Of a DNA stretch of 64,000 bases, positions 1 to 64,000 are shown in pieces. Below the pieces are notes generated by a model. That model was given only the letters and a program-made list of their open reading frames with translations. It did not search any database and was not told the DNA's origin. Made by a program: the position numbers and the translations under genes. This DNA is from Stygiolobus caldivivus. GTDB lineage: Archaea > Thermoproteota > Thermoprotei_A > Sulfolobales > Sulfolobaceae. The stretch covers positions 1,488,001 through 1,552,000 of the forward strand of contig NZ_AP024597.1 in NCBI RefSeq assembly GCF_019704315.1. Reading direction: 5' to 3'. The stretch's first letter is position 1, and every line of letters begins with the position of its first letter.

Positions 1-350
1 ATAGGGTAAATGGCAAATAGGATCACCCCTACAAGGAAGAATATAACCCCCCACCTACCAGTCCTGGCCTCTTCCATATTAGAGGAAAGGTCGTTAAAGC
101 CGAACAGCATTTCGAAGGTCGAGAACAACCCTATTCCGACCCCTATGAAGGGGAGTACACCAGCTATTACCAAAAGTAATAACGCTATTGCACTCGCTCC
201 TGAAAAACCGAAAGATATTATAAGTGTTATCAAGTTTAGGAGTGTAGTATAGCCGAGCAGTATGCTTACATAGACCAGGAGCATTGATATACTCGCGAAG
301 AGGCTCGCTAACCTCAATTTTCTGAGCCCGGAATATTCTTGATAACTCAT
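1..350 (-). CDS. DUF973-like polytopic membrane protein, C-terminus cut by window edge
   Basis: The minus-strand frame starting with ATG at 350 (MSYQEYSGLRKLRLASLFAS) stays open to the left edge, so only the first ~116 residues are seen. It has a short charged N-terminus followed by at least three hydrophobic stretches (LLVYVSILLGYTTLLNLITL, then ALLLLVIAGVLPFIGVGIGL, then WGVIFFLVGVILFAIYP). The N-terminal YxGLRKLRxASLF pattern is what I remember of Sulfolobales DUF973 membrane proteins; function unknown. A minus-strand TATA-like element (CTTATAAA, about 368-378) precedes it. The competing frame starting at 357 is rejected because it lacks the membrane pattern. Confidence 0.6.
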   Translation of the reverse strand, partial: MSYQEYSGLRKLRLASLFASISMLLVYVSILLGYTTLLNLITLIISFGFSGASAIALLLLVIAGVLPFIGVGIGLFSTFEMLFGFNDLSSNMEEARTGRWGVIFFLVGVILFAIYP

Positions 351-550
351 GATCCATATTTTTTCATGAGACATTTATAAGTTTTATTTCCCTTATCTTT
401 TCTGTTACTATGACCTAAACAGTTCCGTTATACCCGGTCGGTCTACAAAAGGCGTTATCGTCAGCATAAGGTGAGTGTATTTACGGTAGAGAGCAGAGGG
501 CTAGCTCTTTATTGTCTACATAAATGAACAGAGTACACGGGGAGTACTGG

Positions 551-603
551 GGGGCTGAAGCCCCTACACCTAATCACAATGGAGATAAAAGTGTAGGAGT
601 GAA
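551..603 (+). repeat. Inverted-repeat element, first copy (transposon-end-like)
   Basis: Contains CCTACAC (563-569) and GTGTAGG (591-597) as inverted arms, flanked by GGGCTGAAG-CCCC and AGTGAACGGT. The same arrangement with a perfect 10-bp stem occurs at 36575-36645 (GGGCTAAGTCCC...GGTGTAGGGACAAACGGT), so this is a dispersed element. In frame it reads like a TnpB tail (E-A-P-T-P-N-H-N), and the second copy directly follows a decayed TnpB zinc ribbon, so a 3' end of an IS200/IS605-family element is a reasonable inference, not proven. Confidence 0.4.
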
Positions 604-624
604 CGGTTTTATAAGGCAACTAGG

Positions 625-632
625 CTTAAATA
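625..632 (+). promoter_or_regulatory. TATA box of first csx1 gene
   Basis: CTTAAATA is centred about 27 nt before the ATG at 655, the spacing expected for an archaeal promoter that gives a leaderless transcript. No Shine-Dalgarno sequence lies in front of the start, which fits. A second A/T-rich TTTTATAAGG lies slightly upstream (607-616). Confidence 0.55.
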
Positions 633-654
633 CATCTTTTTCAAACCATCTTTC

Positions 655-1917
655 ATGAAGACCTTATTCGCCCCCATAGGTGATCCTAAGAACTATAAGG
701 AAGTAGAATATGTGGTAGATGGCTCAGACCATCAATACCCCACAAAGGCGAGTTTCGACGCGATACGTAAAGCCTTAAGCATAGACCACGTAGTAGTCTA
801 CGCGGGGTTAAGCTTGTGTGACCTCACCAAGAACAGGAGTTACGAGGACTGTGTAAATTATGTCACAGGGTACGTAAAAGATAAGCTCAACATAAATGAC
901 ATAGATTTGATTGTAGCACCTAACGTCTTTGGGAACACGTTCGTCCAAGAAGACAGAAAGAACACGCTCTTCTTTAACTTCATATATTATAACACACTAA
1001 AGTTGCTGGAGGACAAAAAGCCTGACGAAGTATATATTGACATAACCCACGGGATAAACTACATGCCCTTGCTGGCTACGGACGCAATAAAGCTCGCCTC
1101 ATATACATACATGGTCAATGAGAAGGAGGCCCTCAATTTATCTACCTTTAATTCGGAACCTGTGGTACAAGGCGTTAGCGGGCCTTACCACATTACTAGA
1201 GTGTACGAGGAGAAGACGTCCACCCGGTTATCACTGCTACACGTTTTATCCCCCTTCTTATCTAAAGACCACAAGAACAAAGTGCAAAACAACGTGCTTA
1301 AGGGGGAGACACAGTGTGACGTAGACCTAATCTACTCGTCAGTGACAGCGCTATTCTCGGGCATATTCCCCTATATCGCCTTAATTAAGGGAGGGCTAGA
1401 ACAGTGCTTCAGGGCAGTGGAGGACAAGCTTAGCGTAGTGGACTACATGAACTTCAGGGTCAAGACCGAGGTCAGAGACGAAGGAGGGGCTAGTAGACTG
1501 GTATATAAGGATAAGTTACCGGTGGAGTTGAGCCACCTCCATTCGTTCCTCGATGTGGTGATGAAGGTAACGTCTAACGTAAAGGCAGGAGACGAAGTAA
1601 GGCTAAGCGATATAGAAGAGATGGCGAAAAAGTTTTCTGTTTCAGAGACCGTTAGGTCAATGGTCTTAAACGAGGTAGACCTGATGAAAAAGAGGGGTAT
1701 AGGAAAAGAGCCGAGGCTATACGCAGAAATACTGGCTAACAGCGGGCGTGAAGGGGACGAGCGTAGGAAAGCACAGAAGGAATGTGACTCTAATAGGAGA
1801 AACCTATACGCACATGCGGGCTTTGAACAGAACGTAACATACTTAAGGAAGGAGGGGGATGAGATCTACGTGAGCTATGGTAAGTGTTTAGAGAACGTCA
1901 AGAATCACCTAAAATAA
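655..1917 (+). CDS. csx1: Csx1-family CARF-HEPN ribonuclease (divergent)
   Basis: 420 residues with the layout of Csx1: an N-terminal Rossmann-like CARF domain (opening MKTLFAPIGDP, with the D-x-T-H-G-x-N motif at D129-N135, the region that contacts cyclic oligoadenylate in Csx1/Csm6 proteins) and a C-terminal HEPN RNase domain with R382-N383-L-Y-A-H387, the R-x4-H catalytic motif. In the family, cOA made by Cas10 activates non-specific RNA cleavage, a CRISPR-triggered abortive response. It stands alone about 10 kb from the cas10 operon with its own leaderless promoter. It is clearly diverged from the second Csx1 here (8623-10071), so they are probably not recent duplicates. Ligand ring size cannot be read from sequence. 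Confidence 0.85.
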   Translation: MKTLFAPIGDPKNYKEVEYVVDGSDHQYPTKASFDAIRKALSIDHVVVYAGLSLCDLTKNRSYEDCVNYVTGYVKDKLNINDIDLIVAPNVFGNTFVQEDRKNTLFFNFIYYNTLKLLEDKKPDEVYIDITHGINYMPLLATDAIKLASYTYMVNEKEALNLSTFNSEPVVQGVSGPYHITRVYEEKTSTRLSLLHVLSPFLSKDHKNKVQNNVLKGETQCDVDLIYSSVTALFSGIFPYIALIKGGLEQCFRAVEDKLSVVDYMNFRVKTEVRDEGGASRLVYKDKLPVELSHLHSFLDVVMKVTSNVKAGDEVRLSDIEEMAKKFSVSETVRSMVLNEVDLMKKRGIGKEPRLYAEILANSGREGDERRKAQKECDSNRRNLYAHAGFEQNVTYLRKEGDEIYVSYGKCLENVKNHLK

Positions 1918-1959
1918 GGGCCTGATTGTTATGCTGGCTCCTAATTCCGGTGAGTTAAC

Positions 1960-2310
1960 TCAGCCTTGCGGAGCAGAGGTGTAGGTCAGTGCCACATACT
2001 CCTTGACGAACTTCAGGAACTCCTCCTCGTCGGCTTCATTTACGAACTTCAGGTCGACTAACTCGGATACCTCCTCAGGTAACACCGAGTGGACTTTGAC
2101 TAACAGCTCACTGTACTTTTTCACGTCTAAACCCCTGACTATTAGCGCGATATCGAGGTCACTGCTACCAGACGCCCTCCCTTTTATCACGGAGCCGTAT
2201 ACTATGGCCCCCTTTACGTTAGCGAACCTCATGGCCCTATCGAGGACTAGGAGTGCCACCTCCCGCCAGTTCTCCTCTAGGAACTTGATCCTCTCTAACC
2301 CGAACACCAC
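1960..2310 (-). CDS. MNT-type nucleotidyltransferase (antitoxin of HEPN/MNT pair)
   Basis: 116 residues. GSVIKGRASGSSDLDIALIV (about residues 39-58) is the minimal nucleotidyltransferase signature GSxxxGRxxxxSDLDI, with the two metal-binding Asp of the DxD present. Proteins of this family modify a partner HEPN toxin, in the MntA/HepT case by adding AMP to a tyrosine. The gene overlaps the 3' end of the HEPN gene by 16 bp, so the two are co-translated. Start is GTG (GTG GTG TTC GGG). Function as antitoxin is inferred from the pairing. Confidence 0.85.
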   Translation of the reverse strand: MVFGLERIKFLEENWREVALLVLDRAMRFANVKGAIVYGSVIKGRASGSSDLDIALIVRGLDVKKYSELLVKVHSVLPEEVSELVDLKFVNEADEEEFLKFVKEYVALTYTSAPQG

Positions 2311-2699
2311 TTCTCACCCCATACTTTCCTCACAAGTCCGATTACCTCCTTAGCAGTACCCAGACACACCTCTGCGTCCTCTCTGGTGAGCCCATAAGAC
2401 AAGTATTGCCCTCTCTGCCTAGCGTCCTCCAAGAGGATTAACTCACCCCTCTTGCCCCTTACAAACTCCGTAATTTCGTCCTTCAGCGCAAACGCTGAGA
2501 GGAGTGATAAGGGTTTCCTGATTTCGTGGGTCTCTGGGAACGTGTAGCCCAGGTACGAGATAGTGGCTTTGACCGCTAACTCCGCAGAGACTTGCGACAG
2601 CAACCCGGAAGCGTTATACAATCCGCGTTTAAATGCCTCCTCTGAAGAGACCAAGTATTCTAAGGCCTTCTTACAGAGTTCAATATGGAGCCCGTGCAC
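2295..2699 (-). CDS. HEPN-domain protein (toxin partner of MNT)
   Basis: 134 residues, all-helical, HEPN type (PF05168-like): LCKKALEYLVSSEEAFKRGLYNASGLLSQVSAELAVKATI resembles the family N-terminal helices. I do not see a clean R-x4-H catalytic motif; the C-terminal region has ARQRGQYLSYG, the position where MNT-associated HEPN proteins carry a modifiable Tyr, so Y115-Y118 are candidates. Starts with GTG at 2699; a TATA-like element (minus strand, 2721-2728) lies ~25 nt upstream, giving a leaderless message. First gene of the HEPN-MNT pair; a stabilisation or defence toxin is the likely role. Confidence 0.8.
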   Translation of the reverse strand: MHGLHIELCKKALEYLVSSEEAFKRGLYNASGLLSQVSAELAVKATISYLGYTFPETHEIRKPLSLLSAFALKDEITEFVRGKRGELILLEDARQRGQYLSYGLTREDAEVCLGTAKEVIGLVRKVWGEKWCSG

Positions 2700-3278
2700 A
2701 GTATGTAGTCTGAGAAAGGGTATAAAAGCTCTTCATGCTTTAGGGGCGTTCACGGGTCCGTTTCAATTTCCATTTTGTCTCGTCAAAGTGGTATTTTAAC
2801 TGTTAATTATACATTAGGTAAAATTAATACTAAGATACTGACGAGAGGGTTATGAGGTGTTATAACTTAAATTAAATAGAATGTTTCACACACATTTGTT
2901 ATTTGTACATAGAATTATACTAATTTGATTTTGATGGAGAGTATTAAAATTTGCAATGGAGACGAGAGCGGCTACGCTTGGGCAATAGCTCTTGTTTTTA
3001 CCCACGGCGTGACTTATCCTTGCCTTTATCACTTTTGACCCCGCTATGCACACCTCTTTCGGGGGTCATACACAACCACCATTAACCCACTGGGGCCCTA
3101 TGGATGAGTCGTACCTTTCATGTCCTTCCGATTATCACGAGATAGGCTATAGTTAAAATATTATGTGGGTCTCATACATTAACTTAAGTAAGGGCCTTAA
3201 CCAAGCCCTAACCTTATCGAACAAGCCTACCGCCTCGTGGGTGTTCGCGCCCTTACAGACCTGGTGGGGCTTGGAATG
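2700..3278. other. Intergenic region without a recognisable gene
   Basis: Beyond the HEPN promoter (2721-2728) I find no open frame with coding character. The part 2990-3110 is more GC-rich than its surroundings and has a broken protein-like reading on the minus strand with several stops; this may be an old gene or transposon remnant, but I could not identify it. Confidence 0.4.
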
Positions 3279-4652
3279 CTACATTTTGTCCTCAGTCTTT
3301 TGCCCTTCTACTACCTCCATCGACACCTCTTCGAGTGGCTTTTTCCCGGTCTCAGGTATAACTAACAAGTACAACAGTAACATCACGATATAGATCGCTA
3401 TAGACGGTATAAAAGCACCTATTAGCCCGTACTGGTGGACTAAGAGGGGGAACACTAATGTACCTATTGCCCCACCAGCTTTTGCCACCGCTACCACTAT
3501 CCCTTGCACGAGGCCCCTGACCTTAGTAGGAGCCAGTTCTACTGCAGGCAAGCCTGTCCCTATTATAGGGTGTGTACCTATGTTATACGCAAAGTAGTAA
3601 GTGGAGATGATGAGGAATAGCCCGACGTCGGGTAGTACACCCCTAAGGACTACAAACAATGAAAGGATGAACACTAGTGACACTAATGAAATCGTTTGGG
3701 ACAGTTTCCTCCCCTTATCTATTAACCATAGCCCAAGAAAAGCTCCCGGTAAGGCAAACCCTAAGTCGGTTACGATTTTATAAACTGCAGGGTCTGTTAT
3801 CCCTATGCGGTGGGCTATAAGTGTAGGGCCGAACTCCTTTATCCCGATGTTCAGGTCTAGCAGCGACCAAAGGAGGGCGGACGTAAGGAAGAGCCTCCAG
3901 TTCCTCTTAAAGTACACCGGTACAGGCGTATTATCGACTGTTATGTCACGTATTTTTACCTCCTTACCCGTTATCTGCCTCGCGGCTTCGTTTAGGGCGT
4001 TCAAGTCACCTTTGACCCTCCCGAGGTACCTCACGGTATCGGGTAGCTTCCTCCTCAGGTAGAAGGTCCCTAAGGCGGGGACGGCCCCTAGGGACAAGGT
4101 GACCCTCCACAAAAGGGAAGGGCTGACGTGTGAAAGCAACAGCCCTAAGAACACGAGGGACGCCGCTATATCGCCTAAGGTTATCATGACGACTCTGCCT
4201 ATTGCAATCGCCTTCCCTCTATCGGCGGAGTTTGAGTTCTCCGCTATTATCACGGGTGAGAGGACGAAGTCAGCCCCTACCCCTATCCCTATAAGTGCCC
4301 TGAGGAGTATTAACTCCAGTGTATCGCTCACAAAGAACTGGAGGAGAGACCCTATGCCCATCAATAGGACGTCGACCCCGTAATACTTCTTCCTGCCCTT
4401 ATTGGACAGCAACCCGAACACTATACCTCCGGTCACCATACCTAAGTACCCCGAAGAGACTAACAGGCCCTCTAACAGGGGTTTTTCCTTGCCGGTAATG
4501 TGTAAAGAAGAGAGGACGATAAGTAAGGTAAGGGATATCGCGGTGAACTCGTACCCTACGGCGAATACCCCCATCCCCGTGATGAAGGTGTTCTTGCTTA
4601 TAAACTTGTTCCACTTGAGGTCGTCTATGAAGGAAAAGGGCTTACTGTTCAT
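3279..4652 (-). CDS. MFS transporter, sugar/organic-acid porter type
   Basis: 457 residues with about 12 hydrophobic helices. After the first helix pair it carries the MFS loop motif GLLSNKGRKKYYG (about residues 80-92, family consensus G-x-L-x-D-R-x-G-R-[KR]), and GLWLIDKGRKLSQT is the matching motif in the second half, so both six-helix halves are present. The RALIGIGVGADFVLSPVIIAE segment resembles metabolite:H+ or sugar porter subfamilies common in Sulfolobales. Substrate cannot be inferred. Monocistronic, facing the ICMT-like gene. ATG at 4652. Confidence 0.88.
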   Translation of the reverse strand: MNSKPFSFIDDLKWNKFISKNTFITGMGVFAVGYEFTAISLTLLIVLSSLHITGKEKPLLEGLLVSSGYLGMVTGGIVFGLLSNKGRKKYYGVDVLLMGIGSLLQFFVSDTLELILLRALIGIGVGADFVLSPVIIAENSNSADRGKAIAIGRVVMITLGDIAASLVFLGLLLSHVSPSLLWRVTLSLGAVPALGTFYLRRKLPDTVRYLGRVKGDLNALNEAARQITGKEVKIRDITVDNTPVPVYFKRNWRLFLTSALLWSLLDLNIGIKEFGPTLIAHRIGITDPAVYKIVTDLGFALPGAFLGLWLIDKGRKLSQTISLVSLVFILSLFVVLRGVLPDVGLFLIISTYYFAYNIGTHPIIGTGLPAVELAPTKVRGLVQGIVVAVAKAGGAIGTLVFPLLVHQYGLIGAFIPSIAIYIVMLLLYLLVIPETGKKPLEEVSMEVVEGQKTEDKM

Positions 4653-4964
4653 ATAATCCCATTTTATATCAGTGATAAAAATATTTTCTATATTGCCTAT
4701 CTACTACTATATAGTAATATATAGACAATGTTTGTTTTCCCCGCAGTACTCGTTGGGCTATTTTATGAACTGGTCATTACCCCACCCCTTACTCCTTTAC
4801 CGGCACAATGTACTAACGCTGCATGTATATTCGAATTGTGACCCGTCCGTACTTAAGCAAAAACGATGACCACCTTTTTCGGGACACCCCTTTTAAACCT
4901 TCATTAAAGTTTAATATTCGGAATACCTCCTCACTTTAATAAGTCCCGTGTGTAAGTCTACAAC
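4653..4964. other. Divergent intergenic region between transporter and ICMT-like gene
   Basis: A/T-rich near the MFS start (ATATAGTAATATATAG around 4709-4724), followed by ~120 bp of more GC-rich sequence with no supported gene. Promoter elements for both divergent genes must lie here; AAGTTTAATATTCGG (about 4906-4920) is the best TATA-like candidate for the plus-strand gene. Confidence 0.35.
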
Positions 4965-5564
4965 ATGATACCGATATTTGCAAACGAGTTGAACGAGGTG
5001 CTGTTTTACACAGTCTTCTTTGTCTTCTATGGTGCGGATTTTGTAATGACTTACGGTATACCGTTAACTAGGGGAAGGAGAGAAGTGAGGAAGAGGGAAA
5101 GGAAGTCATTCTTCATTTTTTTCGCTACCATGTACTTTACCGTGACCTTCTCCTTCTTCTTCGGTTACTTTTCATATTATAGCGGTATCGGAGAACTACC
5201 GCTCTTATTTCTATACGTGGGGACTTCTTTGATTATAGTCGGGGAGTCGTTTAGGCTCTGGGCTATCTTTACTCTAAACAAGTACTTTTCACCCGTAGTT
5301 ACTGTATATTCCGACCACAGGGTGGTAACACGTGGCCCTTACGGATATGTGAGGCACCCGGCATACGGTGGTGGAGCCATATCGCTCCTCGGTATAGCCC
5401 TATCTACCAGGAGCCTTTTTTCATTAGTATTGCTCCTACCGGCTATTTTAGTATTCAACTATAGGGCTAACATAGAGGAAAGGCTCCTGATTGAAAGCCT
5501 AGGGGAAGAATATGTAAAATACAAGTCTAAAGTTAGGAAAAAGTTTATCCCTTTTTTATACTGA
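4965..5564 (+). CDS. Isoprenylcysteine carboxyl methyltransferase (ICMT)-family membrane protein
   Basis: 199 residues with four to five transmembrane helices. The C-terminal half holds the family signature RGPYGYVRHPAYGGG (about residues 124-138, SAM-binding R-H-P motif) and ANIEERLLIESLGEEYVKYK (about 168-187, conserved E-E-x-x-L...Y-x-x-Y). Archaeal members are probably SAM-dependent methyltransferases acting on membrane-associated substrates; the true substrate is unknown since archaea lack classical prenylated CaaX proteins. ATG start, monocistronic. Confidence 0.82.
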   Translation: MIPIFANELNEVLFYTVFFVFYGADFVMTYGIPLTRGRREVRKRERKSFFIFFATMYFTVTFSFFFGYFSYYSGIGELPLLFLYVGTSLIIVGESFRLWAIFTLNKYFSPVVTVYSDHRVVTRGPYGYVRHPAYGGGAISLLGIALSTRSLFSLVLLLPAILVFNYRANIEERLLIESLGEEYVKYKSKVRKKFIPFLY

Positions 5565-5618
5565 CTCCCTTGTCACCCCAATAACACAGTCCTCCTCGCC
5601 GATCCGGGACTACACCTG

Positions 5619-6129
5619 TCACATAAGGGGCAGCTCGGGGGGGGCCGGACTACCCCTCCCATTTAAGTTTGCGGTAACAATAACGTCACGGTCATTCTCG
5701 TAACAGAAGGCAAAACACTTGAACTGACTCAATTCCCGCCGTCTTTACGCCACATTTCGGACACGCATTAGACGAGTACCTGAGGTCAAGAAACTCCACA
5801 GCCATGCCTTTCCGCCTGACATTAAGTCCGATATTGAGCCCTGCTGTACGCGTAAACTAGAGTTTAGTCTGGGACTTTGATAGTCGACATGCTTGATCAA
5901 GTCTTTCAGGCCCTCTGGCTTCATTAAGTTAGTACTACGCGTGATAACGGCTTCAACGGCTAACTTACCGACCTTCTCGGCGAAACCTTTCATAACCCGC
6001 TTAGCCTTGGAGCGGAAGCGTTTTATCTTCGCTGGTACCCTCTTGTTGTTAGTTCACTTCTTAGAGTACTCCTACATTATACGCCTGAATTAGTAAAAAC
6101 ACGTTAAACGTGATGGTTTTACATAAACC
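5619..6129 (-). pseudogene. tnpB: Decayed tnpB (IS200/IS605-family RNA-guided nuclease), C-terminal half
   Basis: Minus-strand fragments in several frames line up in order with a Sulfolobales TnpB: EYSKK, then KIKRFRSKAKRVMKGFAEKV and LKDLIKHVD (open frame ~5740-6050), then AQYRT..CQAERHG, DLRYSSNACPKCG, and F-K-C..C-YENDRDVIVTANLNGRGS ending at TGA 5619. The last parts contain the zinc-ribbon cysteines and the ENDRD motif (final catalytic Asp of the RuvC domain). At least two frameshifts and internal stops break it, and the N-terminal half is missing or unrecognisable. The upstream 6075-6129 part resembles the dispersed repeats at 28468 and 35683. Confidence 0.8.
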
Positions 6130-6238
6130 GATGGCCCCCTTAACTTCACGACACTCGATAACGATCCTTGCCAAAAAAAGTAGTTGGGCAATTGAGGGGT
6201 GTCGACAACTAGCCTTCCCAAATTAATACGGGGAAATA

Positions 6239-7354
6239 TTACACCGAAGCCACACACGGGTTACCTACGGCTATGAGCCCCAGCTGGGTGTTATTATACG
6301 CGTACCACACCCCGCTTTTCTGGTTATAGTAACTACTTGAGGCAATAAATGCTGCTATATAGCCCCCGGGGATAGTACCGTTACCTAATTGATACATCTG
6401 GGACTTAGACAGTAAGGACGGGTATACGACAATACTGTTTATATAGCCTTTGAATGGGTACCATTGGTAATTTGTCTGAGGCCACTGCTTAGTGAACGCG
6501 ACCCCGACAAAGTTGTATTTATAGGGCCCTATCTCTCCGAACAGTGACGAAGCGTCAGTAAACGGTGCACAAAACTCGGCTATTAGCTCTCCGTTGATGT
6601 ACCCTGCTATATACGTCATACCGTCAGCTGACCACTCTTGGAACAAAACCCAATAGAAGCCGGGTTTATTTATACTTACACACATCGCGGCTTCTCCACC
6701 GTTAGGTGTGGGTATGGGTTGACCTATACCGGTCTTTACGAGTTTGAACGGTTTTATGGGCAAGAATGCTTGTAGCGACCCTAACGAGTTATTCGATATA
6801 TCAGCTATTATTAATTTTCCGTGGCTTATATAAACTAACGGGGACCAGCCCGACTTTGGAGGGTTAAACGGTAATGTGTCCTTTGACAGCCCTATGAGGA
6901 CTCCTCGAGTATTTGGCGTTAAGTAAGCCCTAATAGCTATAGTCTCCGCTTTATATTCCATTGCCACATAACTGAACAGCCCTACTGGCACATTTTCCCC
7001 GTTATCCTTAATATAGAATATAGGAGTAATGAAGTACTGGTCTACCCCGTTGAACGAGATCGCACAACCTTGGTATTTTAACAGCGATATAGGGGTATAA
7101 GAAATCGCAGGGACAGAAGACGATATAGGTACTCTGACGGTATTAACGGAATTCTTGTAAAGGAGGAATCCCCCTATCCCTAGGAGGACTATGGTTAAAA
7201 TGACTACGCTGATTATAGGTAGATTCCTCTTTTTCTTTTTAGGGAAATAGTACTGGTAGTCGTGTCTGGTCTCTGGGAAATGATAGCCACACTTAGAACA
7301 TATAATGCTCAAATCGTCATTTACGTATCCGCATCTGGGACATACTTTGGGCAT
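6239..7354 (-). CDS. Zinc-ribbon membrane-anchored protein with extracellular LamG-like domain
   Basis: 371 residues. Residues 1-30 form two CxxC knuckles (CPRCGYVNDDLSIICSKCGY), a zinc ribbon; after a basic stretch (KKKKR) comes one transmembrane helix (about 48-67), so the ribbon is cytoplasmic and the rest outside. The exterior part resembles concanavalin A/LamG-like jelly-roll domains (IAGYINGELIAEF, FKGYINSIVVYPSLLSKSQM are typical strands and the YxLSxxQIxxL-type ending). Possible role in sugar or surface binding, inferred only. TATA-like GTTTATAAATT near 7386-7398; ATG start. Not linked to neighbours by an operon. Confidence 0.65.
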   Translation of the reverse strand: MPKVCPRCGYVNDDLSIICSKCGYHFPETRHDYQYYFPKKKKRNLPIISVVILTIVLLGIGGFLLYKNSVNTVRVPISSSVPAISYTPISLLKYQGCAISFNGVDQYFITPIFYIKDNGENVPVGLFSYVAMEYKAETIAIRAYLTPNTRGVLIGLSKDTLPFNPPKSGWSPLVYISHGKLIIADISNNSLGSLQAFLPIKPFKLVKTGIGQPIPTPNGGEAAMCVSINKPGFYWVLFQEWSADGMTYIAGYINGELIAEFCAPFTDASSLFGEIGPYKYNFVGVAFTKQWPQTNYQWYPFKGYINSIVVYPSLLSKSQMYQLGNGTIPGGYIAAFIASSSYYNQKSGVWYAYNNTQLGLIAVGNPCVASV

Positions 7355-7507
7355 TTCGCTATAAGATTACACAATCACCTCAAAATTTATAAACCTTTTC
7401 CTATACCGCCCTAATTTTTAGGGTGACCTCGAGATAGTAACTGTATATGGACCCTTGAGGGATGGGTTGAAAGTAAGGACAAGACACTCTAAGGGTAAGC
7501 AGATTTT

Positions 7508-8353
7508 TTACTTATCATTAAAATTTTCAACCCTCACTGACCTTTCCTCTCTTATCCTCTCCAATATAGTCATGACGGCTGTATCCAAGTCGAGGCTGTA
7601 CAGTGTTACTTTGGACTTATTAGGTATACTCAAAAGCTGTAATAGTGCGTCTTGTCCTGATATTATGCTCTCGTTATAGTTTACGCTGATCCTTTCTAAC
7701 TTACCGTTCTTGACCAGTACCTTTCCCATTACGCCTTCCCCTTCTATGATAATTACCCCGTACTGTATTTCGTCAACGTTCTTCAGCGCTCTCGGTATTA
7801 CCTCGCTCAGGGCCCCTTCCTCGGTATAGACGACCGTAGGTGTTATATCGAGTTGTCCGGTGTCGCTTGACTTAAAATAGTACTTTACATATGGGACGAT
7901 GTGATCCCTGACTATGTGTTCTGCTAGCGCAAAGGGTTGCCTGCCGAAAAACTTGTCGAAGACTGAGACCTCGTACTCAGCATTAGTGTAAACCTTGACT
8001 AAAGTCTCCAGAGACTTAACACTCTTCACTTCGAAGCTGATGTCCCATTTTAATTTCCCGTCATAACTCAGTCCCTTATAAACTATCCCAGAAGGCGTAT
8101 ATACTGGCCCTTCCATCTCCCCTAACGACGTGTACAGTCTGGTCTCAGGGGTACCAAAGATGTAGAGCACTCTGAACTTGTTGGAGAAACCTGATATGGA
8201 GGAAGGGGTCACGTAAGTCCGGGACTTCGGGTCGAACACTTGTAAAATACTTAGGTGCCCGAACACGCCTGACAGCAGGAACGGGTCTGATACCCAACGT
8301 ACTACCCTCTCTTTCGATGCTTGGACCGTAATTTCTCGAAAACACTTACTCAT
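7508..8353 (-). CDS. SRPBCC-fold protein with C-terminal PATAN-like domain
   Basis: 281 residues, soluble. The N-terminal ~170 residues look like a START/SRPBCC ligand-binding fold (opening ITVQASKERVVRWVSDPFLL, the usual beta strand-helix start with D-P at the first loop; DUF3211-like proteins of Sulfolobus are of this kind). The C-terminus (MGKVLVKNGKLERISVNYNE, then GQDALLQLL) resembles PATAN/DUF4388 regulatory domains. A second, shorter protein of the same architecture is at 34824-35435. Function unknown; a membrane-lipid or small-molecule sensor is possible. ATG start at 8353, monocistronic. Confidence 0.5.
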   Translation of the reverse strand: MSKCFREITVQASKERVVRWVSDPFLLSGVFGHLSILQVFDPKSRTYVTPSSISGFSNKFRVLYIFGTPETRLYTSLGEMEGPVYTPSGIVYKGLSYDGKLKWDISFEVKSVKSLETLVKVYTNAEYEVSVFDKFFGRQPFALAEHIVRDHIVPYVKYYFKSSDTGQLDITPTVVYTEEGALSEVIPRALKNVDEIQYGVIIIEGEGVMGKVLVKNGKLERISVNYNESIISGQDALLQLLSIPNKSKVTLYSLDLDTAVMTILERIREERSVRVENFNDK

Positions 8354-8592
8354 ACTACCCTGAGATAATATTACGAGAAAGTTTATTAAAAATTTTTTGT
8401 ATATATAAAATTTTTGGTAATATATGAGACTCCCTTTTTTCTATCAAATATATTTGTATTAACGTGACTTTTTGCAGAATTCGTTGTTAATAAATAGATA
8501 TCATAGATAGATTAAGTTTAAAATCTCATAATTAAATTTAGGAAAATTTTATGCCTAGTTTTTAGGAAATACCATGAATAACCGAGCTAAAG

Positions 8593-8600
8593 ATTAAAAA
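8593..8600 (+). promoter_or_regulatory. TATA box of second csx1 gene
   Basis: ATTAAAAA is centred ~26 nt before the ATG at 8623, as for the other CRISPR units in this window; the transcript is expected to be leaderless. The 8354-8592 stretch is otherwise strongly A/T-rich with no gene. Confidence 0.5.
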
Positions 8601-8622
8601 CCTTTCCTTTAGACAGTTAGTA

Positions 8623-10071
8623 ATGGACTGTCTCGTCTATATAGCTGGCGATGTCATGAGCTACTCCACAATTGACTACGTATATCAGGGTAGGGTAAAG
8701 AGGTCTTTCTTTTCAGCACATGCTATTGCAAGGTTGACGAACCAAGGTAAGGTCGTAGCCTTACTCCCAGACAGCTTGTTATACTATAAAGACGATATCT
8801 CACAGTACAAGGAGATGTTAACCAAAGGCTATAGGAACATGATACTGTCCCGCCTTAACGAGGTAAATGTGGACTTCGAGACGAGGAAAGATGTAGAAGA
8901 GTTCGTAAACTCACTAGACATAAGGGTAATCCCCAACGTAGGGGTAGGGTCACCTTATCAGATAGACGATGACGCACACCTAATTAGGGAGCAGGGCCCT
9001 GACAATAGACCGAGGTATAAGAGGCACCAATATAAGTCCGAAAGGTCACCTGTCTTTATCTATAACGTAGTTTACTCGGTCTTTAAGGACTTAGCTGATA
9101 ACGGTTGTGAAAAGTTTACTGTAGACCTCACTCACGGTACTAACGTCCTGATCGCGATAACGCTGATAGCAGGTTCCCTATTTGACAGTACTTTTCTCAT
9201 GGCACCGGTCATCGGGAGCCCGGGTAGTGCTGTGACCGTAGTGGACGTAACCGATATTGTAAGGGCTTTCAAGGACTCTTATGGGGTCTACCTCTCAATA
9301 AAGTGGGTAGACGAGAGGTACTTCAGGGACTATAGGGAGAAGCTATTAAAGATTAACGTGAAAAACTACCAGAAAGAGAGAGACGTGTTGAAGAGTTTGA
9401 GGGGATTAGACCCGAGCATAGTTATGGAGTTACTAAGGAACCTGCGGTTGGGCTTCAGCGTCAACGCGCTTAAAGACATGGAGGATGTAACGGCGAACTT
9501 TCTCACGATTAAAGGAGACGTAGATAAGCTAAAAGAGTTCTACGAGTCGTGGTATGACCACCTGAGTCTGGAGAACGAGGGCAACATACTCCTTTCAAAC
9601 TTTTATTCTACTCTTACCGTCCAAGACTTAATCGTAAAGGGAGACGATATAGAGAGGTTAAAGGGGATATTGGACATCTATATAAGGGCACAGTACTATG
9701 ATAACGCGTTGTCACTCGGTAGAGAACTGGCGGTGGCGATATGTTTGGACAAGCATGGTGGAGGTGTGTTTGAAAGTAATGGTAAAGGTCATGGTGGACA
9801 GGAGAAGGCCCCCACACCTTACGACCAGTGTAATGAGGTCATTAATTCTCTAGTAGGAAAAGAAAAGGGGATAATAGACTCTAGGTTTGTGCAATACCGA
9901 AACATCTTGATGCACGGGGGGCTATCAGTAGACCTGAAGACCCAAATAAAGGATAAAAAGGTGGTAAATAAAAACCCCGAGAAAACTGACAATATCATAA
10001 GGTATGTCAGTGAAGGGTTAAAGAAGGACTTAGCTAAGATCGAAGAAATACTGAGCAAGGAAAACGTATAA
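8623..10071 (+). CDS. csx1: Csx1, cOA-activated CARF-HEPN ribonuclease (close to Sulfolobus Csx1)
   Basis: 482 residues that I can align by eye over the whole length with the structurally studied Saccharolobus Csx1 (N-terminus IAGDV..YS...Y, then FF.AHA, V.ALIPDSL). CARF motif D168-L-T-H-G-T-N174; catalytic HEPN motif R426-N427-I-L-M-H431 followed by GGLS. The relative forms a hexamer and cleaves RNA when bound to cyclic tetra-adenylate; the same is expected here. About 30 residues longer than the relative, mostly in the extra loop before the HEPN motif (GGGVFESNGKGHGGQEK). Own leaderless promoter. Natural partner of the Cas10 at 14161-16812. Confidence 0.93.
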   Translation: MDCLVYIAGDVMSYSTIDYVYQGRVKRSFFSAHAIARLTNQGKVVALLPDSLLYYKDDISQYKEMLTKGYRNMILSRLNEVNVDFETRKDVEEFVNSLDIRVIPNVGVGSPYQIDDDAHLIREQGPDNRPRYKRHQYKSERSPVFIYNVVYSVFKDLADNGCEKFTVDLTHGTNVLIAITLIAGSLFDSTFLMAPVIGSPGSAVTVVDVTDIVRAFKDSYGVYLSIKWVDERYFRDYREKLLKINVKNYQKERDVLKSLRGLDPSIVMELLRNLRLGFSVNALKDMEDVTANFLTIKGDVDKLKEFYESWYDHLSLENEGNILLSNFYSTLTVQDLIVKGDDIERLKGILDIYIRAQYYDNALSLGRELAVAICLDKHGGGVFESNGKGHGGQEKAPTPYDQCNEVINSLVGKEKGIIDSRFVQYRNILMHGGLSVDLKTQIKDKKVVNKNPEKTDNIIRYVSEGLKKDLAKIEEILSKENV

Positions 10072-10249
10072 AAGAAGACAGAGATTCGTAAAAAAGGGCG
10101 TTCATTGTAGGCCTATTGTATTTGCCGAAAACGGCACCCTGCTTGAATTTTCAGGTAAACCAGCTATCTCCTCTTGAAACTGAAGAAGAGGCATAAATAA
10201 GTGTATGGCGTAGTGAGCCTTTATTTGGTCTAGAGTGGGATACCATTAT

Positions 10250-11377
10250 ATGGCTGTAAGGTTTTACTCACACGAGTTCAAGCTTTTCGTGACCGGAGTA
10301 ATGGCGTTCTTAGCCGTCCACTACTCCGCAAAGTTCTACTTATCTCTCCCTATAAAGGGGTTACCCCCCGTCTATTATAACGTCGTAGAGGAAGTGGTTA
10401 ACTTAACTTTATACTCAGTAGTACTCTCCGTGTTGACCTATAAGCTCTTCGGGGGTAATGAGCCAGGTAAGTACTACATCATGTGGTTCTGGTCGCTGTT
10501 TATCAACTATTATTTCTTTCACGTCATACCGTACTTCCCCTTTAACTTAGGTGTCCTCACCGGGGGCGTGTCTTCCCTCCTTTACGCTATTCCCCCTTCC
10601 CTGGTCATGTCCGCAGTCAGGATAGGTAAAAGTGAAGAAGCCAATTCCCTACCTACACCGCAGTTATGGGCAGGGACGGTCATGTTTTCGGCACTGATAC
10701 TCCTCTCTTTTTACACTGGTGTTACCGTGTCCACTTTCATTTACGGTGCTGTTGCGGGCCTTTTGCTGTCGTTTATAGCCGTAGGCACTGAAAAGAGTAT
10801 GGTGAACCTATCGTTGGTCCCTATGTTTATCATCGCGCTCGTATACACCGGCGGGGCATTATACCACGTGACTACTGCTACACTCTTATTAGTTTTGGGG
10901 GCGTCATTCCTCATCTTCTGGGTGTCAATGAGACCGGCGGTACTGGTAAACCGTATCACCGGGGACGTAACCCCTATCGGTGTAGTCTCGTCACAGGCAC
11001 TCTCATTAGTGTTCCCTCTTATGGTCGCGATAATATGGGCAATTGTTAGGGACCTCGCTTCAGCCTTTCATTACGGTGACTATATCTCGCCTTTGACGTT
11101 AGAGACTTTCCCTATCATCTTCCTTCCCGCGGTAATAAGTAATACCCTATCAGACTACTTGAGGGGTAGACAGCTGGACAAGTATATGAGGTTTTACGGT
11201 AAGGAGACGGGGGTCGGGATAATAGGGGGCGTAGGTCTAGCGGACGGGCTTTGGTTAGACCTAGTGGGCCTGATCACTTATTACTTAACAGTGTTAAAGT
11301 TCGGTTTCTACGACGGGACGTTAGTGTATGTATTAGTTATAATACCTGCATTGGTCATAGTATCTAGGCTAATATAA
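10250..11377 (+). CDS. Polytopic membrane protein of unknown function next to csx1
   Basis: About 375 residues with ten or so hydrophobic helices and short loops; I do not recognise the family with certainty. The C-terminal NTLSDYLRGRQLDKYM and GVGIIGGVGLADGLWLDLVG parts (about 300-355) vaguely recall DUF1614-type archaeal membrane proteins. A GTG five codons upstream (10235) could also be the start; the ATG at 10250 is preferred. It sits between a csx1 gene and the 3' end of the type III-D operon, so a link to CRISPR defence is possible but unproven. Its leader region has TAAATAAGTG near 10194. Confidence 0.6.
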   Translation: MAVRFYSHEFKLFVTGVMAFLAVHYSAKFYLSLPIKGLPPVYYNVVEEVVNLTLYSVVLSVLTYKLFGGNEPGKYYIMWFWSLFINYYFFHVIPYFPFNLGVLTGGVSSLLYAIPPSLVMSAVRIGKSEEANSLPTPQLWAGTVMFSALILLSFYTGVTVSTFIYGAVAGLLLSFIAVGTEKSMVNLSLVPMFIIALVYTGGALYHVTTATLLLVLGASFLIFWVSMRPAVLVNRITGDVTPIGVVSSQALSLVFPLMVAIIWAIVRDLASAFHYGDYISPLTLETFPIIFLPAVISNTLSDYLRGRQLDKYMRFYGKETGVGIIGGVGLADGLWLDLVGLITYYLTVLKFGFYDGTLVYVLVIIPALVIVSRLI

Positions 11378-11917
11378 GCGGCTGTAAACTCCCTTAATTC
11401 CGGCTCACCTTTTTACTGATGAAATTGACGAGTTTATAATCAGCCACCACGATTTTTGGGTAAAAGATAAAGTCTAGGGGTAAAAATTATTTTGAAAGAC
11501 CGGAATTGGTTATATCCGGTCAGTTAACAAAGGGCAACAGTACCGTTAGCGTAAGGGTAAAGACTTGCTAAGAAGTGTGGGGACTTGCCCTCCAGTCCCT
11601 GACAAAGACCTAGTAAGGAGCGGGGGTGTATACTCGGCTAGGTTTAAAGGTCAAGGTGTAAAAACCGCGCCAAACGGCTTATCTGATAACGCGTAAGGCT
11701 TGGCTTGTGACGATAGGGTAATTAACGGGGGCGATCCACCGATAGGTGCTTAAACCCGAGTCGTCACGTGCCTACCGGCCTTTATTGTACGCGCATTGCC
11801 TCGCTATTACAATTTATTACTACTATTCAGCACCTTAATGGAGTAGTCCACAACTTGTTAAAAAATTCTTAGGAGAGCTTATGAGGGCCTACATAAAGGG
11901 ACTATACTTGAAAAAAG
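11378..11917. other. Gene-free region holding a diverged dispersed repeat
   Basis: GGTCAGTTAACAAAGGGC...CGTTAGCGTAAGG (about 11517-11557) resembles GGTCGGTCTACAAAAGGC...CGTCAGCATAAGG (about 437-472), so a short repeat occurs in both gaps. The plus-strand frame through 11562-11690 is open for ~45 codons but has no start and no recognisable similarity. No CRISPR-type direct repeats are seen although this lies directly behind the cas operon. Confidence 0.4.
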
Positions 11918-12613
11918 TCATAACTTAAAGTCCCCTAACGGCCGGAACACAGCTCTCCTGGTTAGTGCGTCTACTTTAGCGTATTCGCTCTCCTTCCAGT
12001 CTAACATAGCGTAGCCTATCCCCCTGGACTTCCCTCCCCCTATAAACGTCCCCACTTCACTGAGGAACTTTAACGTCTTAAACCAGTCCCCTATCCTGTC
12101 CCTGACTATGACCTTAACGCTAACGCTACTCACGTTTATGATCTGTTCCCTGAATAAGTGCCTTTCCTTTGCCTTCTTAGTCTTCCTATCGATCACTACG
12201 TGTGCCCTATCGTTTATTCCTGAGCTAATAAGCGTGTCGGAAAAGGTCACTGCGGAGGCGAAGTACTCACTACCGTAAAGCCTCTCTACGGGGCAGTTCC
12301 ACATAGCTATAAACTTCTTCCTTTCCTTCTTTACTTTCTCGTTACTCTTATCGGCCAGCCCCTTAGCTTTCAACAGCTCGTCAAGGCTCCCGTCATCGAC
12401 CACGTTATCGTCTTCGTGTCCGTTAAAGTGGTGCGGGTCTGCTATTAAGACTTCTGTAGCCCTCCTGAATATACCCTTCCAGCTACTCCACGGTATTACG
12501 TAGTACTCGTCCATTTTCAGCGGGGTCAGCACGTTTATGTCCTCCTTACTACCCCCGACCCTCAACCCGTAGGGTGTACTGAACTTTAGTTTAAATAAGT
12601 AGACCTCCTTCAT
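11918..12613 (-). CDS. Type III-D Cas7-family RAMP (Csm3-like), last gene of operon
   Basis: 231 residues. RAMP landmarks: N-terminal LKFSTPYGLRVGGSKEDINV, the VIPWSSWKGIFRR segment (family PGSS-[FLW]-KG-x-[FLM]-R motif) near residues 39-51, and the glycine-rich FIGGGKSRGIGYAML near the C-terminus. D25 lies in the loop where Csm3 carries its target-RNA-cleaving Asp, so it may cut RNA. It starts with ATG overlapping the TAA of the preceding gene (TAATG), giving translational coupling. A backbone subunit binding crRNA/target RNA is the expected role. Confidence 0.82.
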   Translation of the reverse strand: MKEVYLFKLKFSTPYGLRVGGSKEDINVLTPLKMDEYYVIPWSSWKGIFRRATEVLIADPHHFNGHEDDNVVDDGSLDELLKAKGLADKSNEKVKKERKKFIAMWNCPVERLYGSEYFASAVTFSDTLISSGINDRAHVVIDRKTKKAKERHLFREQIINVSSVSVKVIVRDRIGDWFKTLKFLSEVGTFIGGGKSRGIGYAMLDWKESEYAKVDALTRRAVFRPLGDFKL

Positions 12614-13557
12614 TACGCCTTCACCTTCTGGAGTAATGACCCTAAGTCCTCTATCCCGAACATGAAGTTTAACCCTGCAGGCAGGACTTTATCGTATTCT
12701 CCCTTCTCTCTGACGAGTACCAACGTACCTTCGGTGAGCGTCCTGAACGAGGGCTTTTGCCCCGATACCTTATCGCTCGTAAACCAACCCACATAAGTGG
12801 AGGTACTCCCTATTATTACGCTCTTCCCGTCCACCTTACCTACGTCAAACAGCCTCTTTCCCAACAGTGAAGGTACACATTGTGACAAGCAGTAGGAGAG
12901 GCCTTGGGGTTCTGGTAAGTCTACCTCACCTACTACGTCCACCCTAGCCATCGAGTTAGTCCTGTTCTTACCCCTCCCCAACCTTATCTTACCTGACTTC
13001 ACTACGTCGATTACCTCGCTGGGCCTCGCCAGTGCCCACAACGTATCGAACTTCTTAAACTCATAAGCGAACAACATCTTGTGGTAAGACGAGGCTAAGA
13101 CCTTGTCTATGGCTACGTGCATTGAGATAAAGGACTCAGCTGTAAACCTGGAGTACCGGTTCACGTCTTTGCCTTCTTTTCTCTTTATTATAACACCTAT
13201 CGTCGGCTTCATCTCGTCGTCAAGTCTCAGGACATCCTTTAGGTGCGACCCTGACTCAAGTTCCTTTCCCTTTTCCGTTAACACACCCCTTACCTCTACG
13301 AAGTCACTGCTCTTTCTCCCTTCTGCCGGGGAAAAGTAATGTGACGGAGCTGAGTCCAGTGGGAACGCCGGTGAGGCGTAGAAACCTTGGTCGATTTTCC
13401 CTTTCTGGTAGTAGTACTCGGCGAGGAGGGCCCCCCTGAGCTGGGTCGCCGGTATATAGTCTGTAACAGAGAAGTAATAACTACCTATCCTCCTCGCTTG
13501 GGTCGTAATGTAACCGTTGACCGTTATCTTTAACAGTGAAAACTCCATTTCACTCAC
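12613..13557 (-). CDS. csx10: Csx10/Cas5-like RAMP of type III-D complex
   Basis: 314 residues. DYIPATQLRGALLAEYY (about 32-48) is a RAMP P-x-[ST]-x-[LIK]-[RK]-G-[AL] element, and IRLGRGKNRTNSMARV (about 193-208) is a glycine/arginine-rich loop typical of Csx10/Csm4 proteins, which cap the crRNA 5' handle next to Cas10. Placement among Cas7 genes right after cas10 and the lack of Cas7-type zinc cysteines support this. The start may be GTG 13557 (overlapping the previous stop) or ATG 13548. Csx10 is the marker of subtype III-D, but my subtype call rests on similarity by eye and gene order. Confidence 0.7.
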   Translation of the reverse strand: MSEMEFSLLKITVNGYITTQARRIGSYYFSVTDYIPATQLRGALLAEYYYQKGKIDQGFYASPAFPLDSAPSHYFSPAEGRKSSDFVEVRGVLTEKGKELESGSHLKDVLRLDDEMKPTIGVIIKRKEGKDVNRYSRFTAESFISMHVAIDKVLASSYHKMLFAYEFKKFDTLWALARPSEVIDVVKSGKIRLGRGKNRTNSMARVDVVGEVDLPEPQGLSYCLSQCVPSLLGKRLFDVGKVDGKSVIIGSTSTYVGWFTSDKVSGQKPSFRTLTEGTLVLVREKGEYDKVLPAGLNFMFGIEDLGSLLQKVKA

Positions 13558-14161
13558 CCCACATGTACTCTGACAAGGACGATACTATGTCCTTCATTTC
13601 TTGGTCACACTTCACCTTCTGACATATGTCGTCCTTTAACTTTACGTCCACCATTGCGTTCCTACCTATCCTCCAGAGACGTAAGGCTAAGACAGAGTAA
13701 AGTAGTAACTTCAACATCTTTTCACCGCAGGAGTCCCTGAAATAGACTGTCACTTCAAACTCAGTGTTAGGTGATACGACCTCCTGCGTAAATAGGGCGC
13801 CCTCTTCACTCCTCTGGGTCTTGTCGTCTATCTTCACCCTCGTCACCTTGTGCCTCTTCACGCTCGGGACGTTCACGGTCAAAGCAAAGCACCCCGAGTC
13901 CCGGTAGTCAGGGTAGCCGAAGAGCGTGCAGACGTCACACGGGCCTTTGCCCTTATGGGCCTTCTTAATCTCTTCAGGCTCTACCTGCCCGCAGGAGGAA
14001 TAACCGTCAGGTAAATAGTTATGGACGGCAGTCCTTAACACCCCCTTTATTGTTGACGGAGGCAGTACCACAGGGTTTAACGGTATATCTACTGCTCCTA
14101 TACTGCTCCCTCCTCCTACTGTTAGGGAAGTCAAGTTCTTTACTACTAGCCCGAACTCCAT
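13550..14161 (-). CDS. Cas7-family RAMP subunit (Csm3-like)
   Basis: 203 residues. SLTVGGGSSIGAVDIPLNPV (about 12-31) followed by LPPSTIKGVLRTAV matches the Csm3 pattern G-G-V-D-x-P...PGSS-[FLI]-KG-x-[FLM]-R; D25 is a candidate catalytic Asp for target-RNA cleavage. CDVCTLFGYPD is the zinc/Cys-containing thumb segment found in many Cas7 proteins. The ATG shares one base with the cas10 stop (TAATG), so the two are translationally coupled. Confidence 0.82.
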   Translation of the reverse strand: MEFGLVVKNLTSLTVGGGSSIGAVDIPLNPVVLPPSTIKGVLRTAVHNYLPDGYSSCGQVEPEEIKKAHKGKGPCDVCTLFGYPDYRDSGCFALTVNVPSVKRHKVTRVKIDDKTQRSEEGALFTQEVVSPNTEFEVTVYFRDSCGEKMLKLLLYSVLALRLWRIGRNAMVDVKLKDDICQKVKCDQEMKDIVSSLSEYMWGE

Positions 14162-16812
14162 TACCCTACACCTACCCTGAAGGTCTTGAGGACGAAGAAA
14201 TAATCGTAGAGTGGTATCCCTTTCAACGGGTCTTGACCATTTTTCTTAGCGACTAACCTCTTTAGCACTTCCTTATCGTAGCCGTCGTCACTCCTCGCTA
14301 TCTGCCTTAAGATATAAGCTAAGGTCGTCAAGTAACCGTTAGGGCTGTCCACCCTTACTTCGGCATAACCCACTACGTCTTCCAACACCCTCAGCTTCTC
14401 CCTAGCCTCCCTTCTGTCTTTGTCGCTATAGTAAAGGGCTACTACGTCTTTGAACTCATAGAGCCCCGCTAACTTAAGCAACTCCCTTACGCTCTCTACA
14501 TCATTAGAGACCGCCAAATAGGAAGGGCTGTTAGGCCTCTTGTACCTATGGATCTCAGACTCTACTACAGACCTACTGGCTAGTGTCGACGAAAATACCA
14601 TACACCCGATGCTGGTCTTGTTACCCTCAGGTCGTTTTATATCAGGCTTTATCTTACTCTCCTCCATCAACGCGTCGGTAGCTTGGAAGGCAAACTGGAT
14701 AGGGTGGTCTGGCTTGATACTGACCACCCCCACCTTAAATGTGAACCCGGTGAACTCCTTTGCCTTCTCAAAGAACTTGACCGCAAACGGCACAGCAACT
14801 ACTGATGGGACCAGAATGGTTATGTCGTCCCCGCCTATGTACAGTACGCCTGAGAGTACCCTGCTTGTCAGAGAGAGTTCGCCGTGTTGTCTTTCCACCT
14901 CAGCCTTAGCTAACTCTAACAACGTTTCGTAAAACGCTTTCTTTACCCCGTAATCTAATTTAAAGCTCCTGTCCACGTAGTCTGAAAACGTAGCGCTCGA
15001 GGAAAAGATCACACTACCCCAGTTCCCGTCAGCTTTGATCAAGGCCACGTATCGTGTGTCTTCTGGGGCCTTATACCCTGCTATGAACTCCATAGCGTAC
15101 TCGTTATAGTTATCGCCGAATAAGCACCTAGCGACCTCGCTAGGAGTTACCTTACCGACCTCTGCAGAGAGGGAATAGGTAGACCCCACTTTGCTCATGA
15201 AACCCCTGTTCTTGGACAGTTGTCTTATCTCGTAACATCTGTCGCAGAGTAACTTATAACCGTCAATATCCGGGAACTCCTTAGTCGCAGGCCTCACCCC
15301 GCAGTTCTCACAAGTCTTGTGCAGCCCTACCGAGAACACCTCCTCCTCAAAGTCCACTAAGTATTTCTCGCTGAAGGACTCCTTGATCTTTTCCCAGACC
15401 TCGTTGTAGTTAGATATGTAGTTATCATATGCGAACTCAGCAACGCTCACGCTCAGCTTTAGGTCCAAATCCCTCAGGGGCTTAAGGCCCTTAAACAGCC
15501 CCTTTATCCTTTCCTTACAGTTTACGTTTTCGGGGCAAATGTCACTCCTGACCACTATATACGAGTGGCCCCCGTACCCGCTGAGGAGTGCCTCTGCAGG
15601 TAGTCTGGACTTACCCTGTTTAGAGAACTCACTGTCCAATAACATAAAGGAGTAAACGGTGACCATGAAGTCAACTAACATGCTGGCAAAGGACATGTCC
15701 CTGAGCTTGGGGAAATTGGTAATGAACTTCTGTATACCGGGGAGGTCTATGTAGACGATATAGCCCAACAGCCTGCCTAAGCTTACTCTCTTTTCGACCT
15801 TTTCGACCTTCTCCGGTATAAAGGGGAAGAGCCTCGAGTTCTCGTTTTGTGCTATGCGTTCAGGTATTACGTAGCTCAGGATCTTCTTATATACTTCTTT
15901 TGTTACCTTTTCATACTTCTCCTTACCGAGCCTTGTAAAACAGTCATAGGACTCCTCCCCGCTCTTACTGAAACACTCTTTCACTTCCTTGCCGTACTCC
16001 ACGTCGTCCAAGGCCTTCATTACCAGTTCTGTTAGCCTGTCTGCACTTGAAGCTAAGCGGTCAGCCTTACTGACAATACTCTCAAAGTCACCGTGGTGGG
16101 ACGCAATGAGGTCCTTGACCTTGTTCAGCTTTATACAAGATTTATCGCTCTCTAATCTGTTCTGTACTTCTCTCATGATATCGATAGCCTCAGCGACGTG
16201 GTGACGCGGGTTAATTACCTTTCCTATGTCGTGGAGTAAAGAAGCTACCCTCAAGTAGTTTAAGTCTATCGAATAGGGCTGGAGGAGCCAAGAGGTTAAC
16301 GACGTTAACTGGACGTGAGATGCCAGAGATGTGAAGTTAAACCCTGGCCTAGTGTCTGCAGGTGTATTTAATAGGGCCTCATAAATTTCCAGTATCGATG
16401 AGAAGTAGCCCCTGACCAGTCCCTTCAGGACGTCGGCTTTCTCAAACTTCTCGAGCCTTTCAAAGACTTCCCTTAAGGGAGTGTCTTTGTCTATTGTGAG
16501 GTCTTGTACGTGCCTCGCGATACTGTAAACGAAGAAGTACTCGAAAGCTGTAGGTAGGTATTTGCTATCACCTTCTATAGGTGCGTATGACATAAACATA
16601 GGCAACTTGTACAGCATAGAGACCATGTCTGCGTATATGTCCATGGCCTTCTTCTCGTCGTTGCCCGCGAGCTCACATGAGACCAGAGCCATATGAGAGA
16701 GAGTGTCCACTATTTTCTCCTTCAAGTCCTGGTTGCCTTCGTATTGCTTACCTTTATCCCCGTCAAAGACTACTTTATACTCAGGTAAATTTAACTTACC
16801 CCTCAGGGTCAT
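14161..16812 (-). CDS. cas10: Cas10, type III effector large subunit with HD nuclease and GGDD cyclase
   Basis: 883 residues. HD domain: H194-D195 (SLLHDIGKVI), H204-H205, and SHHGDFE at H239-H240, so the ssDNase metal site looks complete. A zinc ribbon CENCGVRPATKEF...LLCDRCYEI divides the two Palm domains. The second Palm has G660-G661-D662-D663 (LYIGGDDITILV), the cOA synthase motif. The helical C-terminus (LAYILRQIARSDD, 831-843) resembles the small subunit of the same operon. Expected to make cyclic oligoadenylate on target-RNA binding and so switch on Csx1. It overlaps both flanking genes by a few bases. Confidence 0.95.
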   Translation of the reverse strand: MTLRGKLNLPEYKVVFDGDKGKQYEGNQDLKEKIVDTLSHMALVSCELAGNDEKKAMDIYADMVSMLYKLPMFMSYAPIEGDSKYLPTAFEYFFVYSIARHVQDLTIDKDTPLREVFERLEKFEKADVLKGLVRGYFSSILEIYEALLNTPADTRPGFNFTSLASHVQLTSLTSWLLQPYSIDLNYLRVASLLHDIGKVINPRHHVAEAIDIMREVQNRLESDKSCIKLNKVKDLIASHHGDFESIVSKADRLASSADRLTELVMKALDDVEYGKEVKECFSKSGEESYDCFTRLGKEKYEKVTKEVYKKILSYVIPERIAQNENSRLFPFIPEKVEKVEKRVSLGRLLGYIVYIDLPGIQKFITNFPKLRDMSFASMLVDFMVTVYSFMLLDSEFSKQGKSRLPAEALLSGYGGHSYIVVRSDICPENVNCKERIKGLFKGLKPLRDLDLKLSVSVAEFAYDNYISNYNEVWEKIKESFSEKYLVDFEEEVFSVGLHKTCENCGVRPATKEFPDIDGYKLLCDRCYEIRQLSKNRGFMSKVGSTYSLSAEVGKVTPSEVARCLFGDNYNEYAMEFIAGYKAPEDTRYVALIKADGNWGSVIFSSSATFSDYVDRSFKLDYGVKKAFYETLLELAKAEVERQHGELSLTSRVLSGVLYIGGDDITILVPSVVAVPFAVKFFEKAKEFTGFTFKVGVVSIKPDHPIQFAFQATDALMEESKIKPDIKRPEGNKTSIGCMVFSSTLASRSVVESEIHRYKRPNSPSYLAVSNDVESVRELLKLAGLYEFKDVVALYYSDKDRREAREKLRVLEDVVGYAEVRVDSPNGYLTTLAYILRQIARSDDGYDKEVLKRLVAKKNGQDPLKGIPLYDYFFVLKTFRVGVG

Positions 16813-16981
16813 ACCTCACCACCATCGAATAGTACTCAATACCAAACTTGTTTGCCTTGAACTTTACCTCCCCGTTAGCCTTTTCTTCCCGGTCGACCTC
16901 AACTACGGTGAGGCATTCACTACTCTCCTTATCAAGTTCCACAGAGAGGTCGTACTTAATGCAGACCTTCATGCCTACCAC
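16796..16981 (-). CDS. Unrecognised 61-aa protein inside the type III-D operon
   Basis: 61 residues from ATG 16981, or 58 from ATG 16972. It overlaps the end of the upstream RAMP gene and, by 17 bp, the start of cas10, so it is wedged in a strictly coupled operon and must be real. Acidic/basic mixed, predicted mainly beta (VCIKYDLSVELD, LTVVEVDRE, EVKFKANKFG). No cysteines forming a knuckle, no membrane segment. The related Saccharolobus III-D operon also has a very small gene next to cas10, as I recall. It could be an extra subunit or a regulator; I cannot assign a family. Confidence 0.65.
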   Translation of the reverse strand: MVGMKVCIKYDLSVELDKESSECLTVVEVDREEKANGEVKFKANKFGIEYYSMVVRYDPEG

Positions 16982-17775
16982 TCCTCGTTATAGTCGAACG
17001 GGTTAAACTTCTTCATAAACTCGTTTAACGCATTTACAAACTCCACCTTCGCTGCTGGTAATGAAAACCTGACCCTCCCGAAACGCCTATCAGAGAACTT
17101 AAACCTACCCATTAACATCACCTTCCCTTCCAACTTATTGCCCTTCAACCTGAAACCGAGGCCGTAAAGTAACATCCCTAGGTCTACGGGCTTTAATGAC
17201 CGGTAGACTACTTTCCCCCCGAACTTGGAGCCCTTAATAGCACTCTCATAGTATTGACCGTTAACGTTTACGAAGTCCGTCTTCCCTTGGGCCATGACGA
17301 GGTCTGTGAATGATACCCTACTGGCCAGCCCCGAGTTACCCAGTAAGTCACAGACCGGGCACACCCTTTCAGGGAACCTATCAGAGTACTTGGGCTTGGG
17401 GTTCCTGAATATCTTCTTATAAGTATTTGAGACCGTGTTTGAATTCCTTGATACTACATAGCACGACTCTCTGATAGACAGTTCCAGTCTAGTCCTCACC
17501 AGGCCCTTTATAGTAGACCCTGGAATAACTACCTTACCGAGGTACTTATTCATCTCGTGGGTCGCAGGGGAAAAGTAGCCGGAGACGTCCGGTACTGTCC
17601 CTTGTAGTGCGCTCTCCACGAGCTTGTCTATGTCGTCTAAGGGGCGCAATATCTCGACGTCATAGACCCCGCTACCCACATGGAGGTAGTCTGAGACGAC
17701 CTCCATCTCTATGTCTAAGGCCCCTTCGAGCCCGGGGGCGTTCCTCTCAGTGTATGGGGTACGGTACCTTTGCAC
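16975..17775 (-). CDS. Cas7-family RAMP (Csm3/Csm5-like) subunit
   Basis: About 266 residues. [16 protein letters not shown] followed later by [18 protein letters not shown] is the RAMP PGSS-x-KG-x-x-R motif, displaced C-terminally by an ~40-residue insertion ([17 protein letters not shown]). [20 protein letters not shown] is the Cys-containing segment shared with other Cas7 proteins of this operon. Possibly the distal (Csm5-like) cap. Start uncertain: GTG 17775 is preferred, a TTG at 17793 extends it by six codons; both overlap the preceding gene. Confidence 0.78.
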
Positions 17776-18583
17776 CGTTAAACGCCTCCACAAAGGGCTT
17801 CACTTGTTCAAAGAACTTGTCCCCTTCCCCCTTTATCTCGTCAGGAGCGGAGACCTTAACGTCTTCGTCGCCTATCTTCTTCTCTCCGAGGTCTAAAAGC
17901 CTCAGTTCACCGAACTTAACGAAGCCGAACCCCCTGCTCTTATGCCCTCCTATCTGGGTCACCCCATCGTGGATAGTCTTCATTATGGTCAATAAGTACC
18001 CTATAGTGTAGTTGGGCAAGTTAGTCCCAATGAACTTAAATGTAAACTTCGAGCCCGGTTCGACGAATTCTACTTGGACTAACGCGCCCCTAGCAGCAGC
18101 GCCTTCAGTCCTGCTTATAGCTACCATAGTCCTCGTCCCAAGTTTGAAGTCTATCGCCCTCGAGTCCAGGAACTTCACGGCACCTATAACGCTCATGGTA
18201 CCGAATACCTTGCAGTTGAGACATGTGTAGTCCCAAAATATCTTCATAGCCTCTGCCACGTCGCGGGAAAGGCTGCGTTGGAAGTCGTCGTACTTCCTGA
18301 AGTTGTTCAGGCAATAGTCCTTGCCGACACCGCTACACACTGTCACGTTTTTGCTCCTTAATATCCTCTCCCCCGTCGACCTGAAGACCCCCTTCCATGA
18401 CGACCCGGGGATGACCGGGGTACCGCCGGCGTCCTTTAATACCGTATCCCTTACTGTGCTTGCTGGGTCAAAACCCCCAGCTTTCCCTACCCCGATCCTG
18501 AGTGGGGATTGGAGCTCTAAAACTCCTTCAACTACCGTCTGCCTCTTGATCACGTCCTTCCTGATAAGGGTGTAGTCTACCAT
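17747..18583 (-). CDS. Cas7-family RAMP (Csm3-like) subunit
   Basis: 278 residues. [23 protein letters not shown], then [16 protein letters not shown] (about 56-71): the complete Csm3 motif set. D46 in TVRDTVLKD matches the catalytic loop of Csm3; D39 is the alternative. [21 protein letters not shown] is the zinc-binding thumb, and [15 protein letters not shown] is the Gly-rich C-terminal loop. Starts with ATG 18583, overlapping the preceding stop by 7 bp. It resembles its upstream neighbour closely enough to suggest an old duplication of backbone subunits, a hallmark of III-D operons with several Cas7 copies. Confidence 0.85.
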
Positions 18584-19311
18584 GACTTTACCACCTCCAT
18601 AAGGTCCAGTTTGGTGGACTTCATGAGGTCTGGTAGCTTACGGACTTCCACTTCACCTGAGACGAGTTTCACCAGCCCGAACCCCGCACTCTTCTTTGCC
18701 CCCATAAAAATACCGTCTGTTATCAGGGTCTTTAGGACATACCTCATAACTTCGACTGTCTTCTTTCTCCACTCCTCGGTCTCACCGTTTACTATGTCCA
18801 AGTTGTAGAGGAACATCGTGAAGTTGAACGTTGCGTTAGGGTCTACAAAGTCCAGTGTGTAAAGGTGGCCCGGTAACTGGCCCCCGAAGACCCTGTTTAT
18901 CGTCACCATAGTCCTCTGTGAAATCGTGTAGTCTTCAGCTACCGAGTCCAGTATGTATACCCTTGAAGAGAGGTCTTTAAACCCGAAGATTATGCAAGGG
19001 ATACAAAACTTAGCTCCTTTTTCGTCTTCAACGCAACTGGGGCAGTCGTCATCGTCTAGGTCACATACGACATACTTAGGGTCGTTCCACGACTTCACGT
19101 AGGCTTCAGCTAGGCTGCGGAATGCCCCCTTAAAGCTCGACCCCGGGATGACGGGTTTCCCGTTGACCCTCAAAATGGGGTTGTCCGTAGCGTCGATAAA
19201 GCTCTGTGACTTACCGTAACCTATCCTCAGGGGGGTCTCGTTCTTCACTTTTCCGCTGATTCTCACAACGCTCTTAATCACGTCTAAATCGTAGCAGGGG
19301 TTAGTGGCCAT
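18577..19311 (-). CDS. Cas7-family RAMP (Csm3-like) subunit
   Basis: 244 residues. [20 protein letters not shown], then [18 protein letters not shown] (about 54-71); D43 (ATDNPILR) aligns with the Csm3 catalytic Asp of V-D-x-P-[VI]-[LIR]-R. Zinc-type cysteines: [11 protein letters not shown] and [21 protein letters not shown]. Gly-rich end [15 protein letters not shown]. Starts one base after the small-subunit stop. Backbone subunit expected to cut bound target RNA at regular intervals. Confidence 0.85.
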
Positions 19312-19312
19312 A

Positions 19313-19726
19313 TCACATCATCTTTGCCACTTCGTTGACCAACTTCTGGAAAGTGTCTACCCCTTTCAGATTCGTGACGTTTATGTTGAGGCCAGCCAGG
19401 GTCTCGTAGATCCACTTAACGTAGCCTATGAGCTCAAGGGCCCTATTTACGTCTTCGGGAGTATTCCCCATATCCTTTAGCGCAGAAAGTAGGAGTTTCC
19501 CGGTATTCTTGTCTATTTCCCCCCTACCCATCTGCCTCAAGATGTAAGCCAAAAGGTCTCTTATGTTCTTCCTGCTTTGCATATAGGTGAGGAGGTTATT
19601 GATATTACTAATATCCACTGCAGGCCTGGGCGTCCCTCTACCCCCTTGTTGCGGGGTCAGCGCAGATATCGCTATCTTGGTAGCTATGTCCAGCAGGTCT
19701 GTGTTCGCCTTCACGGCTTGAGACAT
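19313..19726 (-). CDS. cas11: Type III small subunit (Csm2/Cas11-like), first gene of operon
   Basis: 137 residues, all-helical, Gln/Gly/Pro-rich linker at 26-36. [12 protein letters not shown] (59-70) nearly repeats the Cas10 C-terminal LAYILRQIARSD, the known relation between small subunits and the Cas10 D4 domain. Small subunits line the filament and help hold target RNA. It is the promoter-proximal gene, translated from a leaderless message, so probably made in the highest amount, which fits multi-copy stoichiometry. Confidence 0.8.
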
Positions 19727-19749
19727 AAAAGATTCTATTCAACTAGACA

Positions 19750-19757
19750 TTTATAAG
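19750..19757 (-). promoter_or_regulatory. Promoter (TATA box) of type III-D operon
   Basis: On the minus strand AGCTTATAAATG places a TATA box centred 27 nt before the ATG at 19726, so the operon message should be leaderless. No other promoter-like gap exists in the nine-gene operon: all junctions overlap or are 1 bp apart. The 19760-19950 region also has to carry the divergent vapB promoter. Confidence 0.65.
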
Positions 19758-19951
19758 CTTTAGGTTACGTTAATTTACGCATAGTAAACAGAAAGCAGTG
19801 GCGTTATTGCTGTATTTAAACCCCCGTCTACTAAGGTTTATATTCGTCCCGTCTACTTAAACCCTCACCTGGTAAAATAGGTCTGTGGGTATGTGGGGAG
19901 GAGTGTATTACGTTGGGAAAAGCATTTTACCTTTCCCACCAATAGAGTAAT

Positions 19952-20188
19952 ATGCTAGTAAGGGTAGACGATAAAGGGAGGGTATACTTACCCAAGGAAA
20001 TAAGGGAAAAAGCCGGGTCGAAGGAGTTTTACCTCGTTGAACTCCCTACCGGTATAATGCTAATCCCCAGGCTGGAAGACCCCGTAAAAGCGTTAGGGGA
20101 AGAAGGGAAGAAGTTACCTGACGTAAGCGTGAAGGAGTTAAAGAGGGTTGCCAGAGAAGAGGCTGAGAGGGAACTTGGTCTACGCTGA
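19952..20188 (+). CDS. vapB: AbrB/SpoVT-type antitoxin (VapB)
   Basis: 78 residues. MLVRVDDKGRVYLPKEIREKAG is the swapped-hairpin AbrB DNA-binding domain (family V-D-x-K-G-R-[IV]-x-[LI]-P-K-x-[IV]-R). The acidic/basic C-terminus (residues 47-78, ELKRVAREEAERELGLR) would wrap the toxin. Overlaps the downstream PIN gene; typically represses its own promoter. Located between the type III-D operon and the nuclease/Cas6-like operon. Confidence 0.88.
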   Translation: MLVRVDDKGRVYLPKEIREKAGSKEFYLVELPTGIMLIPRLEDPVKALGEEGKKLPDVSVKELKRVAREEAERELGLR

Positions 20189-20534
20189 TACTGACTTCTT
20201 CCTCGCGTTACTAAAGGAGAGGGACTGGCTGAAGGACAAAGCCCTTAGCCTGCTTAACGAGCATAAAGGTGAAATAACTACCTCCATGACCACTTTTATT
20301 GAGTTGATGTTATTATGCAAAAAGTTCGGCCTAGACCCCGTAAAAGTCACGTTAGCTGTCATGGAGATAACGAGGTACTTTGATGAAAGGGTACTAAAGG
20401 CGGCGGTACTGATATCGCAAGGTATGGGCGTATTTGACGCTTTCCACGCCGCGTATTCCGGCGGAAGTATAATAAGTTCAGACCACGTATTTGACGAGTA
20501 CGGGTTTGAGAGGGTGAAGTTAGAAGACCCGTGA
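20175..20534 (+). CDS. vapC: PIN-domain toxin (VapC)
   Basis: About 119 residues from TTG 20175 (LVYADTDFFLALLKERD); an ATG at 20148 would add nine residues but overlaps the antitoxin by 41 bp and starts before the usual V-Y-A-D-T-D beginning. Acidic PIN residues are visible: D in YADTDFF, E in TFIELMLL, D in GVFDAFHAAY, D in ISSDHVFDE. PIN toxins are Mg-dependent RNases held inactive by VapB. Confidence 0.85.
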   Translation: MVYADTDFFLALLKERDWLKDKALSLLNEHKGEITTSMTTFIELMLLCKKFGLDPVKVTLAVMEITRYFDERVLKAAVLISQGMGVFDAFHAAYSGGSIISSDHVFDEYGFERVKLEDP

Positions 20535-20679
20535 AGAACAAGAGGAAACTTTATTTTTTATGACCAAATTTTTGTGTAGCCCCGATGAATTGAATGAACT
20601 AGTCGAAAACGTTACGGCTAACACGATGATTAATATAGTTAACTTCCCATAATGAGTCTTTTTTACGTGAGCATCAAAA

Positions 20680-20687
20680 TTTATATA
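20680..20687 (+). promoter_or_regulatory. Probable promoter upstream of the nuclease/Cas6-like operon
   Basis: TTTATATA within an A/T-rich tract is the best TATA match in 20535-20886. Transcription would begin near 20712, giving a 175-nt leader before the nuclease ATG (which has a Shine-Dalgarno-like GGGTGAT 8 nt upstream), or including the 47-codon frame at 20724. Confidence 0.35.
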
Positions 20688-20723
20688 CTCATATGGTAAT
20701 AATTCTAATTTAGTGATAAATCA

Positions 20724-20867
20724 ATGGTAAGTCGAAACGTATTCAATATGTACATTTCAAGCATTTTTCTAACTTTAACCCAAGTATATAGAACTATCGC
20801 GAGTTATTTAAGTAAAGGACGCTCTAAGGTGCTGATAAGCAAACGTGAGTATAGGGACTCTTGCTGA
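20724..20867 (+). CDS. Possible 47-aa small ORF in leader of nuclease operon
   Basis: ATG at 20724 opens 47 codons (MVSRNVFNMYISSIFLTLTQ...), ending 19 bp before the nuclease start. Composition is mixed hydrophobic then basic (SKGRSKVLISKREYRD). It follows the predicted promoter and may be a leader peptide or a small protein, but there is no ribosome-binding site and chance is possible. Confidence 0.2.
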   Translation: MVSRNVFNMYISSIFLTLTQVYRTIASYLSKGRSKVLISKREYRDSC

Positions 20868-20886
20868 CAAATAGGGTGATGCCTCT

Positions 20887-21582
20887 ATGGTATTTATCGC
20901 TGAGTATAATTTATCAAACCACCTTTCTCTATTTAAAGAAAGAAAGATTAATGTCGATAAGAACGTCCCTTACTACGCAAAGAAAGCCGCAGTCAAGACC
21001 AAACACCCACTGAATAACACATACGCAAAATTCTTACCGGAATGTGCCACAACTGCAAGGAGGAAGGGCTCAGGGGTCTACTTTAACTGGTCTGCTGAAG
21101 ACGCAGTATTAGACGTCTTGGCTAAAGACTACGAGAGGAGAGACACGGGTGTACGTATATTTACGGATATACGATTATTTTACGACGATATTAAATATAC
21201 CCCTGACGCAGTAATACTGAACGCCGCGTGCAGCCGTAAGGCTAAATACATTATAGAAGTAAAGACGACGATGAGGCCTGAAAAGGGGAACAGGAGCCCG
21301 TCGAAGAAGTACTGCATTTTAAAGATAGGGGCACTGCAAGCTCTGAGGAACGCATCGGCCCTAGTAAAGGCTGGGGTGGTAGATGAGGTATTACCCAAGG
21401 TGGTGTATGCCGAGTTTATACCGGTCAAATACGACCCAGCAAGGAGGATGATGAGGATAGTGCTCATGAACCCAGAGGTCTACTCCGTAGGACTAGATGA
21501 TGTGTTTAAGGTCGATAGAGAGCTTGCCGACATCATTTACGGTATTTTGGGGGGAGACAGAGATGACTTACTTACTCGCTGA
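20887..21582 (+). CDS. PD-(D/E)XK-type nuclease next to Cas6-like gene
   Basis: 231 residues. Restriction/RecB-type core visible: E71 (NWSAEDAVLDVL), D107 in YTPDAVIL, E124-V-K126 in KYIIEVKTT, and Q151 in LKIGALQALRNAS, i.e. E...PD...ExK...Q, the order found in Cas4/RecB-like nucleases. Unlike Cas4 it has only three scattered Cys (C53, C115, C143) and no iron-sulfur cluster pattern. The N-terminus (1-60) is basic and unassigned. The Cas6-like gene overlaps its end by 20 bp, so co-translation is certain. Likely a DNA nuclease; I know no described CRISPR system with this exact trio. Confidence 0.65.
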   Translation: MVFIAEYNLSNHLSLFKERKINVDKNVPYYAKKAAVKTKHPLNNTYAKFLPECATTARRKGSGVYFNWSAEDAVLDVLAKDYERRDTGVRIFTDIRLFYDDIKYTPDAVILNAACSRKAKYIIEVKTTMRPEKGNRSPSKKYCILKIGALQALRNASALVKAGVVDEVLPKVVYAEFIPVKYDPARRMMRIVLMNPEVYSVGLDDVFKVDRELADIIYGILGGDRDDLLTR

Positions 21583-22261
21583 AGTCGTAGTTACCCCCAC
21601 GACCTCTGCTATTATACCGCCTTTTACGTCTAAGGTGGGTAAATCGTTAGTCCTCAGTCGAAAGGTCACAATATCACCCCTAAGGGTAGGTAACACGTAT
21701 CTGGTCAGGTATTCTACCGTACCTTACTTCATGGAGGTCGAAGCAGGGAAGGAGTACTCCTTCGATGTAGGCGGGGACTACTACGACGTCATAGACGCTC
21801 TGAAAGGCTTGGAAAGGAAGAAGGTGTTCAACACCGTATGGGAGGTCGTGGACGTGAAATTGAGGGAGGTGGAGTTTGAGTTTAAGGATAAAATAAAGGT
21901 GAGCGTTAGGACACCCGCACTCATAGCAGACCCTCTAAAGAAGTCGAAGAAGAAAAGGTTTACCAACCTCTTCGCGTTCGTGTTCGCGGTGAACTTCATG
22001 GACCACTTGGGCCTCACTAGAGAGGAGTTCAGGGGCCTTATCCTCGAGGTAGAGGGCAAAGTAAGGGAAGAACCCTCTAAGGTTTGGTATGAGACCGTGA
22101 TTTATGCGGGGAAAAAGGTGGTGGGACTGGTCGGAGAATTACGTTATACACTTCTGGAGGAGGACGAGAGGGTTAAAGGTGCACTGGAGAACGCTATAGC
22201 TAAAGGGATAGGGAGTTCAAGGAGGAACGGCTTCGGAAGAGTGACCGTGGAGAGTGAGTAA
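21563..22261 (+). CDS. Cas6-like RAMP protein (putative CRISPR RNA endoribonuclease)
   Basis: 232 residues from ATG 21563 (MTYLLAEVVVTPTTSAIIPP); an upstream start at 21497 would add a non-family 22 residues inside the nuclease gene. Features of Cas6: N-terminal beta strand then IPPFTSKVGKSLVLS (family P-x-x-G..[LV]-x-[KR]-x-[LA]-[LIV]), and the C-terminal glycine-rich loop GIGSSRRNGFGRVTVE (about 217-232). The only His is H139 or so in MDHLGLT, not in the N-terminal active-site area, as in some Sulfolobus Cas6 proteins that use Lys/Arg. It may process crRNA for the nearby III-D complex, or bind RNA for the linked nuclease. Confidence 0.6.
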   Translation: MTYLLAEVVVTPTTSAIIPPFTSKVGKSLVLSRKVTISPLRVGNTYLVRYSTVPYFMEVEAGKEYSFDVGGDYYDVIDALKGLERKKVFNTVWEVVDVKLREVEFEFKDKIKVSVRTPALIADPLKKSKKKRFTNLFAFVFAVNFMDHLGLTREEFRGLILEVEGKVREEPSKVWYETVIYAGKKVVGLVGELRYTLLEEDERVKGALENAIAKGIGSSRRNGFGRVTVESE

Positions 22262-22582
22262 ATGGGTTATAGGTGTCCCGAATGTAAAAAGGTATTTGAT
22301 GACTTTAAAGACCTCAGGATCCACTACCGAAAAAGCCATATGGACGGTAGGTGTAGTATATGCGGCCCGGACGGTAAGAAGTTCAGTAATATAATTAGGC
22401 ATTACCACATGAAAACCGATGACTTCCCACACTTGGTGGTCTTGTGCATTATTGAAGGTTACGATTTCATTGAGGACAAAAAATACAGGAAAATAGTTAG
22501 AAGCTTAGTAGAGACAGTACTAGAAGAAAGGAACGCTATGTTGTTTGAAATAATCTTCAATAAGGGGGACAGAGGTCGTTGA
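22262..22582 (+). CDS. C2H2 zinc-finger protein, third gene of nuclease/Cas6-like operon
   Basis: 106 residues; ATG follows directly after the Cas6-like stop (TAAATG). YRCPECKKVFDDFKDLRIHYRKSH is a classical C2H2 finger (C5, C8, H21, H26) and GRCSICGPDGKKFSNIIRHYH a second one. The C-terminal 45 residues are helical and charged (EDKKYRKIVRSLVETVLEE). Such small fingers are common in Sulfolobales chromosomes and viruses and usually bind DNA or RNA. Tight coupling to the nuclease and RAMP genes suggests a shared complex or a regulator of the operon. Confidence 0.7.
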   Translation: MGYRCPECKKVFDDFKDLRIHYRKSHMDGRCSICGPDGKKFSNIIRHYHMKTDDFPHLVVLCIIEGYDFIEDKKYRKIVRSLVETVLEERNAMLFEIIFNKGDRGR

Positions 22583-23047
22583 GCCCTACAAACCAACTAC
22601 ACTAGCGGTAAGGGTATATTTGGAGCCATTTTTTACTATCAGTTCTAAAAGATCTCGATTTCCGAATAGCGTTTACCGGGGAAAAACCTCGGTAGGGGAG
22701 TAGTACCATTACCCTATACGCTCATGGCCCGGGTATTTCACTCGGCCTTTAAAAAAGTAATTTTCTTTCGCATTAGTATAATTTGCGGACGAGTAACACG
22801 TTAATGTAGGATTAGTCTTAATACTCTACAAATTACGACCTCTCTATAACACGTTAATAAACTTATACACTACATCCCGTTAGTATTGCTGTGTGTAATT
22901 AACCATGACTTTGCGAGGTAAAGTCAAATTGTAAAAGAGCCTTGAAAGACCCACGGGACTTGAGTCGCCGGTAAAGTCTAATTATTGTGAATTTACTTAA
23001 AATTTATCTCAAGTTAAACTTAATTCCTTTTATCAAGAGAAAATTAT
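22583..23047. other. Intergenic region, no gene seen
   Basis: Both strands are broken by stops and carry no family signature. CCGGGGAAAAACCTCGG (about 22676-22692) could fold into a short hairpin and act as terminator for the upstream operon. AACACGTTAAT occurs twice (about 22796 and 22849). AAACTTAATTCC near 23018 is a likely TATA element of the TldD-like gene. Confidence 0.35.
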
Positions 23048-24052
23048 GTGCAGACGTTCAGCCTGAAGGAGGTAAATATACACATTACTCCGAAGGGCAA
23101 TTTCTCCGAAATGAAGGAAATTAACGCGACCCGTTATTTTACAAAAGACGGCTGGAGCTTGACTGAGGCAAAGGAAGAAAGGGTTCCTGATCACGACCCT
23201 TGCATTTCATTTAGGTCTGACTCAGTAGACAAGTTCTACAAGAGTAAGGATATAAGGGTACAAGAAGGGAGCGCTATATCGAAGAAAGTTGTGAGAGCTG
23301 TTAACGAATGCGTTGAAGAGAAAGTCCTCAATTACGTGGAGTATAGGGGAGTGAGGTTCGCTTATGCGGGAGACCCGTCTAAGATACCCACTGTAGTGGA
23401 CTTCTTGAGGAGTTTAGCTAAGCCTTACACACAGTCCAGGGTGTTCAGCCTCGAGAGGATTACGGCGATACTGGACCCTGAGGTCACGTTACACATATTC
23501 CACCACGTTATGTCTTTACTGAGGAGCGATGAACCTGGGCTGAAACTCGAGGAGAGGCTCTCACCTTATCTAACCGTAATTGATGACCCTCTAAACCAAG
23601 AGTTAGTAGGGTTTTCCGTTTTCGACGACGAAGGTGTTAGGACGGTTAAGAAGGAACTTATAGGGGACGGATACGTATTAGAATACTTGGGTACTCTGAC
23701 GAAGGGCAAGCCCGGAAATGCTAGGGGGGTTATACCGAGACCGGATTACTTCAACCTCATAGTAAAAGGAGGGGACTGGGAGCTAGAGGAACTGAGGGAG
23801 GAGACTAAAGAAGGGATAATAGTCAGCGGTGTTGAAAGGAGTGAGTTAATGAGAAAAAGCATAAGGATCTTCCCGAGAAGGGTCACTCTATTGGGAAAGG
23901 GAGATATCATAGTGAGAGAGATAGCGATCCCCCTGCAGGAGCTGGTCACTATAGACGCTTTATCGAAAGAGGTTAGGAGTGCCTTTATAGACGAGGAACA
24001 CGGGGGGATCGCTCCTTATATAAGGATGATGGTGAGACCGATTATCTACTGA
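23048..24052 (+). CDS. TldD/PmbA-family protein (metalloprotease-like), short form
   Basis: 334 residues from GTG 23048. The C-terminal two-thirds follows the TldE/PmbA pattern: DPLNQELVGFSVFDDEGVRT, KKELIGDGYVLEYLGT, GNARGVIPRPDYFNLIV, then an E-E-L-R-E-E-T-K-E-GIIVSG block. The bacterial TldD/TldE pair cuts peptides such as microcin B17. It is shorter than the usual ~430 residues and lacks an obvious TldD-type HExxxH, suggesting the non-catalytic TldE-like partner or an atypical member. Monocistronic. Confidence 0.7.
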   Translation: MQTFSLKEVNIHITPKGNFSEMKEINATRYFTKDGWSLTEAKEERVPDHDPCISFRSDSVDKFYKSKDIRVQEGSAISKKVVRAVNECVEEKVLNYVEYRGVRFAYAGDPSKIPTVVDFLRSLAKPYTQSRVFSLERITAILDPEVTLHIFHHVMSLLRSDEPGLKLEERLSPYLTVIDDPLNQELVGFSVFDDEGVRTVKKELIGDGYVLEYLGTLTKGKPGNARGVIPRPDYFNLIVKGGDWELEELREETKEGIIVSGVERSELMRKSIRIFPRRVTLLGKGDIIVREIAIPLQELVTIDALSKEVRSAFIDEEHGGIAPYIRMMVRPIIY

Positions 24053-24078
24053 ACCCACTGGTCTTAAATTTTCCCAGC

Positions 24079-24843
24079 TTATACGATCCTTTCTTTATGT
24101 GTATAGACGTTGAAGCTCTTACCGCGTAAAAAGCCGATTAAAGTCACTCCTGCTTCCTCAGCCATGTCGATCGCTAAGCTCGTGGGGGCAGATATACCGC
24201 AAATAATCGGTATCCCAGCCTTTATCGCCTTGCTCACTATTTCGTACCCTAACCTACCGCTAACTTGCATTATATGTGAATCAGCTGGTAATTTTTTCTC
24301 TAGGATAAGCCTACCTATTACCTTATCTACGGCGTTATGTCTACCGACATCCTCGTAGATATAGACTAACTTGCCGTTTTTTGTAAATAACGCAGAAGCG
24401 TGAAGGCCTCCGGTTATATTAAACGCGTTCTGCCCCTGCTTCAATTTTTCGGGCAAGGAAAAAATCAACTCTTTGTTCACTTTAGTCTCGGACTTTATTA
24501 TGCTCACCATGTAAAGAAATGCCCTACCGCAGACACCACAACTGGAGCTCACTATTAGGTCTCTAGCCCTGACTTTAAGTTCCTTATTTAACCATACGTC
24601 CACCGTGTTATCTCTGACCTCTATCTCTCGTATGTCATCCAAGCCCTCTATTACACCTTCAGAATACAGGAAACCTATTGACAGTTCCTTATCGTCTCCC
24701 GGCGTCCTCATTATGATAGCGAAGGTCTGGCAGTTTTCGTCGCATACCCTAATATGTAAAGGCTCTTCTATTGTTACAAAGTCTTCCTCTACGGTCTCGT
24801 CCTTGTCCTTAACTCGCGTCAACTTAACCTTTTTTACTTGCAC
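24079..24843 (-). CDS. fdhD: FdhD, sulfurtransferase for formate dehydrogenase activation
   Basis: 254 residues. The sulfur-carrying SSCGVCGRA (CxxC, about 108-111) is present, as are GGLHASALF, EDVGRHNAVDK and SGRLGYEIVSKA, all FdhD landmarks. FdhD moves sulfur from a cysteine desulfurase to the molybdenum/tungsten cofactor of formate dehydrogenase. Starts with GTG and overlaps the DUF1641 gene by 20 bp; last gene of the fdhA-DUF1641-fdhD operon. Confidence 0.95.
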   Translation of the reverse strand: MQVKKVKLTRVKDKDETVEEDFVTIEEPLHIRVCDENCQTFAIIMRTPGDDKELSIGFLYSEGVIEGLDDIREIEVRDNTVDVWLNKELKVRARDLIVSSSCGVCGRAFLYMVSIIKSETKVNKELIFSLPEKLKQGQNAFNITGGLHASALFTKNGKLVYIYEDVGRHNAVDKVIGRLILEKKLPADSHIMQVSGRLGYEIVSKAIKAGIPIICGISAPTSLAIDMAEEAGVTLIGFLRGKSFNVYTHKERIV

Positions 24844-25180
24844 TCCCTATCGCCTTCAATATCCTCAAGACCAAGTAGAGCCCTCTCTTTACGTCAGGGT
24901 CGTTTAGCTGTTTTATCAAGTCTTTCAGTGAGACGTCCTCGACCTCTTCCTTACCGCTTAGTACACTGTAAATTACGTCAATATTCCTTATTAGTATAGC
25001 GTTCTGTTCAGCCAAAAACGCCATGTTCTCGTCAAATTTTTCGATTATCCCGGTGAGCAGTGGTAATATCCCTGACCTTTGCAGGGCGTTCAGTAATCTC
25101 AGGAACTGTTCTAGTGCCTCTTTACTTTCCGTTAATTGTTGTATCAGTCCGTCAAGGGTCTGAACTCCTCTCTCCTCCAT
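24824..25180 (-). CDS. DUF1641 protein of formate dehydrogenase operon
   Basis: 118 residues from ATG 25180 (MEERGVQTLDGLIQQLTESK); a longer frame from 25237 has a basic non-family start inside fdhA and is not preferred. Helical, with SLKDLIKQLNDPDVKRGLYLVLRILKAIG matching the DUF1641 C-terminal block. DUF1641 proteins commonly accompany FdhF/FdhA and may be an accessory subunit or chaperone. Overlaps fdhA by 37 bp and fdhD by 20 bp. Confidence 0.8.
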   Translation of the reverse strand: MEERGVQTLDGLIQQLTESKEALEQFLRLLNALQRSGILPLLTGIIEKFDENMAFLAEQNAILIRNIDVIYSVLSGKEEVEDVSLKDLIKQLNDPDVKRGLYLVLRILKAIGSASKKG

Positions 25181-28074
25181 TTCCTCTCCACCTCTATCCC
25201 CTTTTGTCTTTTTCTTTCGTTTACGTGAAACCTCCAATTGTCCAGAGGTAGGGGACTATACCCCGTGCCTCCTTCTACCTTTTCTATGACTACCGGCGTA
25301 TCTTTATACCCCGGTGTCCCGCTTGCCCTATCTACTTCCAGTCCGGTAAGGTTGTTAACACCTTTAGAGGGATCAGACGCGAAGATGGGGATAAATATTT
25401 CGTCCCCTTGAACCCTATCGCTTACTACGGCCCTAGCCCTGATCTCTCCACCGAATCTAGACTTTATCAACACAGTATCTCCGGTGCTTATAGAATACTT
25501 AGAGGCTAATTCCTTAGATATTTCTACGAAAGTCTCCGGGACTTTTCTCCTCAACCCTTCTACTCTCCTGGTCATGTTACCGACGTGAAAGTGCTCTAAA
25601 ACCCTCCCCGTATTTACGATTACCCTATGGACTTCGTCCTTTAGGTCCGGAGGGGCCCAACTCAACTTATGCAAGACTGCTTTTCCGTCTCCGGTCGCAA
25701 AACTGTTAACGTAAAGGAGGGGAGTATCTGAGCCATAATCGTTCACGGGCCACAAGAGGCTCTTAAAGCCTTCAAGTCTTGAGTAATTAACCCCTGCGAA
25801 TATCGGGCAAAGTCTGGCTATCTCGTCCATGACTTCCGAGGGGTGTTTATAGTCCCAGTCTGCCCCAAGTGCTTTGGCTATCATCTGTATTATCTCCCAA
25901 TCAGGCTTGGACTCACCTAAGGGTTCAATAGCCTTATAAAACCTCTGGATCCTCCTCTCTGTGTTGACGAATGTCCCTTCTTTCTCTAAGCTAGCTGAAG
26001 CCGGCAATATAACGTCTGCTAATTTAGCAGTCTCGGTCATGAACATGTCTTGGACCACTAGAAAGTCCACTTTTTCAAGGGCCTGTCTGGTTAAGGGAGT
26101 CCCGCAGTCTACCATTACTGTATCTTCTCCGACTATGTATAAAGCGTGGACCTTTCCCTCTAGTACTCCCTCGATCATCTGAGGTATTTGAAGCCCGGCC
26201 TTTGTGCTTAACTTTGCGTTCCACGAGTCCTCAAATTTCCTGACCGCATTTTCATCATCTAACCTTTGATATCCCGGTAAATAATTGGGTAAACAGCCGA
26301 AGTCGCTTACACCTTGGACGTTATTATGCCCCCGCATTGGGTAGGCCCCAGTCCCAGGTTTACCGTAGTTGCCGGTTATGAGCAGTAAGTCGGAGATAAT
26401 TGTGGAAGTGTCCGCTCCTCCCAAGTGTTGGGTCACCCCCATACCCCACAGTACCACAACGCTCTTTGCCTTATGGATCACCTCAGCTAGTCTCACTATC
26501 TGGTCTTTTGGGACTCCGCTTATGCTCTCGACATAGTCCAGAGTGAACTGCTTTACGTAGTCCTTAAACTCCTCAAACCCTTTGACTCTCTTCTCAATGA
26601 ACTCTTTGTCTATCCACCCCTCGTTTATTAAGTAGTTGGCTACTGCTGCCAGTACAGCAGCATCAGTCCCCGGTTTAGGTCTTATGAAAAGGTCAGCCTT
26701 CTCCGCTATTTCATGTTTTCTTACGTCCATTACTACTATTTTAGCCCCCCTGACCTTCTGGGCCCTCTTTATTTTGCTCCCGATCACTGGGTGGCTCTCG
26801 GTGGTGTTATGGCCGATGATTATTATGAGCTCAGCCTCCTCTATGTCCTTAATCGAACCAGAGTCCGCTCCTATCCCCACTGTCCTCCAGAGTCCCACGG
26901 TAGCCGGTGCTTGACAGTATCTGGCCGAGTTGTCAATGTTATTAGTCCCTATAACAGCCCTTGCAAGTTTCTGTAAGAGGTATGCCTCTTCGTTGCTCAT
27001 TTTATCAGAGGCTATGAACCCTATCGAGTCAGGCCCGTATTTTTCCTTAATTTCTCTCAGCCTTTTTGCAATGTATGAGATCGCTTCCTCCCAACTGGCT
27101 TCCCTGAACTTATCTCCTTCTCTAATCAGGGGCTTTGTAAGCCTGTCTGGACTATTTACGAAATCCCAGCCGAACTTTCCCTTAACACAAGTGAGTATAC
27201 CGTTAGCTGGTGATTCGGGTTTAGGCTCTACCTTAAGTATTTTCCTACCCTTAGTCCACACCTCAAAGGAACATCCCACTCCGCAGTATATACAGACCGT
27301 CTTAGTCTTCTTTATCTGGTTCTCCCTTGCCTTTGACTCTAGCTCGCTAAAGGTCATCAACAAGTTAAAGCTGTCCTCCGCTTTACCTACAGCCTCTATT
27401 ATCTTTTTCTTAAGGTCCCTCCTGATCCAGGTGAAATATCCGGCCTCTCCCAAGATGGACTTTTCCATCAGAGCGTTTACGGGACATACTGTGACACACG
27501 TCCCGCAGTTTACACATGAAGAGTTTCCTATGGGGTTACCGTTGTCCCAGACCACTCTGGGTGGGTTTAAGTCCCAGTCTATCCAGATTACCTCGTTCAC
27601 TGCGAAATCTTGACATGCTTCTACACACCTACCGCAGAGTATACATTGTGAAGGGTCATAAATATAAAAAGGACCAGAATCGTCTAGAGGATAGGGCTTT
27701 TCGGTGTACTTCTGAGAACTTATACCCGCCTTAATAACCGCTTCATGGAGTACACAGTCCCCGTTGTTGTTCTCACAAATGCTACAGTATAGTTTATGGT
27801 ACCTCAAAATCCTCGTAATTGCAGACTTTCTAGCACTTAACGCTTTGGGGCTGTTTACCGAGATGTCCATCCCCTCTGAGGCTTTGGTGGAACATGCCCT
27901 AACGAGCTTCCCGTTAACCTCTACTATACAAGAGTCACAGCTCTGCAGGGGAGTTAGTCCCTCGTTATAACATATATGGGGTATATAGATCCCGTTCCTC
28001 TTAAGGAGGGATAATATACTTTCTCCCTCTTCAGCCACCATTTCTCTGTTATCGACTAATACCTTCAGAGCCAC
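25144..28074 (-). CDS. fdhA: Formate dehydrogenase alpha subunit (molybdopterin, FdhF/FdhA type)
   Basis: 976 residues. N-terminus: [2Fe-2S] domain (CYNEGLTPLQSCDSC...C), a His/Cys segment (HKLYCSICENNNGDC) and two [4Fe-4S] motifs (CILCGRCVEACQ; CVNCGTCVTVCP). Then the [4Fe-4S] of the catalytic domain (CIYCGVGCSFEV) and the active site SARYCQAPATVG, with Cys rather than Sec as Mo/W ligand. The C-terminus has the molybdopterin dinucleotide-binding domain (HVGNMTRRV). Oxidises formate or reduces CO2; the redox partner is not encoded here. GTG start at 28074. Confidence 0.93.
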   Translation of the reverse strand: MALKVLVDNREMVAEEGESILSLLKRNGIYIPHICYNEGLTPLQSCDSCIVEVNGKLVRACSTKASEGMDISVNSPKALSARKSAITRILRYHKLYCSICENNNGDCVLHEAVIKAGISSQKYTEKPYPLDDSGPFYIYDPSQCILCGRCVEACQDFAVNEVIWIDWDLNPPRVVWDNGNPIGNSSCVNCGTCVTVCPVNALMEKSILGEAGYFTWIRRDLKKKIIEAVGKAEDSFNLLMTFSELESKARENQIKKTKTVCIYCGVGCSFEVWTKGRKILKVEPKPESPANGILTCVKGKFGWDFVNSPDRLTKPLIREGDKFREASWEEAISYIAKRLREIKEKYGPDSIGFIASDKMSNEEAYLLQKLARAVIGTNNIDNSARYCQAPATVGLWRTVGIGADSGSIKDIEEAELIIIIGHNTTESHPVIGSKIKRAQKVRGAKIVVMDVRKHEIAEKADLFIRPKPGTDAAVLAAVANYLINEGWIDKEFIEKRVKGFEEFKDYVKQFTLDYVESISGVPKDQIVRLAEVIHKAKSVVVLWGMGVTQHLGGADTSTIISDLLLITGNYGKPGTGAYPMRGHNNVQGVSDFGCLPNYLPGYQRLDDENAVRKFEDSWNAKLSTKAGLQIPQMIEGVLEGKVHALYIVGEDTVMVDCGTPLTRQALEKVDFLVVQDMFMTETAKLADVILPASASLEKEGTFVNTERRIQRFYKAIEPLGESKPDWEIIQMIAKALGADWDYKHPSEVMDEIARLCPIFAGVNYSRLEGFKSLLWPVNDYGSDTPLLYVNSFATGDGKAVLHKLSWAPPDLKDEVHRVIVNTGRVLEHFHVGNMTRRVEGLRRKVPETFVEISKELASKYSISTGDTVLIKSRFGGEIRARAVVSDRVQGDEIFIPIFASDPSKGVNNLTGLEVDRASGTPGYKDTPVVIEKVEGGTGYSPLPLDNWRFHVNERKRQKGIEVERKWRREEFRPLTD

Positions 28075-28195
28075 AACCTTTAGATATCACCTAATATTTA
28101 AAAACTTACCTTAATAACACTATAAAATTAAAATTTCTTTTTTATTTTTAGAAAGGTTTACTTATATATAGTCCATTTATAATAAATGTGGGCGT

Positions 28196-28300
28196 TATTT
28201 GACGTTCACCTGAGCGAGGTAGTGTCGCGTGGATCAGCTTGCTTGTTCTTGGACTTCTGACTTCCCGCCTAAAGGGCGAGGCTTTCAATCCTTTGTATAT
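28196..28300 (+). repeat. Possible IS200/IS605-type element end
   Basis: GACTTCTGACTTCCCGCC-TAAAG-GGCGAGGC contains a small stem (CGCC/GGCG) and resembles the subterminal hairpins next to TnpB genes in Sulfolobales. A looser match (GACTTCTCCGAC...TATTAGGGCC) lies near 29380-29415. No transposase frame remains. Identification is by memory of the pattern. Confidence 0.35.
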
Positions 28301-28467
28301 ATTCCGTTTCAACCTTCGGAACCATTTGTGAAAAATGTGAGGCTACGATAGACGTATGCTTAAAATGCTAAACAGTTTCTTGTTGGCTTTTAGAACCCTA
28401 CAAGTGTTAGCAACTTATAAGTACACATGGAGACCGAAAATTAAGTATGTAATACCTATCGTATAGC

Positions 28468-28634
28468 GTTTTACGTAAAACTATTACGTCTACATGTTTT
28501 TACTAATTAGGTGTATGATATTAATACCCCGCGGTTGGGAGTCGGGAAATCTTGAACATTAACGTAAGGTAAGGTACAAGTACCCACGTAAGTGTTTAGG
28601 GTAATACCCAGCCGTTACCATTACCAATAAGTTC
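28468..28634 (+). repeat. Dispersed diverged repeat, copy 1
   Basis: Begins with the palindrome GTTTTACGTAAAAC and continues through GTTTTTACTAATTAG, GAGTCGGGAAATCTTGAAC, TAAGGTACAAGTAC and CCGTTACCA. The same order of blocks is seen at 35683-35852. Its first ~55 bp also match the minus strand at 6075-6129 next to the decayed tnpB. Frames read like damaged protein (KVRYKYPRKCLG versus KTKYKHRRNYLG in copy 2), so it is probably a transposon fragment. Confidence 0.55.
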
Positions 28635-28647
28635 TACCCGTACAAAA

Positions 28648-29124
28648 TCAGCGGTGGGTATTACCTCTCCCCATGTTCAGTATGACTTTGTCCCCGTCGA
28701 CTATTACTAAACCGTATTTTTCCATGGTATGGAGGTAGTCCGCGTGTTTAACACCCAGTGAGTCCCTTATGTCTTTGACAGTGGCTTCGCCTCCAGACCT
28801 GATTAGGAACCTTATTATGTCGTTCTCTAACTTTTCGTCGCTTTCCGGGACTCTCATCCTCTCCTTATACTCTTGGTAAGTCTTTTTGTCTAACTTCCTA
28901 TATATTTTTACGTGTAAATGATATACTGCCATTATCCTTTGGGCTATGTCTAACGCCTCCTGGTCTGTTAGCCTTATCTGTTTCTCTCCATCATCATCTC
29001 CGACTATTATAAAGAAAGCCCCGTCCTTTATCTTGCCTTCCTTTACAGCTGGCGGGCTCTCGCCAACCCGGATATAAATCCTCTTCCCGTCCTTCTCATG
29101 AGTTTTCCTTACAATAATAGTCAT
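28648..29124 (-). CDS. Hypothetical protein with C-terminal winged-helix domain
   Basis: 158 residues. The N-terminal ~80 residues form a beta-rich part (IYIRVGESPPAVKEG, GAFFIIVGDDDGEKQIRLT) not recognised. The C-terminus (NDIIRFLIRSGGEATVKDIRDSLGVKHADYLHTMEKYGLVIVDGDKVIL) is a winged helix-turn-helix with the wing at VDGDKV. A DNA-binding role is inferred. Starts with ATG; the upstream minus-strand sequence has TAAAAGTTGACG with no clear SD. No operon partner. Confidence 0.6.
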   Translation of the reverse strand: MTIIVRKTHEKDGKRIYIRVGESPPAVKEGKIKDGAFFIIVGDDDGEKQIRLTDQEALDIAQRIMAVYHLHVKIYRKLDKKTYQEYKERMRVPESDEKLENDIIRFLIRSGGEATVKDIRDSLGVKHADYLHTMEKYGLVIVDGDKVILNMGRGNTHR

Positions 29125-29685
29125 TATTATTAAACACCCACGTCAACTTTTAAGCTTACTTGTCACGGGTTTAAATACCTGTTAAACATACACTAACGAC
29201 GTGTTACCGTTGCTGGTAACTAAGGGGTGAGGACCTCATAACGTTTTACGTAAAACCACGACGTATCTTAATCAGTAATTACGAAGGCTTACATAGCAGA
29301 GCCGTCGGGGCTCTGAAATTCCATAAGGTCAGAATAAAGCCCCAGTATTTGGTGTTTGAGGAAAATTTTGGTGCTGCTGACTTCTCCGACAAACCCTATT
29401 AGGGCCTTAGCAGTCGAGGTTGACAAACCGCCAACCTATTTAGCCTGCTGGACTATGCGTACTGTACAATTATCCATCCTTTAAAAAGACTATAAGTACC
29501 CCCTTCCCTCTACAGTGGGTTTTAACACTTAGTTTTAGAGCTGTCCTGCCCTTCACACCTGATTAAGCTCACCTTCAAGTTTATAAGACTTGTAGGAAGA
29601 GTTCTTACCTCTGGGCTTCACACGCTCTACTTGTACCTCGCGGTCTATAATCGTCATAGACCGCGTAGGTGTCTGCGTTGACCTT
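29125..29685. other. Gene-free region with several inverted repeats
   Basis: Contains GTTTTACGTAAAAC (29243-29256, the same palindrome as in the dispersed repeat), a 7-bp stem CAGAGCC/GGCTCTG (29297-29315), a piece resembling an IS end (29380-29415), and a 10-bp perfect stem at 29639-29665. No coding frame. It looks like a landing site for small elements that have since decayed. Confidence 0.5.
29639..29665. repeat. Perfect 10-bp inverted repeat with 7-nt loop
   Basis: CGCGGTCTAT, loop AATCGTC, ATAGACCGCG. It lies 21 bp behind the stop of the PIN gene. It could be a transcription terminator-like hairpin, a binding site or an element end; no T-run follows on the minus strand. Confidence 0.6.
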
Positions 29686-30072
29686 TTAGACCTCCTTGAG
29701 GAACTCCTTTAACGGGATCGCGTTCGTTTTAGTTATAAGCTCCTTGTCTTCTGACACCAGGGTTAAGCCGTTTACTTCTGACGAATATACGTATGAGGCA
29801 TCGTAATAGGTAAGCCCCTTTTCCACAGCTATCTTCAACACGCTGTGTATAGGAGGGTCTTCTAAGACTCTGAACCCTTTCATTATCTCCTCGAACACCT
29901 CAGCTGTACGTACGGGATCTCTGACCTTCTTGTGGAGATAAGACTCCTTCCATATCACATTTCCTACCTCATAAAACGTCAAACGTAAAATGTATACCTT
30001 GTCTAGATCGACGTTATCTATATACCTAGTAACGACCGGGTATAGTGCCGAGGTGTCTAATAAGAACCCCTT
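29686..30072 (-). CDS. vapC: PIN-domain toxin (VapC) lacking an ordinary start codon
   Basis: The PIN frame runs from about 30093 to 29686 and contains the full family start KGFLLDTSALYPVVTRY with the first catalytic Asp, E in TFYEVGNVIW, D in YYDASYVYS, and D in LVSEDKEL. Yet no ATG, GTG or TTG precedes LLDTS in frame: the first possible one (TTG 29982) would remove the first ~30 residues and the catalytic Asp. The toxin either uses a rare start, is made by reinitiation or frameshifting from the overlapping antitoxin, or is inactivated. Coordinates are placed at the antitoxin stop. Confidence 0.7.
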   Translation of the reverse strand, partial: KGFLLDTSALYPVVTRYIDNVDLDKVYILRLTFYEVGNVIWKESYLHKKVRDPVRTAEVFEEIMKGFRVLEDPPIHSVLKIAVEKGLTYYDASYVYSSEVNGLTLVSEDKELITKTNAIPLKEFLKEV

Positions 30073-30295
30073 ACCTCTCGTCCCTGCTCTCCCTCACTGC
30101 TCTGGCCCAATCCTCTTCACTCACGTCCCTCATGAGCTCCTTAAGCTCTAACGCCATCGCCTTTATTCGCTCCTTCTCTTTTTCCCTTATAGCTTCTTCA
30201 ATCGCCTTTTCTACTATCTCCCTAATATTGATCCCGAGCTCTTCTGCCTTCCTCTTTAACTCCCTCCTCACCCTCACGCTCAAGACCTCTGACAT
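30071..30295 (-). CDS. vapB: Ribbon-helix-helix antitoxin (VapB)
   Basis: 74 residues. MSEVLSVRVRRELKRKAEELGINIREIVEKAIEEAI is an RHH/CopG fold (beta strand then two helices), followed by a long charged helix for toxin binding. Directly upstream of and overlapping the PIN frame. TATA-like TATATAT lies ~25 nt in front (minus strand around 30313-30320). Confidence 0.85.
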   Translation of the reverse strand: MSEVLSVRVRRELKRKAEELGINIREIVEKAIEEAIREKEKERIKAMALELKELMRDVSEEDWARAVRESRDER

Positions 30296-30344
30296 AAGTA
30301 CGTATACGTAAGGCGTATATATAAACTTTGTTTACGCCAACATA

Positions 30345-30485
30345 ATAGTTGAAGGTCCTTTTCTAAGCGAACAGAGCGATAAGGAGTACGTGATCATAAG
30401 TCTAAAGGTGAGATCTAATATAGAGAACTGGAAAGAGGTTAAATCAGAAGTTCTTAGGAGGTTACTCCAGCTGAGAAAAGGATAA
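30345..30485 (+). pseudogene. C-terminal fragment of an unidentified protein
   Basis: In-frame 46 residues (IVEGPFLSEQSDKEYVIISL, then KVRSNIENWKEVKSEVLRRLL) end at TAA 30485, but there is no start codon. The amphipathic composition and lack of internal stops suggest a gene remnant. A TATATAAACTTTG element is just upstream. Not assignable. Confidence 0.35.
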
Positions 30486-30761
30486 ACGAGAGGTCATACA
30501 GTATTTTAAAGGACGGGAAGAAGGTGGCCTCGCCCTCGTTTAAACTTAATCCTCGAGTTTCTTAAGATAACCTCGTCTTTACTTAACGTCTTCGGATCGT
30601 TATTCTTCGTGTCTATAGGCTTTCATCTGAATATTAAGAACGTAAGTTTTATATGGCTACACACTTAACATGAAACTTTTTATAATTGCAATAGTTAATT
30701 ATAGCTAAGAAAACTGCAATTTCAAAATGTATCTGAAAACGTAAAAATTGGGACATTATCT

Positions 30762-30935
30762 ATGATGACTTTAGCCGCGCTAATGATCGTCTATCAAGGG
30801 GTAGCATTATCCCAACCCGTCAGGCTGACGCCCTATGAGACAAAAGTGATAGAATTAGCCTTGATTTCCTTATTGATAGGATTGACAATAGGTATTATAC
30901 ATTTAAGAGCAAGGTTTAAAGAAATAGTAATGTAA
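30762..30935 (+). CDS. Small membrane protein (57 aa)
   Basis: ATG ATG at 30762; 57 residues: a hydrophobic N-terminus (MMTLAALMIVYQGVALSQPV), a polar loop, then a second hydrophobic helix (VIELALISLLIGLTIGIIHL) and a basic end RARFKEIVM. Looks like a real two-helix membrane peptide. TATA-like TTTTATAATTG lies ~80 nt upstream. Unknown function. Confidence 0.4.
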   Translation: MMTLAALMIVYQGVALSQPVRLTPYETKVIELALISLLIGLTIGIIHLRARFKEIVM

Positions 30936-31047
30936 CTAAATAGGTATATTAGCGTCTATGCTCCTTATTTTTCTAATTTTATGTAATGATAAAGACTTAT
31001 ACTGTTAAGAATCGCCTAATCATACTTCATTTCAATTAAGATAAAAA

Positions 31048-32100
31048 TCACTTAATTCCTACTCCTAATTGAGTTTTAGCTCTAACACTTAGTATTAAGA
31101 GGATAGTCATCGAAATAGCTGTGAAAAGAGTAGCTACTGCCTTTATATCTATCGAACTGACGACAGGTACTATTACCCCTCCTAGTGCTGCGGTATTCAG
31201 CGCAATACCCATGTTCCTGGGCGTAGCACCATAAGCCGACGCAAGCCTTGGCGCTATAGAATTAATCCCTAAGCCAAAAGCTGTAAATAACACAAGGACG
31301 TAAGGAATAGACGTTTGGAAAAATAGTACACCACTTATTGCAGACACCAAAGTATATATCGCGGTGACTTTGGCTTCACTTATTGACAACCTGGGCACCA
31401 GTAAGTACATAGGTATTGAGAGTGCATAACCTATAATCACCCAAATAATCCCGCCTTGGTCTTCAACGATACTCGGTGCCAGCTGTAACACAAATGCAGG
31501 CTCAAACGAGAAGAAGAAGATCAAGACGGAAGTCAGAGACGGTAAAGATAGGCTCTGGTTTTTATACCTTGCGAAATCGGTCACATTAGGGTAAAGCAAG
31601 GAGAAAGGCGAGGTTATCAACCCGCTTAGGGCGATCAAAGTCCACTCCTTCAAGTATATGTATGCTATTGCACCCCCTATCCAGCCGAAAGCCCATCCAC
31701 TCATGGTCAGTGCAACCAAAAGTTTTTTACCTGAGGAAACGGCTTCCTCTACGGCTAGAGAAGTCGCTATCCCGAAGACTACGCCGATAAATGCCCTTAC
31801 AGCTAACAAAAGCGGGATATTGATAGTAATACCGCTTGCTACTGATAAAATGCCGAGAGATATAGTTGAGAATACGTATAGAGCCTTAGAACCTAAAGAG
31901 ACTATCAAACGTTGATAGGTCAAAGAACCTATGATTCTCCCTCCGAACGGTATAGACACGATCAGGAAGGACAACCACTGAGGCAAATTAAACTGAGTTA
32001 CGGTAAACGCTGGGGCTACCATAACGTATGTTGCTAACGAATACAACAATAAAGGGGTTAACCCGCTGAGGACTTGTTTGTTTGAACTCATTAAGGTCAT
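31048..32100 (-). CDS. MFS-type transporter
   Basis: 350 residues, about 11-12 hydrophobic helices, somewhat short for MFS. Recognisable elements: FGGRIIGSLTYQRLIVSLGSKALYV (loop after helix 2 in place of G-x-x-x-D-[RK]-x-G-x-[RK]) and LLAVRAFIGVVFGIATSLAVEEA (helix 4 R and the G-rich stretch). The substrate is unclear. ATG at 32100 or an internal M-S-S start four codons in. Stands alone in the decayed region. Confidence 0.7.
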   Translation of the reverse strand: MTLMSSNKQVLSGLTPLLLYSLATYVMVAPAFTVTQFNLPQWLSFLIVSIPFGGRIIGSLTYQRLIVSLGSKALYVFSTISLGILSVASGITINIPLLLAVRAFIGVVFGIATSLAVEEAVSSGKKLLVALTMSGWAFGWIGGAIAYIYLKEWTLIALSGLITSPFSLLYPNVTDFARYKNQSLSLPSLTSVLIFFFSFEPAFVLQLAPSIVEDQGGIIWVIIGYALSIPMYLLVPRLSISEAKVTAIYTLVSAISGVLFFQTSIPYVLVLFTAFGLGINSIAPRLASAYGATPRNMGIALNTAALGGVIVPVVSSIDIKAVATLFTAISMTILLILSVRAKTQLGVGIK

Positions 32101-32660
32101 ATTTAAATATTACAAGATAAATATAAGCGTTGCCAAATTTATGTATAAACTATTTGAGAGGTTTTAATAATTATCATGATTTTTAGATAAACGTTAAATA
32201 TTATTTATTATATATCGCTTGATTTTAAAAAATAATCAAAACAATATCAATGACGAAAATTTTCACCTATTTATATCGCTAATATTGGGCTAAATATAAC
32301 CGTGATAAAGTTTTTAGTCCCACAGAAAAATATAATCGTAAAAGGTAAACGTTTTTTATCATCAAAGACCTCGGCGGCGAACTGTTATTTTTATTCCAGC
32401 TCAGCATGTTAAGGGCAAAAAGATAAAATTATGGTGAAAATCGTGGTTAAGCCCGGCAAACTCATAGAGAAGGTCCACGTTTACTTCGGCTTTTAGAGTA
32501 TGAGGGAGTATTTATTCTCTATCAGGTGGTAAAGGACAAAGGGCCGTCTAAAACTGCGTTAGTACCTACGCTTTAACAAAGAAAAGGCCCTAGCTCTTTA
32601 AAACCTGACGGTGATTTTAAAAAAAGCTAAAAACCTTTCAGAAAGGACAAAAAAAGTCGA
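32101..32660. other. A/T-rich gap with a broken reading frame
   Basis: 32101-32390 is very A/T-rich promoter-like DNA. From 32431 the plus strand reads MVKIVVKPGKLIEKVHVYFGF then stops; a neighbouring frame continues LEYEGVFILYQVVKDKGPSK, ending with further stops. This looks like a frameshifted remnant of a ~75-residue or longer gene that I do not recognise. Confidence 0.35.
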
Positions 32661-34424
32661 TCAGATCAGATTTGCTAACGGTATTGCAAAAGCCCAACTG
32701 TAACTGTTATCCAGAAATACCGTACTACCCACTACCACAGCGTTGACTATTCCAAACCTCCCGCCAACATAGTAGCTTTTTATTAACATCCCGTTACTTG
32801 CGTTATATACGTCAACATAACTCCCTGCAGGTTCAATTAGGTAACCGTTAACTACTACAGGGTTAGCCCTTCCACCGCCAGCTCCGCTTGGGGGCCCTTG
32901 GACACCAGGTATTTTTGCCTCCCAGATTATTGCACCGTCAGTCTCGTTTATAGCATAGATAGTATTTGTTACCGGTGAACCCACATAAACTACGCCATCA
33001 TATATCAACGGCACTCCACCCTTGAATGCGGGTGGGACATAACCTCTCCCTACTTGTTCTATCCACAACAGGTGACCGTTAGTCGCGTTTAGAGCAAATA
33101 CTGCAAAACCGATGGTCTTATTAGACTTCACAAAATTCACTATGGTACTCTGTACTACGATTGCCCTACTTTGGTCTACTGCAGGTGAGACGTCTCCCAT
33201 CCCGGTATTGAAAGGAGTATAACCTTTAGGTAATGTGAACTTCCATACGATGTTCCCGTTAGCTACATTAACTGCCACCAATTCACCGTAAGGTGGTTCC
33301 GCTAAAGTAAAGCCCATTATAGCGATTGCGGTACCGTTGGGGAAAATGTAGTAGTTAGTAGAGCTCATGGAGTCAAACGCTGAAACGCCCACATAAGTCC
33401 TCCATACTACTTGTCCGGTTGTAGCGTTTAACGCTACTATATGTCCCGAACCGTCTCCATATATCACCAAGCCGTCAATATAAGCCGGAGTGGGCATTAC
33501 ATTACCTCTGTCAAAGTGCACCCATAAAAGTTGCCCGTCGGTAGCGTTAAAGGCGTAGACAGCACCGTAGCTGTACCCCCTTATTACGTTGGCAAAGTTA
33601 CCGGTAACAGCGGCAAAAAGCCCGTGGGAAGCCGAGAACCCAGCGTCCCCTATAGACGATATTACTATAGGCCCTTTAGGCGTGTCGATGACGAGCGGGT
33701 TGCTCATCACAGAGTTTGCCGTAGTTGCCATCCAGACCAGTTTACCGGTATACGCGTTTATGGCGTAAATAGCATTAGAATCAGCGGGCACATACACTAT
33801 GCCGTCATAATATGAGACTCCCACTGCGTCTCCGACCATCTGAGTTAAGGTTACAGCTGAAGACTTATTTCCGAGTGCCTGATATGCAGGGAACGGTGCG
33901 TTTAGCGGTAAGCCGTTCATCTGTTCATATGCCCATTCTACTGCAGGGAAACTTATGTTAAGGTAAGACTCGTGGTTCTGTGAGAAAGCGTACACAGTCC
34001 AGTTAGGTGACTGCGAGGGGTCGTGAGGTAAATTATAGGGGTAATAGTATACCATTGTCCATTCTGGTAATAAACAGTTACCGTAATTGTAGTAAGTGTA
34101 CTGGTACCAAGTAGATGTAGAGTTAGAGAAAGTAATGAGGGTTACATTTTCGTTGACCCCGGTAAGCGGTGAAGGCATTACCATCGATTTAGTCTGAAAG
34201 GTGATCCCAGACGTTGGAGGCGTAACAGTCTGTGTAGTAGTTTGTGTGACTGTAGCGGTTGTGGTTGATGTTTGGGTGACCGTTGAAGTCTGAGTAACTG
34301 TCGTAGGGACTGTTTGGGTTATAGTCTTTGTTGAAGGGGAGTGTATAGCATACCCTAATCCTACTCCAATAACTAGTCCTATAAGAAGAAGTACTATGGC
34401 GAAGGCAGTTGAACCTGTTTTCAT
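32661..34424 (-). CDS. Secreted PQQ-type beta-propeller protein
   Basis: 587 residues. Signal/anchor helix at about 7-27, then a Ser/Thr/Gln-rich stalk (residues ~30-70, repeated TQTST/TVTQT), then a propeller with at least seven PQQ/BamB-type blades of the form VYALNATDGxLLW (for example IYAINAYTGKLVWMA, VYAFNATDGQLLWVH, IVALNATTGQVVWRT, IYAINETDGAIIWEA). Many N-x-T sites suit S-layer glycosylation. Might be a PQQ-type dehydrogenase or a binding scaffold; I see no heme motif. Monocistronic, ATG. Confidence 0.8.
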   Translation of the reverse strand: MKTGSTAFAIVLLLIGLVIGVGLGYAIHSPSTKTITQTVPTTVTQTSTVTQTSTTTATVTQTTTQTVTPPTSGITFQTKSMVMPSPLTGVNENVTLITFSNSTSTWYQYTYYNYGNCLLPEWTMVYYYPYNLPHDPSQSPNWTVYAFSQNHESYLNISFPAVEWAYEQMNGLPLNAPFPAYQALGNKSSAVTLTQMVGDAVGVSYYDGIVYVPADSNAIYAINAYTGKLVWMATTANSVMSNPLVIDTPKGPIVISSIGDAGFSASHGLFAAVTGNFANVIRGYSYGAVYAFNATDGQLLWVHFDRGNVMPTPAYIDGLVIYGDGSGHIVALNATTGQVVWRTYVGVSAFDSMSSTNYYIFPNGTAIAIMGFTLAEPPYGELVAVNVANGNIVWKFTLPKGYTPFNTGMGDVSPAVDQSRAIVVQSTIVNFVKSNKTIGFAVFALNATNGHLLWIEQVGRGYVPPAFKGGVPLIYDGVVYVGSPVTNTIYAINETDGAIIWEAKIPGVQGPPSGAGGGRANPVVVNGYLIEPAGSYVDVYNASNGMLIKSYYVGGRFGIVNAVVVGSTVFLDNSYSWAFAIPLANLI

Positions 34425-34823
34425 GTTCTATCATGGTTAATTTAGGGCCATTCACTTATAATTTTAGTCAGTTTTTAAACTAATTATTGAGTTTTGAAAT
34501 AAGATATGCAAATAATCCCTTAAAAAGCCTTAAAATATATACGCCTAGTGAGTTTAATTGAAAAATTTATCTTATGGAGATTATTAATAAAGTGTTACGA
34601 GTTTAATAGTGAGCGGTCATGTATCCATTTATTTTCTATATCTAAACAGTTTATGCAGAGAACTCATCACTAGCAATTTGGAGACCAAACTGCCCTTATA
34701 AACTAAAGCGTGTCACCGTAGGAGGTTCTCCTTAACTAATAATCCTCCTATGGTTGCAAACCCAAGTCTGTTAGAGGCGTAGTATGAGGCAACTATATGG
34801 CAATTACGCAATACTAAAATCTC
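34425..34823. other. Intergenic region, no gene seen
   Basis: A/T-rich, stops in all frames. It must contain the promoter of the secreted propeller gene (minus strand; CTTATAATTTTAG-like sequence near 34452-34470 in complement) and the end of the SRPBCC gene. Nothing else is supported. Confidence 0.3.
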
Positions 34824-35435
34824 CTAGGTATACTCTATCTTTATCTTAGGTTTCTCGTCGTTTAATACTTTCTTTATTGCTTCATCACCTTTTGCACCTT
34901 CACATTGTGCTTCTATTATCCTTCCTCCCTTTACTACTATCCTGCAGTCGTTAATTGTAATTATTATTTCACCATTATAGTCCTTACTTGCTTCTAACTG
35001 GTATTGCAATATTTGCCTTACTTTCAATTCTTCGCTTCTTCCTTTATATTTTTCCTCAAGGTTCTTTGCAAAATTTCTAAGAAAAACTTCCATAGTGGTC
35101 CCCGCTAGCCTCTCTAGGGGGCCTGAGTATTCACCTTTTATTAGCAAGTCTACTTCACCGCTCTTCTTAGGGTAGGCTTCTACTGTAAACTTGAAGGAAG
35201 CTTTAGGGAATTTCATGACCCCCTCATGGACTACACGGTTTATCCCAATAGTCCTTTTCATTGAAAATTTGAATGACATAAAGACCCGGAATTTAGCAAT
35301 ATAACTGTCTTCGCTTATCATCTCAATGTCCTTAAGGAACATCCACCAGTTCCTGATGTTCTTTAAGTCGTAAACGTCTCGGAGTAACTGTCTTTGATCA
35401 GCCTTAAGTGTAAGCATAACTCTCTTTTCTATCAT
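34824..35435 (-). CDS. SRPBCC-fold protein with short PATAN-like tail
   Basis: 203 residues. MIEKRVMLTLKADQRQLLRDVYDLKNIRNWW resembles the CoxG/START-like start (beta strand, helix with D, then W-W), continuing with beta strands (FKFTVEAYPKKSGEVDLLIKGEYSG) and the long C-terminal helix. The end (DCRIVVKGGRIIEAQCEGAKGDEAIKKVL) parallels the PATAN-like end of the 7508-8353 protein. Function unknown. A strong A/T promoter region lies upstream. Confidence 0.5.
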   Translation of the reverse strand: MIEKRVMLTLKADQRQLLRDVYDLKNIRNWWMFLKDIEMISEDSYIAKFRVFMSFKFSMKRTIGINRVVHEGVMKFPKASFKFTVEAYPKKSGEVDLLIKGEYSGPLERLAGTTMEVFLRNFAKNLEEKYKGRSEELKVRQILQYQLEASKDYNGEIIITINDCRIVVKGGRIIEAQCEGAKGDEAIKKVLNDEKPKIKIEYT

Positions 35436-35682
35436 TACTAGTACATTAGTGATAATTATATTTAAATTTTTTTCATTTTATCTATTATATATTATCGATA
35501 ATTATACTATTTTACTAGGCCGTCCTAAAGATAAACAATAATAGCAATAGTATACTAGACGCGTTTTCTTGTCATTTAAGGATAATCAAGATATACGTTT
35601 TATGATAATGTTTTATACTATTCAGATTTAGCAGGGTATTCTCATACATATAAAATAATTTTCTAGACGTAAACCGAGTAAT

Positions 35683-35852
35683 GTTTCACGTAAAATCCTT
35701 ACGTCGACGTGTTTTTACTAATTAGACATGTAATATTATATATTTCATGGTCATGAGTCGGGGGTTCTTGAATATTTAACTAAGACTAAGTACAAGCATA
35801 GACGTAATTATTTAGGACAAATTCCGTTACCACGATTTTTTCAATAAGCGCT
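35683..35852 (+). repeat. Dispersed diverged repeat, copy 2
   Basis: Starts GTTTCACGTAAAAT and keeps the same block order as copy 1 at 28468-28634 (GTTTTTACTAATTAG, GAGTCGGGGGTTCTTGAA, TAAGTACAAG, CCGTTACCA). Roughly two-thirds identical by eye. The minus-strand frame 35786-35980 overlapping it has no family features and is not called as a gene. Confidence 0.55.
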
Positions 35853-36471
35853 GTCCGAGGTATTGAGGTTAAGATGAAAATCCATGGCATATGCAGTAGC
35901 GTGACGAAATCTTTGTCATATCCTCTACATACAGTACGTCCTAATACACCAAATGGAGTTTCAGAACTACAGAGTTTCACACCATATAATACTATACTTA
36001 GTCAGTTATAAAGGACAAGAGTACTTTGGTATAAAACGTGAACATTTTCTGGGCAGAAGGACGAGGTCTTACCGTATAAGCGTCTGACTAAGTATAAATA
36101 CCTTGCACTTGACCTAAGCTATAGACCCAAACTCCTACATCCCTCTTCTTATGACTAAGATTAATCCTTACTCCACTCTTAAGATTACTTACGGCTTAAT
36201 ATTAATACTGTATACCTATACTTTTCACTTCAATAGATATAGGATTTTCTAGTTAGTTTATATCAGGTGATGAAAAATAAAAGCTACTATAAAACTATGT
36301 AGAACGCTCCAAATAGGGTGAAAAGACCGTATATAAAACAGAACTTATTAAAATATGGTCTTGGTAGTGGTCATAAAGAAGCTAGTTTATTAGGCTGAAT
36401 CCTTTTTCACGCTAATAGGAATCTTTTATATCTGTTTATGTTAGGTTCCTATAACAGGACGACACCCCACT

Positions 36472-36645
36472 CAATGTGGGCTATGCCCAAAAGATTGCAG
36501 AAATGTGAGCCCCGTGCTGTTGGGCTCAAAGGAGCCCCATAACCCACATACTGTTAAGTTAGGTAGGCGGTCGAGGGCTAAGTCCCTACACCCGAACATA
36601 ATTAAAAGTTAAAATGATGGAAATGAAGGTGTAGGGACAAACGGT
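36472..36645 (+). pseudogene. Decayed TnpB zinc ribbon followed by 10-bp inverted repeat
   Basis: 36472-36537 reads QCGLCPKDCRNVSPVLLGSK, resembling the TnpB end C-G-x..D-R-[DR]-x-N-x-S-x-N-I-L; the following frame has stops. Then TCCCTACACC (36583-36592) and GGTGTAGGGA (36628-36637) form a perfect 10-bp stem, and ACAAACGGT follows as in the 551-603 copy. Interpreted as the right end of a vanished IS200/IS605-type element. Confidence 0.45.
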
Positions 36646-36922
36646 AATCACTAGGATATGTTATAGTGTCGTTATAGCACGAAAACCTCATATTTCCTAG
36701 TATTCGAAGGGTTATATTACTTATTCCTAAGAATTTATGAATGAAAGAATTCTGCTATAATCCCAAAGAAGGATATAGGTAAATCTTCTAAATAAGTTTT
36801 ATATATCTCTCAGCGAGATTAATGGAAATTAGAGTACGCAGAGGGTTCTGTCAGTTTAAGTGCTATGGAGGCACATTTTTAATCCGATAACACTTTATCT
36901 TTACTCTCAATTTTTCCACAAC

Positions 36923-38215
36923 GTGAAAAAGAAGTTATCATTATTTGAGGCGACTGCAATAGGACTAGGGAATATTATAGGGGCAGGGATCTTCGTGATG
37001 GCAGGGAGTACGATATACTTAGCGGGGCCATCAGCACTAGTCTCATTTATAATTACCGGGCTATTGGCCATGAGTATAGGCCTCAACAGTGCTGAACTAG
37101 CCTCAAAGTACCCAGAGACTGAGGGAGGTGTGTACTCATTTGCCAAACTCACTATGGGGGACTCCGTAGGGTTTCTGGTCGGGTGGATGCGTATGATCTC
37201 CTATTCCGTGTCCGGGGCTGCTACCGCGTTAGGCTTCGCCAGTTACCTACAAGTCCCGGGTCTAACTTTTATCATCGCCGGGATCCTTATACTCGTCTTG
37301 GGGGTAGTATACCTAACGGGGCTAAAACTGACCTCTGAGATCGAGTCCGTCCTGGTAGTGGTGAACATATTAGGCCTCATATTGTTCATAGCATTTGCCC
37401 TGGTGTCGGGAAAATTTAACATCTCGCATTTCACACCTATCGCACCTCACGGGTTATATGGAATACTCTCAGCTTCCTCTCTTGCCTTCTTTGCTTACTC
37501 CGGCTTTAACACTATAGCGACTTTAACACCGGACGTAGAGGACGGGGAAAAGACAGTACCTAGGGCTATAGTCATCTCTTTAGTCATAACTTCACTCCTC
37601 TACATCATGGTCGTCTTCTCTATGTTATATATACTCCCGTGGCAGGTCTACGGCCAACAGGGGAACCCCCTCTCATTTGCCCTACAACGAGCTAGAGCTC
37701 CCTTACTCATCGTATTGGCTGTATCCGCTACGGCTGTGATAGCGACCCTTACCGTTACCTTATCTACAATAATAGCGACAGTAAGGACACTTAAGCAGAT
37801 GGCTGAGGACAACTTGATACCTCCAATTCTAGGCAAAAAAGAGAGTATAACTACATTTATAGTAATTTCAATAATGGTCTCCTCTTTAGGGCTAGGTAAT
37901 GTAGAAGTGATAGGGTTAGTATCTAATTTCGGTACAGTCTTTTCTTACCTGACCACAGCGTTGGCCGTAATAATATCTAGAAGGAGGGGGATTATGGGGA
38001 GTTTTAGGGCCCCGTTATACCCTTACCTCCAAATAATGTCAATTTTACTGTCCTTAGTGGTTATTGGGGCTCTGGGTGAAGAAAGCCTTGTCTTAGGTGT
38101 AGTGTCCCTACTGGTCGGGCTGGTACTGCATGTCATCCATGTGGAAATTAACGTGGTAGAAAAAGGGAAGACGTTGAACCCTCACGGGAGGATTAAGAGG
38201 GAGGGAAGACCTTAG
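36923..38215 (+). CDS. APC-family amino acid permease
   Basis: About 430 residues from GTG 36923 (VKKKLSLFEATAIGLGNIIGAGIFV); an earlier GTG 36860 adds 21 residues that do not fit the family. Twelve hydrophobic helices; helix 1 has the substrate-binding GNIIGAGIF motif, helix 3 GWMRMISYS, helix 6 SLAFFAYSGFNTIATLTPD. Proton- or sodium-coupled amino acid uptake is expected. TATA-like TTTTATATATC near 36795-36806. Confidence 0.85.
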   Translation: MKKKLSLFEATAIGLGNIIGAGIFVMAGSTIYLAGPSALVSFIITGLLAMSIGLNSAELASKYPETEGGVYSFAKLTMGDSVGFLVGWMRMISYSVSGAATALGFASYLQVPGLTFIIAGILILVLGVVYLTGLKLTSEIESVLVVVNILGLILFIAFALVSGKFNISHFTPIAPHGLYGILSASSLAFFAYSGFNTIATLTPDVEDGEKTVPRAIVISLVITSLLYIMVVFSMLYILPWQVYGQQGNPLSFALQRARAPLLIVLAVSATAVIATLTVTLSTIIATVRTLKQMAEDNLIPPILGKKESITTFIVISIMVSSLGLGNVEVIGLVSNFGTVFSYLTTALAVIISRRRGIMGSFRAPLYPYLQIMSILLSLVVIGALGEESLVLGVVSLLVGLVLHVIHVEINVVEKGKTLNPHGRIKREGRP

Positions 38216-38733
38216 TTTTCCTTTAGTTTATAACCGAACCTTTTTACATATAAGTCTTCCTCTTCCTTTATCTCTACTATTTCCAATATCGAGTATATCT
38301 TTCCGTGGAGGGCCCTCTCCATCCATAATATTAGGCCCATATTTAAGATATTTGATAAAGGGTAGGCTGCTACTGCCCCTAGGGCTATAAACAAGTTCTC
38401 TGGGACTGGGAAAACGTAAAGGGCTATAAAAGGGGCTAGGAAAAGTATTGGGAACAGGACTTTGTCCCTTCGGCTCTGCTTCACTGCCCTAGAATACTTG
38501 TACTCCCTAATGTACTCCTTATTCGTCTTCAACGTCTTAAACGCCCTGATAAGCTCTCCTTTCCTATAAAACACCAACAGTAAAGATAAGACTGCTACAG
38601 ATAGGAAAAAATATATACCGTAACCCTCTATGGCCGAGAACGTAAGTAGCCCAACGACTAGTATTAGTGAAAAAACTTCTGCCTTCCCTATCCTGAACTC
38701 CCTTTCCTCGTCAATATAAGTGGCATGCGACAT
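38212..38733 (-). CDS. Membrane protein at end of peptide transporter operon
   Basis: 173 residues with four hydrophobic helices in two pairs (about 18-56 and 92-130), separated by a basic cytoplasmic loop (YRKGELIRAFKTLKTNKEYIREYKYSRAVKQSRRDK). No known family recognised. It overlaps the OppF/DppF gene by 23 bp, so belongs to the ABC operon; may assist assembly or regulation. Confidence 0.55.
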   Translation of the reverse strand: MSHATYIDEEREFRIGKAEVFSLILVVGLLTFSAIEGYGIYFFLSVAVLSLLLVFYRKGELIRAFKTLKTNKEYIREYKYSRAVKQSRRDKVLFPILFLAPFIALYVFPVPENLFIALGAVAAYPLSNILNMGLILWMERALHGKIYSILEIVEIKEEEDLYVKRFGYKLKEN

Positions 38734-39649
38734 AGTGGTCTGGCTCTACTTCAACGAGTTGAGGCTCCTTTATTTTACAGACTTCTTTCCTGAAAGGACA
38801 TCTCGGGTACAGTGGACACCCGTTTGGCGGGTCTGGTTCATCAGTATCTTTAAGTTTTACTTGTAAGGCATACCCTGGCTCCGGCACCGGAATTGCGGCT
38901 ATGAGGGCTTGTGTGTAAGGGTGTTTGGGATTTTCAATTATCTGATCGGTCTTACCGTATTCGACTAAGTCACCGTGATATAACACGAAGATCCTAGATG
39001 ACACATAAGACGCTGTAGCTATGTCATGGGTGATCATCAGGATCGATGTCCCTTTTTCATTTGCCTTAGTGAAAAGGTCAAGGATACTGGCCCTAATTGA
39101 GACGTCTAACATAGAAACTGGCTCGTCAGCCACAATGAATTCAGGGTTTAAGACTAATGCCCTTGCAATGGCCACCCTCTGCAACTGCCCTCCTGAAAGC
39201 TGGGTAGGATAAGAAACGCTGAACTCTTCAGGGGGTGTTAAGCCCACTTCTTCTAACGCTTCATATACCATTTTCTTTTCCTCTTCTTCATTTCTTGCGA
39301 GCTTGTGGATCCTGATCCCCTCTGCTATTACGTCATATACTTTCATCCTGATATCTATAGCGTCAAAGGGGTCCTGATATATTATCTGGTTCTTCCGCCT
39401 AAACTCCTTTAACTGTCTTCCCCTTAACTTGAACACGTTCTTATCGTTCCAGATGACTTGTCCAGACAGCGGTTTAATTAACGCTAACAGAGTCTTACCT
39501 AAAGTAGTCTTACCGCTACCGGACTCACCCACTACTGATACTATTTCTTTGTTTTCTACCGTTAAAGAGACGTTATTTACGGCTTTTATTACCACGTCTT
39601 TAGTCTTGAAATATACTTTCAAGTTCTTTGCCTCTATCATCCCCATCAC
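38711..39649 (-). CDS. dppF: Peptide ABC transporter ATPase (DppF/OppF type)
   Basis: 312 residues. Walker A GESGSGKTT (about 40-48), Q-loop YQDPFDAID, signature LSGGQLQRVAIARAL, Walker B FIVADEPVSMLD, H-loop MITHD. The C-terminal oligopeptide-type Cys motif CPLYPRCPFRKEVC may bind an Fe-S cluster or Zn. Overlaps the DppD gene by 4 bp. Confidence 0.93.
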   Translation of the reverse strand: MMGMIEAKNLKVYFKTKDVVIKAVNNVSLTVENKEIVSVVGESGSGKTTLGKTLLALIKPLSGQVIWNDKNVFKLRGRQLKEFRRKNQIIYQDPFDAIDIRMKVYDVIAEGIRIHKLARNEEEEKKMVYEALEEVGLTPPEEFSVSYPTQLSGGQLQRVAIARALVLNPEFIVADEPVSMLDVSIRASILDLFTKANEKGTSILMITHDIATASYVSSRIFVLYHGDLVEYGKTDQIIENPKHPYTQALIAAIPVPEPGYALQVKLKDTDEPDPPNGCPLYPRCPFRKEVCKIKEPQLVEVEPDHYVACHLY

Positions 39650-40620
39650 TTCCTAAGGTGACAAGCTACGTAGTGTGTAGGGGAGACGTTAACTATTTCT
39701 GGTTCAACACTTTTACACACGTCCATAGCAAATGGACACCTGGGGTTAAACCTACAGCCTGAAGGGGGGTTCAGTAGGTCTGGTGGAGAACCCGATATAG
39801 ACTTTAACTTACTCCCCCTCTTCCTTATGTCCGGGATGGATTCCAGGAGTAACTGGGTGTAGGGGTGAGAGGGCGCTTTATATATTTCCTCCACCTTTCC
39901 GAACTCAACTATTTTTCCCGCGTACATAATAGCTAAGTAATCGCTTAAGCCAGCGAGTAAGGCCAAGTCGTGACTTACGAATAACATACTGAAGTTCTTC
40001 TCCTTTTTGAGTTTCCTTATAATATCTATTATCTGGGCCTGGACTATTACATCTAGTGCTGTAGTAGGCTCGTCGGCAATGACCAATTTAGGGTCTAGCA
40101 GAAGGGCCATTGCTATCACTACCCTCTGTTTTTGCCCCCCTGAAAGCTCGTGAGGGTATTTTTCTAGGACTTCAGGCCTTAAGTTAACAGACTTTATCAT
40201 CGAATAGACCCTTTCTAGTGCCTCCGCTTTTGACGTGTCCTCATGGGCAAGTATAGTCTCTACCATCTGGTCCTTTACCTTATAGACGGGGTCTAACACG
40301 TCCATAGACACTTGGGGTATCCAACTTATCTCCTTCCACCTAATCTTTTTACTGAAACTTTCCTCATCCATCTTTAAGATGTCTCTATCTTGGTATAACA
40401 CTTCTCCCCCTTTTATTTCAGCATTTTTAGATAACACACGGAATATCGTGTTAATGAGCGTAGACTTACCGCTCCCTGATTCTCCCGCTACGCCTACTAC
40501 CATTTGGTTAGGTACGTATAGGGAAACCCCGTCTACAGCTTTCACATAACCAGTTTTAGTCTTAAAATAAGTCTTTAAACCTTCTATTTTAAGTATAGCC
40601 CCGTTTGTTGGAATGTTCAA
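39646..40620 (-). CDS. dppD: Peptide ABC transporter ATPase (DppD/OppD type)
   Basis: 324 residues. Walker A GESGSGKST, signature LSGGQKQRVVIAMAL, Walker B LVIADEPTTALDV, H-loop FVSHD, and the C-terminal CRFNPRCPFAMDVC oligopeptide-ATPase Cys motif. Pairs with the downstream ATPase as an asymmetric dimer. Three bases separate it from the permease gene. Confidence 0.93.
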   Translation of the reverse strand: MNIPTNGAILKIEGLKTYFKTKTGYVKAVDGVSLYVPNQMVVGVAGESGSGKSTLINTIFRVLSKNAEIKGGEVLYQDRDILKMDEESFSKKIRWKEISWIPQVSMDVLDPVYKVKDQMVETILAHEDTSKAEALERVYSMIKSVNLRPEVLEKYPHELSGGQKQRVVIAMALLLDPKLVIADEPTTALDVIVQAQIIDIIRKLKKEKNFSMLFVSHDLALLAGLSDYLAIMYAGKIVEFGKVEEIYKAPSHPYTQLLLESIPDIRKRGSKLKSISGSPPDLLNPPSGCRFNPRCPFAMDVCKSVEPEIVNVSPTHYVACHLRK

Positions 40621-40623
40621 GTA

Positions 40624-42078
40624 TTATTCACCCCTTACCTTGAAAGGACTTAGGACGTCTTGTAGGGCAGTGCCGAAGTAGTAAAACGCTACCGATAACA
40701 AAACTATTGACAGGCCCGGTGGGATAACCCACCACCAAGCAAATGAGTTAGCACTAGACGCAGCGTCCGTAGCTGCTCCCAGCATGTTCCCCCACGTCGG
40801 AAACTCTGATAAGGAGATACCAAAACCTAAAAAGTCCAGCCCCGATTCTATCAGTATAACTACGGGTACGTCATAAGCTAGCTGTGCAAAAACTACACCT
40901 AATATATTAGGCAAAATGTGTTTCCTTATTATGTGAAAAGGACCTCCTCCCATAGCCCTCGATGCCTCTACAAAAGTCCTGCTCCTTACGCTTAACGTTA
41001 CCGACCTGATTATCTTCATAGTCCCCATCCATGACAGCCCCCCTATTATTAGGAGGATCAGCACGGGCTTACTTATTTTAGCGGCAATCCCAGTAACTAC
41101 AAACACGGTCTCAAGTGATATTAGTAATGGTAGGCCCGGGATTGTTAGGAAGAAGTCTGTTAGGGAATTCAAAACTAGGTCGGTCTTTCCACCTACGTAA
41201 CCTGCTATTAACCCGAAAATTAGGCCTATACCCACTATGAGTATTGAAGCGACCACGCTTAACTCAAGGTCGAACCTAGCACCTATAACGTACTCCGCGT
41301 AGACGCTGGCGCCGTTATCATCAGTACCTAAAATCCCGAATGCCCTACCCAAGTCGCTGAAGTGAATGGGGGCTATGTATACTTTAGCAGGTGTAGATCC
41401 GATATTTATCACACTCACTATAACGCTTACTGGCCCAGGCTTACCCATGAGCTGAACTGGTAGTTGTAGCCCTACAAGTGCTTGTTGACTATACGGTAAA
41501 GAGGCCACATAAGGGCTATCAGATGGGTTTAGTGTAGAAGGGCTTACTGAGATAGGGTTAGGCGTATTCAAGTTGAGTGGACTTGTGGGGTAATTATACT
41601 CAAATTGGTAAATAGAAGGCACATAACTCAGTAGGAAAAATTTATAGCCGGAGGTGTTTACTCCGTAGACGTTAACTTGGACTCCCTGCGTAGTATAAGG
41701 GATGACCTTAGTGGAAAAAGTAAATGAGTATGGGTAACTGTACTTCCAGTCTAGAGTAAACGTGAGGTTTGCGGACTGTTTGGGTTTAAGGTACACGACG
41801 TAATATGAACCGTTATAAGAGACTTGACCATTTCCCGAACTAGAGGTCAAGTTGAGAGTAGCGCTCATATCGGGGGGATAGTCCTTATACTGCGGAAAAA
41901 TTGTAGCCCATGAAGGTACTGCATAAGGGCCTGCTACGTAATATTCTGAGGATGAGTAAGGGTTTTTGTATGGGGTAGTCATGGGGCCTATAACCGCTAT
42001 GAGGACGAAGAATATTAGTATCGCTAGTGAAATAATAAAAGACTTTCTGTGAAGTAGGTCTCTCAATACCCTATTCAT
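40624..42078 (-). CDS. dppC: Peptide ABC transporter permease (DppC type) with large extracellular insert
   Basis: 484 residues. Helix 1 at about 15-32, then ~220 residues of secreted beta-rich, Ser/Tyr/Pro-rich sequence (N-glycosylation sites), then five helices with the EAA loop EASRAMGGGPFHIIRKHILPN, which contacts the ATPases. Bacterial DppC is ~300 residues, so the insert is the unusual part, perhaps docking the membrane-anchored substrate-binding protein. Overlaps dppB by 4 bp. Confidence 0.9.
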   Translation of the reverse strand: MNRVLRDLLHRKSFIISLAILIFFVLIAVIGPMTTPYKNPYSSSEYYVAGPYAVPSWATIFPQYKDYPPDMSATLNLTSSSGNGQVSYNGSYYVVYLKPKQSANLTFTLDWKYSYPYSFTFSTKVIPYTTQGVQVNVYGVNTSGYKFFLLSYVPSIYQFEYNYPTSPLNLNTPNPISVSPSTLNPSDSPYVASLPYSQQALVGLQLPVQLMGKPGPVSVIVSVINIGSTPAKVYIAPIHFSDLGRAFGILGTDDNGASVYAEYVIGARFDLELSVVASILIVGIGLIFGLIAGYVGGKTDLVLNSLTDFFLTIPGLPLLISLETVFVVTGIAAKISKPVLILLIIGGLSWMGTMKIIRSVTLSVRSRTFVEASRAMGGGPFHIIRKHILPNILGVVFAQLAYDVPVVILIESGLDFLGFGISLSEFPTWGNMLGAATDAASSANSFAWWWVIPPGLSIVLLSVAFYYFGTALQDVLSPFKVRGE

Positions 42079-43067
42079 TCATACTTCACCCTTGGGTCGA
42101 TAAAGGGATAAATTAAGTCTACCGCTAACAACACTATTATCGCATACAAATTAATAAAGTAGAAAGCTGCTTCTAGAACGGGAATGTTTAAATTTTCAGC
42201 TGATTGTAACAGGAGCTCGCCCATCCCGTAAAAGTTAAATATTTCTTCGACAAACACGGCGCCCGCCAGGATAAACGCGAAATCTATTCCAGTCCTGGTC
42301 ACAGCAGGTATTATTGAGTTCCTCATCACATGCTTTAACAATATCTTCCTTGAGGGGATCCCTCTTGCTTTCAAATATGTGACGAAATGACTGTGGTTAG
42401 CTTCCACACCATAACTCCTTGTCAGTATCATCCTGACTCCATAGGACAAGATGGTAAGGATAATGATCGGTAACGAGGCGAACTTTAATAACGCGGCTAT
42501 ATATGTTATCCCAGAAGTCCCGTTTACAGCTTCTGCTATGTTGGTGGGGAATAAGTTAAGTTGGAACCCAAAATAGTATAGTACTATAGCGAACACCCAA
42601 AAAGCCGGTATAAAGTATGTGAATATTGCTACAGTACTGTTTATTACGTCCACTAACTTCCCTTCTTTGGCTACTGAGATAAGTCCCAGTACTATAGCCA
42701 TCCCTGTACTTAAAAGTAGGCTCGGGATTAAAATTATGAGGTCGACAGGGAGTGCTTGCATAATCAGGGTAATTATATTTTCGCCATAAGTAAGGGAATA
42801 CCCGAAATTGAACGTGAGCATGTTCTTGATATAGTCTACATATTGTACGTAAAGAGGTTGGTCGAGCCCCCACTGTCTGTCTATAGCTTGTATCAACGCA
42901 GCCCTCGATATACCTTTGTACGTCAAAGGGACGTAGAAATTAGCAGGGTTATAATGGAATATAAATGGCATAACGTTGAATAGGAAAAACAGAAAGTTAA
43001 TAATAGCAAACAGTAGTAATAACCTTTCCGCCACCCTCTTTATAAGGTACTTGGCTGGGATCCTCAA
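42075..43067 (-). CDS. dppB: Peptide ABC transporter permease (DppB type)
   Basis: 330 residues, six helices, N-terminal YLIKRVAERLLLLFAII signature and the EAA-type loop YLKARGIPSRKILLKHVMRNSIIP. First gene of the five-gene operon dppB-dppC-dppD-dppF-membrane protein. Promoter region shared with the divergent propeller gene at 43275. Confidence 0.92.
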   Translation of the reverse strand: MRIPAKYLIKRVAERLLLLFAIINFLFFLFNVMPFIFHYNPANFYVPLTYKGISRAALIQAIDRQWGLDQPLYVQYVDYIKNMLTFNFGYSLTYGENIITLIMQALPVDLIILIPSLLLSTGMAIVLGLISVAKEGKLVDVINSTVAIFTYFIPAFWVFAIVLYYFGFQLNLFPTNIAEAVNGTSGITYIAALLKFASLPIIILTILSYGVRMILTRSYGVEANHSHFVTYLKARGIPSRKILLKHVMRNSIIPAVTRTGIDFAFILAGAVFVEEIFNFYGMGELLLQSAENLNIPVLEAAFYFINLYAIIVLLAVDLIYPFIDPRVKYE

Positions 43068-43274
43068 AACGGGTCACCACTTAAATTAAGTCTCCTTAAC
43101 TATAGATATGTCATAGTTACTTAATATTTTTGCTATCAGTAAATGATTTTTTATTTAGTTTCAAATATAATATTGATTGATCCTTTACATTTTAAAGTAA
43201 AATAGGGGACTTTTTTAGACAACCGTTATTGTAATCAATACTAATTTATACAGCAAAATAAATTCCTATTTATA

Positions 43275-44432
43275 ATGAAAAAAACTCTCAAAATTACGTC
43301 AATAGTCGTTATAGCCATATTCCTTTTAATAGTAGTCCCACTAGGCGTTGGATATATCCAGTCCTTACAAAATCGCCTAAGTGTAAGCTATACGACTCTC
43401 CCTTCCTTCTCTAAGGTCTACTCATTAGCAATAGTTTCTGATAGAGAGATCTTAGTAGGTGGCGTCAAGTTCCTCGGTAATAATTCAAGCCCGGAAGGGA
43501 TAGTTGCCTTGTATAGCCTTACAAACAAGTCCTGCACCGTATTGCAGAGTGTTTCCAACTACTTCAGAGGAGGGTACATATATGCTCTTGGATATAACGG
43601 TAGTGACGTTTTAATCGGGGGGAGCACGAGGATTGGTGGATACCTACACACTTCGCTTGTCGAATACAATTTGGGTACAAATACTTTAGTTAATTTATCT
43701 TATATCTTGTCGCCCTTTTACAGTTTAGGTCAGGTCTTCTCTATAGATTGGACGGGGAGTTATTGGCTAGTGGGGGGGAGTGCGTATATAATAGGCTTAA
43801 ACGGCCACTCGTGTTTGATACCTTTCTTGATAGAGGTAAATATACACGGTCATAAAGACCTTTCTCCGTCCCTGCCATTAGCCATGAGGATCTTGGGAGG
43901 CTCAGACGAGATATATACAATTTCTACTTTAGGCAGTAGGTCAATAGTAGGCGGTGCCAACACGATCAACATGACAGCTACTTTATTTAACGGTACTAAT
44001 TTCACCCTTGTAAAATTTAATTACTACCATTTCGGGGTAATACTGACTTCTACGTGGTGGAAAAATACGGCCTTAATAGGGGGAGAAAACCAGACTCAAC
44101 CAAACACTCCGGTACCCTACTTAGCTGAAATTTCTGGTGCAGACGCTATACCTATCCAGCTTAAGTACCAGATAGGAGTAGTTTCAGCTTTAGCCTCAAC
44201 TCCTGGCGACGTTTACGTAGCACTAAAGGTGCCTTTCAACACGAATAACGGTATTGCGTACGGTGCTGTCATCCTTGAAACTAGCAATCTTAAATCATTC
44301 ACTTCCGTGTTTTCAAAGCCTTTTGTGACTATTGAACAGATGAGCCCCTATGGCGGTGGTGTACTAGGCGTAGGGTATGAGCAAAATAGTAGCGGGGAGT
44401 ATGTAGGGTATATGATTATTTTATCAACTTAG
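43275..44432 (+). CDS. Secreted/anchored repeat (propeller-like) protein
   Basis: 385 residues with a signal anchor at about 7-28. The exterior is made of repeats of the type LVGGxxxxxG...V.YxL...T (EILVGGVKFLGNNSSPEG, VLIGGSTRIGG, WLVGGSAYIIG, SIVGGANTIN, ALIGGENQTQ), about one per 50-60 residues, suggesting a 6-7-bladed propeller. Divergent from the peptide transporter operon and followed by its likely binding protein, so it may be a surface factor in peptide capture. TATA-like AATTTATAC ~26-30 nt before the ATG: leaderless. Confidence 0.65.
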   Translation: MKKTLKITSIVVIAIFLLIVVPLGVGYIQSLQNRLSVSYTTLPSFSKVYSLAIVSDREILVGGVKFLGNNSSPEGIVALYSLTNKSCTVLQSVSNYFRGGYIYALGYNGSDVLIGGSTRIGGYLHTSLVEYNLGTNTLVNLSYILSPFYSLGQVFSIDWTGSYWLVGGSAYIIGLNGHSCLIPFLIEVNIHGHKDLSPSLPLAMRILGGSDEIYTISTLGSRSIVGGANTINMTATLFNGTNFTLVKFNYYHFGVILTSTWWKNTALIGGENQTQPNTPVPYLAEISGADAIPIQLKYQIGVVSALASTPGDVYVALKVPFNTNNGIAYGAVILETSNLKSFTSVFSKPFVTIEQMSPYGGGVLGVGYEQNSSGEYVGYMIILST

Positions 44433-44896
44433 CGATAACCCAAATAGTCACTTATTAGATATTATGTCTGAATTTTCTTCTATAACTAAACTTTTGTAGT
44501 AAAGACTATTGACGGAGAAGGGCCACTTCAAGTAATATTATTTGAATTCTGTTATAAAAGTTAAAATTAATATAATTTTAATGAAATATACAGTGATATT
44601 ACACTTTATTTACTGTACTGCGTTTATATTATTTTTAGAAATATATATAATATTACAAGTTAGTTCTAAGAATTAAATTATGGTGCTAAGCATATTGAAT
44701 GTAAAAGTTAATTATAATGAATGGAAATATTCCCGATATTCCTAAGAAAAGTTGTGAAAAAATACGTTTCATAGTAATAATGTTTATCACTGTAAATGTT
44801 TTCAACCAATCAGTCATTATAATTTTCTTTTTTGCAGTACACTACTTGATCTTTCATAAAAGTTTATAATACACATATACTTAACTTACTATTGAT
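44433..44896. other. A/T-rich promoter region of the substrate-binding protein
   Basis: Very A/T-rich with no coding frame. AGTTTATAATACAC (about 44860-44873) is a good TATA box ~30 nt before the ATG at 44897. The long A/T tract may carry regulation of the highly expressed binding protein. Confidence 0.45.
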
Positions 44897-47218
44897 ATGA
44901 AAGGAAACTATATTTTGTTAGCCTCTATATTTGCTCTATTAATACTATTCGGTATAAGTATAATATCGGAACCAATAGTAGCCAGCGGATACGCAATATC
45001 AGACTTTAACGCACCTATACTCAACTGGTATCAGGTGAGGTATAGTGAGCCTTGGGTAGGGACAATAGTATACTTGTATTCCTATTCAACACACACAGCT
45101 GAGTATAACGCCCTAATCCAAGGGAAGATCGACTTCGCAACATTAGACCACAGGGACGAAATCCAGACACTCCTCACAGACTATAAGGGTAAAGTTTACG
45201 TAGCCATATCACCTGTAACTTCCTTCGGACAGCTAGTATTTGCTTTTGGAAATAACTTAACAGCTAACTTATACTTTAGATACGCTATAAGCAGTCTGAT
45301 TAACCCTCAAAACGTAACTGCCGATGTGTGGGACAACGGAGTCCTAGGTACAGACTATCCCTATTTCGTATCACCAGTAGTTTATAAGTCTTGGTTTAAC
45401 CCGGAGGTAGTACAGTATTATGACCAATACGAATCGTATAACCTAACTAGAGCCGTTATGTACTTGGAAAAAATACCGGGTATCACACATGTGAACGGAC
45501 AGTGGTATTATAACGGTAAACCATTACAGTTGACCTTCTTATACGGTACCGGAAGTGCTCCACAGGAGAGGTTAGCCTCACTCTTGAGCACAGAAGCTAA
45601 GATGATAAACCTGACAATTACTCCACAACCTGTATCTTTTGGGACATTAATTACGCTAGCCACTACACCCCCCTATGACGACTTTAACATGACGACCTTC
45701 GGGTGGATTAGTTTAGGGCCACTAGTCCCATCTTGGATGGAAGGTATATATACTACTCCTGCTAACGTTGGGGGTTTCTCCAACTCCACCATTGATACCG
45801 TCCTCACTGATGCTGCTACCGCTCCGACGACTCAGCAGATGATAAACCAGACGATGGAAGCCGAGTACCTGCTACAGCAACAACTACCATATATTATAGT
45901 AGTATGGAGTAACGCGATACAAGGAGTGTACTTGCCAGGCTGGGCTAACTATGTATACTTAAACGTGACAGACGTGTATGCTGTGAGTATAACGGACGTC
46001 CACCCGTCAGGCTCCGCCCTAAACGGTACGTTCTACTTCTCTTCAGTGAGTAGCGATACACCAAGGCATATTAACCCGTATGCCAGTACAACCTTATATG
46101 CCTTTAACACCCTTGATGACCTATACGACTCATTAGCGGTCACTAACTATACTATGCCAACTACATTCAACAGCCCGTATTACCTAATCCCATGGGTAGC
46201 TAAGAACTGGACTACGATCCCATTGCACGATTACAAGTTACCTAACGGTGGAGTCATAGTTAACGGTACAGAGTTAGTTGTAAACCTAGTACACAATGAC
46301 ACGTGGATCGACGGAGTACCGCTCACAGCATATGACGTCAATTTCTCTATATGGTGGTACGACTTACCGGGTATGATGGGTACAAACACCTTTGACGGGC
46401 TTCACGTCAACTACACCTACTTAGCTGTCAACGGGTTCATAAACAGCGACTTATTCGATACTATTCCAGGTTTAGTGTGGACTAATGTGACTAACCCGTA
46501 CCAGATAGAGATATTCCTGAACACAACGAGCCCAATCCAGGAAATACTAGCCCTTGACGAGTACCCGATAGTACCTGCTCACATCTTTAACACTACTCCA
46601 CCCCAGTTAGTGTACGCGGAAAAGATAGCACCTCTGATATCTAGCGGGCCGTACAGATGGGTAGAGTGGAACATACCGGCCGAGGAAATAATTGTAACAG
46701 CTAACACCCATTACTTTAGGATAGACCCGTACTTGTTCTTACAGACTGTAAAGAAAGGACAGACCGCTACGTTCACTGCTAATGTAACAGCATACAGCTG
46801 GGATAACTCCACACAGACGTTAGTACCCACTCAGATCTCTAACGCTACAGTGTACGTTTACTTAAAGTACCTTAACGTCGACGGTAAACCTTATGGTAAC
46901 GTGACTATAAACGGAAAGCCATATGTAGTTATGGCTAAGAACATGGGTAACGGGATTTATCAAGCAAGTATAAACACGTCTATGTTGACGCCTGGCGTGT
47001 ATGAGATAGTAGCCAAAGCTGTTTGGACGGTAAACGGAAATATGAGGGAAGAGTTTAGTTACGGTAGTCTAAATGTAACACCTACAGTGACTACTACTGT
47101 ACCTCCGGTAACGACTACTACGACAACATCAAGCATTAACGTCGCCTTAGTGGCCGGTATAGTGATCGTAATAGTCATAATAGTAGCAGCAGCAGTAGTA
47201 TTCTTGAGAAGAAGATGA
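44897..47218 (+). CDS. Peptide ABC transporter substrate-binding protein with apparently permuted SBP_bac_5 domain
   Basis: 773 residues. Signal peptide (about 1-28). Residues ~35-370 resemble the second half of SBP_bac_5 proteins (ALIQGKIDFATLDHRDEIQ, LYFRYAISSLINPQNV, PQERLASLLSTEA), while ~375-610 resemble the first half (LVVNLVHNDTWIDGVPLTAYDVNFS, PIVPAHIF, SSGPYRWVEW...NTHYF). So the halves are in reversed order. Then an Ig-like domain (~615-728), a Thr-rich stalk (~730-745), a transmembrane helix and RRR. Many N-x-T/S. Lies beside the dpp operon and is its likely receptor. Confidence 0.82.
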   Translation: MKGNYILLASIFALLILFGISIISEPIVASGYAISDFNAPILNWYQVRYSEPWVGTIVYLYSYSTHTAEYNALIQGKIDFATLDHRDEIQTLLTDYKGKVYVAISPVTSFGQLVFAFGNNLTANLYFRYAISSLINPQNVTADVWDNGVLGTDYPYFVSPVVYKSWFNPEVVQYYDQYESYNLTRAVMYLEKIPGITHVNGQWYYNGKPLQLTFLYGTGSAPQERLASLLSTEAKMINLTITPQPVSFGTLITLATTPPYDDFNMTTFGWISLGPLVPSWMEGIYTTPANVGGFSNSTIDTVLTDAATAPTTQQMINQTMEAEYLLQQQLPYIIVVWSNAIQGVYLPGWANYVYLNVTDVYAVSITDVHPSGSALNGTFYFSSVSSDTPRHINPYASTTLYAFNTLDDLYDSLAVTNYTMPTTFNSPYYLIPWVAKNWTTIPLHDYKLPNGGVIVNGTELVVNLVHNDTWIDGVPLTAYDVNFSIWWYDLPGMMGTNTFDGLHVNYTYLAVNGFINSDLFDTIPGLVWTNVTNPYQIEIFLNTTSPIQEILALDEYPIVPAHIFNTTPPQLVYAEKIAPLISSGPYRWVEWNIPAEEIIVTANTHYFRIDPYLFLQTVKKGQTATFTANVTAYSWDNSTQTLVPTQISNATVYVYLKYLNVDGKPYGNVTINGKPYVVMAKNMGNGIYQASINTSMLTPGVYEIVAKAVWTVNGNMREEFSYGSLNVTPTVTTTVPPVTTTTTTSSINVALVAGIVIVIVIIVAAAVVFLRRR

Positions 47219-47577
47219 TAGGTTGACTGGTATATACTAAAATTGGTTTTTTATTTTATTTGGTTTTTTATTTTAATTCTCTGACCGGAATCACCTATTT
47301 AATGTCAAAATTTTGTATAAATATAAATAATTTAATGACCACAAATTGTAGTTTAGAGGTTTATTTATAAATTGAATAATCTTTCATAGTGTAGTTACTG
47401 AGTTATAAAACATCTTCATTGAGCCCAAGGCGTGCTAGACCCTTGTCCCACATCGTAGTAATGGGTTTAGTTCTCTTCCATGTCCAGTTCATAGCTTAAT
47501 AACTACACTATGTATTCTCTATCGAAATCGGTATTTTACAGTAAAGGAATTAAACCAATAGGAACTACACTCTATTT
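47219..47577. other. Intergenic region, no gene seen
   Basis: A/T-rich near the SBP end (T-rich TTGGTTTTTTATTTTATTTGG at about 47244-47275 could act as an archaeal T-tract terminator), then mixed sequence with no coding frame up to the Sir2 gene. Confidence 0.35.
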
Positions 47578-48327
47578 ATGGGGCAGGACGCTGTTAGTGA
47601 GGTGGCAGAACTACTACTTACTTCGGTCAGTTCTATAGCGTTCACCGGTGCAGGGATTAGCACCGCTTCAGGTATACCCGACTTCAGGGGACCTAACGGG
47701 CTGTGGAAAAAATACTCCCCTGAACTGGCCACTATAGACTACTTTGAAAAGGACCCTAAGGGCTTTTGGGAATTTTACTCACTGAGGATGAGGGGACTCT
47801 TCAAAGCTGAGCCCAATAAGGCACACTATGCCCTAGCTGAGCTTGAAAGGTTAGGGCTAATAAAGTACGTGATAACACAGAACATTGACGGCCTCCACCA
47901 GAAGGCGGGGTCTAGAAACGTATTAGAGCTCCACGGCACCATGAGGAAGTCTTACTGTACTTCCTGTTTTAAGTACTATGACTCGTCTGAGGTCTTAGAG
48001 ATGATCGACAAGGGTGAAAACCCTCCGAAGTGCTCTTGCGGTGGGGTATTAAGGCCTGACGTAGTCCTATTCGGAGAACCGGTTAAGGAGATAAACACCG
48101 CCATACAGATAGCCTACGACTCCGACTTGGTACTCGTCCTCGGCTCTTCCCTTACCGTCTACCCGGCTAACGTTATCCCGCAAGTAGTGAAGGAAAGGGG
48201 AGGTAAATTGGTTATAATAAATACGGATGAAACTCCCCTAGACCCGGTTGCCGATGTGGTGGTTAAAGTCCCAGTGGAGGAGGTCTTGCCTAAAATAGTG
48301 GACAAGATAAAGAGCGGGCTAGGCTGA
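47578..48327 (+). CDS. cobB: Sir2-family NAD-dependent protein deacylase
   Basis: 249 residues, family length. GAGISTASGIPDFRG (NAD binding, about 23-37), TQNIDGLHQKAG (about 99-110), catalytic His in LELHGTMRKSYC, zinc site CTSC...CSCGG, and GSSLTVYPANVIP. Sulfolobus Sir2 deacylates the chromatin protein Alba; the same role is plausible. ATG; monocistronic. Confidence 0.95.
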   Translation: MGQDAVSEVAELLLTSVSSIAFTGAGISTASGIPDFRGPNGLWKKYSPELATIDYFEKDPKGFWEFYSLRMRGLFKAEPNKAHYALAELERLGLIKYVITQNIDGLHQKAGSRNVLELHGTMRKSYCTSCFKYYDSSEVLEMIDKGENPPKCSCGGVLRPDVVLFGEPVKEINTAIQIAYDSDLVLVLGSSLTVYPANVIPQVVKERGGKLVIINTDETPLDPVADVVVKVPVEEVLPKIVDKIKSGLG

Positions 48328-48349
48328 GAAAACGAATAAGTGAACTAAC

Positions 48350-49144
48350 TCAGTCATTAGCTTCGCCTTTTAAGTCCTCGTCTTTATTCGCCTCTTTAAT
48401 CTTATCCATAACCTTCTTAGGGAGGGCGTAGTCTTCCCTCCTCTCGTTAAGCTTATTCAAAAGTACTATTCCCTTCCCTTGTACTATGTCGATCTCCCAT
48501 ACGTACTTGTCGTGGTTTGTCTGCCTCATCTTTTCTATGACTATATATCGGTGTAGCATACCGTCTTTTATGACTCTCCTGAACCTTATTATGCCGTCAG
48601 CGACATGTTCTACACCAAACCCGAAAGCTTGGGAAGTAGTGATCGCGTACTGGGACGTGGCAAGTATGGTAAACCTCCACTTGTTTAGTACCCTCTTTAA
48701 GTAGTAACTTATTTTCCTGGCCATGGCAGGTTTATCAAGGAATAGGGCTGAGACGGAGTCTATCACTAGCCTAGCCCATCCGGACCCCAGCTTCTGCTTA
48801 GCCAATATCACTTTTTGTACCAACGCCTCGGGCTCGAGTTCCGACAAAGACCACTCATCTTCCCTCTCCTTCATTAACGCGTCTATTATTATTAACTTCG
48901 AGTCTAGGAACCTCTCTAAGTCCCAATTGAACATTTTAGCTTGTCTAATTATAGAGTCCCTACTTTCCTCAGTAGTCACGTATATTGCGGGTTCACCTTG
49001 CTTTAGGCCTTCATACGTGAAGCTCAAAGAAAAGATAGTCTTACCTGTCCCCGGCTCACCCGTTAGCGCTACAAAGAAGCCCTGAGGAATACCGCCTTCT
49101 ATAAGCTTGTCAAAGTCATGTATACCGGTAGAAAGCCTGATCAT
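48350..49144 (-). CDS. KaiC-like RecA-fold ATPase
   Basis: 264 residues, single KaiC domain. LSTGIHDFDKLIEGGIPQG start, Walker A GEPGTGKT, TTEES after strand 2, Walker B LVIDSVSAL. No second domain and no recombinase motif. Archaeal single-domain KaiC proteins are thought to act in signalling; some Sulfolobus ones are autophosphorylating. Convergent with sir2 (stops 22 bp apart). Confidence 0.88.
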   Translation of the reverse strand: MIRLSTGIHDFDKLIEGGIPQGFFVALTGEPGTGKTIFSLSFTYEGLKQGEPAIYVTTEESRDSIIRQAKMFNWDLERFLDSKLIIIDALMKEREDEWSLSELEPEALVQKVILAKQKLGSGWARLVIDSVSALFLDKPAMARKISYYLKRVLNKWRFTILATSQYAITTSQAFGFGVEHVADGIIRFRRVIKDGMLHRYIVIEKMRQTNHDKYVWEIDIVQGKGIVLLNKLNERREDYALPKKVMDKIKEANKDEDLKGEAND

Positions 49145-49556
49145 TGATATAATTTTTTGTATCAGGGTTATATTCTTAGCCTTTTTTTGAGGATATGTTT
49201 TATTTCATTTTGCACAGTATGTTTTTATCGAATGTCCAAAAGTTAAAGGAGACTAAGGACCTATAGCTTTTATTACTGTCCGTTTTCCGCAGGGAGGGGT
49301 GTCCGTTAAGTAAGATTACACCTCGTGTTCAAGCATACCCAATCAATTTACGATAAAAATATCTGCTTCTAAGTTTTTTAGGTATATACACATCAATATC
49401 GATGTGTAACCATAGGAACATACATGGGGCGTAGTGAGATTAGAAGTAATTGCAAGGATAATTTACACCACGACCAAACACTTACCCACATTAGAGGTAA
49501 CTTATTTTATGCAGGGAAAAAGAGTATGAGGAGAGAAAAGAAAAGGAAAAAAACCT
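49145..49556. other. Intergenic region with a 7-bp inverted repeat
   Basis: ACACATC-AATATC-GATGTGT (49388-49407) is a perfect inverted repeat and could be an operator. It lies ~245 bp before the KaiC gene start and 150 bp behind the doxA stop. No gene seen. Confidence 0.35.
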
Positions 49557-50069
49557 TTATTGAGAGATTGTAAAAGTAGCTACAGCTTCTCTACTTGTCT
49601 TGATTGCAGGGGTATATAACTTCACGTAGTAGGTTCCTGCGGGTAGATGCACTCCCTTTATCAACAAGTGGAACTGTCCTTCACTACCTAATATTACTAC
49701 AAACCCTGAATACCAATTTACGCTATCCTTTTTGTTAGAATTCCACGGTGCTTGTATTATCTTTACAGTATCGTTAGATATCTGTGAGGAGTTAAGGAAC
49801 ATTACGAATGTGTGGTTTGCGTTATATATCTCCATTAGAGGTGCTGAAGCTGGATAGGCATCAGGCCCGTCAACGTCTGTAATGTTCATGATTAAGCAAA
49901 GCCCTTGGGGAGTATTGTAGGCATTAACATATGTTATATCGAGTTTAGGCAATTTAGAGTTGTTTACCAATGGGCCTACTACATTCCCATATGCCCACTG
50001 ACCCGTAGCAAGTATCCAGCCCGCGACTAAGATGCTAAAAATTAGACCTAAAATTACTACTTTCTCCAT
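49557..50069 (-). CDS. doxA: Thiosulfate:quinone oxidoreductase small subunit DoxA
   Basis: 170 residues. N-terminal anchor ([20 protein letters not shown]), then an extracytoplasmic beta-rich domain ([52 protein letters not shown]) as in Acidianus DoxA. With DoxD it oxidises thiosulfate to tetrathionate and passes electrons to caldariella quinone. Seven bases behind doxD, same operon. Confidence 0.9.
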
Positions 50070-50076
50070 TGTTCTC

Positions 50077-50619
50077 TCACCACAACTTAATCCACTTCAG
50101 TATAGGGACGTTAGCTAATGACCTGTCCCCGAATTTCTTATATAGTAAGTAGTCTAGCCCCCAAACCCTACCTGCAGCAGTCAACATAAGTACTACTGAG
50201 CCTGCAGTCAACAGTGCGCCTATCTGCCACTCATCTTCACAAGTAGAGCCCAGCCAATAAGCTGGGGCAAAGCCTACTGACATAGCAAGAGCACCTAGAG
50301 CTGCTAACCTTGTAAATAGCCCTATCACTATCAAGATCCCTACAAGTAGTTCTACATAGCTAAAGACCGTGAGGAAAGTGACGTCTAAAGCTCTGTTTTC
50401 TAAGGTCATCAATAAGAACGGCTTGAAGGGACCCGCGTGTGGCAGGAAATTCACCAGTTTTCCACCTACAAACGAGGCAGAATTAGGGTCTAGTTTCTCT
50501 GGTTTCAGTACCGCTTTTCTTAGACCTCCGTCTAGGAACATCCAACCTACGGCGAACCTGATGGGCCATATGTACTCCATCCTAGTCGAATTTCCTTCAT
50601 TTAACGTGGTCTTTGCCAT
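50077..50619 (-). CDS. doxD: Thiosulfate:quinone oxidoreductase large subunit DoxD
   Basis: 180 residues with four helices. [25 protein letters not shown] and [25 protein letters not shown] are DoxD/DoxX family segments. Forms the membrane part of TQO, so the host gains energy from reduced sulfur. AGGTGG precedes the ATG by ~8 nt, so this message has a leader; CACTATAAAATAG lies just upstream. Confidence 0.92.
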
Positions 50620-50898
50620 TCTTTCAAACCACCTATTTTATAGTGTTTAATTTAACTAATTTAAGTTTTTCCAATAAAAAGTATTATATCTTTTTTATCT
50701 TCAATTCTTTGCAAAGATAAAACTTTTTTAAATTTCGACAAATAGAAATGATATAACTAACAAAAATGTATATAACTTTTTTGGTATCTCTTTCAAATCT
50801 CAGATACATCAACGTCTGTATATGTTGGGTTGAAAGAGCCTTAGACGGAGAGTAAAATGAGAACTTAATGGCAATGAGGTGATTTTTTAAAAAAAAGA

Positions 50899-53124
50899 CT
50901 AAATTACGTCCTCAGGTCTTATGGGAGTCTTATTAAACCTCCTGCCAGTAGCGTCTTCTACAGCCCTTACAATAGCTGCAGGCCCTACTATTAAGGCAGC
51001 TTCTCCGACCCCCTTTGCACCTGTAGGGTATGCAGAAGAATGAGGTCTATCTACGAAATAGCTTTCAAACTTAGGGGCTTCAACAGCTGTAGGTATAAAA
51101 TAGTCAGCATAAGTTACGGTTAGTTGCCCGTCATCGTTAATTATAGCCTCCTCTAACAATGCTTGGCCTACGGCTTGCGTAGCTCCTCCGTGGATCTGTC
51201 CTTCAGCTAATGCCGGGTTTATGACCGTACCTATATCATCATAGGCTTTGTAGTCCTTCACCCTGATAATCCCATAATCGTCTACTTCGACTAGAGCCAC
51301 ATGTACTCCATAGGGGAACGTGACATCTCCCGGTAAGGTCACTTGAGCATATATACCGGGTTCGTTTGAACTATAGGAGAACGAAGCCACCTCATCCCAC
51401 GTCACCTTCCTCCCTTGTGCGCTAAATTCTCCGCTAGAATATGACACTTCTTCGACGTCTACTTTTAGCATCTTAGCTGCGGCTCTCTTCATCTTTTCCA
51501 ATACTTCTTTAGCCGCTACCATTGCAGCACTGGCCGCGGCTGAGGCTGTCCTCGAACCGTACGTACCCATACTCGACGCTACTGTCTCAGTGTCTCCCCA
51601 TACGACCCTTACCCTGTTAATGTCTACCTGCAATGTGTCCGCTACTACTTGTGCTATGGCCGTCTCAGTACCTTGCCCGTGGGGTGTTCCACCCGTGATC
51701 ACCAGTATGTCCCCCGTCTCAGATACCCTCACTTCCCCGAACTCCCAAGGGCCGAAACCGCTTATTTCCAGATAAAACGCCATCCCTACGCCTACTTTTC
51801 TTCCTTTCTTCCTTTCCTCTTCAGCCCATCCCTTAAGTTGTTGGTACTTAAGTGCCTTAAGTCCTTCCCTAAGCAGAGAGATATAGTCACCGCTGTCGTA
51901 CCTCAACCCAAACGGGTTTGTGTAGGGCATTTCGTCCGCCCTTACCATATTAACTTCCCTTACAGTCACGTCGTCTAGCTTTAACTCGTCCGCTATAGTA
52001 CTCATTATCCTTTCTATGATGAAGGTAGCCTCAGGTCTGCTGGCACCCCTATACATGGTGATCGGAGGAGTGTTAGTATAAACTGCCCTACTCCTTATAC
52101 TGATGTCCCTGACCTTGTAGGGGCCCGGTATCATCAGGGGGATTATAGCTGGCTGTAAGGGAGCAGTGTATGTTAAGTACGCACCTAGGTCAACCAAGAG
52201 TTCACCTTTTATAGCCAAGAGCTTCCCGTCATTCTTGACGGCTATCTCACCTCTAAACGTGTTATGCCTAGCCTCTGAAGCTAACATCTCCTCACTCCTA
52301 GTAGCAGTCCACCTCACCGGTCTACCTAGCTTTATAGCGCTTGCAATGACACTTATGTCCTCAGGTAAGATGTTGACCTTACTCCCAAAAGCCCCTCCTA
52401 CGTCTGGCATTATCACCCTGATCTTACTTGAAGGGATCCCGAAGACCTTGGAAAATTCAGCCCTAGCTGTATGCGGCACCTGGGTAGAATACCATACGGT
52501 AAGTGTACCCCCTTCATACCTCGCTATAATCCCCCGAGGCTCCATTGGTGAAGGGATCAGCCTGTTATTTGTCACCTCTACCGGGATTACCTTATCCGCA
52601 TTTTTGAAGGCGTTCTCCACATTGCCCGCGCTGTATGTCTGGTCAAAGCCTACATTTGTCTTCAACTCATCGTGTACTAGCACCTTGTCCTCTACTGCTT
52701 CTTCCATCTTGGTTACAGCCGGTAACCTTTCATAGTCTACACTCACCTTATCTATAGCGTCCCTCACACTATACTTGTCAGTCCCGATGACTATAGCCAC
52801 CGGCTCTCCAGTATATTTTACCTTACCTTCAGCCAAGGGTTTCCTCTTGATAAACTTCCACTGCTTAGGGTCTTCATAAGTAGTCCAGATCCCTACTCCG
52901 TCCTTTACTTGCAAGTCTTTGGCTGTGAACACTGCCACTATCCCGGGTACCCTTAACGAGTCTGAAGCGTCTATTGACTTTATGTAAGCATGGGCATAAG
53001 GGCTCCTGACGAAGCCTGCGTAATAGGCTGATATCTGTATATCGTCTACGTATGTCGACTTACCGTTTACGAACTTATCGTCGTATAACCTTTTTATAAC
53101 CTTACCCGTGTACATGACCATCAC
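50899..53124 (-). CDS. cutA: Molybdopterin subunit of aldehyde/glyceraldehyde oxidoreductase (CutL/CutA type)
   Basis: 741 residues, xanthine-oxidase family. [48 protein letters not shown] and the catalytic Glu in [17 protein letters not shown] are seen. In S. acidocaldarius the homologous complex oxidises glyceraldehyde in the branched Entner-Doudoroff pathway. Overlaps cutS by 23 bp; last gene of cutM-cutS-cutL. Confidence 0.93.
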
Positions 53125-53584
53125 CAGAAGCTTGTTTTATTGCCTTTACGATATTTTGGTAACCGGTACACCTACAGATGTTACCGTGGATCCCTTCCCT
53201 TATCTCTTCTTCCGACGGGTGTGGGTATTCCTTTAATAGGTAAAACGATTGGACTATCATCCCGGGAGTACAGTAACCGCACTGTAAGGCAAAGTTCTCC
53301 TTAAACGCCTCTTTAATATCTTTAGCGTCAAGTCCCTCAATAGTAGTGACTTCCGCACCGTCAGCTTGGACTGTAAGGACTGTACATGACTTAACGCTCT
53401 TTCCGTTGAGGAGCACTGTACATGCACCGCAAGTTGACGTGTCACACCCTACCTTAGTCCCGGTGAGACCCAATTCGTCCCTTAAGAAGTGGACTAGTAG
53501 CTGTCTCGGCTCTACTTCTCTTTCGTACCATATCCCGTTTACTTTTATTTTAACCTTGGCTTTTTCTCCTGGCCTAACCAACAA
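53102..53584 (-). CDS. cutC: [2Fe-2S] subunit of aldehyde/glyceraldehyde oxidoreductase
   Basis: 160 residues. Plant-type cluster [22 protein letters not shown] and the second cluster [11 protein letters not shown]...[13 protein letters not shown]: all eight cysteines present. Electron relay between the Mo and FAD subunits. Overlaps the FAD gene by 11 bp. Confidence 0.94.
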
Positions 53585-54425
53585 TTCCTAACACCTCTTT
53601 TAAGGTATTTAACGTAAGGGCTTTCATGACTTTCCTCCTATATTCCGACGAACCCCTCGAGTCTGAAGGGGGGTTTACTTGAGAACTCGCTTTTTCAGCA
53701 AACTCTTGAATGAGTTTTTCTGAAGGCTTTGCGTCTATGAGGTCCTTTTCCAGTTCGTAGGGCCTGAAAGGTTTATCGGAGACCCCGGTATATGCTACCC
53801 TGATGTCTTTCACTACTTCGTCAACTTTAGCTAAAACGGCAATACCTACTAGGGCAAAGTCCCCAGCCCTCCTGACTACTTTCCCGTATTTGTATTTATA
53901 CCCCTCCAGCTTAGGGAAGACCACTTCTACGAGGAGTTCGTCTTCTCTTGCCTCTGTGGTGAAAGGCCCCTTAAAGAAATCTTTAGCATGGACTTCCCTT
54001 ATACCTTGGTTACTCTGTAGCCTCAGTTTAGCGTCATAAGCAGTAACTACCGCGGGGTAATCAGCAGAGGGGTCTGCATTAGATAGAGAACCGCCTAATG
54101 TCCCCATGTTCCTCACCTGCATGTCTCCCACTTTATTAGCTGATTGGTGGAGTAAGGGTAAGTCTCTCCTTACTATCCCGCTTCTCACTAGCTCAGCATG
54201 TGTAACAGTAGCACCTATAGTAACAGAGTCTTCCCCTAAAGTGATGTGGTTGAGTTCTTTTAGCGGGTTTAAGTCCATTAAGAACTTCGGTCTTATAACC
54301 CTGAACTTAAGCATTGGTATTAAACTCTGGCCTCCCGCAATGGGTTTTACGTCTCCTCCGGCTAGAAAGTCCAAGGCGTCGTTCAGGCTAACAGGTCTGT
54401 AATATCCGAACTGCGGTGGATACAT
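53574..54425 (-). CDS. cutB: FAD subunit of aldehyde/glyceraldehyde oxidoreductase
   Basis: 283 residues. FAD-binding [15 protein letters not shown] (about 32-46) and [21 protein letters not shown] (about 105-125) are present. First gene of the operon, ATG at 54425, with an A/T-rich promoter region upstream. Confidence 0.93.
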
Positions 54426-54832
54426 TGATTAACTAAATTGGGAAATTTAATAAATACTTTGTGTATCTTTCGGCTGAATTATTATAAATTCAAAAAATGT
54501 ACATTGATACATATTTAAAATCCCGTCAATAGGGGTTGTGCTTAACGACTAAAAGTATTCGACTTCTTGCTTAGCTTTATACGATCTGGCAATCTACACG
54601 CTGTCAAAAATTTCGAAATATTCATTTCAAAAACTTAAGGGGTGATAATAAACTCTTTATAATAAACGTAACAGAGCAGACTATAATGTAAATACACAAG
54701 ACGATTAGGGACAACGTGGATCGCTAGTCGTCAAATAAAATGACGCAAAAACATCAAACTTGGAAAGAATCGCGGTGACCAAGTAGAAATTGGGAGATTT
54801 TAACTCTTCAAATAGAGAACGGTGGAGTGTAT
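54426..54832. other. Intergenic region, no gene seen
   Basis: A/T-rich at the cut promoter side, otherwise no coding frame or repeat recognised on either strand. Confidence 0.3.
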
Positions 54833-56593
54833 CTACCGTAGGTACTTGTTAAACCAGTCAAGTTTTCTCCTGAGCCTATCCTTCATATTCTCGGGCCTCC
54901 CCCTCCTCGCGTGTTCATGACCGTCCCCGTGGTACCTTACGAGTTCCGTATCTATCCCGTTCATCTTTAAAGCCATAAAGAACTGTTCAGCTTGTTCTAT
55001 AGGGCACCTGTAGTCTTCTTCTCCGTGGATTAGCATTGTCGGTGTCTTTACATTCTTCACGTAGTAAATCGGGGACATCTTCATTAGCTTATCTATACTT
55101 TCTTGCTTCCACGGGTCGTCTAGCCCGGATTCCACCACGTTAAACCAAAACCCTATATCGCTTGTCCCGCACATGCTGACAAGGTTGGATATACTCCTTT
55201 CACTTACAGCAGCACTGAACTCATCAGTCTTCGTCACTATCCAGTTGGTCATAAAGCCACCATAAGAACCGCCTGTAACACCTATCTTCCCGCTCAGCCC
55301 GTATTTTTCCTTAACGGTCTTCACGAATTTCATAATGTCTTCCATGTCTTTACCTCCCCAATCGCCTACACAAGCTTTTGCGAACTCTTCTCCATAACCT
55401 TGACTCCCCCTGGGGTTTGAGTAAATTACGTTAAAACCGTGCTTCGCAAAGAACTGGAATTCGATAAAATAAGAGTAACCATACGCGGTATGCGGGCCCC
55501 CGTGTATAAAAAGTATAGTAGGCGCGTTTTTGTCTACGATTATTGCCCACCCTTGGACTTCTCCGTTAACCTCTTCCGGTTTAATACCCCTCACTTTCGG
55601 GTTGGGGTCGTACTCAAAAGGTGTCTTTGAGTCACCCCTAGGGTATACTAAGATTGAAGGTTTCTCAGGGGTAGTATAGACGTAAGCTAAGTCCCCGTCT
55701 ACGTAGTCGAAAGTCCTTACCACTATATTTCCCTCTGTTAACTGGTCCACTTTACCGTCAGCTATTCTATATAAGTTGACCCGCCCCCCTACTTGACCAG
55801 TTGTAATTACCTCGTCCTTGTCAAAAATCAACTTTTCTTTAGCTCCGTCAAATAGGTCGCTAAGTACACTATTACCGCAATAATTACCGCAAAGGTAACT
55901 TTCACCTCGTTCAGGTAGGATTACCTCCTTAACAGCCCACGGTGTTTTGCCCTTTCTGTGGCCCAAATACGCTACTTCCCCTTTTTCGTTCATCGCGACA
56001 GCGTAGATACCGCCTTCTCCGCCGGTGATCCTCCTTAACTCATTACCTTCCACTTCATATAAGTCAGCTAGCCCGTAATCGTCCCCTTCTTTGGTCGCCG
56101 ATATAACTATCCTCTTACCGTTAGTCACCACGTCTGTTACGTCAAAGTCCCCTTCTATTAGCGGTGTTAATCCCTTCTCGTTGTAAAGGAATAACGACAT
56201 CCTAGTCCTGAGTAGTCCCCTCCCGTCGAACCTGTATTTGAGTTTTCCCGCCACGAAATGTGTCTCCTTATTTTCCTTCCTTTCTCCTACGACCAGTATG
56301 CCGTCTTTATGAAAGGCGTACTTGTGTACCTTTCCGAGTGAGAAGAGCTTCTCAGGCTCTCCATAGGGCCTTTGCCTAACCAGTGTTTTCCCGTCGACCA
56401 CGTAATATAGGTATTCCCCGTCATACTGTGGGGACGTCTCTTTCCCGCCAAAAGTTAGACGGCTCCCGTTTAGAAAGAGTGAAGACTTATACTTGTTTTC
56501 ATCTATCCAAGTTTCAGTGTGGAAAATACCTTTTTTACTCACCTTAACTTCTGATATTAGCTTCAAAGAATATGCCTCTTCAACCGTGTCCAT
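54833..56593 (-). CDS. S9-family prolyl oligopeptidase/acylaminoacyl peptidase
   Basis: 586 residues. N-terminal irregular propeller (~1-330), then alpha/beta hydrolase: oxyanion region FIHGGPHTAYGYSY, nucleophile Ser in VTGGSYGGFMTNW, Asp in IHGEEDYRCPIEQ, His in GDGHEHARRG. No signal peptide, so cytosolic peptide degradation or removal of N-acylated residues. ATG at 56593. Confidence 0.92.
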   Translation of the reverse strand: MDTVEEAYSLKLISEVKVSKKGIFHTETWIDENKYKSSLFLNGSRLTFGGKETSPQYDGEYLYYVVDGKTLVRQRPYGEPEKLFSLGKVHKYAFHKDGILVVGERKENKETHFVAGKLKYRFDGRGLLRTRMSLFLYNEKGLTPLIEGDFDVTDVVTNGKRIVISATKEGDDYGLADLYEVEGNELRRITGGEGGIYAVAMNEKGEVAYLGHRKGKTPWAVKEVILPERGESYLCGNYCGNSVLSDLFDGAKEKLIFDKDEVITTGQVGGRVNLYRIADGKVDQLTEGNIVVRTFDYVDGDLAYVYTTPEKPSILVYPRGDSKTPFEYDPNPKVRGIKPEEVNGEVQGWAIIVDKNAPTILFIHGGPHTAYGYSYFIEFQFFAKHGFNVIYSNPRGSQGYGEEFAKACVGDWGGKDMEDIMKFVKTVKEKYGLSGKIGVTGGSYGGFMTNWIVTKTDEFSAAVSERSISNLVSMCGTSDIGFWFNVVESGLDDPWKQESIDKLMKMSPIYYVKNVKTPTMLIHGEEDYRCPIEQAEQFFMALKMNGIDTELVRYHGDGHEHARRGRPENMKDRLRRKLDWFNKYLR

Positions 56594-56617
56594 AACCTTA
56601 ATAGGGCGAGAAAGGTT

Positions 56618-57205
56618 TTATCCTTTACTAGGGTTAGACGGTATGAAAACGCCGTATGTCATAGGCTTAGCGTTATTCCACACCGGAGGGGACGTTGAGT
56701 TTGGAGTCGCAATAGGGAAGAAGTATGGGGAAGGTGTGGAAAACGCGAAAAACTCACTGTAAGCCCCTTCAACCCTGATCTCCAGCCTTTTAGCGGGGTA
56801 TACTAGGAAGAGAGACGTAAAAGGCATCTGGTGCGGGATCTCGTTTTTCGAAGAAGGGGAATAGACTAACTGGAACTTTATTTTCCTGTCTTTACAGAGT
56901 TTCAGCTCACTCTCATCTGCCTTTGCTATTCTAGACCTTATTACTACGTTAAAGTCCAAATCTATGTCCTTTAGCCCCTCTCCGGTACCCCTGATCACCA
57001 GCTTATCCTCCTTATCTATTACTACGACGTCATACAGTACCATGTCAGGCACGTAAGTTATGTAGTAATAGTTCTTTACCCTCTTCACAACTCCGGTCTG
57101 GAGTAAAAAGTCCAGTAGTGCAAGCTCGTTCCTACTTAGCCTCTTTTTGACTTCTTTTTCTGACCTAGCTTTAGCTAGGTAGTCGATAAGCTCGTTTACA
57201 CTCAT
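56618..57205 (-). CDS. Conserved-looking hypothetical protein
   Basis: 195 residues. Helical start (MSVNELIDYLAKARSEKEVKKRLSRNE, ALLDFLLQTGVVKRVKNYYY, a possible winged-helix-like region), then a beta-rich domain (MVLYDVVVIDKEDKLVIRG, FNVVIRSRIAK). Pro/Ser-rich C-terminus ends 24 bp before the S9 peptidase start, so the two form an operon. No family recognised. Confidence 0.55.
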   Translation of the reverse strand: MSVNELIDYLAKARSEKEVKKRLSRNELALLDFLLQTGVVKRVKNYYYITYVPDMVLYDVVVIDKEDKLVIRGTGEGLKDIDLDFNVVIRSRIAKADESELKLCKDRKIKFQLVYSPSSKNEIPHQMPFTSLFLVYPAKRLEIRVEGAYSEFFAFSTPSPYFFPIATPNSTSPPVWNNAKPMTYGVFIPSNPSKG

Positions 57206-57301
57206 CCACCTTTTTTCTTAGTTTATCAATAAAATAAACTTTATTTCATACGTGACAAAAAGACACCACTTTTTTATTTCCGTTAATCTATAATTATAGA
57301 T

Positions 57302-58852
57302 ATGGCTTTCACAAACGAGAACACCGTAGCTAAATATAAGGGTAGGGAAGAGGAGTTCCACCAAGAATTCGAAAAAGCGCTGGAAAAAGTCCGCTTGGGA
57401 GAAGAATACCCGATATTGATAGGTGGGGAAGAGGTAAGGACGGGAAAGACGTTTGAAGTTAGGTCTCCTATAGACACGTCGTTGGTCATAGGTAGGTTCC
57501 AGATGGCGGACGAAAACTCAGTTGACAAGGCGTTCAGGGTAGCAAGAGAAGCGTATAGGGAATGGAGGTTAACCTCGTGGAGGGAGAGGGTCGAGTTGGC
57601 AAAGAGGACAGCGGAGTTGATGAGGAGGAGGAAGTTCGAGCTTGCGGCTACAATAACACTGGAAAACGGGAAGAACCGGTACGAGGCCGTTGGGGAAGTA
57701 GATGAGGCGATAGACTATTTTGAGTACTACGCATACATACTCCAGTTAAACAGGGGGTTTTCAAGGGATATGGAATCGAGGATGTATAAGAACGAGCATT
57801 CCTTCTCGGTAATGAAGCCTTATGGGGCTTGGGCGGTAATAGCACCGTTTAACTTCCCGTTGGCTATAACTACCACAATGAGTTTGGGGGCGGTCATTAC
57901 TGGTAATACGGCAGTAGTCAAACCCTCTTCGGATACACCGCTTTCCGCTTTCAACCTAGTGAAAATAATGCTTGAGGCGGGGTTCCCAGCCGGGGTAATA
58001 AATTACGTGACCGGTAGCGGTAAGGACATAGCTGACCTGATGCTGTCCAGGGCTGACGGGCTGGCATTTACGGGTTCAAAGGACGTAGGGCACTCACTAG
58101 CAAAGAGGTTGATAGAGAAAGACCCAAGGCCTATAGTTATGGAATTGGGGGGCAAAAACCCGGTAGTAGTGACAGATAAGGCCGACTTGGACAAAGCTAC
58201 AGAAGGGGTCTACCGCGGTGCTTTCGGTTTTGGCGGTCAAAAATGTAGCGCAACTTCGAGGGTGTTCGTGTTTGAAAGCGTACACGATAGGTTTGTAGAG
58301 AAGCTTGTAAATAAGGTTAAGGAGATCAAGGTAGGTGACCCGAGGAAGAGAGAAGTGTTCTTAGGCCCTATAATAAACAAGGGTGCAGTAGAGAAGTATA
58401 AGAAATTCGTAGACGAAGCAGTAAAGAACGGAGGGAAGATAGCAGTAGGCGGTAAAGTGATCGACGAAGATAGAGGGTATTATGTAGAACCTACAGTCAT
58501 CACCGGTTTACCTTATGAGCATTGGATGTGGAAGACTGAGCTCTTTGTCCCCATACTTTTGGTAGGAAAAGTGAAGACCTTGGAAGAAGCTGTAAGGATG
58601 GCTAATGACGTGGAGTACGGTTTGACTGCGGGGATATTCAGTGAGGACAAAAAGGAGGTAGAGTACTTCTTCGATAATATCGAAGCCGGGGTAGTCTACG
58701 CTAATAGGACTGTAGGCGCTACTACCGGTGCTATGCCCGGGGTACAGCCTTTCGGCGGATGGAAGCACTCTGGTTGGACCGGAAAGAACGCGGGGGGACC
58801 TTATTACCTGCTGTCTTTCCTAAGGGAACAAGCACTGACTTATTACGACTGA
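57302..58852 (+). CDS. NAD(P)-dependent aldehyde dehydrogenase, pyrroline-5-carboxylate dehydrogenase-like
   Basis: 516 residues. ALDH motifs: IAPFNFPLAI, FTGSKDVG, catalytic Glu in VMELGGKNPVV, catalytic Cys in GGQKCSATSRV, and E-P-T-V-I then ELFVPILLVG. The N-terminal extension (~45 residues) and GFSRDMESRMYKNEHSFSVMKPYG fit 1-pyrroline-5-carboxylate/glutamate semialdehyde dehydrogenases, but the substrate is not certain. TATA-like TTTTTTATTTCC ~30 nt upstream of the ATG. Confidence 0.85.
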   Translation: MAFTNENTVAKYKGREEEFHQEFEKALEKVRLGEEYPILIGGEEVRTGKTFEVRSPIDTSLVIGRFQMADENSVDKAFRVAREAYREWRLTSWRERVELAKRTAELMRRRKFELAATITLENGKNRYEAVGEVDEAIDYFEYYAYILQLNRGFSRDMESRMYKNEHSFSVMKPYGAWAVIAPFNFPLAITTTMSLGAVITGNTAVVKPSSDTPLSAFNLVKIMLEAGFPAGVINYVTGSGKDIADLMLSRADGLAFTGSKDVGHSLAKRLIEKDPRPIVMELGGKNPVVVTDKADLDKATEGVYRGAFGFGGQKCSATSRVFVFESVHDRFVEKLVNKVKEIKVGDPRKREVFLGPIINKGAVEKYKKFVDEAVKNGGKIAVGGKVIDEDRGYYVEPTVITGLPYEHWMWKTELFVPILLVGKVKTLEEAVRMANDVEYGLTAGIFSEDKKEVEYFFDNIEAGVVYANRTVGATTGAMPGVQPFGGWKHSGWTGKNAGGPYYLLSFLREQALTYYD

Positions 58853-58967
58853 TTTTTTCCCCGTTAGCCCCTGCAAATTAAGTACGGACTGCTCGGCGTA
58901 ACAGTGTAACGAATGCGTAAATAGAAAAAGGGAGTCGCTTAAACTCCAGGTTTTTTAACCGAGACTT

Positions 58968-59351
58968 CTATTTCCCTTTGCACTCTTCGTCAAGTGTCTT
59001 TATGCTCATATCGTCAGCGTAGTCTATAATGCAGAAAAACTCCAGCGGAGAGTCTGAGTTTACAAAAGCGTGCTTTACGTTAGCGTCGATAAATATAAAA
59101 TCACCTTCTTTCATCTCGTAGACCTTGTCCGCAACACAGACCTTACACTTACCCTTCGTGATGACTACCGTCTCTTGGTACTTATGGACATGCATCGGGA
59201 TCACTCCTTGAGGGTCTAATGTGAATTTCCTCACCGCATAATGTGCACCGTGTTCCTTGGTTATTAACCACTGTATGTAAGCACCTTTAGAGCCTTTAAT
59301 AGGCACTTCTGTTTTAGCCACTCCCGAAATATTTGACAGATAATACTCCAT
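58968..59351 (-). CDS. Single-domain cupin protein
   Basis: 127 residues. Cupin motif 1 [18 protein letters not shown] (H-x-H...E) and motif 2 [16 protein letters not shown] are complete, so it probably binds a metal. Enzyme function cannot be told. ATG at 59351, divergent from the glycosyltransferase. Confidence 0.85.
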
Positions 59352-59408
59352 ATCGAGAGGTAAGTCATAACCTAGTTTAAAAATTTGACCTACAACTAGA
59401 TACTGAGA

Positions 59409-60689
59409 ATGAGATTAGGAATAGTCTACGACCAACTCATAGCCCCTATATTTCCGGGAGGAGGGGGGTTACACTCATTAGAAGTCGTTAAGAGGCTGGC
59501 TAAGGAATTTGAAATAACTTACTTCCCTTCAAGCAGGTTGTTCCTCAGGTGGGGGGACAGGAAAGAGGAAGTTTTGAAGAAAGTCAATGAGGTCGAAAAG
59601 TTTGTAAAGGTCGCGGAAGCCTTTCCTTACCTTCTGGACAAGGTCAACCCCTCAGGTTTCAAACAGTTTTTCCCCAGGGACACTGCCAGACTCGTCGCTA
59701 GGGCCTATAGTGAAGAAGCTAAAAAAGTGGACTTCCTATACGAACCGGACCACACGTCCCTTGACATATTTTATTTAGCTAAGTACGCACAGAGGAAGTT
59801 CGGTATTACCCTGCAAGCTACTCCATATTACGAGGACTCATTAGAATACCTACGTAAGCTAGTGAAGACTAGGTTTAACAGGTGTATGTTTATGGAAAGG
59901 AGGGGGTTCCTCACGAGGTATATTTATAACGAAACATATTTAAAGCCGGTACATAAAGCCCTTTTCAGGGGGTCTCTCCCTTCTTTTATTTCAAGCGTCA
60001 GTGAAGGGCCTATCATCGAAGCCGGGCTGGACAAGTTAGGTATCCCGAAAATAGTCCTTAGACCCGGTAACGCATTTGAGGACAAACTCCTTAGGTTTAG
60101 GAATACGTCGGATAAAGAGGACTATATCCTATATTTCGGGGTACTGGCGGAACATAAGGGGGTTTTAGAGCTCCCTGAAATATTTGCTAAAGTGAGGAAG
60201 AAAAAGGACGTAAGGTTAGTGTTAATGGGTAAGTTTTCTTCTCCTTGTATTGAGAAATTGTTCTGGAAAAAGATTAGTTCACTGGGACTCGATAAGTATG
60301 TAGAGTACCTGGGGTTCATAGATAGGAGACAAGAGTTAGAGAGGTTTTCCGCAATTATTTCGAGAGCTAAGGCTTTAATTTACCCTACCCATGCCGACTC
60401 TTTCTCCTTGGCGATCTTGGAGTCCTTAGCCCTAGGGACTCCAGCAATATCATACGATATACCCGGTGTTAGGTCAATATACAGCGGGTTACGAAGTGTT
60501 GAGCTCGTTAACGAGTTCGATATTGTAAGTGCTGCCAATAAAACAGTAAAGATCCTCGATATGAACCCTGCAGAGTATGAAAGTGTTATGAATGAGGAAA
60601 AACTAGAAGGCTTTTTAAAGCTGTACTCCTCTTGGGACAATGTCGCCGAAGCTGAAAGAAAAGTTATCACCTATTACTCTCAAGTTTAA
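59409..60689 (+). CDS. GT-B glycosyltransferase (GT4-like)
   Basis: 426 residues. N-terminal [27 protein letters not shown]-terminal Rossmann half with [18 protein letters not shown] and the nucleotide-sugar E-x7-E motif [20 protein letters not shown]. The following GH15 gene starts 24 bp downstream, suggesting joint work in glycogen/trehalose or glycan metabolism. Confidence 0.85.
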
Positions 60690-60713
60690 AAACCATAGCT
60701 TCTACAACTTACT

Positions 60714-62444
60714 GTGAGACCGTTAGGGTTTATATCAAACCAAAAGACGGCAGCATTAGTCCAAGATACTAGCATAGTCTGGTTACCCCTACCGAAGTAC
60801 GATTCGCCGTCAGTCTTTAGTAGACTATTGGATGAGGAAGGCGGAGAATTCACTATACTCCCTGACTATAAGGTAAAGGAAATAAGGCAATACTACGAAT
60901 ACCCCTTAGTTCTGAGGACGGAGGTAATCACCGAGAAGGGCTCTATTACGATATCTGACTTACTTTCATTGGGAGAAACCGTGGTAATAAGAAAAGTTAA
61001 CGCCGAAGTGGGCTTCAAAGTACTGTTTAAACCTGTGTTCAGGTACGCCCTATATAGACCGATCATAAGGAACAGCAGGTTTATAAACCCTAAAGGTAGG
61101 GACTGTATAGCGTTCTTACACTCTTACCGCGGGAAGGTGAGGAGAAAGGACAAGTACTTATGGGAATTCAGTGAAGGTGACGGGGTATTAGTAGCAAATT
61201 ACAGTTCGGACATAGAGCACGGGATAATGAGCGAGAGGGGTAAGACCCTAACCGCTAATTACGAGATGTCTTTCGACGAGACGGTAAAGTTTTGGAACAG
61301 TTTTGACATAAAAGAGGTTGAAAAGTTCAGGGAGCTGTTTAAGGCTTCAGTGTTCACTCTCCTAGGCTCGATATACTCTTCCTCCGGTGGGAGTATAGCT
61401 GCACCTACTACTTCACTACCGGAAGTCGAAGGCGGGAGCAGGAACTGGGACTATAGGTTTACGTGGGTCAGGGACTCGTCAATTACAGCTATAGGACTAT
61501 TAGATGCAGGTTTCGTAGTGGAGGGGAGGAGGATAATAAATTTCCTCTTCTCCCTGATAAATTTCTCGTCTAAGCCCTTTTACTTCCCACTTTACACCAT
61601 TGAGGGGACTATCCCTCCCCCTGAAGTGAAGTTAAACTGGCTCTCCGGTTATAAGGGTTCCAAGCCCGTAAGGGTGGGTAATGCTGCGTCTAAACAAATA
61701 CAGCTCGACGTAGAAGGGTTCTTCGTCTCTGCAGTGTATAGATACTACCAAGGTACAAGTGACAAAGTGTTCTTAAGAGACCAGTTCGATAAGCTCTCCC
61801 ACATAGCGGACTGGGTATCCCGTAACTGGACACTGAAGGACTCAGGGATATGGGAAGATAGGGGAGAACCGAGGCATTATACCCACTCTAAGATGATGAT
61901 GTGGATCGCGTTGGACAAGGTAGGGAAGATGGCTACCGCTTTAGGTGAGACAGACAGGTGGAGTGAGAGCAGGGAGAAACTCAGGGAGTGGATACTGACT
62001 AATTGTATAAAGGGCGGGCACTTTATAAGGTATGCCGGTGGGGAAGACGAGGTAGACGCTTCTTTACTCTCAGCACCGATTTATGGCTTCATCAGCGTCG
62101 ACGACCCGCTTTTCACGGCTACTCTAGATAAAATAGAGAAGGAACTAGTAATAGATGGCGTGTTTGTGAAGAGGTATAAAAAGGACTTTATGGGCGAGGC
62201 AAAGTACCCGTTCTTACTGACTACAGTGTGGTTAGCGAGAGTTTACTTAATGTTGGGAGAGGTCAGTAAAGCTGAAAGGATACTAGAAAGGCTGGAGGAA
62301 GTCTCTAGCCCGCTCTACCTCATGGGTGAACATATGGACCCGGTTAGGGGTGAGTTCACCGGGAACTTTCCGCAGGTATTTGTACACGCAGAAATCGTGT
62401 CTTTGATTAAAAATATGGGGGGGGGGGAGTTAAAGGTTAGTTAA
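60714..62444 (+). CDS. GH15 glucoamylase/trehalase-type glycoside hydrolase
   Basis: 576 residues from GTG 60714. N-terminal beta-sandwich domain (~1-200), then the (alpha/alpha)6 barrel: GGSRNWDYRFTWVRDSS is the GH15 signature W-D-x-R-[FY]-x-W-[VL]-R-D; IWEDRGEPRHYTHSKMMMW carries the catalytic Glu; the second acid lies in GEFTGNFPQVFVHA. Archaeal GH15 enzymes of this length act on glucose oligomers or trehalose. The last codons run through a G10 tract (MGGGE). Confidence 0.9.
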   Translation: MRPLGFISNQKTAALVQDTSIVWLPLPKYDSPSVFSRLLDEEGGEFTILPDYKVKEIRQYYEYPLVLRTEVITEKGSITISDLLSLGETVVIRKVNAEVGFKVLFKPVFRYALYRPIIRNSRFINPKGRDCIAFLHSYRGKVRRKDKYLWEFSEGDGVLVANYSSDIEHGIMSERGKTLTANYEMSFDETVKFWNSFDIKEVEKFRELFKASVFTLLGSIYSSSGGSIAAPTTSLPEVEGGSRNWDYRFTWVRDSSITAIGLLDAGFVVEGRRIINFLFSLINFSSKPFYFPLYTIEGTIPPPEVKLNWLSGYKGSKPVRVGNAASKQIQLDVEGFFVSAVYRYYQGTSDKVFLRDQFDKLSHIADWVSRNWTLKDSGIWEDRGEPRHYTHSKMMMWIALDKVGKMATALGETDRWSESREKLREWILTNCIKGGHFIRYAGGEDEVDASLLSAPIYGFISVDDPLFTATLDKIEKELVIDGVFVKRYKKDFMGEAKYPFLLTTVWLARVYLMLGEVSKAERILERLEEVSSPLYLMGEHMDPVRGEFTGNFPQVFVHAEIVSLIKNMGGGELKVS

Positions 62445-62822
62445 TAGCTCTGTTTTCATCGTAACTAGTAATTACTTTTAGTGGCTACCAGTTACTTAGC
62501 TTCGTTACCTCTCTCCCCCCTTGCCTAAGACTTCTCGTTTCACATATATGCTCTACCTGAGGAGGTAAAAGTTGAATAATAATAGCTCATGCAAAAATTA
62601 AGATAATACGTCTTTTGCTACAATATTAGTTATATCCTACCAGGGGCTGGAGGGTAACGTCAATTCTCTTGCCAGGTGAATTTTTTGGCCCTATACTTGA
62701 GGCATTATTACCCTTTATTAACCGACCCGGCTATAAATACTAGCACTACGTTTTGCTAATTTGGCGAGAAAAGACTAAATGGGGTAGTCAACGTTTTTAT
62801 CCTACTTTTCATAATTTACCTT
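62445..62822. other. Intergenic region, no gene seen
   Basis: No supported frame on either strand. GTTTTTATCC (about 62792-62801) is a TATA-like element ~25 nt before the ATG of the DJ-1 gene. Confidence 0.35.
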
Positions 62823-63332
62823 ATGAAAGTACTCTTCATAGTTGGAGATGAATATGAAGATATTGAACTACTCTATCCCTTCTATAGGGTAATAGAAGAA
62901 GGCTTTACACCCGTGATTGCGGGTAAGGAGAAGGGTAGTAAAATAACTGGTAAACACGGTTACAGCGTAGTCGCAGATATTTCTTTTAAGGAAGTAAACC
63001 CTGAAGACTACTTAGCCTTAGTGATACCCGGCGGGAGGGGACCTGAAAGGATAAGGACTTTGCCTGAGGTCAAAGAAATAACGAGGAAGTTCTTCGAACT
63101 GAAAAAGCCTGTAGCGGCAATTTGTCACGGCCCGCAGATACTAATTTCTGCGGGTGTAATCAAAGGCAAAAAAGTGACCTCAGTAGCGTCGATCAAAGAT
63201 GATGTCATAGCAGCAGGCGGAGAGTATGTCGATAGCCCGGTAGTAGAAGACGAGAACCTGATCTCTTCAAGGCACCCCGGGGACTTGCCTTATTTCGCGT
63301 CAACCCTAATTAAAGTATTGAAGAAAAAGTGA
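62823..63332 (+). CDS. DJ-1/PfpI-family protein
   Basis: 169 residues, family length. VIPGGRGPERIR and nucleophile elbow AAICHGPQILISAG with the reactive Cys and following His as in the Pyrococcus PfpI protease/deglycase. Probably protein quality control or methylglyoxal-adduct repair. An 11-nt C tract follows its stop. Confidence 0.92.
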   Translation: MKVLFIVGDEYEDIELLYPFYRVIEEGFTPVIAGKEKGSKITGKHGYSVVADISFKEVNPEDYLALVIPGGRGPERIRTLPEVKEITRKFFELKKPVAAICHGPQILISAGVIKGKKVTSVASIKDDVIAAGGEYVDSPVVEDENLISSRHPGDLPYFASTLIKVLKKK

Positions 63333-63373
63333 CCCCCCCCCCCACTGGGTGTTTAACTCGGATAGCCCTCTTA

Positions 63374-63787
63374 TCACTTGAGTAGCTCATCTACAAAGAG
63401 TATGCCCAGCTCCTCTTTAAAGGGCTCAATCTCTTTTTCCCTCTTAAACACAGAAGGTATCCCTAAGGCCTTACCGCTAGCAATACTTGTCGCGTCTGCC
63501 AGAGATATCGGGTATTTACACTTTATCTTGTACACCTCCCCCTTCACCCTAGAGAAAGGGAGAACCGTAAAATAACCCGTAGAGGCCAACAAGCCTTCAA
63601 GTCCCTCAGCCTTCTCTTCACCGCTCCTCCTGCACACCACGTACTTAATTTCCTCCATGTTTAACTCGTTTATGAAGACCTCGTCTAGTCCCTCCTCTAT
63701 GAAACCCTCTATCTTCTTACCCTCTTCACTACCGGAGAGTAGTTCAATGACCACACCGGAGTCAAATACCATACTTTTCCTTTTCAT
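63374..63787 (-). CDS. vapC: PIN-domain toxin (VapC-like)
   Basis: 137 residues. SMVFDSGVVIELLSG carries the first Asp, NELNMEEIKYVV the Glu, and SLADATSIASGKALG the third acid. The final Asp position is less clear (VFKREKEIEPF replaces the usual T-x-D). Preceded by and overlapping the antitoxin gene by 26 bp. Confidence 0.85.
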   Translation of the reverse strand: MKRKSMVFDSGVVIELLSGSEEGKKIEGFIEEGLDEVFINELNMEEIKYVVCRRSGEEKAEGLEGLLASTGYFTVLPFSRVKGEVYKIKCKYPISLADATSIASGKALGIPSVFKREKEIEPFKEELGILFVDELLK

Positions 63788-64000
63788 GCTGGACCTCCTT
63801 TCTCCTCTCCTCTATTAGATCACTAACGGAGATTTCTGGTACCAGCCCTACCAAGTCCTTGAGTTTTTCCGGGTCTTTCTTCCTATACAGCGAGAGGAGG
63901 AACTCGATTACGTCATTAAAGTCAACCTTTTCTCCCCTTTCTATTTGTAGTTCACCCATTATCCTCAATAACTCCTTCTTTACCTCCTTCGATACCCTTA
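63762..64000 (-). CDS. vapB: RHH-type antitoxin (VapB-like), N-terminus beyond window
   Basis: The frame is open to the right edge: VSKEVKKELLRIMGELQIERGEKVDFNDVIEFLL (~34 residues) is the ribbon-helix-helix domain, lacking only its first few residues; the C-terminal tail EISVSDLIEERRKEVQHEKEKYG binds the toxin. A TTG at 63968 is inside the domain and is not the true start. Confidence 0.75.
   Translation of the reverse strand, partial: RVSKEVKKELLRIMGELQIERGEKVDFNDVIEFLLSLYRKKDPEKLKDLVGLVPEISVSDLIEERRKEVQHEKEKYGI

Follow-up and report, generated by a model that had tools for sequence, protein, structure and literature searches.

A crRNA-like RNA predicted to control the nuclease–cas6 operon of a type III-D CRISPR system in Sulfolobaceae

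The type III-D immune system of Sulfolobaceae probably uses a guide RNA of its own for self-control, because the pairing pattern of this RNA is probably one that only a CRISPR effector complex would leave. The window analysed is a 64,000-nucleotide stretch of Stygiolobus caldivivus DNA, located at 1.49–1.55 Mb of a 2.96-Mb single-contig genome. It contains a nuclease ORF, cas6 and a C2H2 zinc-finger gene in that order on the plus strand, and the gene of a small crRNA-like RNA about 300 bp upstream of this trio. The RNA belongs to a family previously known from a single example, ncRNA60 of S. solfataricus. The RNA family, its linkage to the nuclease–cas6 operon, the complementarity between each guide and the leader of its cognate operon, and a six-base period in that complementarity are observed here. 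It is very likely that the III-D complex carrying the ncRNA60-type RNA binds and cuts its own nuclease–cas6 mRNA without activating Cas10. Negative feedback would be the natural reading of the effect, because the target operon encodes Cas6, the maker of the RNA, along with the nuclease. The features are listed in Table 1.

Table 1. Features of the window at the III-D locus, with positions counted from the first letter of the window
Feature	Position	Strand	Basis or detail
Further III-D effector genes, block	11918..14161	-	profile matches
Csm3-like RAMPs, two more	13550-14161, 11918-12613	-	
Cas5_IIId	12613-13557	-	E=2.2e-128
Type III-D effector genes, block	14161..19311	-	ORFs and profile matches
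Cas10	14161-16812	-	
Small ORF inside III-D effector block	16796-16981	-	
Csm3-like RAMPs, three	18577-19311, 17747-18583, 16975-17793	-	
Csm2/Cas11 small subunit, type III-D	19313..19726	-	PADLOC PDLC01503, E=1.6e-45
Putative TATA-like element TTTATTTTTTA of the ncRNA60-type RNA gene	20550..20560	+	predicted from sequence
ncRNA60-family crRNA-like RNA gene	20574..20664	+	two-part pattern, alignment
Repeat-like segment of the RNA	20574-20596	+	predicted Cas6 cut 20588/20589
8-nt handle ATTGAATG of the RNA	20589-20596	+	
Guide of the RNA	starts 20597	+	
Conserved RNA 3' end CCCATAATGAGTCTTTTTT	20646-20664	+	
Putative TATA-like element TTTATATA of the nuclease–cas6–C2H2 operon	20680..20687	+	predicted from sequence
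Predicted guide target in the nuclease–cas6 operon leader, sense strand	20711..20752; core 20727-20747	+	
Predicted PD-(D/E)XK (Cas4/RecB/lambda-exonuclease-like) nuclease, 231 aa	20887..21582	+	E71, D107, E124, K126, Q151
Predicted Cas6 crRNA endoribonuclease, Cas6-3/Sso1422 family, 232 aa	21563..22261	+	ATG at 21563; profiles
C2H2 zinc-finger protein, 106 aa, lineage-specific	22262..22582	+	

An earlier note on this DNA had described the three genes as an operon in which nuclease and cas6 overlap by 20 bp and cas6 abuts the C2H2 gene, and a check of the ORFs returned exactly the same coordinates and gene order; the RNA gene lies outside the interval that the note covered. The adjoining minus-strand cluster encodes Cas10, Cas5_IIId (Csx10), Csm2/Cas11 and five Csm3-like RAMPs, which places it in type III-D. 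The protein that the note had called a RAMP proved to be a true Cas6 (PADLOC Cas6 E=8.6e-81; Pfam Cas6_N above cut-off), and its C-terminal glycine-rich loop GIGSSRRNGFGR is almost invariant in the alignment. It belongs to the III-D system because the three further Cas6 genes of the same genome each sit at other cas loci, and it is the predicted dedicated crRNA processor of the III-D cluster. The suggestion that the genes serve the nearby III-D complex is supported. Very probably the trio is the crRNA-processing operon of that system, feedback-controlled by the crRNA-like RNA upstream. The note had also raised the idea that the RAMP delivers the nuclease; nothing points to Cas6 as a carrier, and this idea is rejected.

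Members of the window Cas6 family with 40–70% identity are present in 13 genomes at intact III-D loci, degraded copies occur in several more, and all relatives found are within Sulfolobales. A Cas6 scan of named genomes added one partial locus, members of a more distant Cas6 family had no III-D linkage, and a sequence search against solved structures found no relatives. Sso1422 (Cas6-3) of S. solfataricus belongs to the same Cas6 family and locus; its downstream gene encodes a winged-helix protein, whereas that of the window encodes a C2H2 protein. Sso1422 is an endoribonuclease that acts on repeats, and its K47A mutant is inactive (PMC4041471). In the alignment, K47 appears to correspond to K27 of the window Cas6. 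The claim that the trio was undescribed is partly right, since the Sso1422/Cas6-3 family has been assayed and the position of cas6 ahead of crenarchaeal csm loci has been published (PMC4041471, PMC3807668).

Several other genes were seen around this locus. A MazE/AbrB-type antitoxin and a PIN-domain toxin (VapBC-like) are encoded as a pair at 19952-20534 (+), between the III-D effector operon and the RNA gene, and III-D cassettes with vapBC pairs have been noted earlier (PMC4390879). Csx1 (CARF and HEPN) is located at 655-1917 (+) and a second Csx1-CARF protein at 8623-10071 (+); both are likely cOA-activated effectors of the III-D system. A 56-nt repeat with a ACGTAAAA-type palindrome occurs at 28468-28523 and 35683-35738 in copies that are 80% identical and 7.2 kb apart, with a partial copy at 29238-29264. 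Elsewhere in the same genome (L085 and L089, C1 about 1.424-1.463 Mb), reading of ORFs by eye indicated what may be a cas set of type I-B style that includes a Cas6 of its own, flanked by arrays of another repeat and by cas4-cas1-type genes, which is unusual for Sulfolobales.

The one published example, ncRNA60, comes from S. solfataricus. It adjoins sso1421 and contains one AB-repeat-like segment, at which Cas6-3 (Sso1422) cleaves it; about 1.5% of the reads from CSM are ncRNA60, vs 0.07% of those from CMR (PMC4041471). Its describers assigned it no function and treated it as a single RNA, mentioning neither a family nor a target, a pairing with the leader or a period of six bases (PMC4041471). 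One locus in the present set is that of S. solfataricus, as positions 7770-7795 of it (L051) are identical to the published 26-nt ncRNA60 precursor at 26/26 nt. The window RNA has the handle, the guide, the 3' end and the position beside a III-D cas6 operon that place it in the same family, and it has in common with the Cas6-3-cut, CSM-loaded ncRNA60 both the single repeat-like segment and a place beside a nuclease ORF (sso1421) and cas6 (cas6-3, sso1422).

Relatives of the RNA were searched for with a two-part pattern, consisting of the ATGAATTGA handle region and, further on, AATGA(G)..TTTTTT. An ncRNA60-type RNA lies upstream of the nuclease–cas6 operon in 13/13 intact III-D/cas6 loci including the window, where the pattern matched at 20585-20664, and in most of them it is preceded by a TATA-like layout. 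All have a single repeat-like segment, an ATTGAnnn crRNA-like handle, a variable guide and a conserved AATGAG..TTTTTT end. Where the cas6 operon has decayed, the RNA is missing too. A sequence-only model run on 31 Sulfolobaceae genomes returned these 13 RNAs at E<=1.2e-8, the next match stood at 1.6e-4, and no further hit rose above array repeats. Recovery of the 13 follows from how the model was built, and the information lies in the absence of the RNA elsewhere. Rfam held no relevant family. The window RNA gave only chance matches to phages, and no second copy of it was found in its own genome. Single-strand folding showed that the RNAs are no more stable than shuffled sequences in 12/13 cases, with a variable and unstructured middle part, which makes it unlikely that the family acts through RNA structure as a folded regulator.

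On the sense strand, the leader of each nuclease–cas6 operon is complementary to the guide encoded at the same locus; when a locus was searched with its own guide, this leader came first or close to first among the sites in most cases. With shuffled guides as the RNAduplex control, the Fisher p was 2e-11. For the window, G150, G119 and G102, the RNAduplex ranks taken by themselves were weak, and these cases were resolved by an ungapped, six-base-aware analysis; gapped scores are diluted because unpaired positions recur at guide bases 6, 12, 18, 24, 30, 36 and 42. When guides and leaders were swapped between loci with the sixth positions scored as neutral, the cognate combination was the best in 13/13 rows and 13/13 columns. 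Uniform scoring gave 11/13 rows and 10/13 columns, and neutral scoring of a control phase instead gave 7 and 8 of 13. Cognate scores averaged 18.4 vs 9.1 for non-cognate ones, and permutation of the cognate pairing never reached the observed result under either scoring (0/100,000). The 13 loci are related and the counts are not fully independent; nonetheless, the guides differ strongly. With sixth positions neutral, the leader site ranked 1–3 among all sites on both strands in all 13 loci (about 20 kb each; 64 kb for the window). The window pairing taken alone had p=0.0005 and rank 2 on both strands of its 64 kb under this scoring. Under uniform scoring it had p=0.04 and rank 28 in 64 kb and was among the weaker of the 13, so that it stands out clearly only when the six-base rule is applied. 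No complementarity signal was found on the antisense strand of the leader, and the leader of the cas11 operon was not matched as a guide target (1/13).

The six-base period was obtained with uniform scoring and no period assumed. The unpaired fraction was 0.60 at positions 6n and 0.05–0.12 at the other phases, while 156 non-cognate pairs gave a flat 0.16–0.19; none of 5000 random sets was as extreme. Guide bases 1–6 pair at chance level (0.35 vs 0.41), bases 7–36 excluding 6n are paired at 0.82, and pairing fades past about 39–42. At many positions of the core, every one of the four Watson-Crick pair types is found in one species or another. Both sides had changed with pairing kept in 756 cases vs 415 with one side changed, a count for which the register was picked by the six-base rule and which is separate from the uniform-scoring analysis that carries the period itself. 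Pairing of guide and leader is strongly supported by this covariation between two separate transcripts. An inverted duplication, in which RNA gene and leader would be relics of one duplicated segment whose similarity decays without function, would fit their spacing within about 300 bp in most loci and a sequence resembling the handle that G078 carries close to the target on the other strand. It is extremely improbable, as decay gives neither a six-base period nor matched changes in 13 diverged loci. Pairing of the RNA with the leader as a plain antisense RNA, acting on translation or stability without an effector and with an incidental handle, is in keeping with the long complementarity at some loci, but it is very improbable, since a free duplex would show no sixth-base gap in register with a crRNA handle and ncRNA60 is present in the CSM complex (PMC4041471).

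In the reading preferred here, by contrast with free antisense pairing, the gaps are those of a CRISPR effector complex. The skipping of each sixth base is a hallmark of Cas7-backbone complexes. In the type III-B complex of T. thermophilus every sixth base is excluded from pairing, production of cOA requires pairing of the first seven guide bases, the sixth excepted, and is lost when they are mismatched, whereas RNA cleavage persists, and a seed lies towards the 3' part of the guide (PMC8376896). The Sso-IIID complex cleaves bound RNA at 6/12-nt spacing (PMC4770243). If III-D obeys the III-B rule, the natural guides would by analogy be suited to bind and cut their own mRNA without raising an alarm. 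Complementarity of the target 3' flank to the 8-nt handle, which would be a 'self' signal, was suggestive in a few loci and not significant overall.

Action at the RNA level is suggested by the strand of the target and the type of effector. Repression could also operate on DNA, with the RNA-loaded III-D complex or a handle-sharing type I Cascade blocking the promoter in the manner of CreR RNAs. Cascade likewise skips every sixth base, CreR works on promoters (PMC12737573), and the targets sit close behind TATA-like boxes. Against these points, only the mRNA-complementary strand is matched in 13/13 loci, pairing is lacking at guide bases 1–6, where the Cascade seed begins, and ncRNA60 is enriched in CSM, an RNA-targeting complex. 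DNA-level repression is accordingly regarded as quite improbable. Targeting of the mRNA leader has to accommodate the fact that Sulfolobus mRNAs are mostly leaderless, which counts against a leader target. The leaders and promoters are predicted, with the putative operon transcript start placed from TATA-like boxes, and at two loci, G150 and G119, the annotated start codon is overlapped by the target, so that the leader interpretation hinges there on where translation truly begins. A 47-codon ORF (MVSRNVFNMY...) at 20724-20867 (+) begins inside the guide target of the window and may be a possible leader peptide or a chance ORF.

The proposed cycle would begin with transcription of the short RNA (about 20580-20664 in the window) from its own promoter, which would also be active in the window organism. 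Cas6 would then cut the single repeat-like segment to leave the 8-nt handle, and the RNA would be loaded into the III-D (Csm) complex, two steps that the literature describes for S. solfataricus only. The guide would pair with the 5' leader of the nuclease–cas6(–C2H2) mRNA in 5-nt blocks split by each sixth base. The complex would bind and cut this mRNA and the levels of nuclease and Cas6 would drop, and the unmatched guide bases 1–6 would keep Cas10 off and prevent autoimmunity. Repression would ease once the complexes are taken up by an invader or by large numbers of crRNAs.

The first gene of the targeted operon encodes a putative nuclease. The residues named by the earlier note (E71, D107, E124-x-K126 and Q151) coincide exactly with the invariant columns, five in all, when 13 motif-related ORFs, 12 of them from III-D loci, are aligned. 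An ORF of 171–245 aa with the E / D / ExK / Q signature lies directly upstream of cas6 in 12/13 intact loci, and at the thirteenth, in G102, it is reduced to a 93-aa remnant. The family is fast-evolving: the ORFs are so diverged from the window protein, at 13–40% identity, that BLAST retrieves just one of them. When the window nuclease was compared profile against profile with Sso1421-type nucleases, the result was E=0.015 and a probability of 3%, so that homology is not proven by sequence; the two have in common the motif set, the position and the predicted fold. The AF2 models have pLDDT 81.6 and pTM 0.82 for the window protein and pLDDT 85.2 and pTM 0.82 for the S. solfataricus counterpart. 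The best structural matches were DinG (Z 8.8), MGME1 (7.0) and Cas4 SSO0001 (6.6) for the former, and Cas4 SSO0001 (Z 9.8) followed by LHK-Exo and lambda exonuclease (8.3–8.4) for the latter. The models are of the Cas4/RecB/lambda-exonuclease type, with moderate Z values that speak to fold only and not to function, and they bear out the nuclease-type fold proposed earlier. The predicted protein is placed in the PD-(D/E)XK superfamily by its alpha/beta core with the catalytic residues E, D, ExK and Q.

Core motifs and overall fold are like those of Cas4 (SSO0001, 4ic1) and other RecB/lambda-exonuclease-like nucleases. Unlike Cas4, the window nuclease is linked to a III-D cas6 rather than to cas1/cas2, and its alignment contains no conserved cysteines of the Cas4 Fe-S set, as the earlier note had stated. 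No cas1/cas2 was recognised near the trio, and the cas4-cas1-type genes at the type I-B-like locus, read by eye, are about 60 kb off. Assignment to Cas4 is rejected on the grounds of the missing Fe-S cysteines and the lack of cas1/cas2 association. A nuclease paralogue of 195 aa with the same five residues was seen in the same genome at L057:8636-9223 (C1 about 900.6-901.2 kb), where it adjoins a peroxiredoxin-like gene and has no cas genes nearby.

The fast evolution of this nuclease, as first gene of the targeted operon, would suit a guard or addiction module, in which Csm and the RNA silence a harmful nuclease whose synthesis, once the complex disappears or an anti-CRISPR blocks it, would stop the infected cell; CreTA and CrePA work by the same logic (PMC12737573). 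Such a module is unlikely, as Cas6, which is required for immunity and for making the RNA, shares the operon, G102 retains RNA and cas6 despite its nuclease remnant, and G042 and G096 lost cas6 and RNA and survive with the remaining III-D cluster. A combined scheme, in which a dedicated guide would make III-D self-limiting without Cas10 activation and the nuclease would be a guard effector released upon inhibition of the complex, is also doubtful, if slightly less so.

The third gene of the trio is not conserved in the same way. The neighbourhood comparison upheld the nuclease–cas6 part of the trio, and the zinc finger was not constant; the complete trio was found in just one other genome, G078, of a different genus. 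A C2H2 protein occupies this place in the window and G078, and in other genera the place is vacant or filled by a winged-helix protein (genus g5). The zinc finger is a local variant of the nuclease–cas6 operon and not a constant member, and its product is a probable DNA-binding regulator. Of the two fingers described earlier, one classical C2H2 (CxxC...HxxxH; zf-C2H2 E=1e-6) passes the Pfam cut-off and the second (CxxC...HxxxxH) is seen by eye only. In G108, of the same genus as the window, the C2H2 gene persists in a decayed III-D locus (L041:179-12000) with cas11 and RAMP fragments and inserted large genes of 997 aa (methylase-like) and 1143 aa, from which cas6, nuclease and RNA are gone. 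Winged-helix proteins with a possible CARF-like N-terminal part lie right after cas6 at L042:16799-17452, L049:9159-9776, L051:9588-10190 and L084:8206-8808. Small proteins of about 87–120 aa are recurrent in III-D loci, between nuclease and cas6 (L045:8997-9296, L049:10483-10755, L050:15224-15487, L052:9869-10150, L084:9512-9820) or after cas6 (L083:10050-10412), and a Pfam search with one of them gave no match.

CreR RNAs are crRNA-like autoregulators of types I and V-A that act at promoter DNA (PMC12737573). The III-D RNA is similar to them in its degenerate repeat and in a guide able to pair partly with the region that controls its own cas operon, both of which were found for the window RNA. 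CreR represses together with a Cas effector, and the six-base period would imply an effector context here as well. In CreR, promoter DNA is bound with Cascade or Cas12a, whereas the III-D RNA would act with a type III effector on a sense-strand leader target; its Cas10-activating segment is unmatched, and its target operon encodes nuclease and Cas6. Filing it as a CreR was rejected because the locus is III-D and the target is the sense strand of the leader; it may be said only to work like one. CreTA and CrePA are alike in that a crRNA-like guide represses a neighbouring gene (PMC12737573), but the III-D target operon includes cas6, and a toxin role of the nuclease is putative. No type III crRNA-like autoregulator and no target for ncRNA60 were found in the open-access literature.

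Overall, the analysis proposes what an RNA abundant in S. solfataricus CSM does, and how this can be tested directly; when the RNA was found there in 2014, its role was called unclear. If the proposal is true, crRNA-like self-regulation would extend to type III, at the RNA level, through a natural guide design in which RNA is targeted while Cas10 activation is avoided. A self-limiting guide together with a guard nuclease, if true, would be the type III equivalent, working on RNA, of CreR and CrePA alike. A fast-evolving nuclease family placed under guide control raises the question of whether it is an effector, a guard, or an enzyme that processes crRNAs or spacers. The six-base period in guide–target covariation can serve as a general fingerprint by which natural targets of Cas7-type effectors can be recognised from sequence alone.
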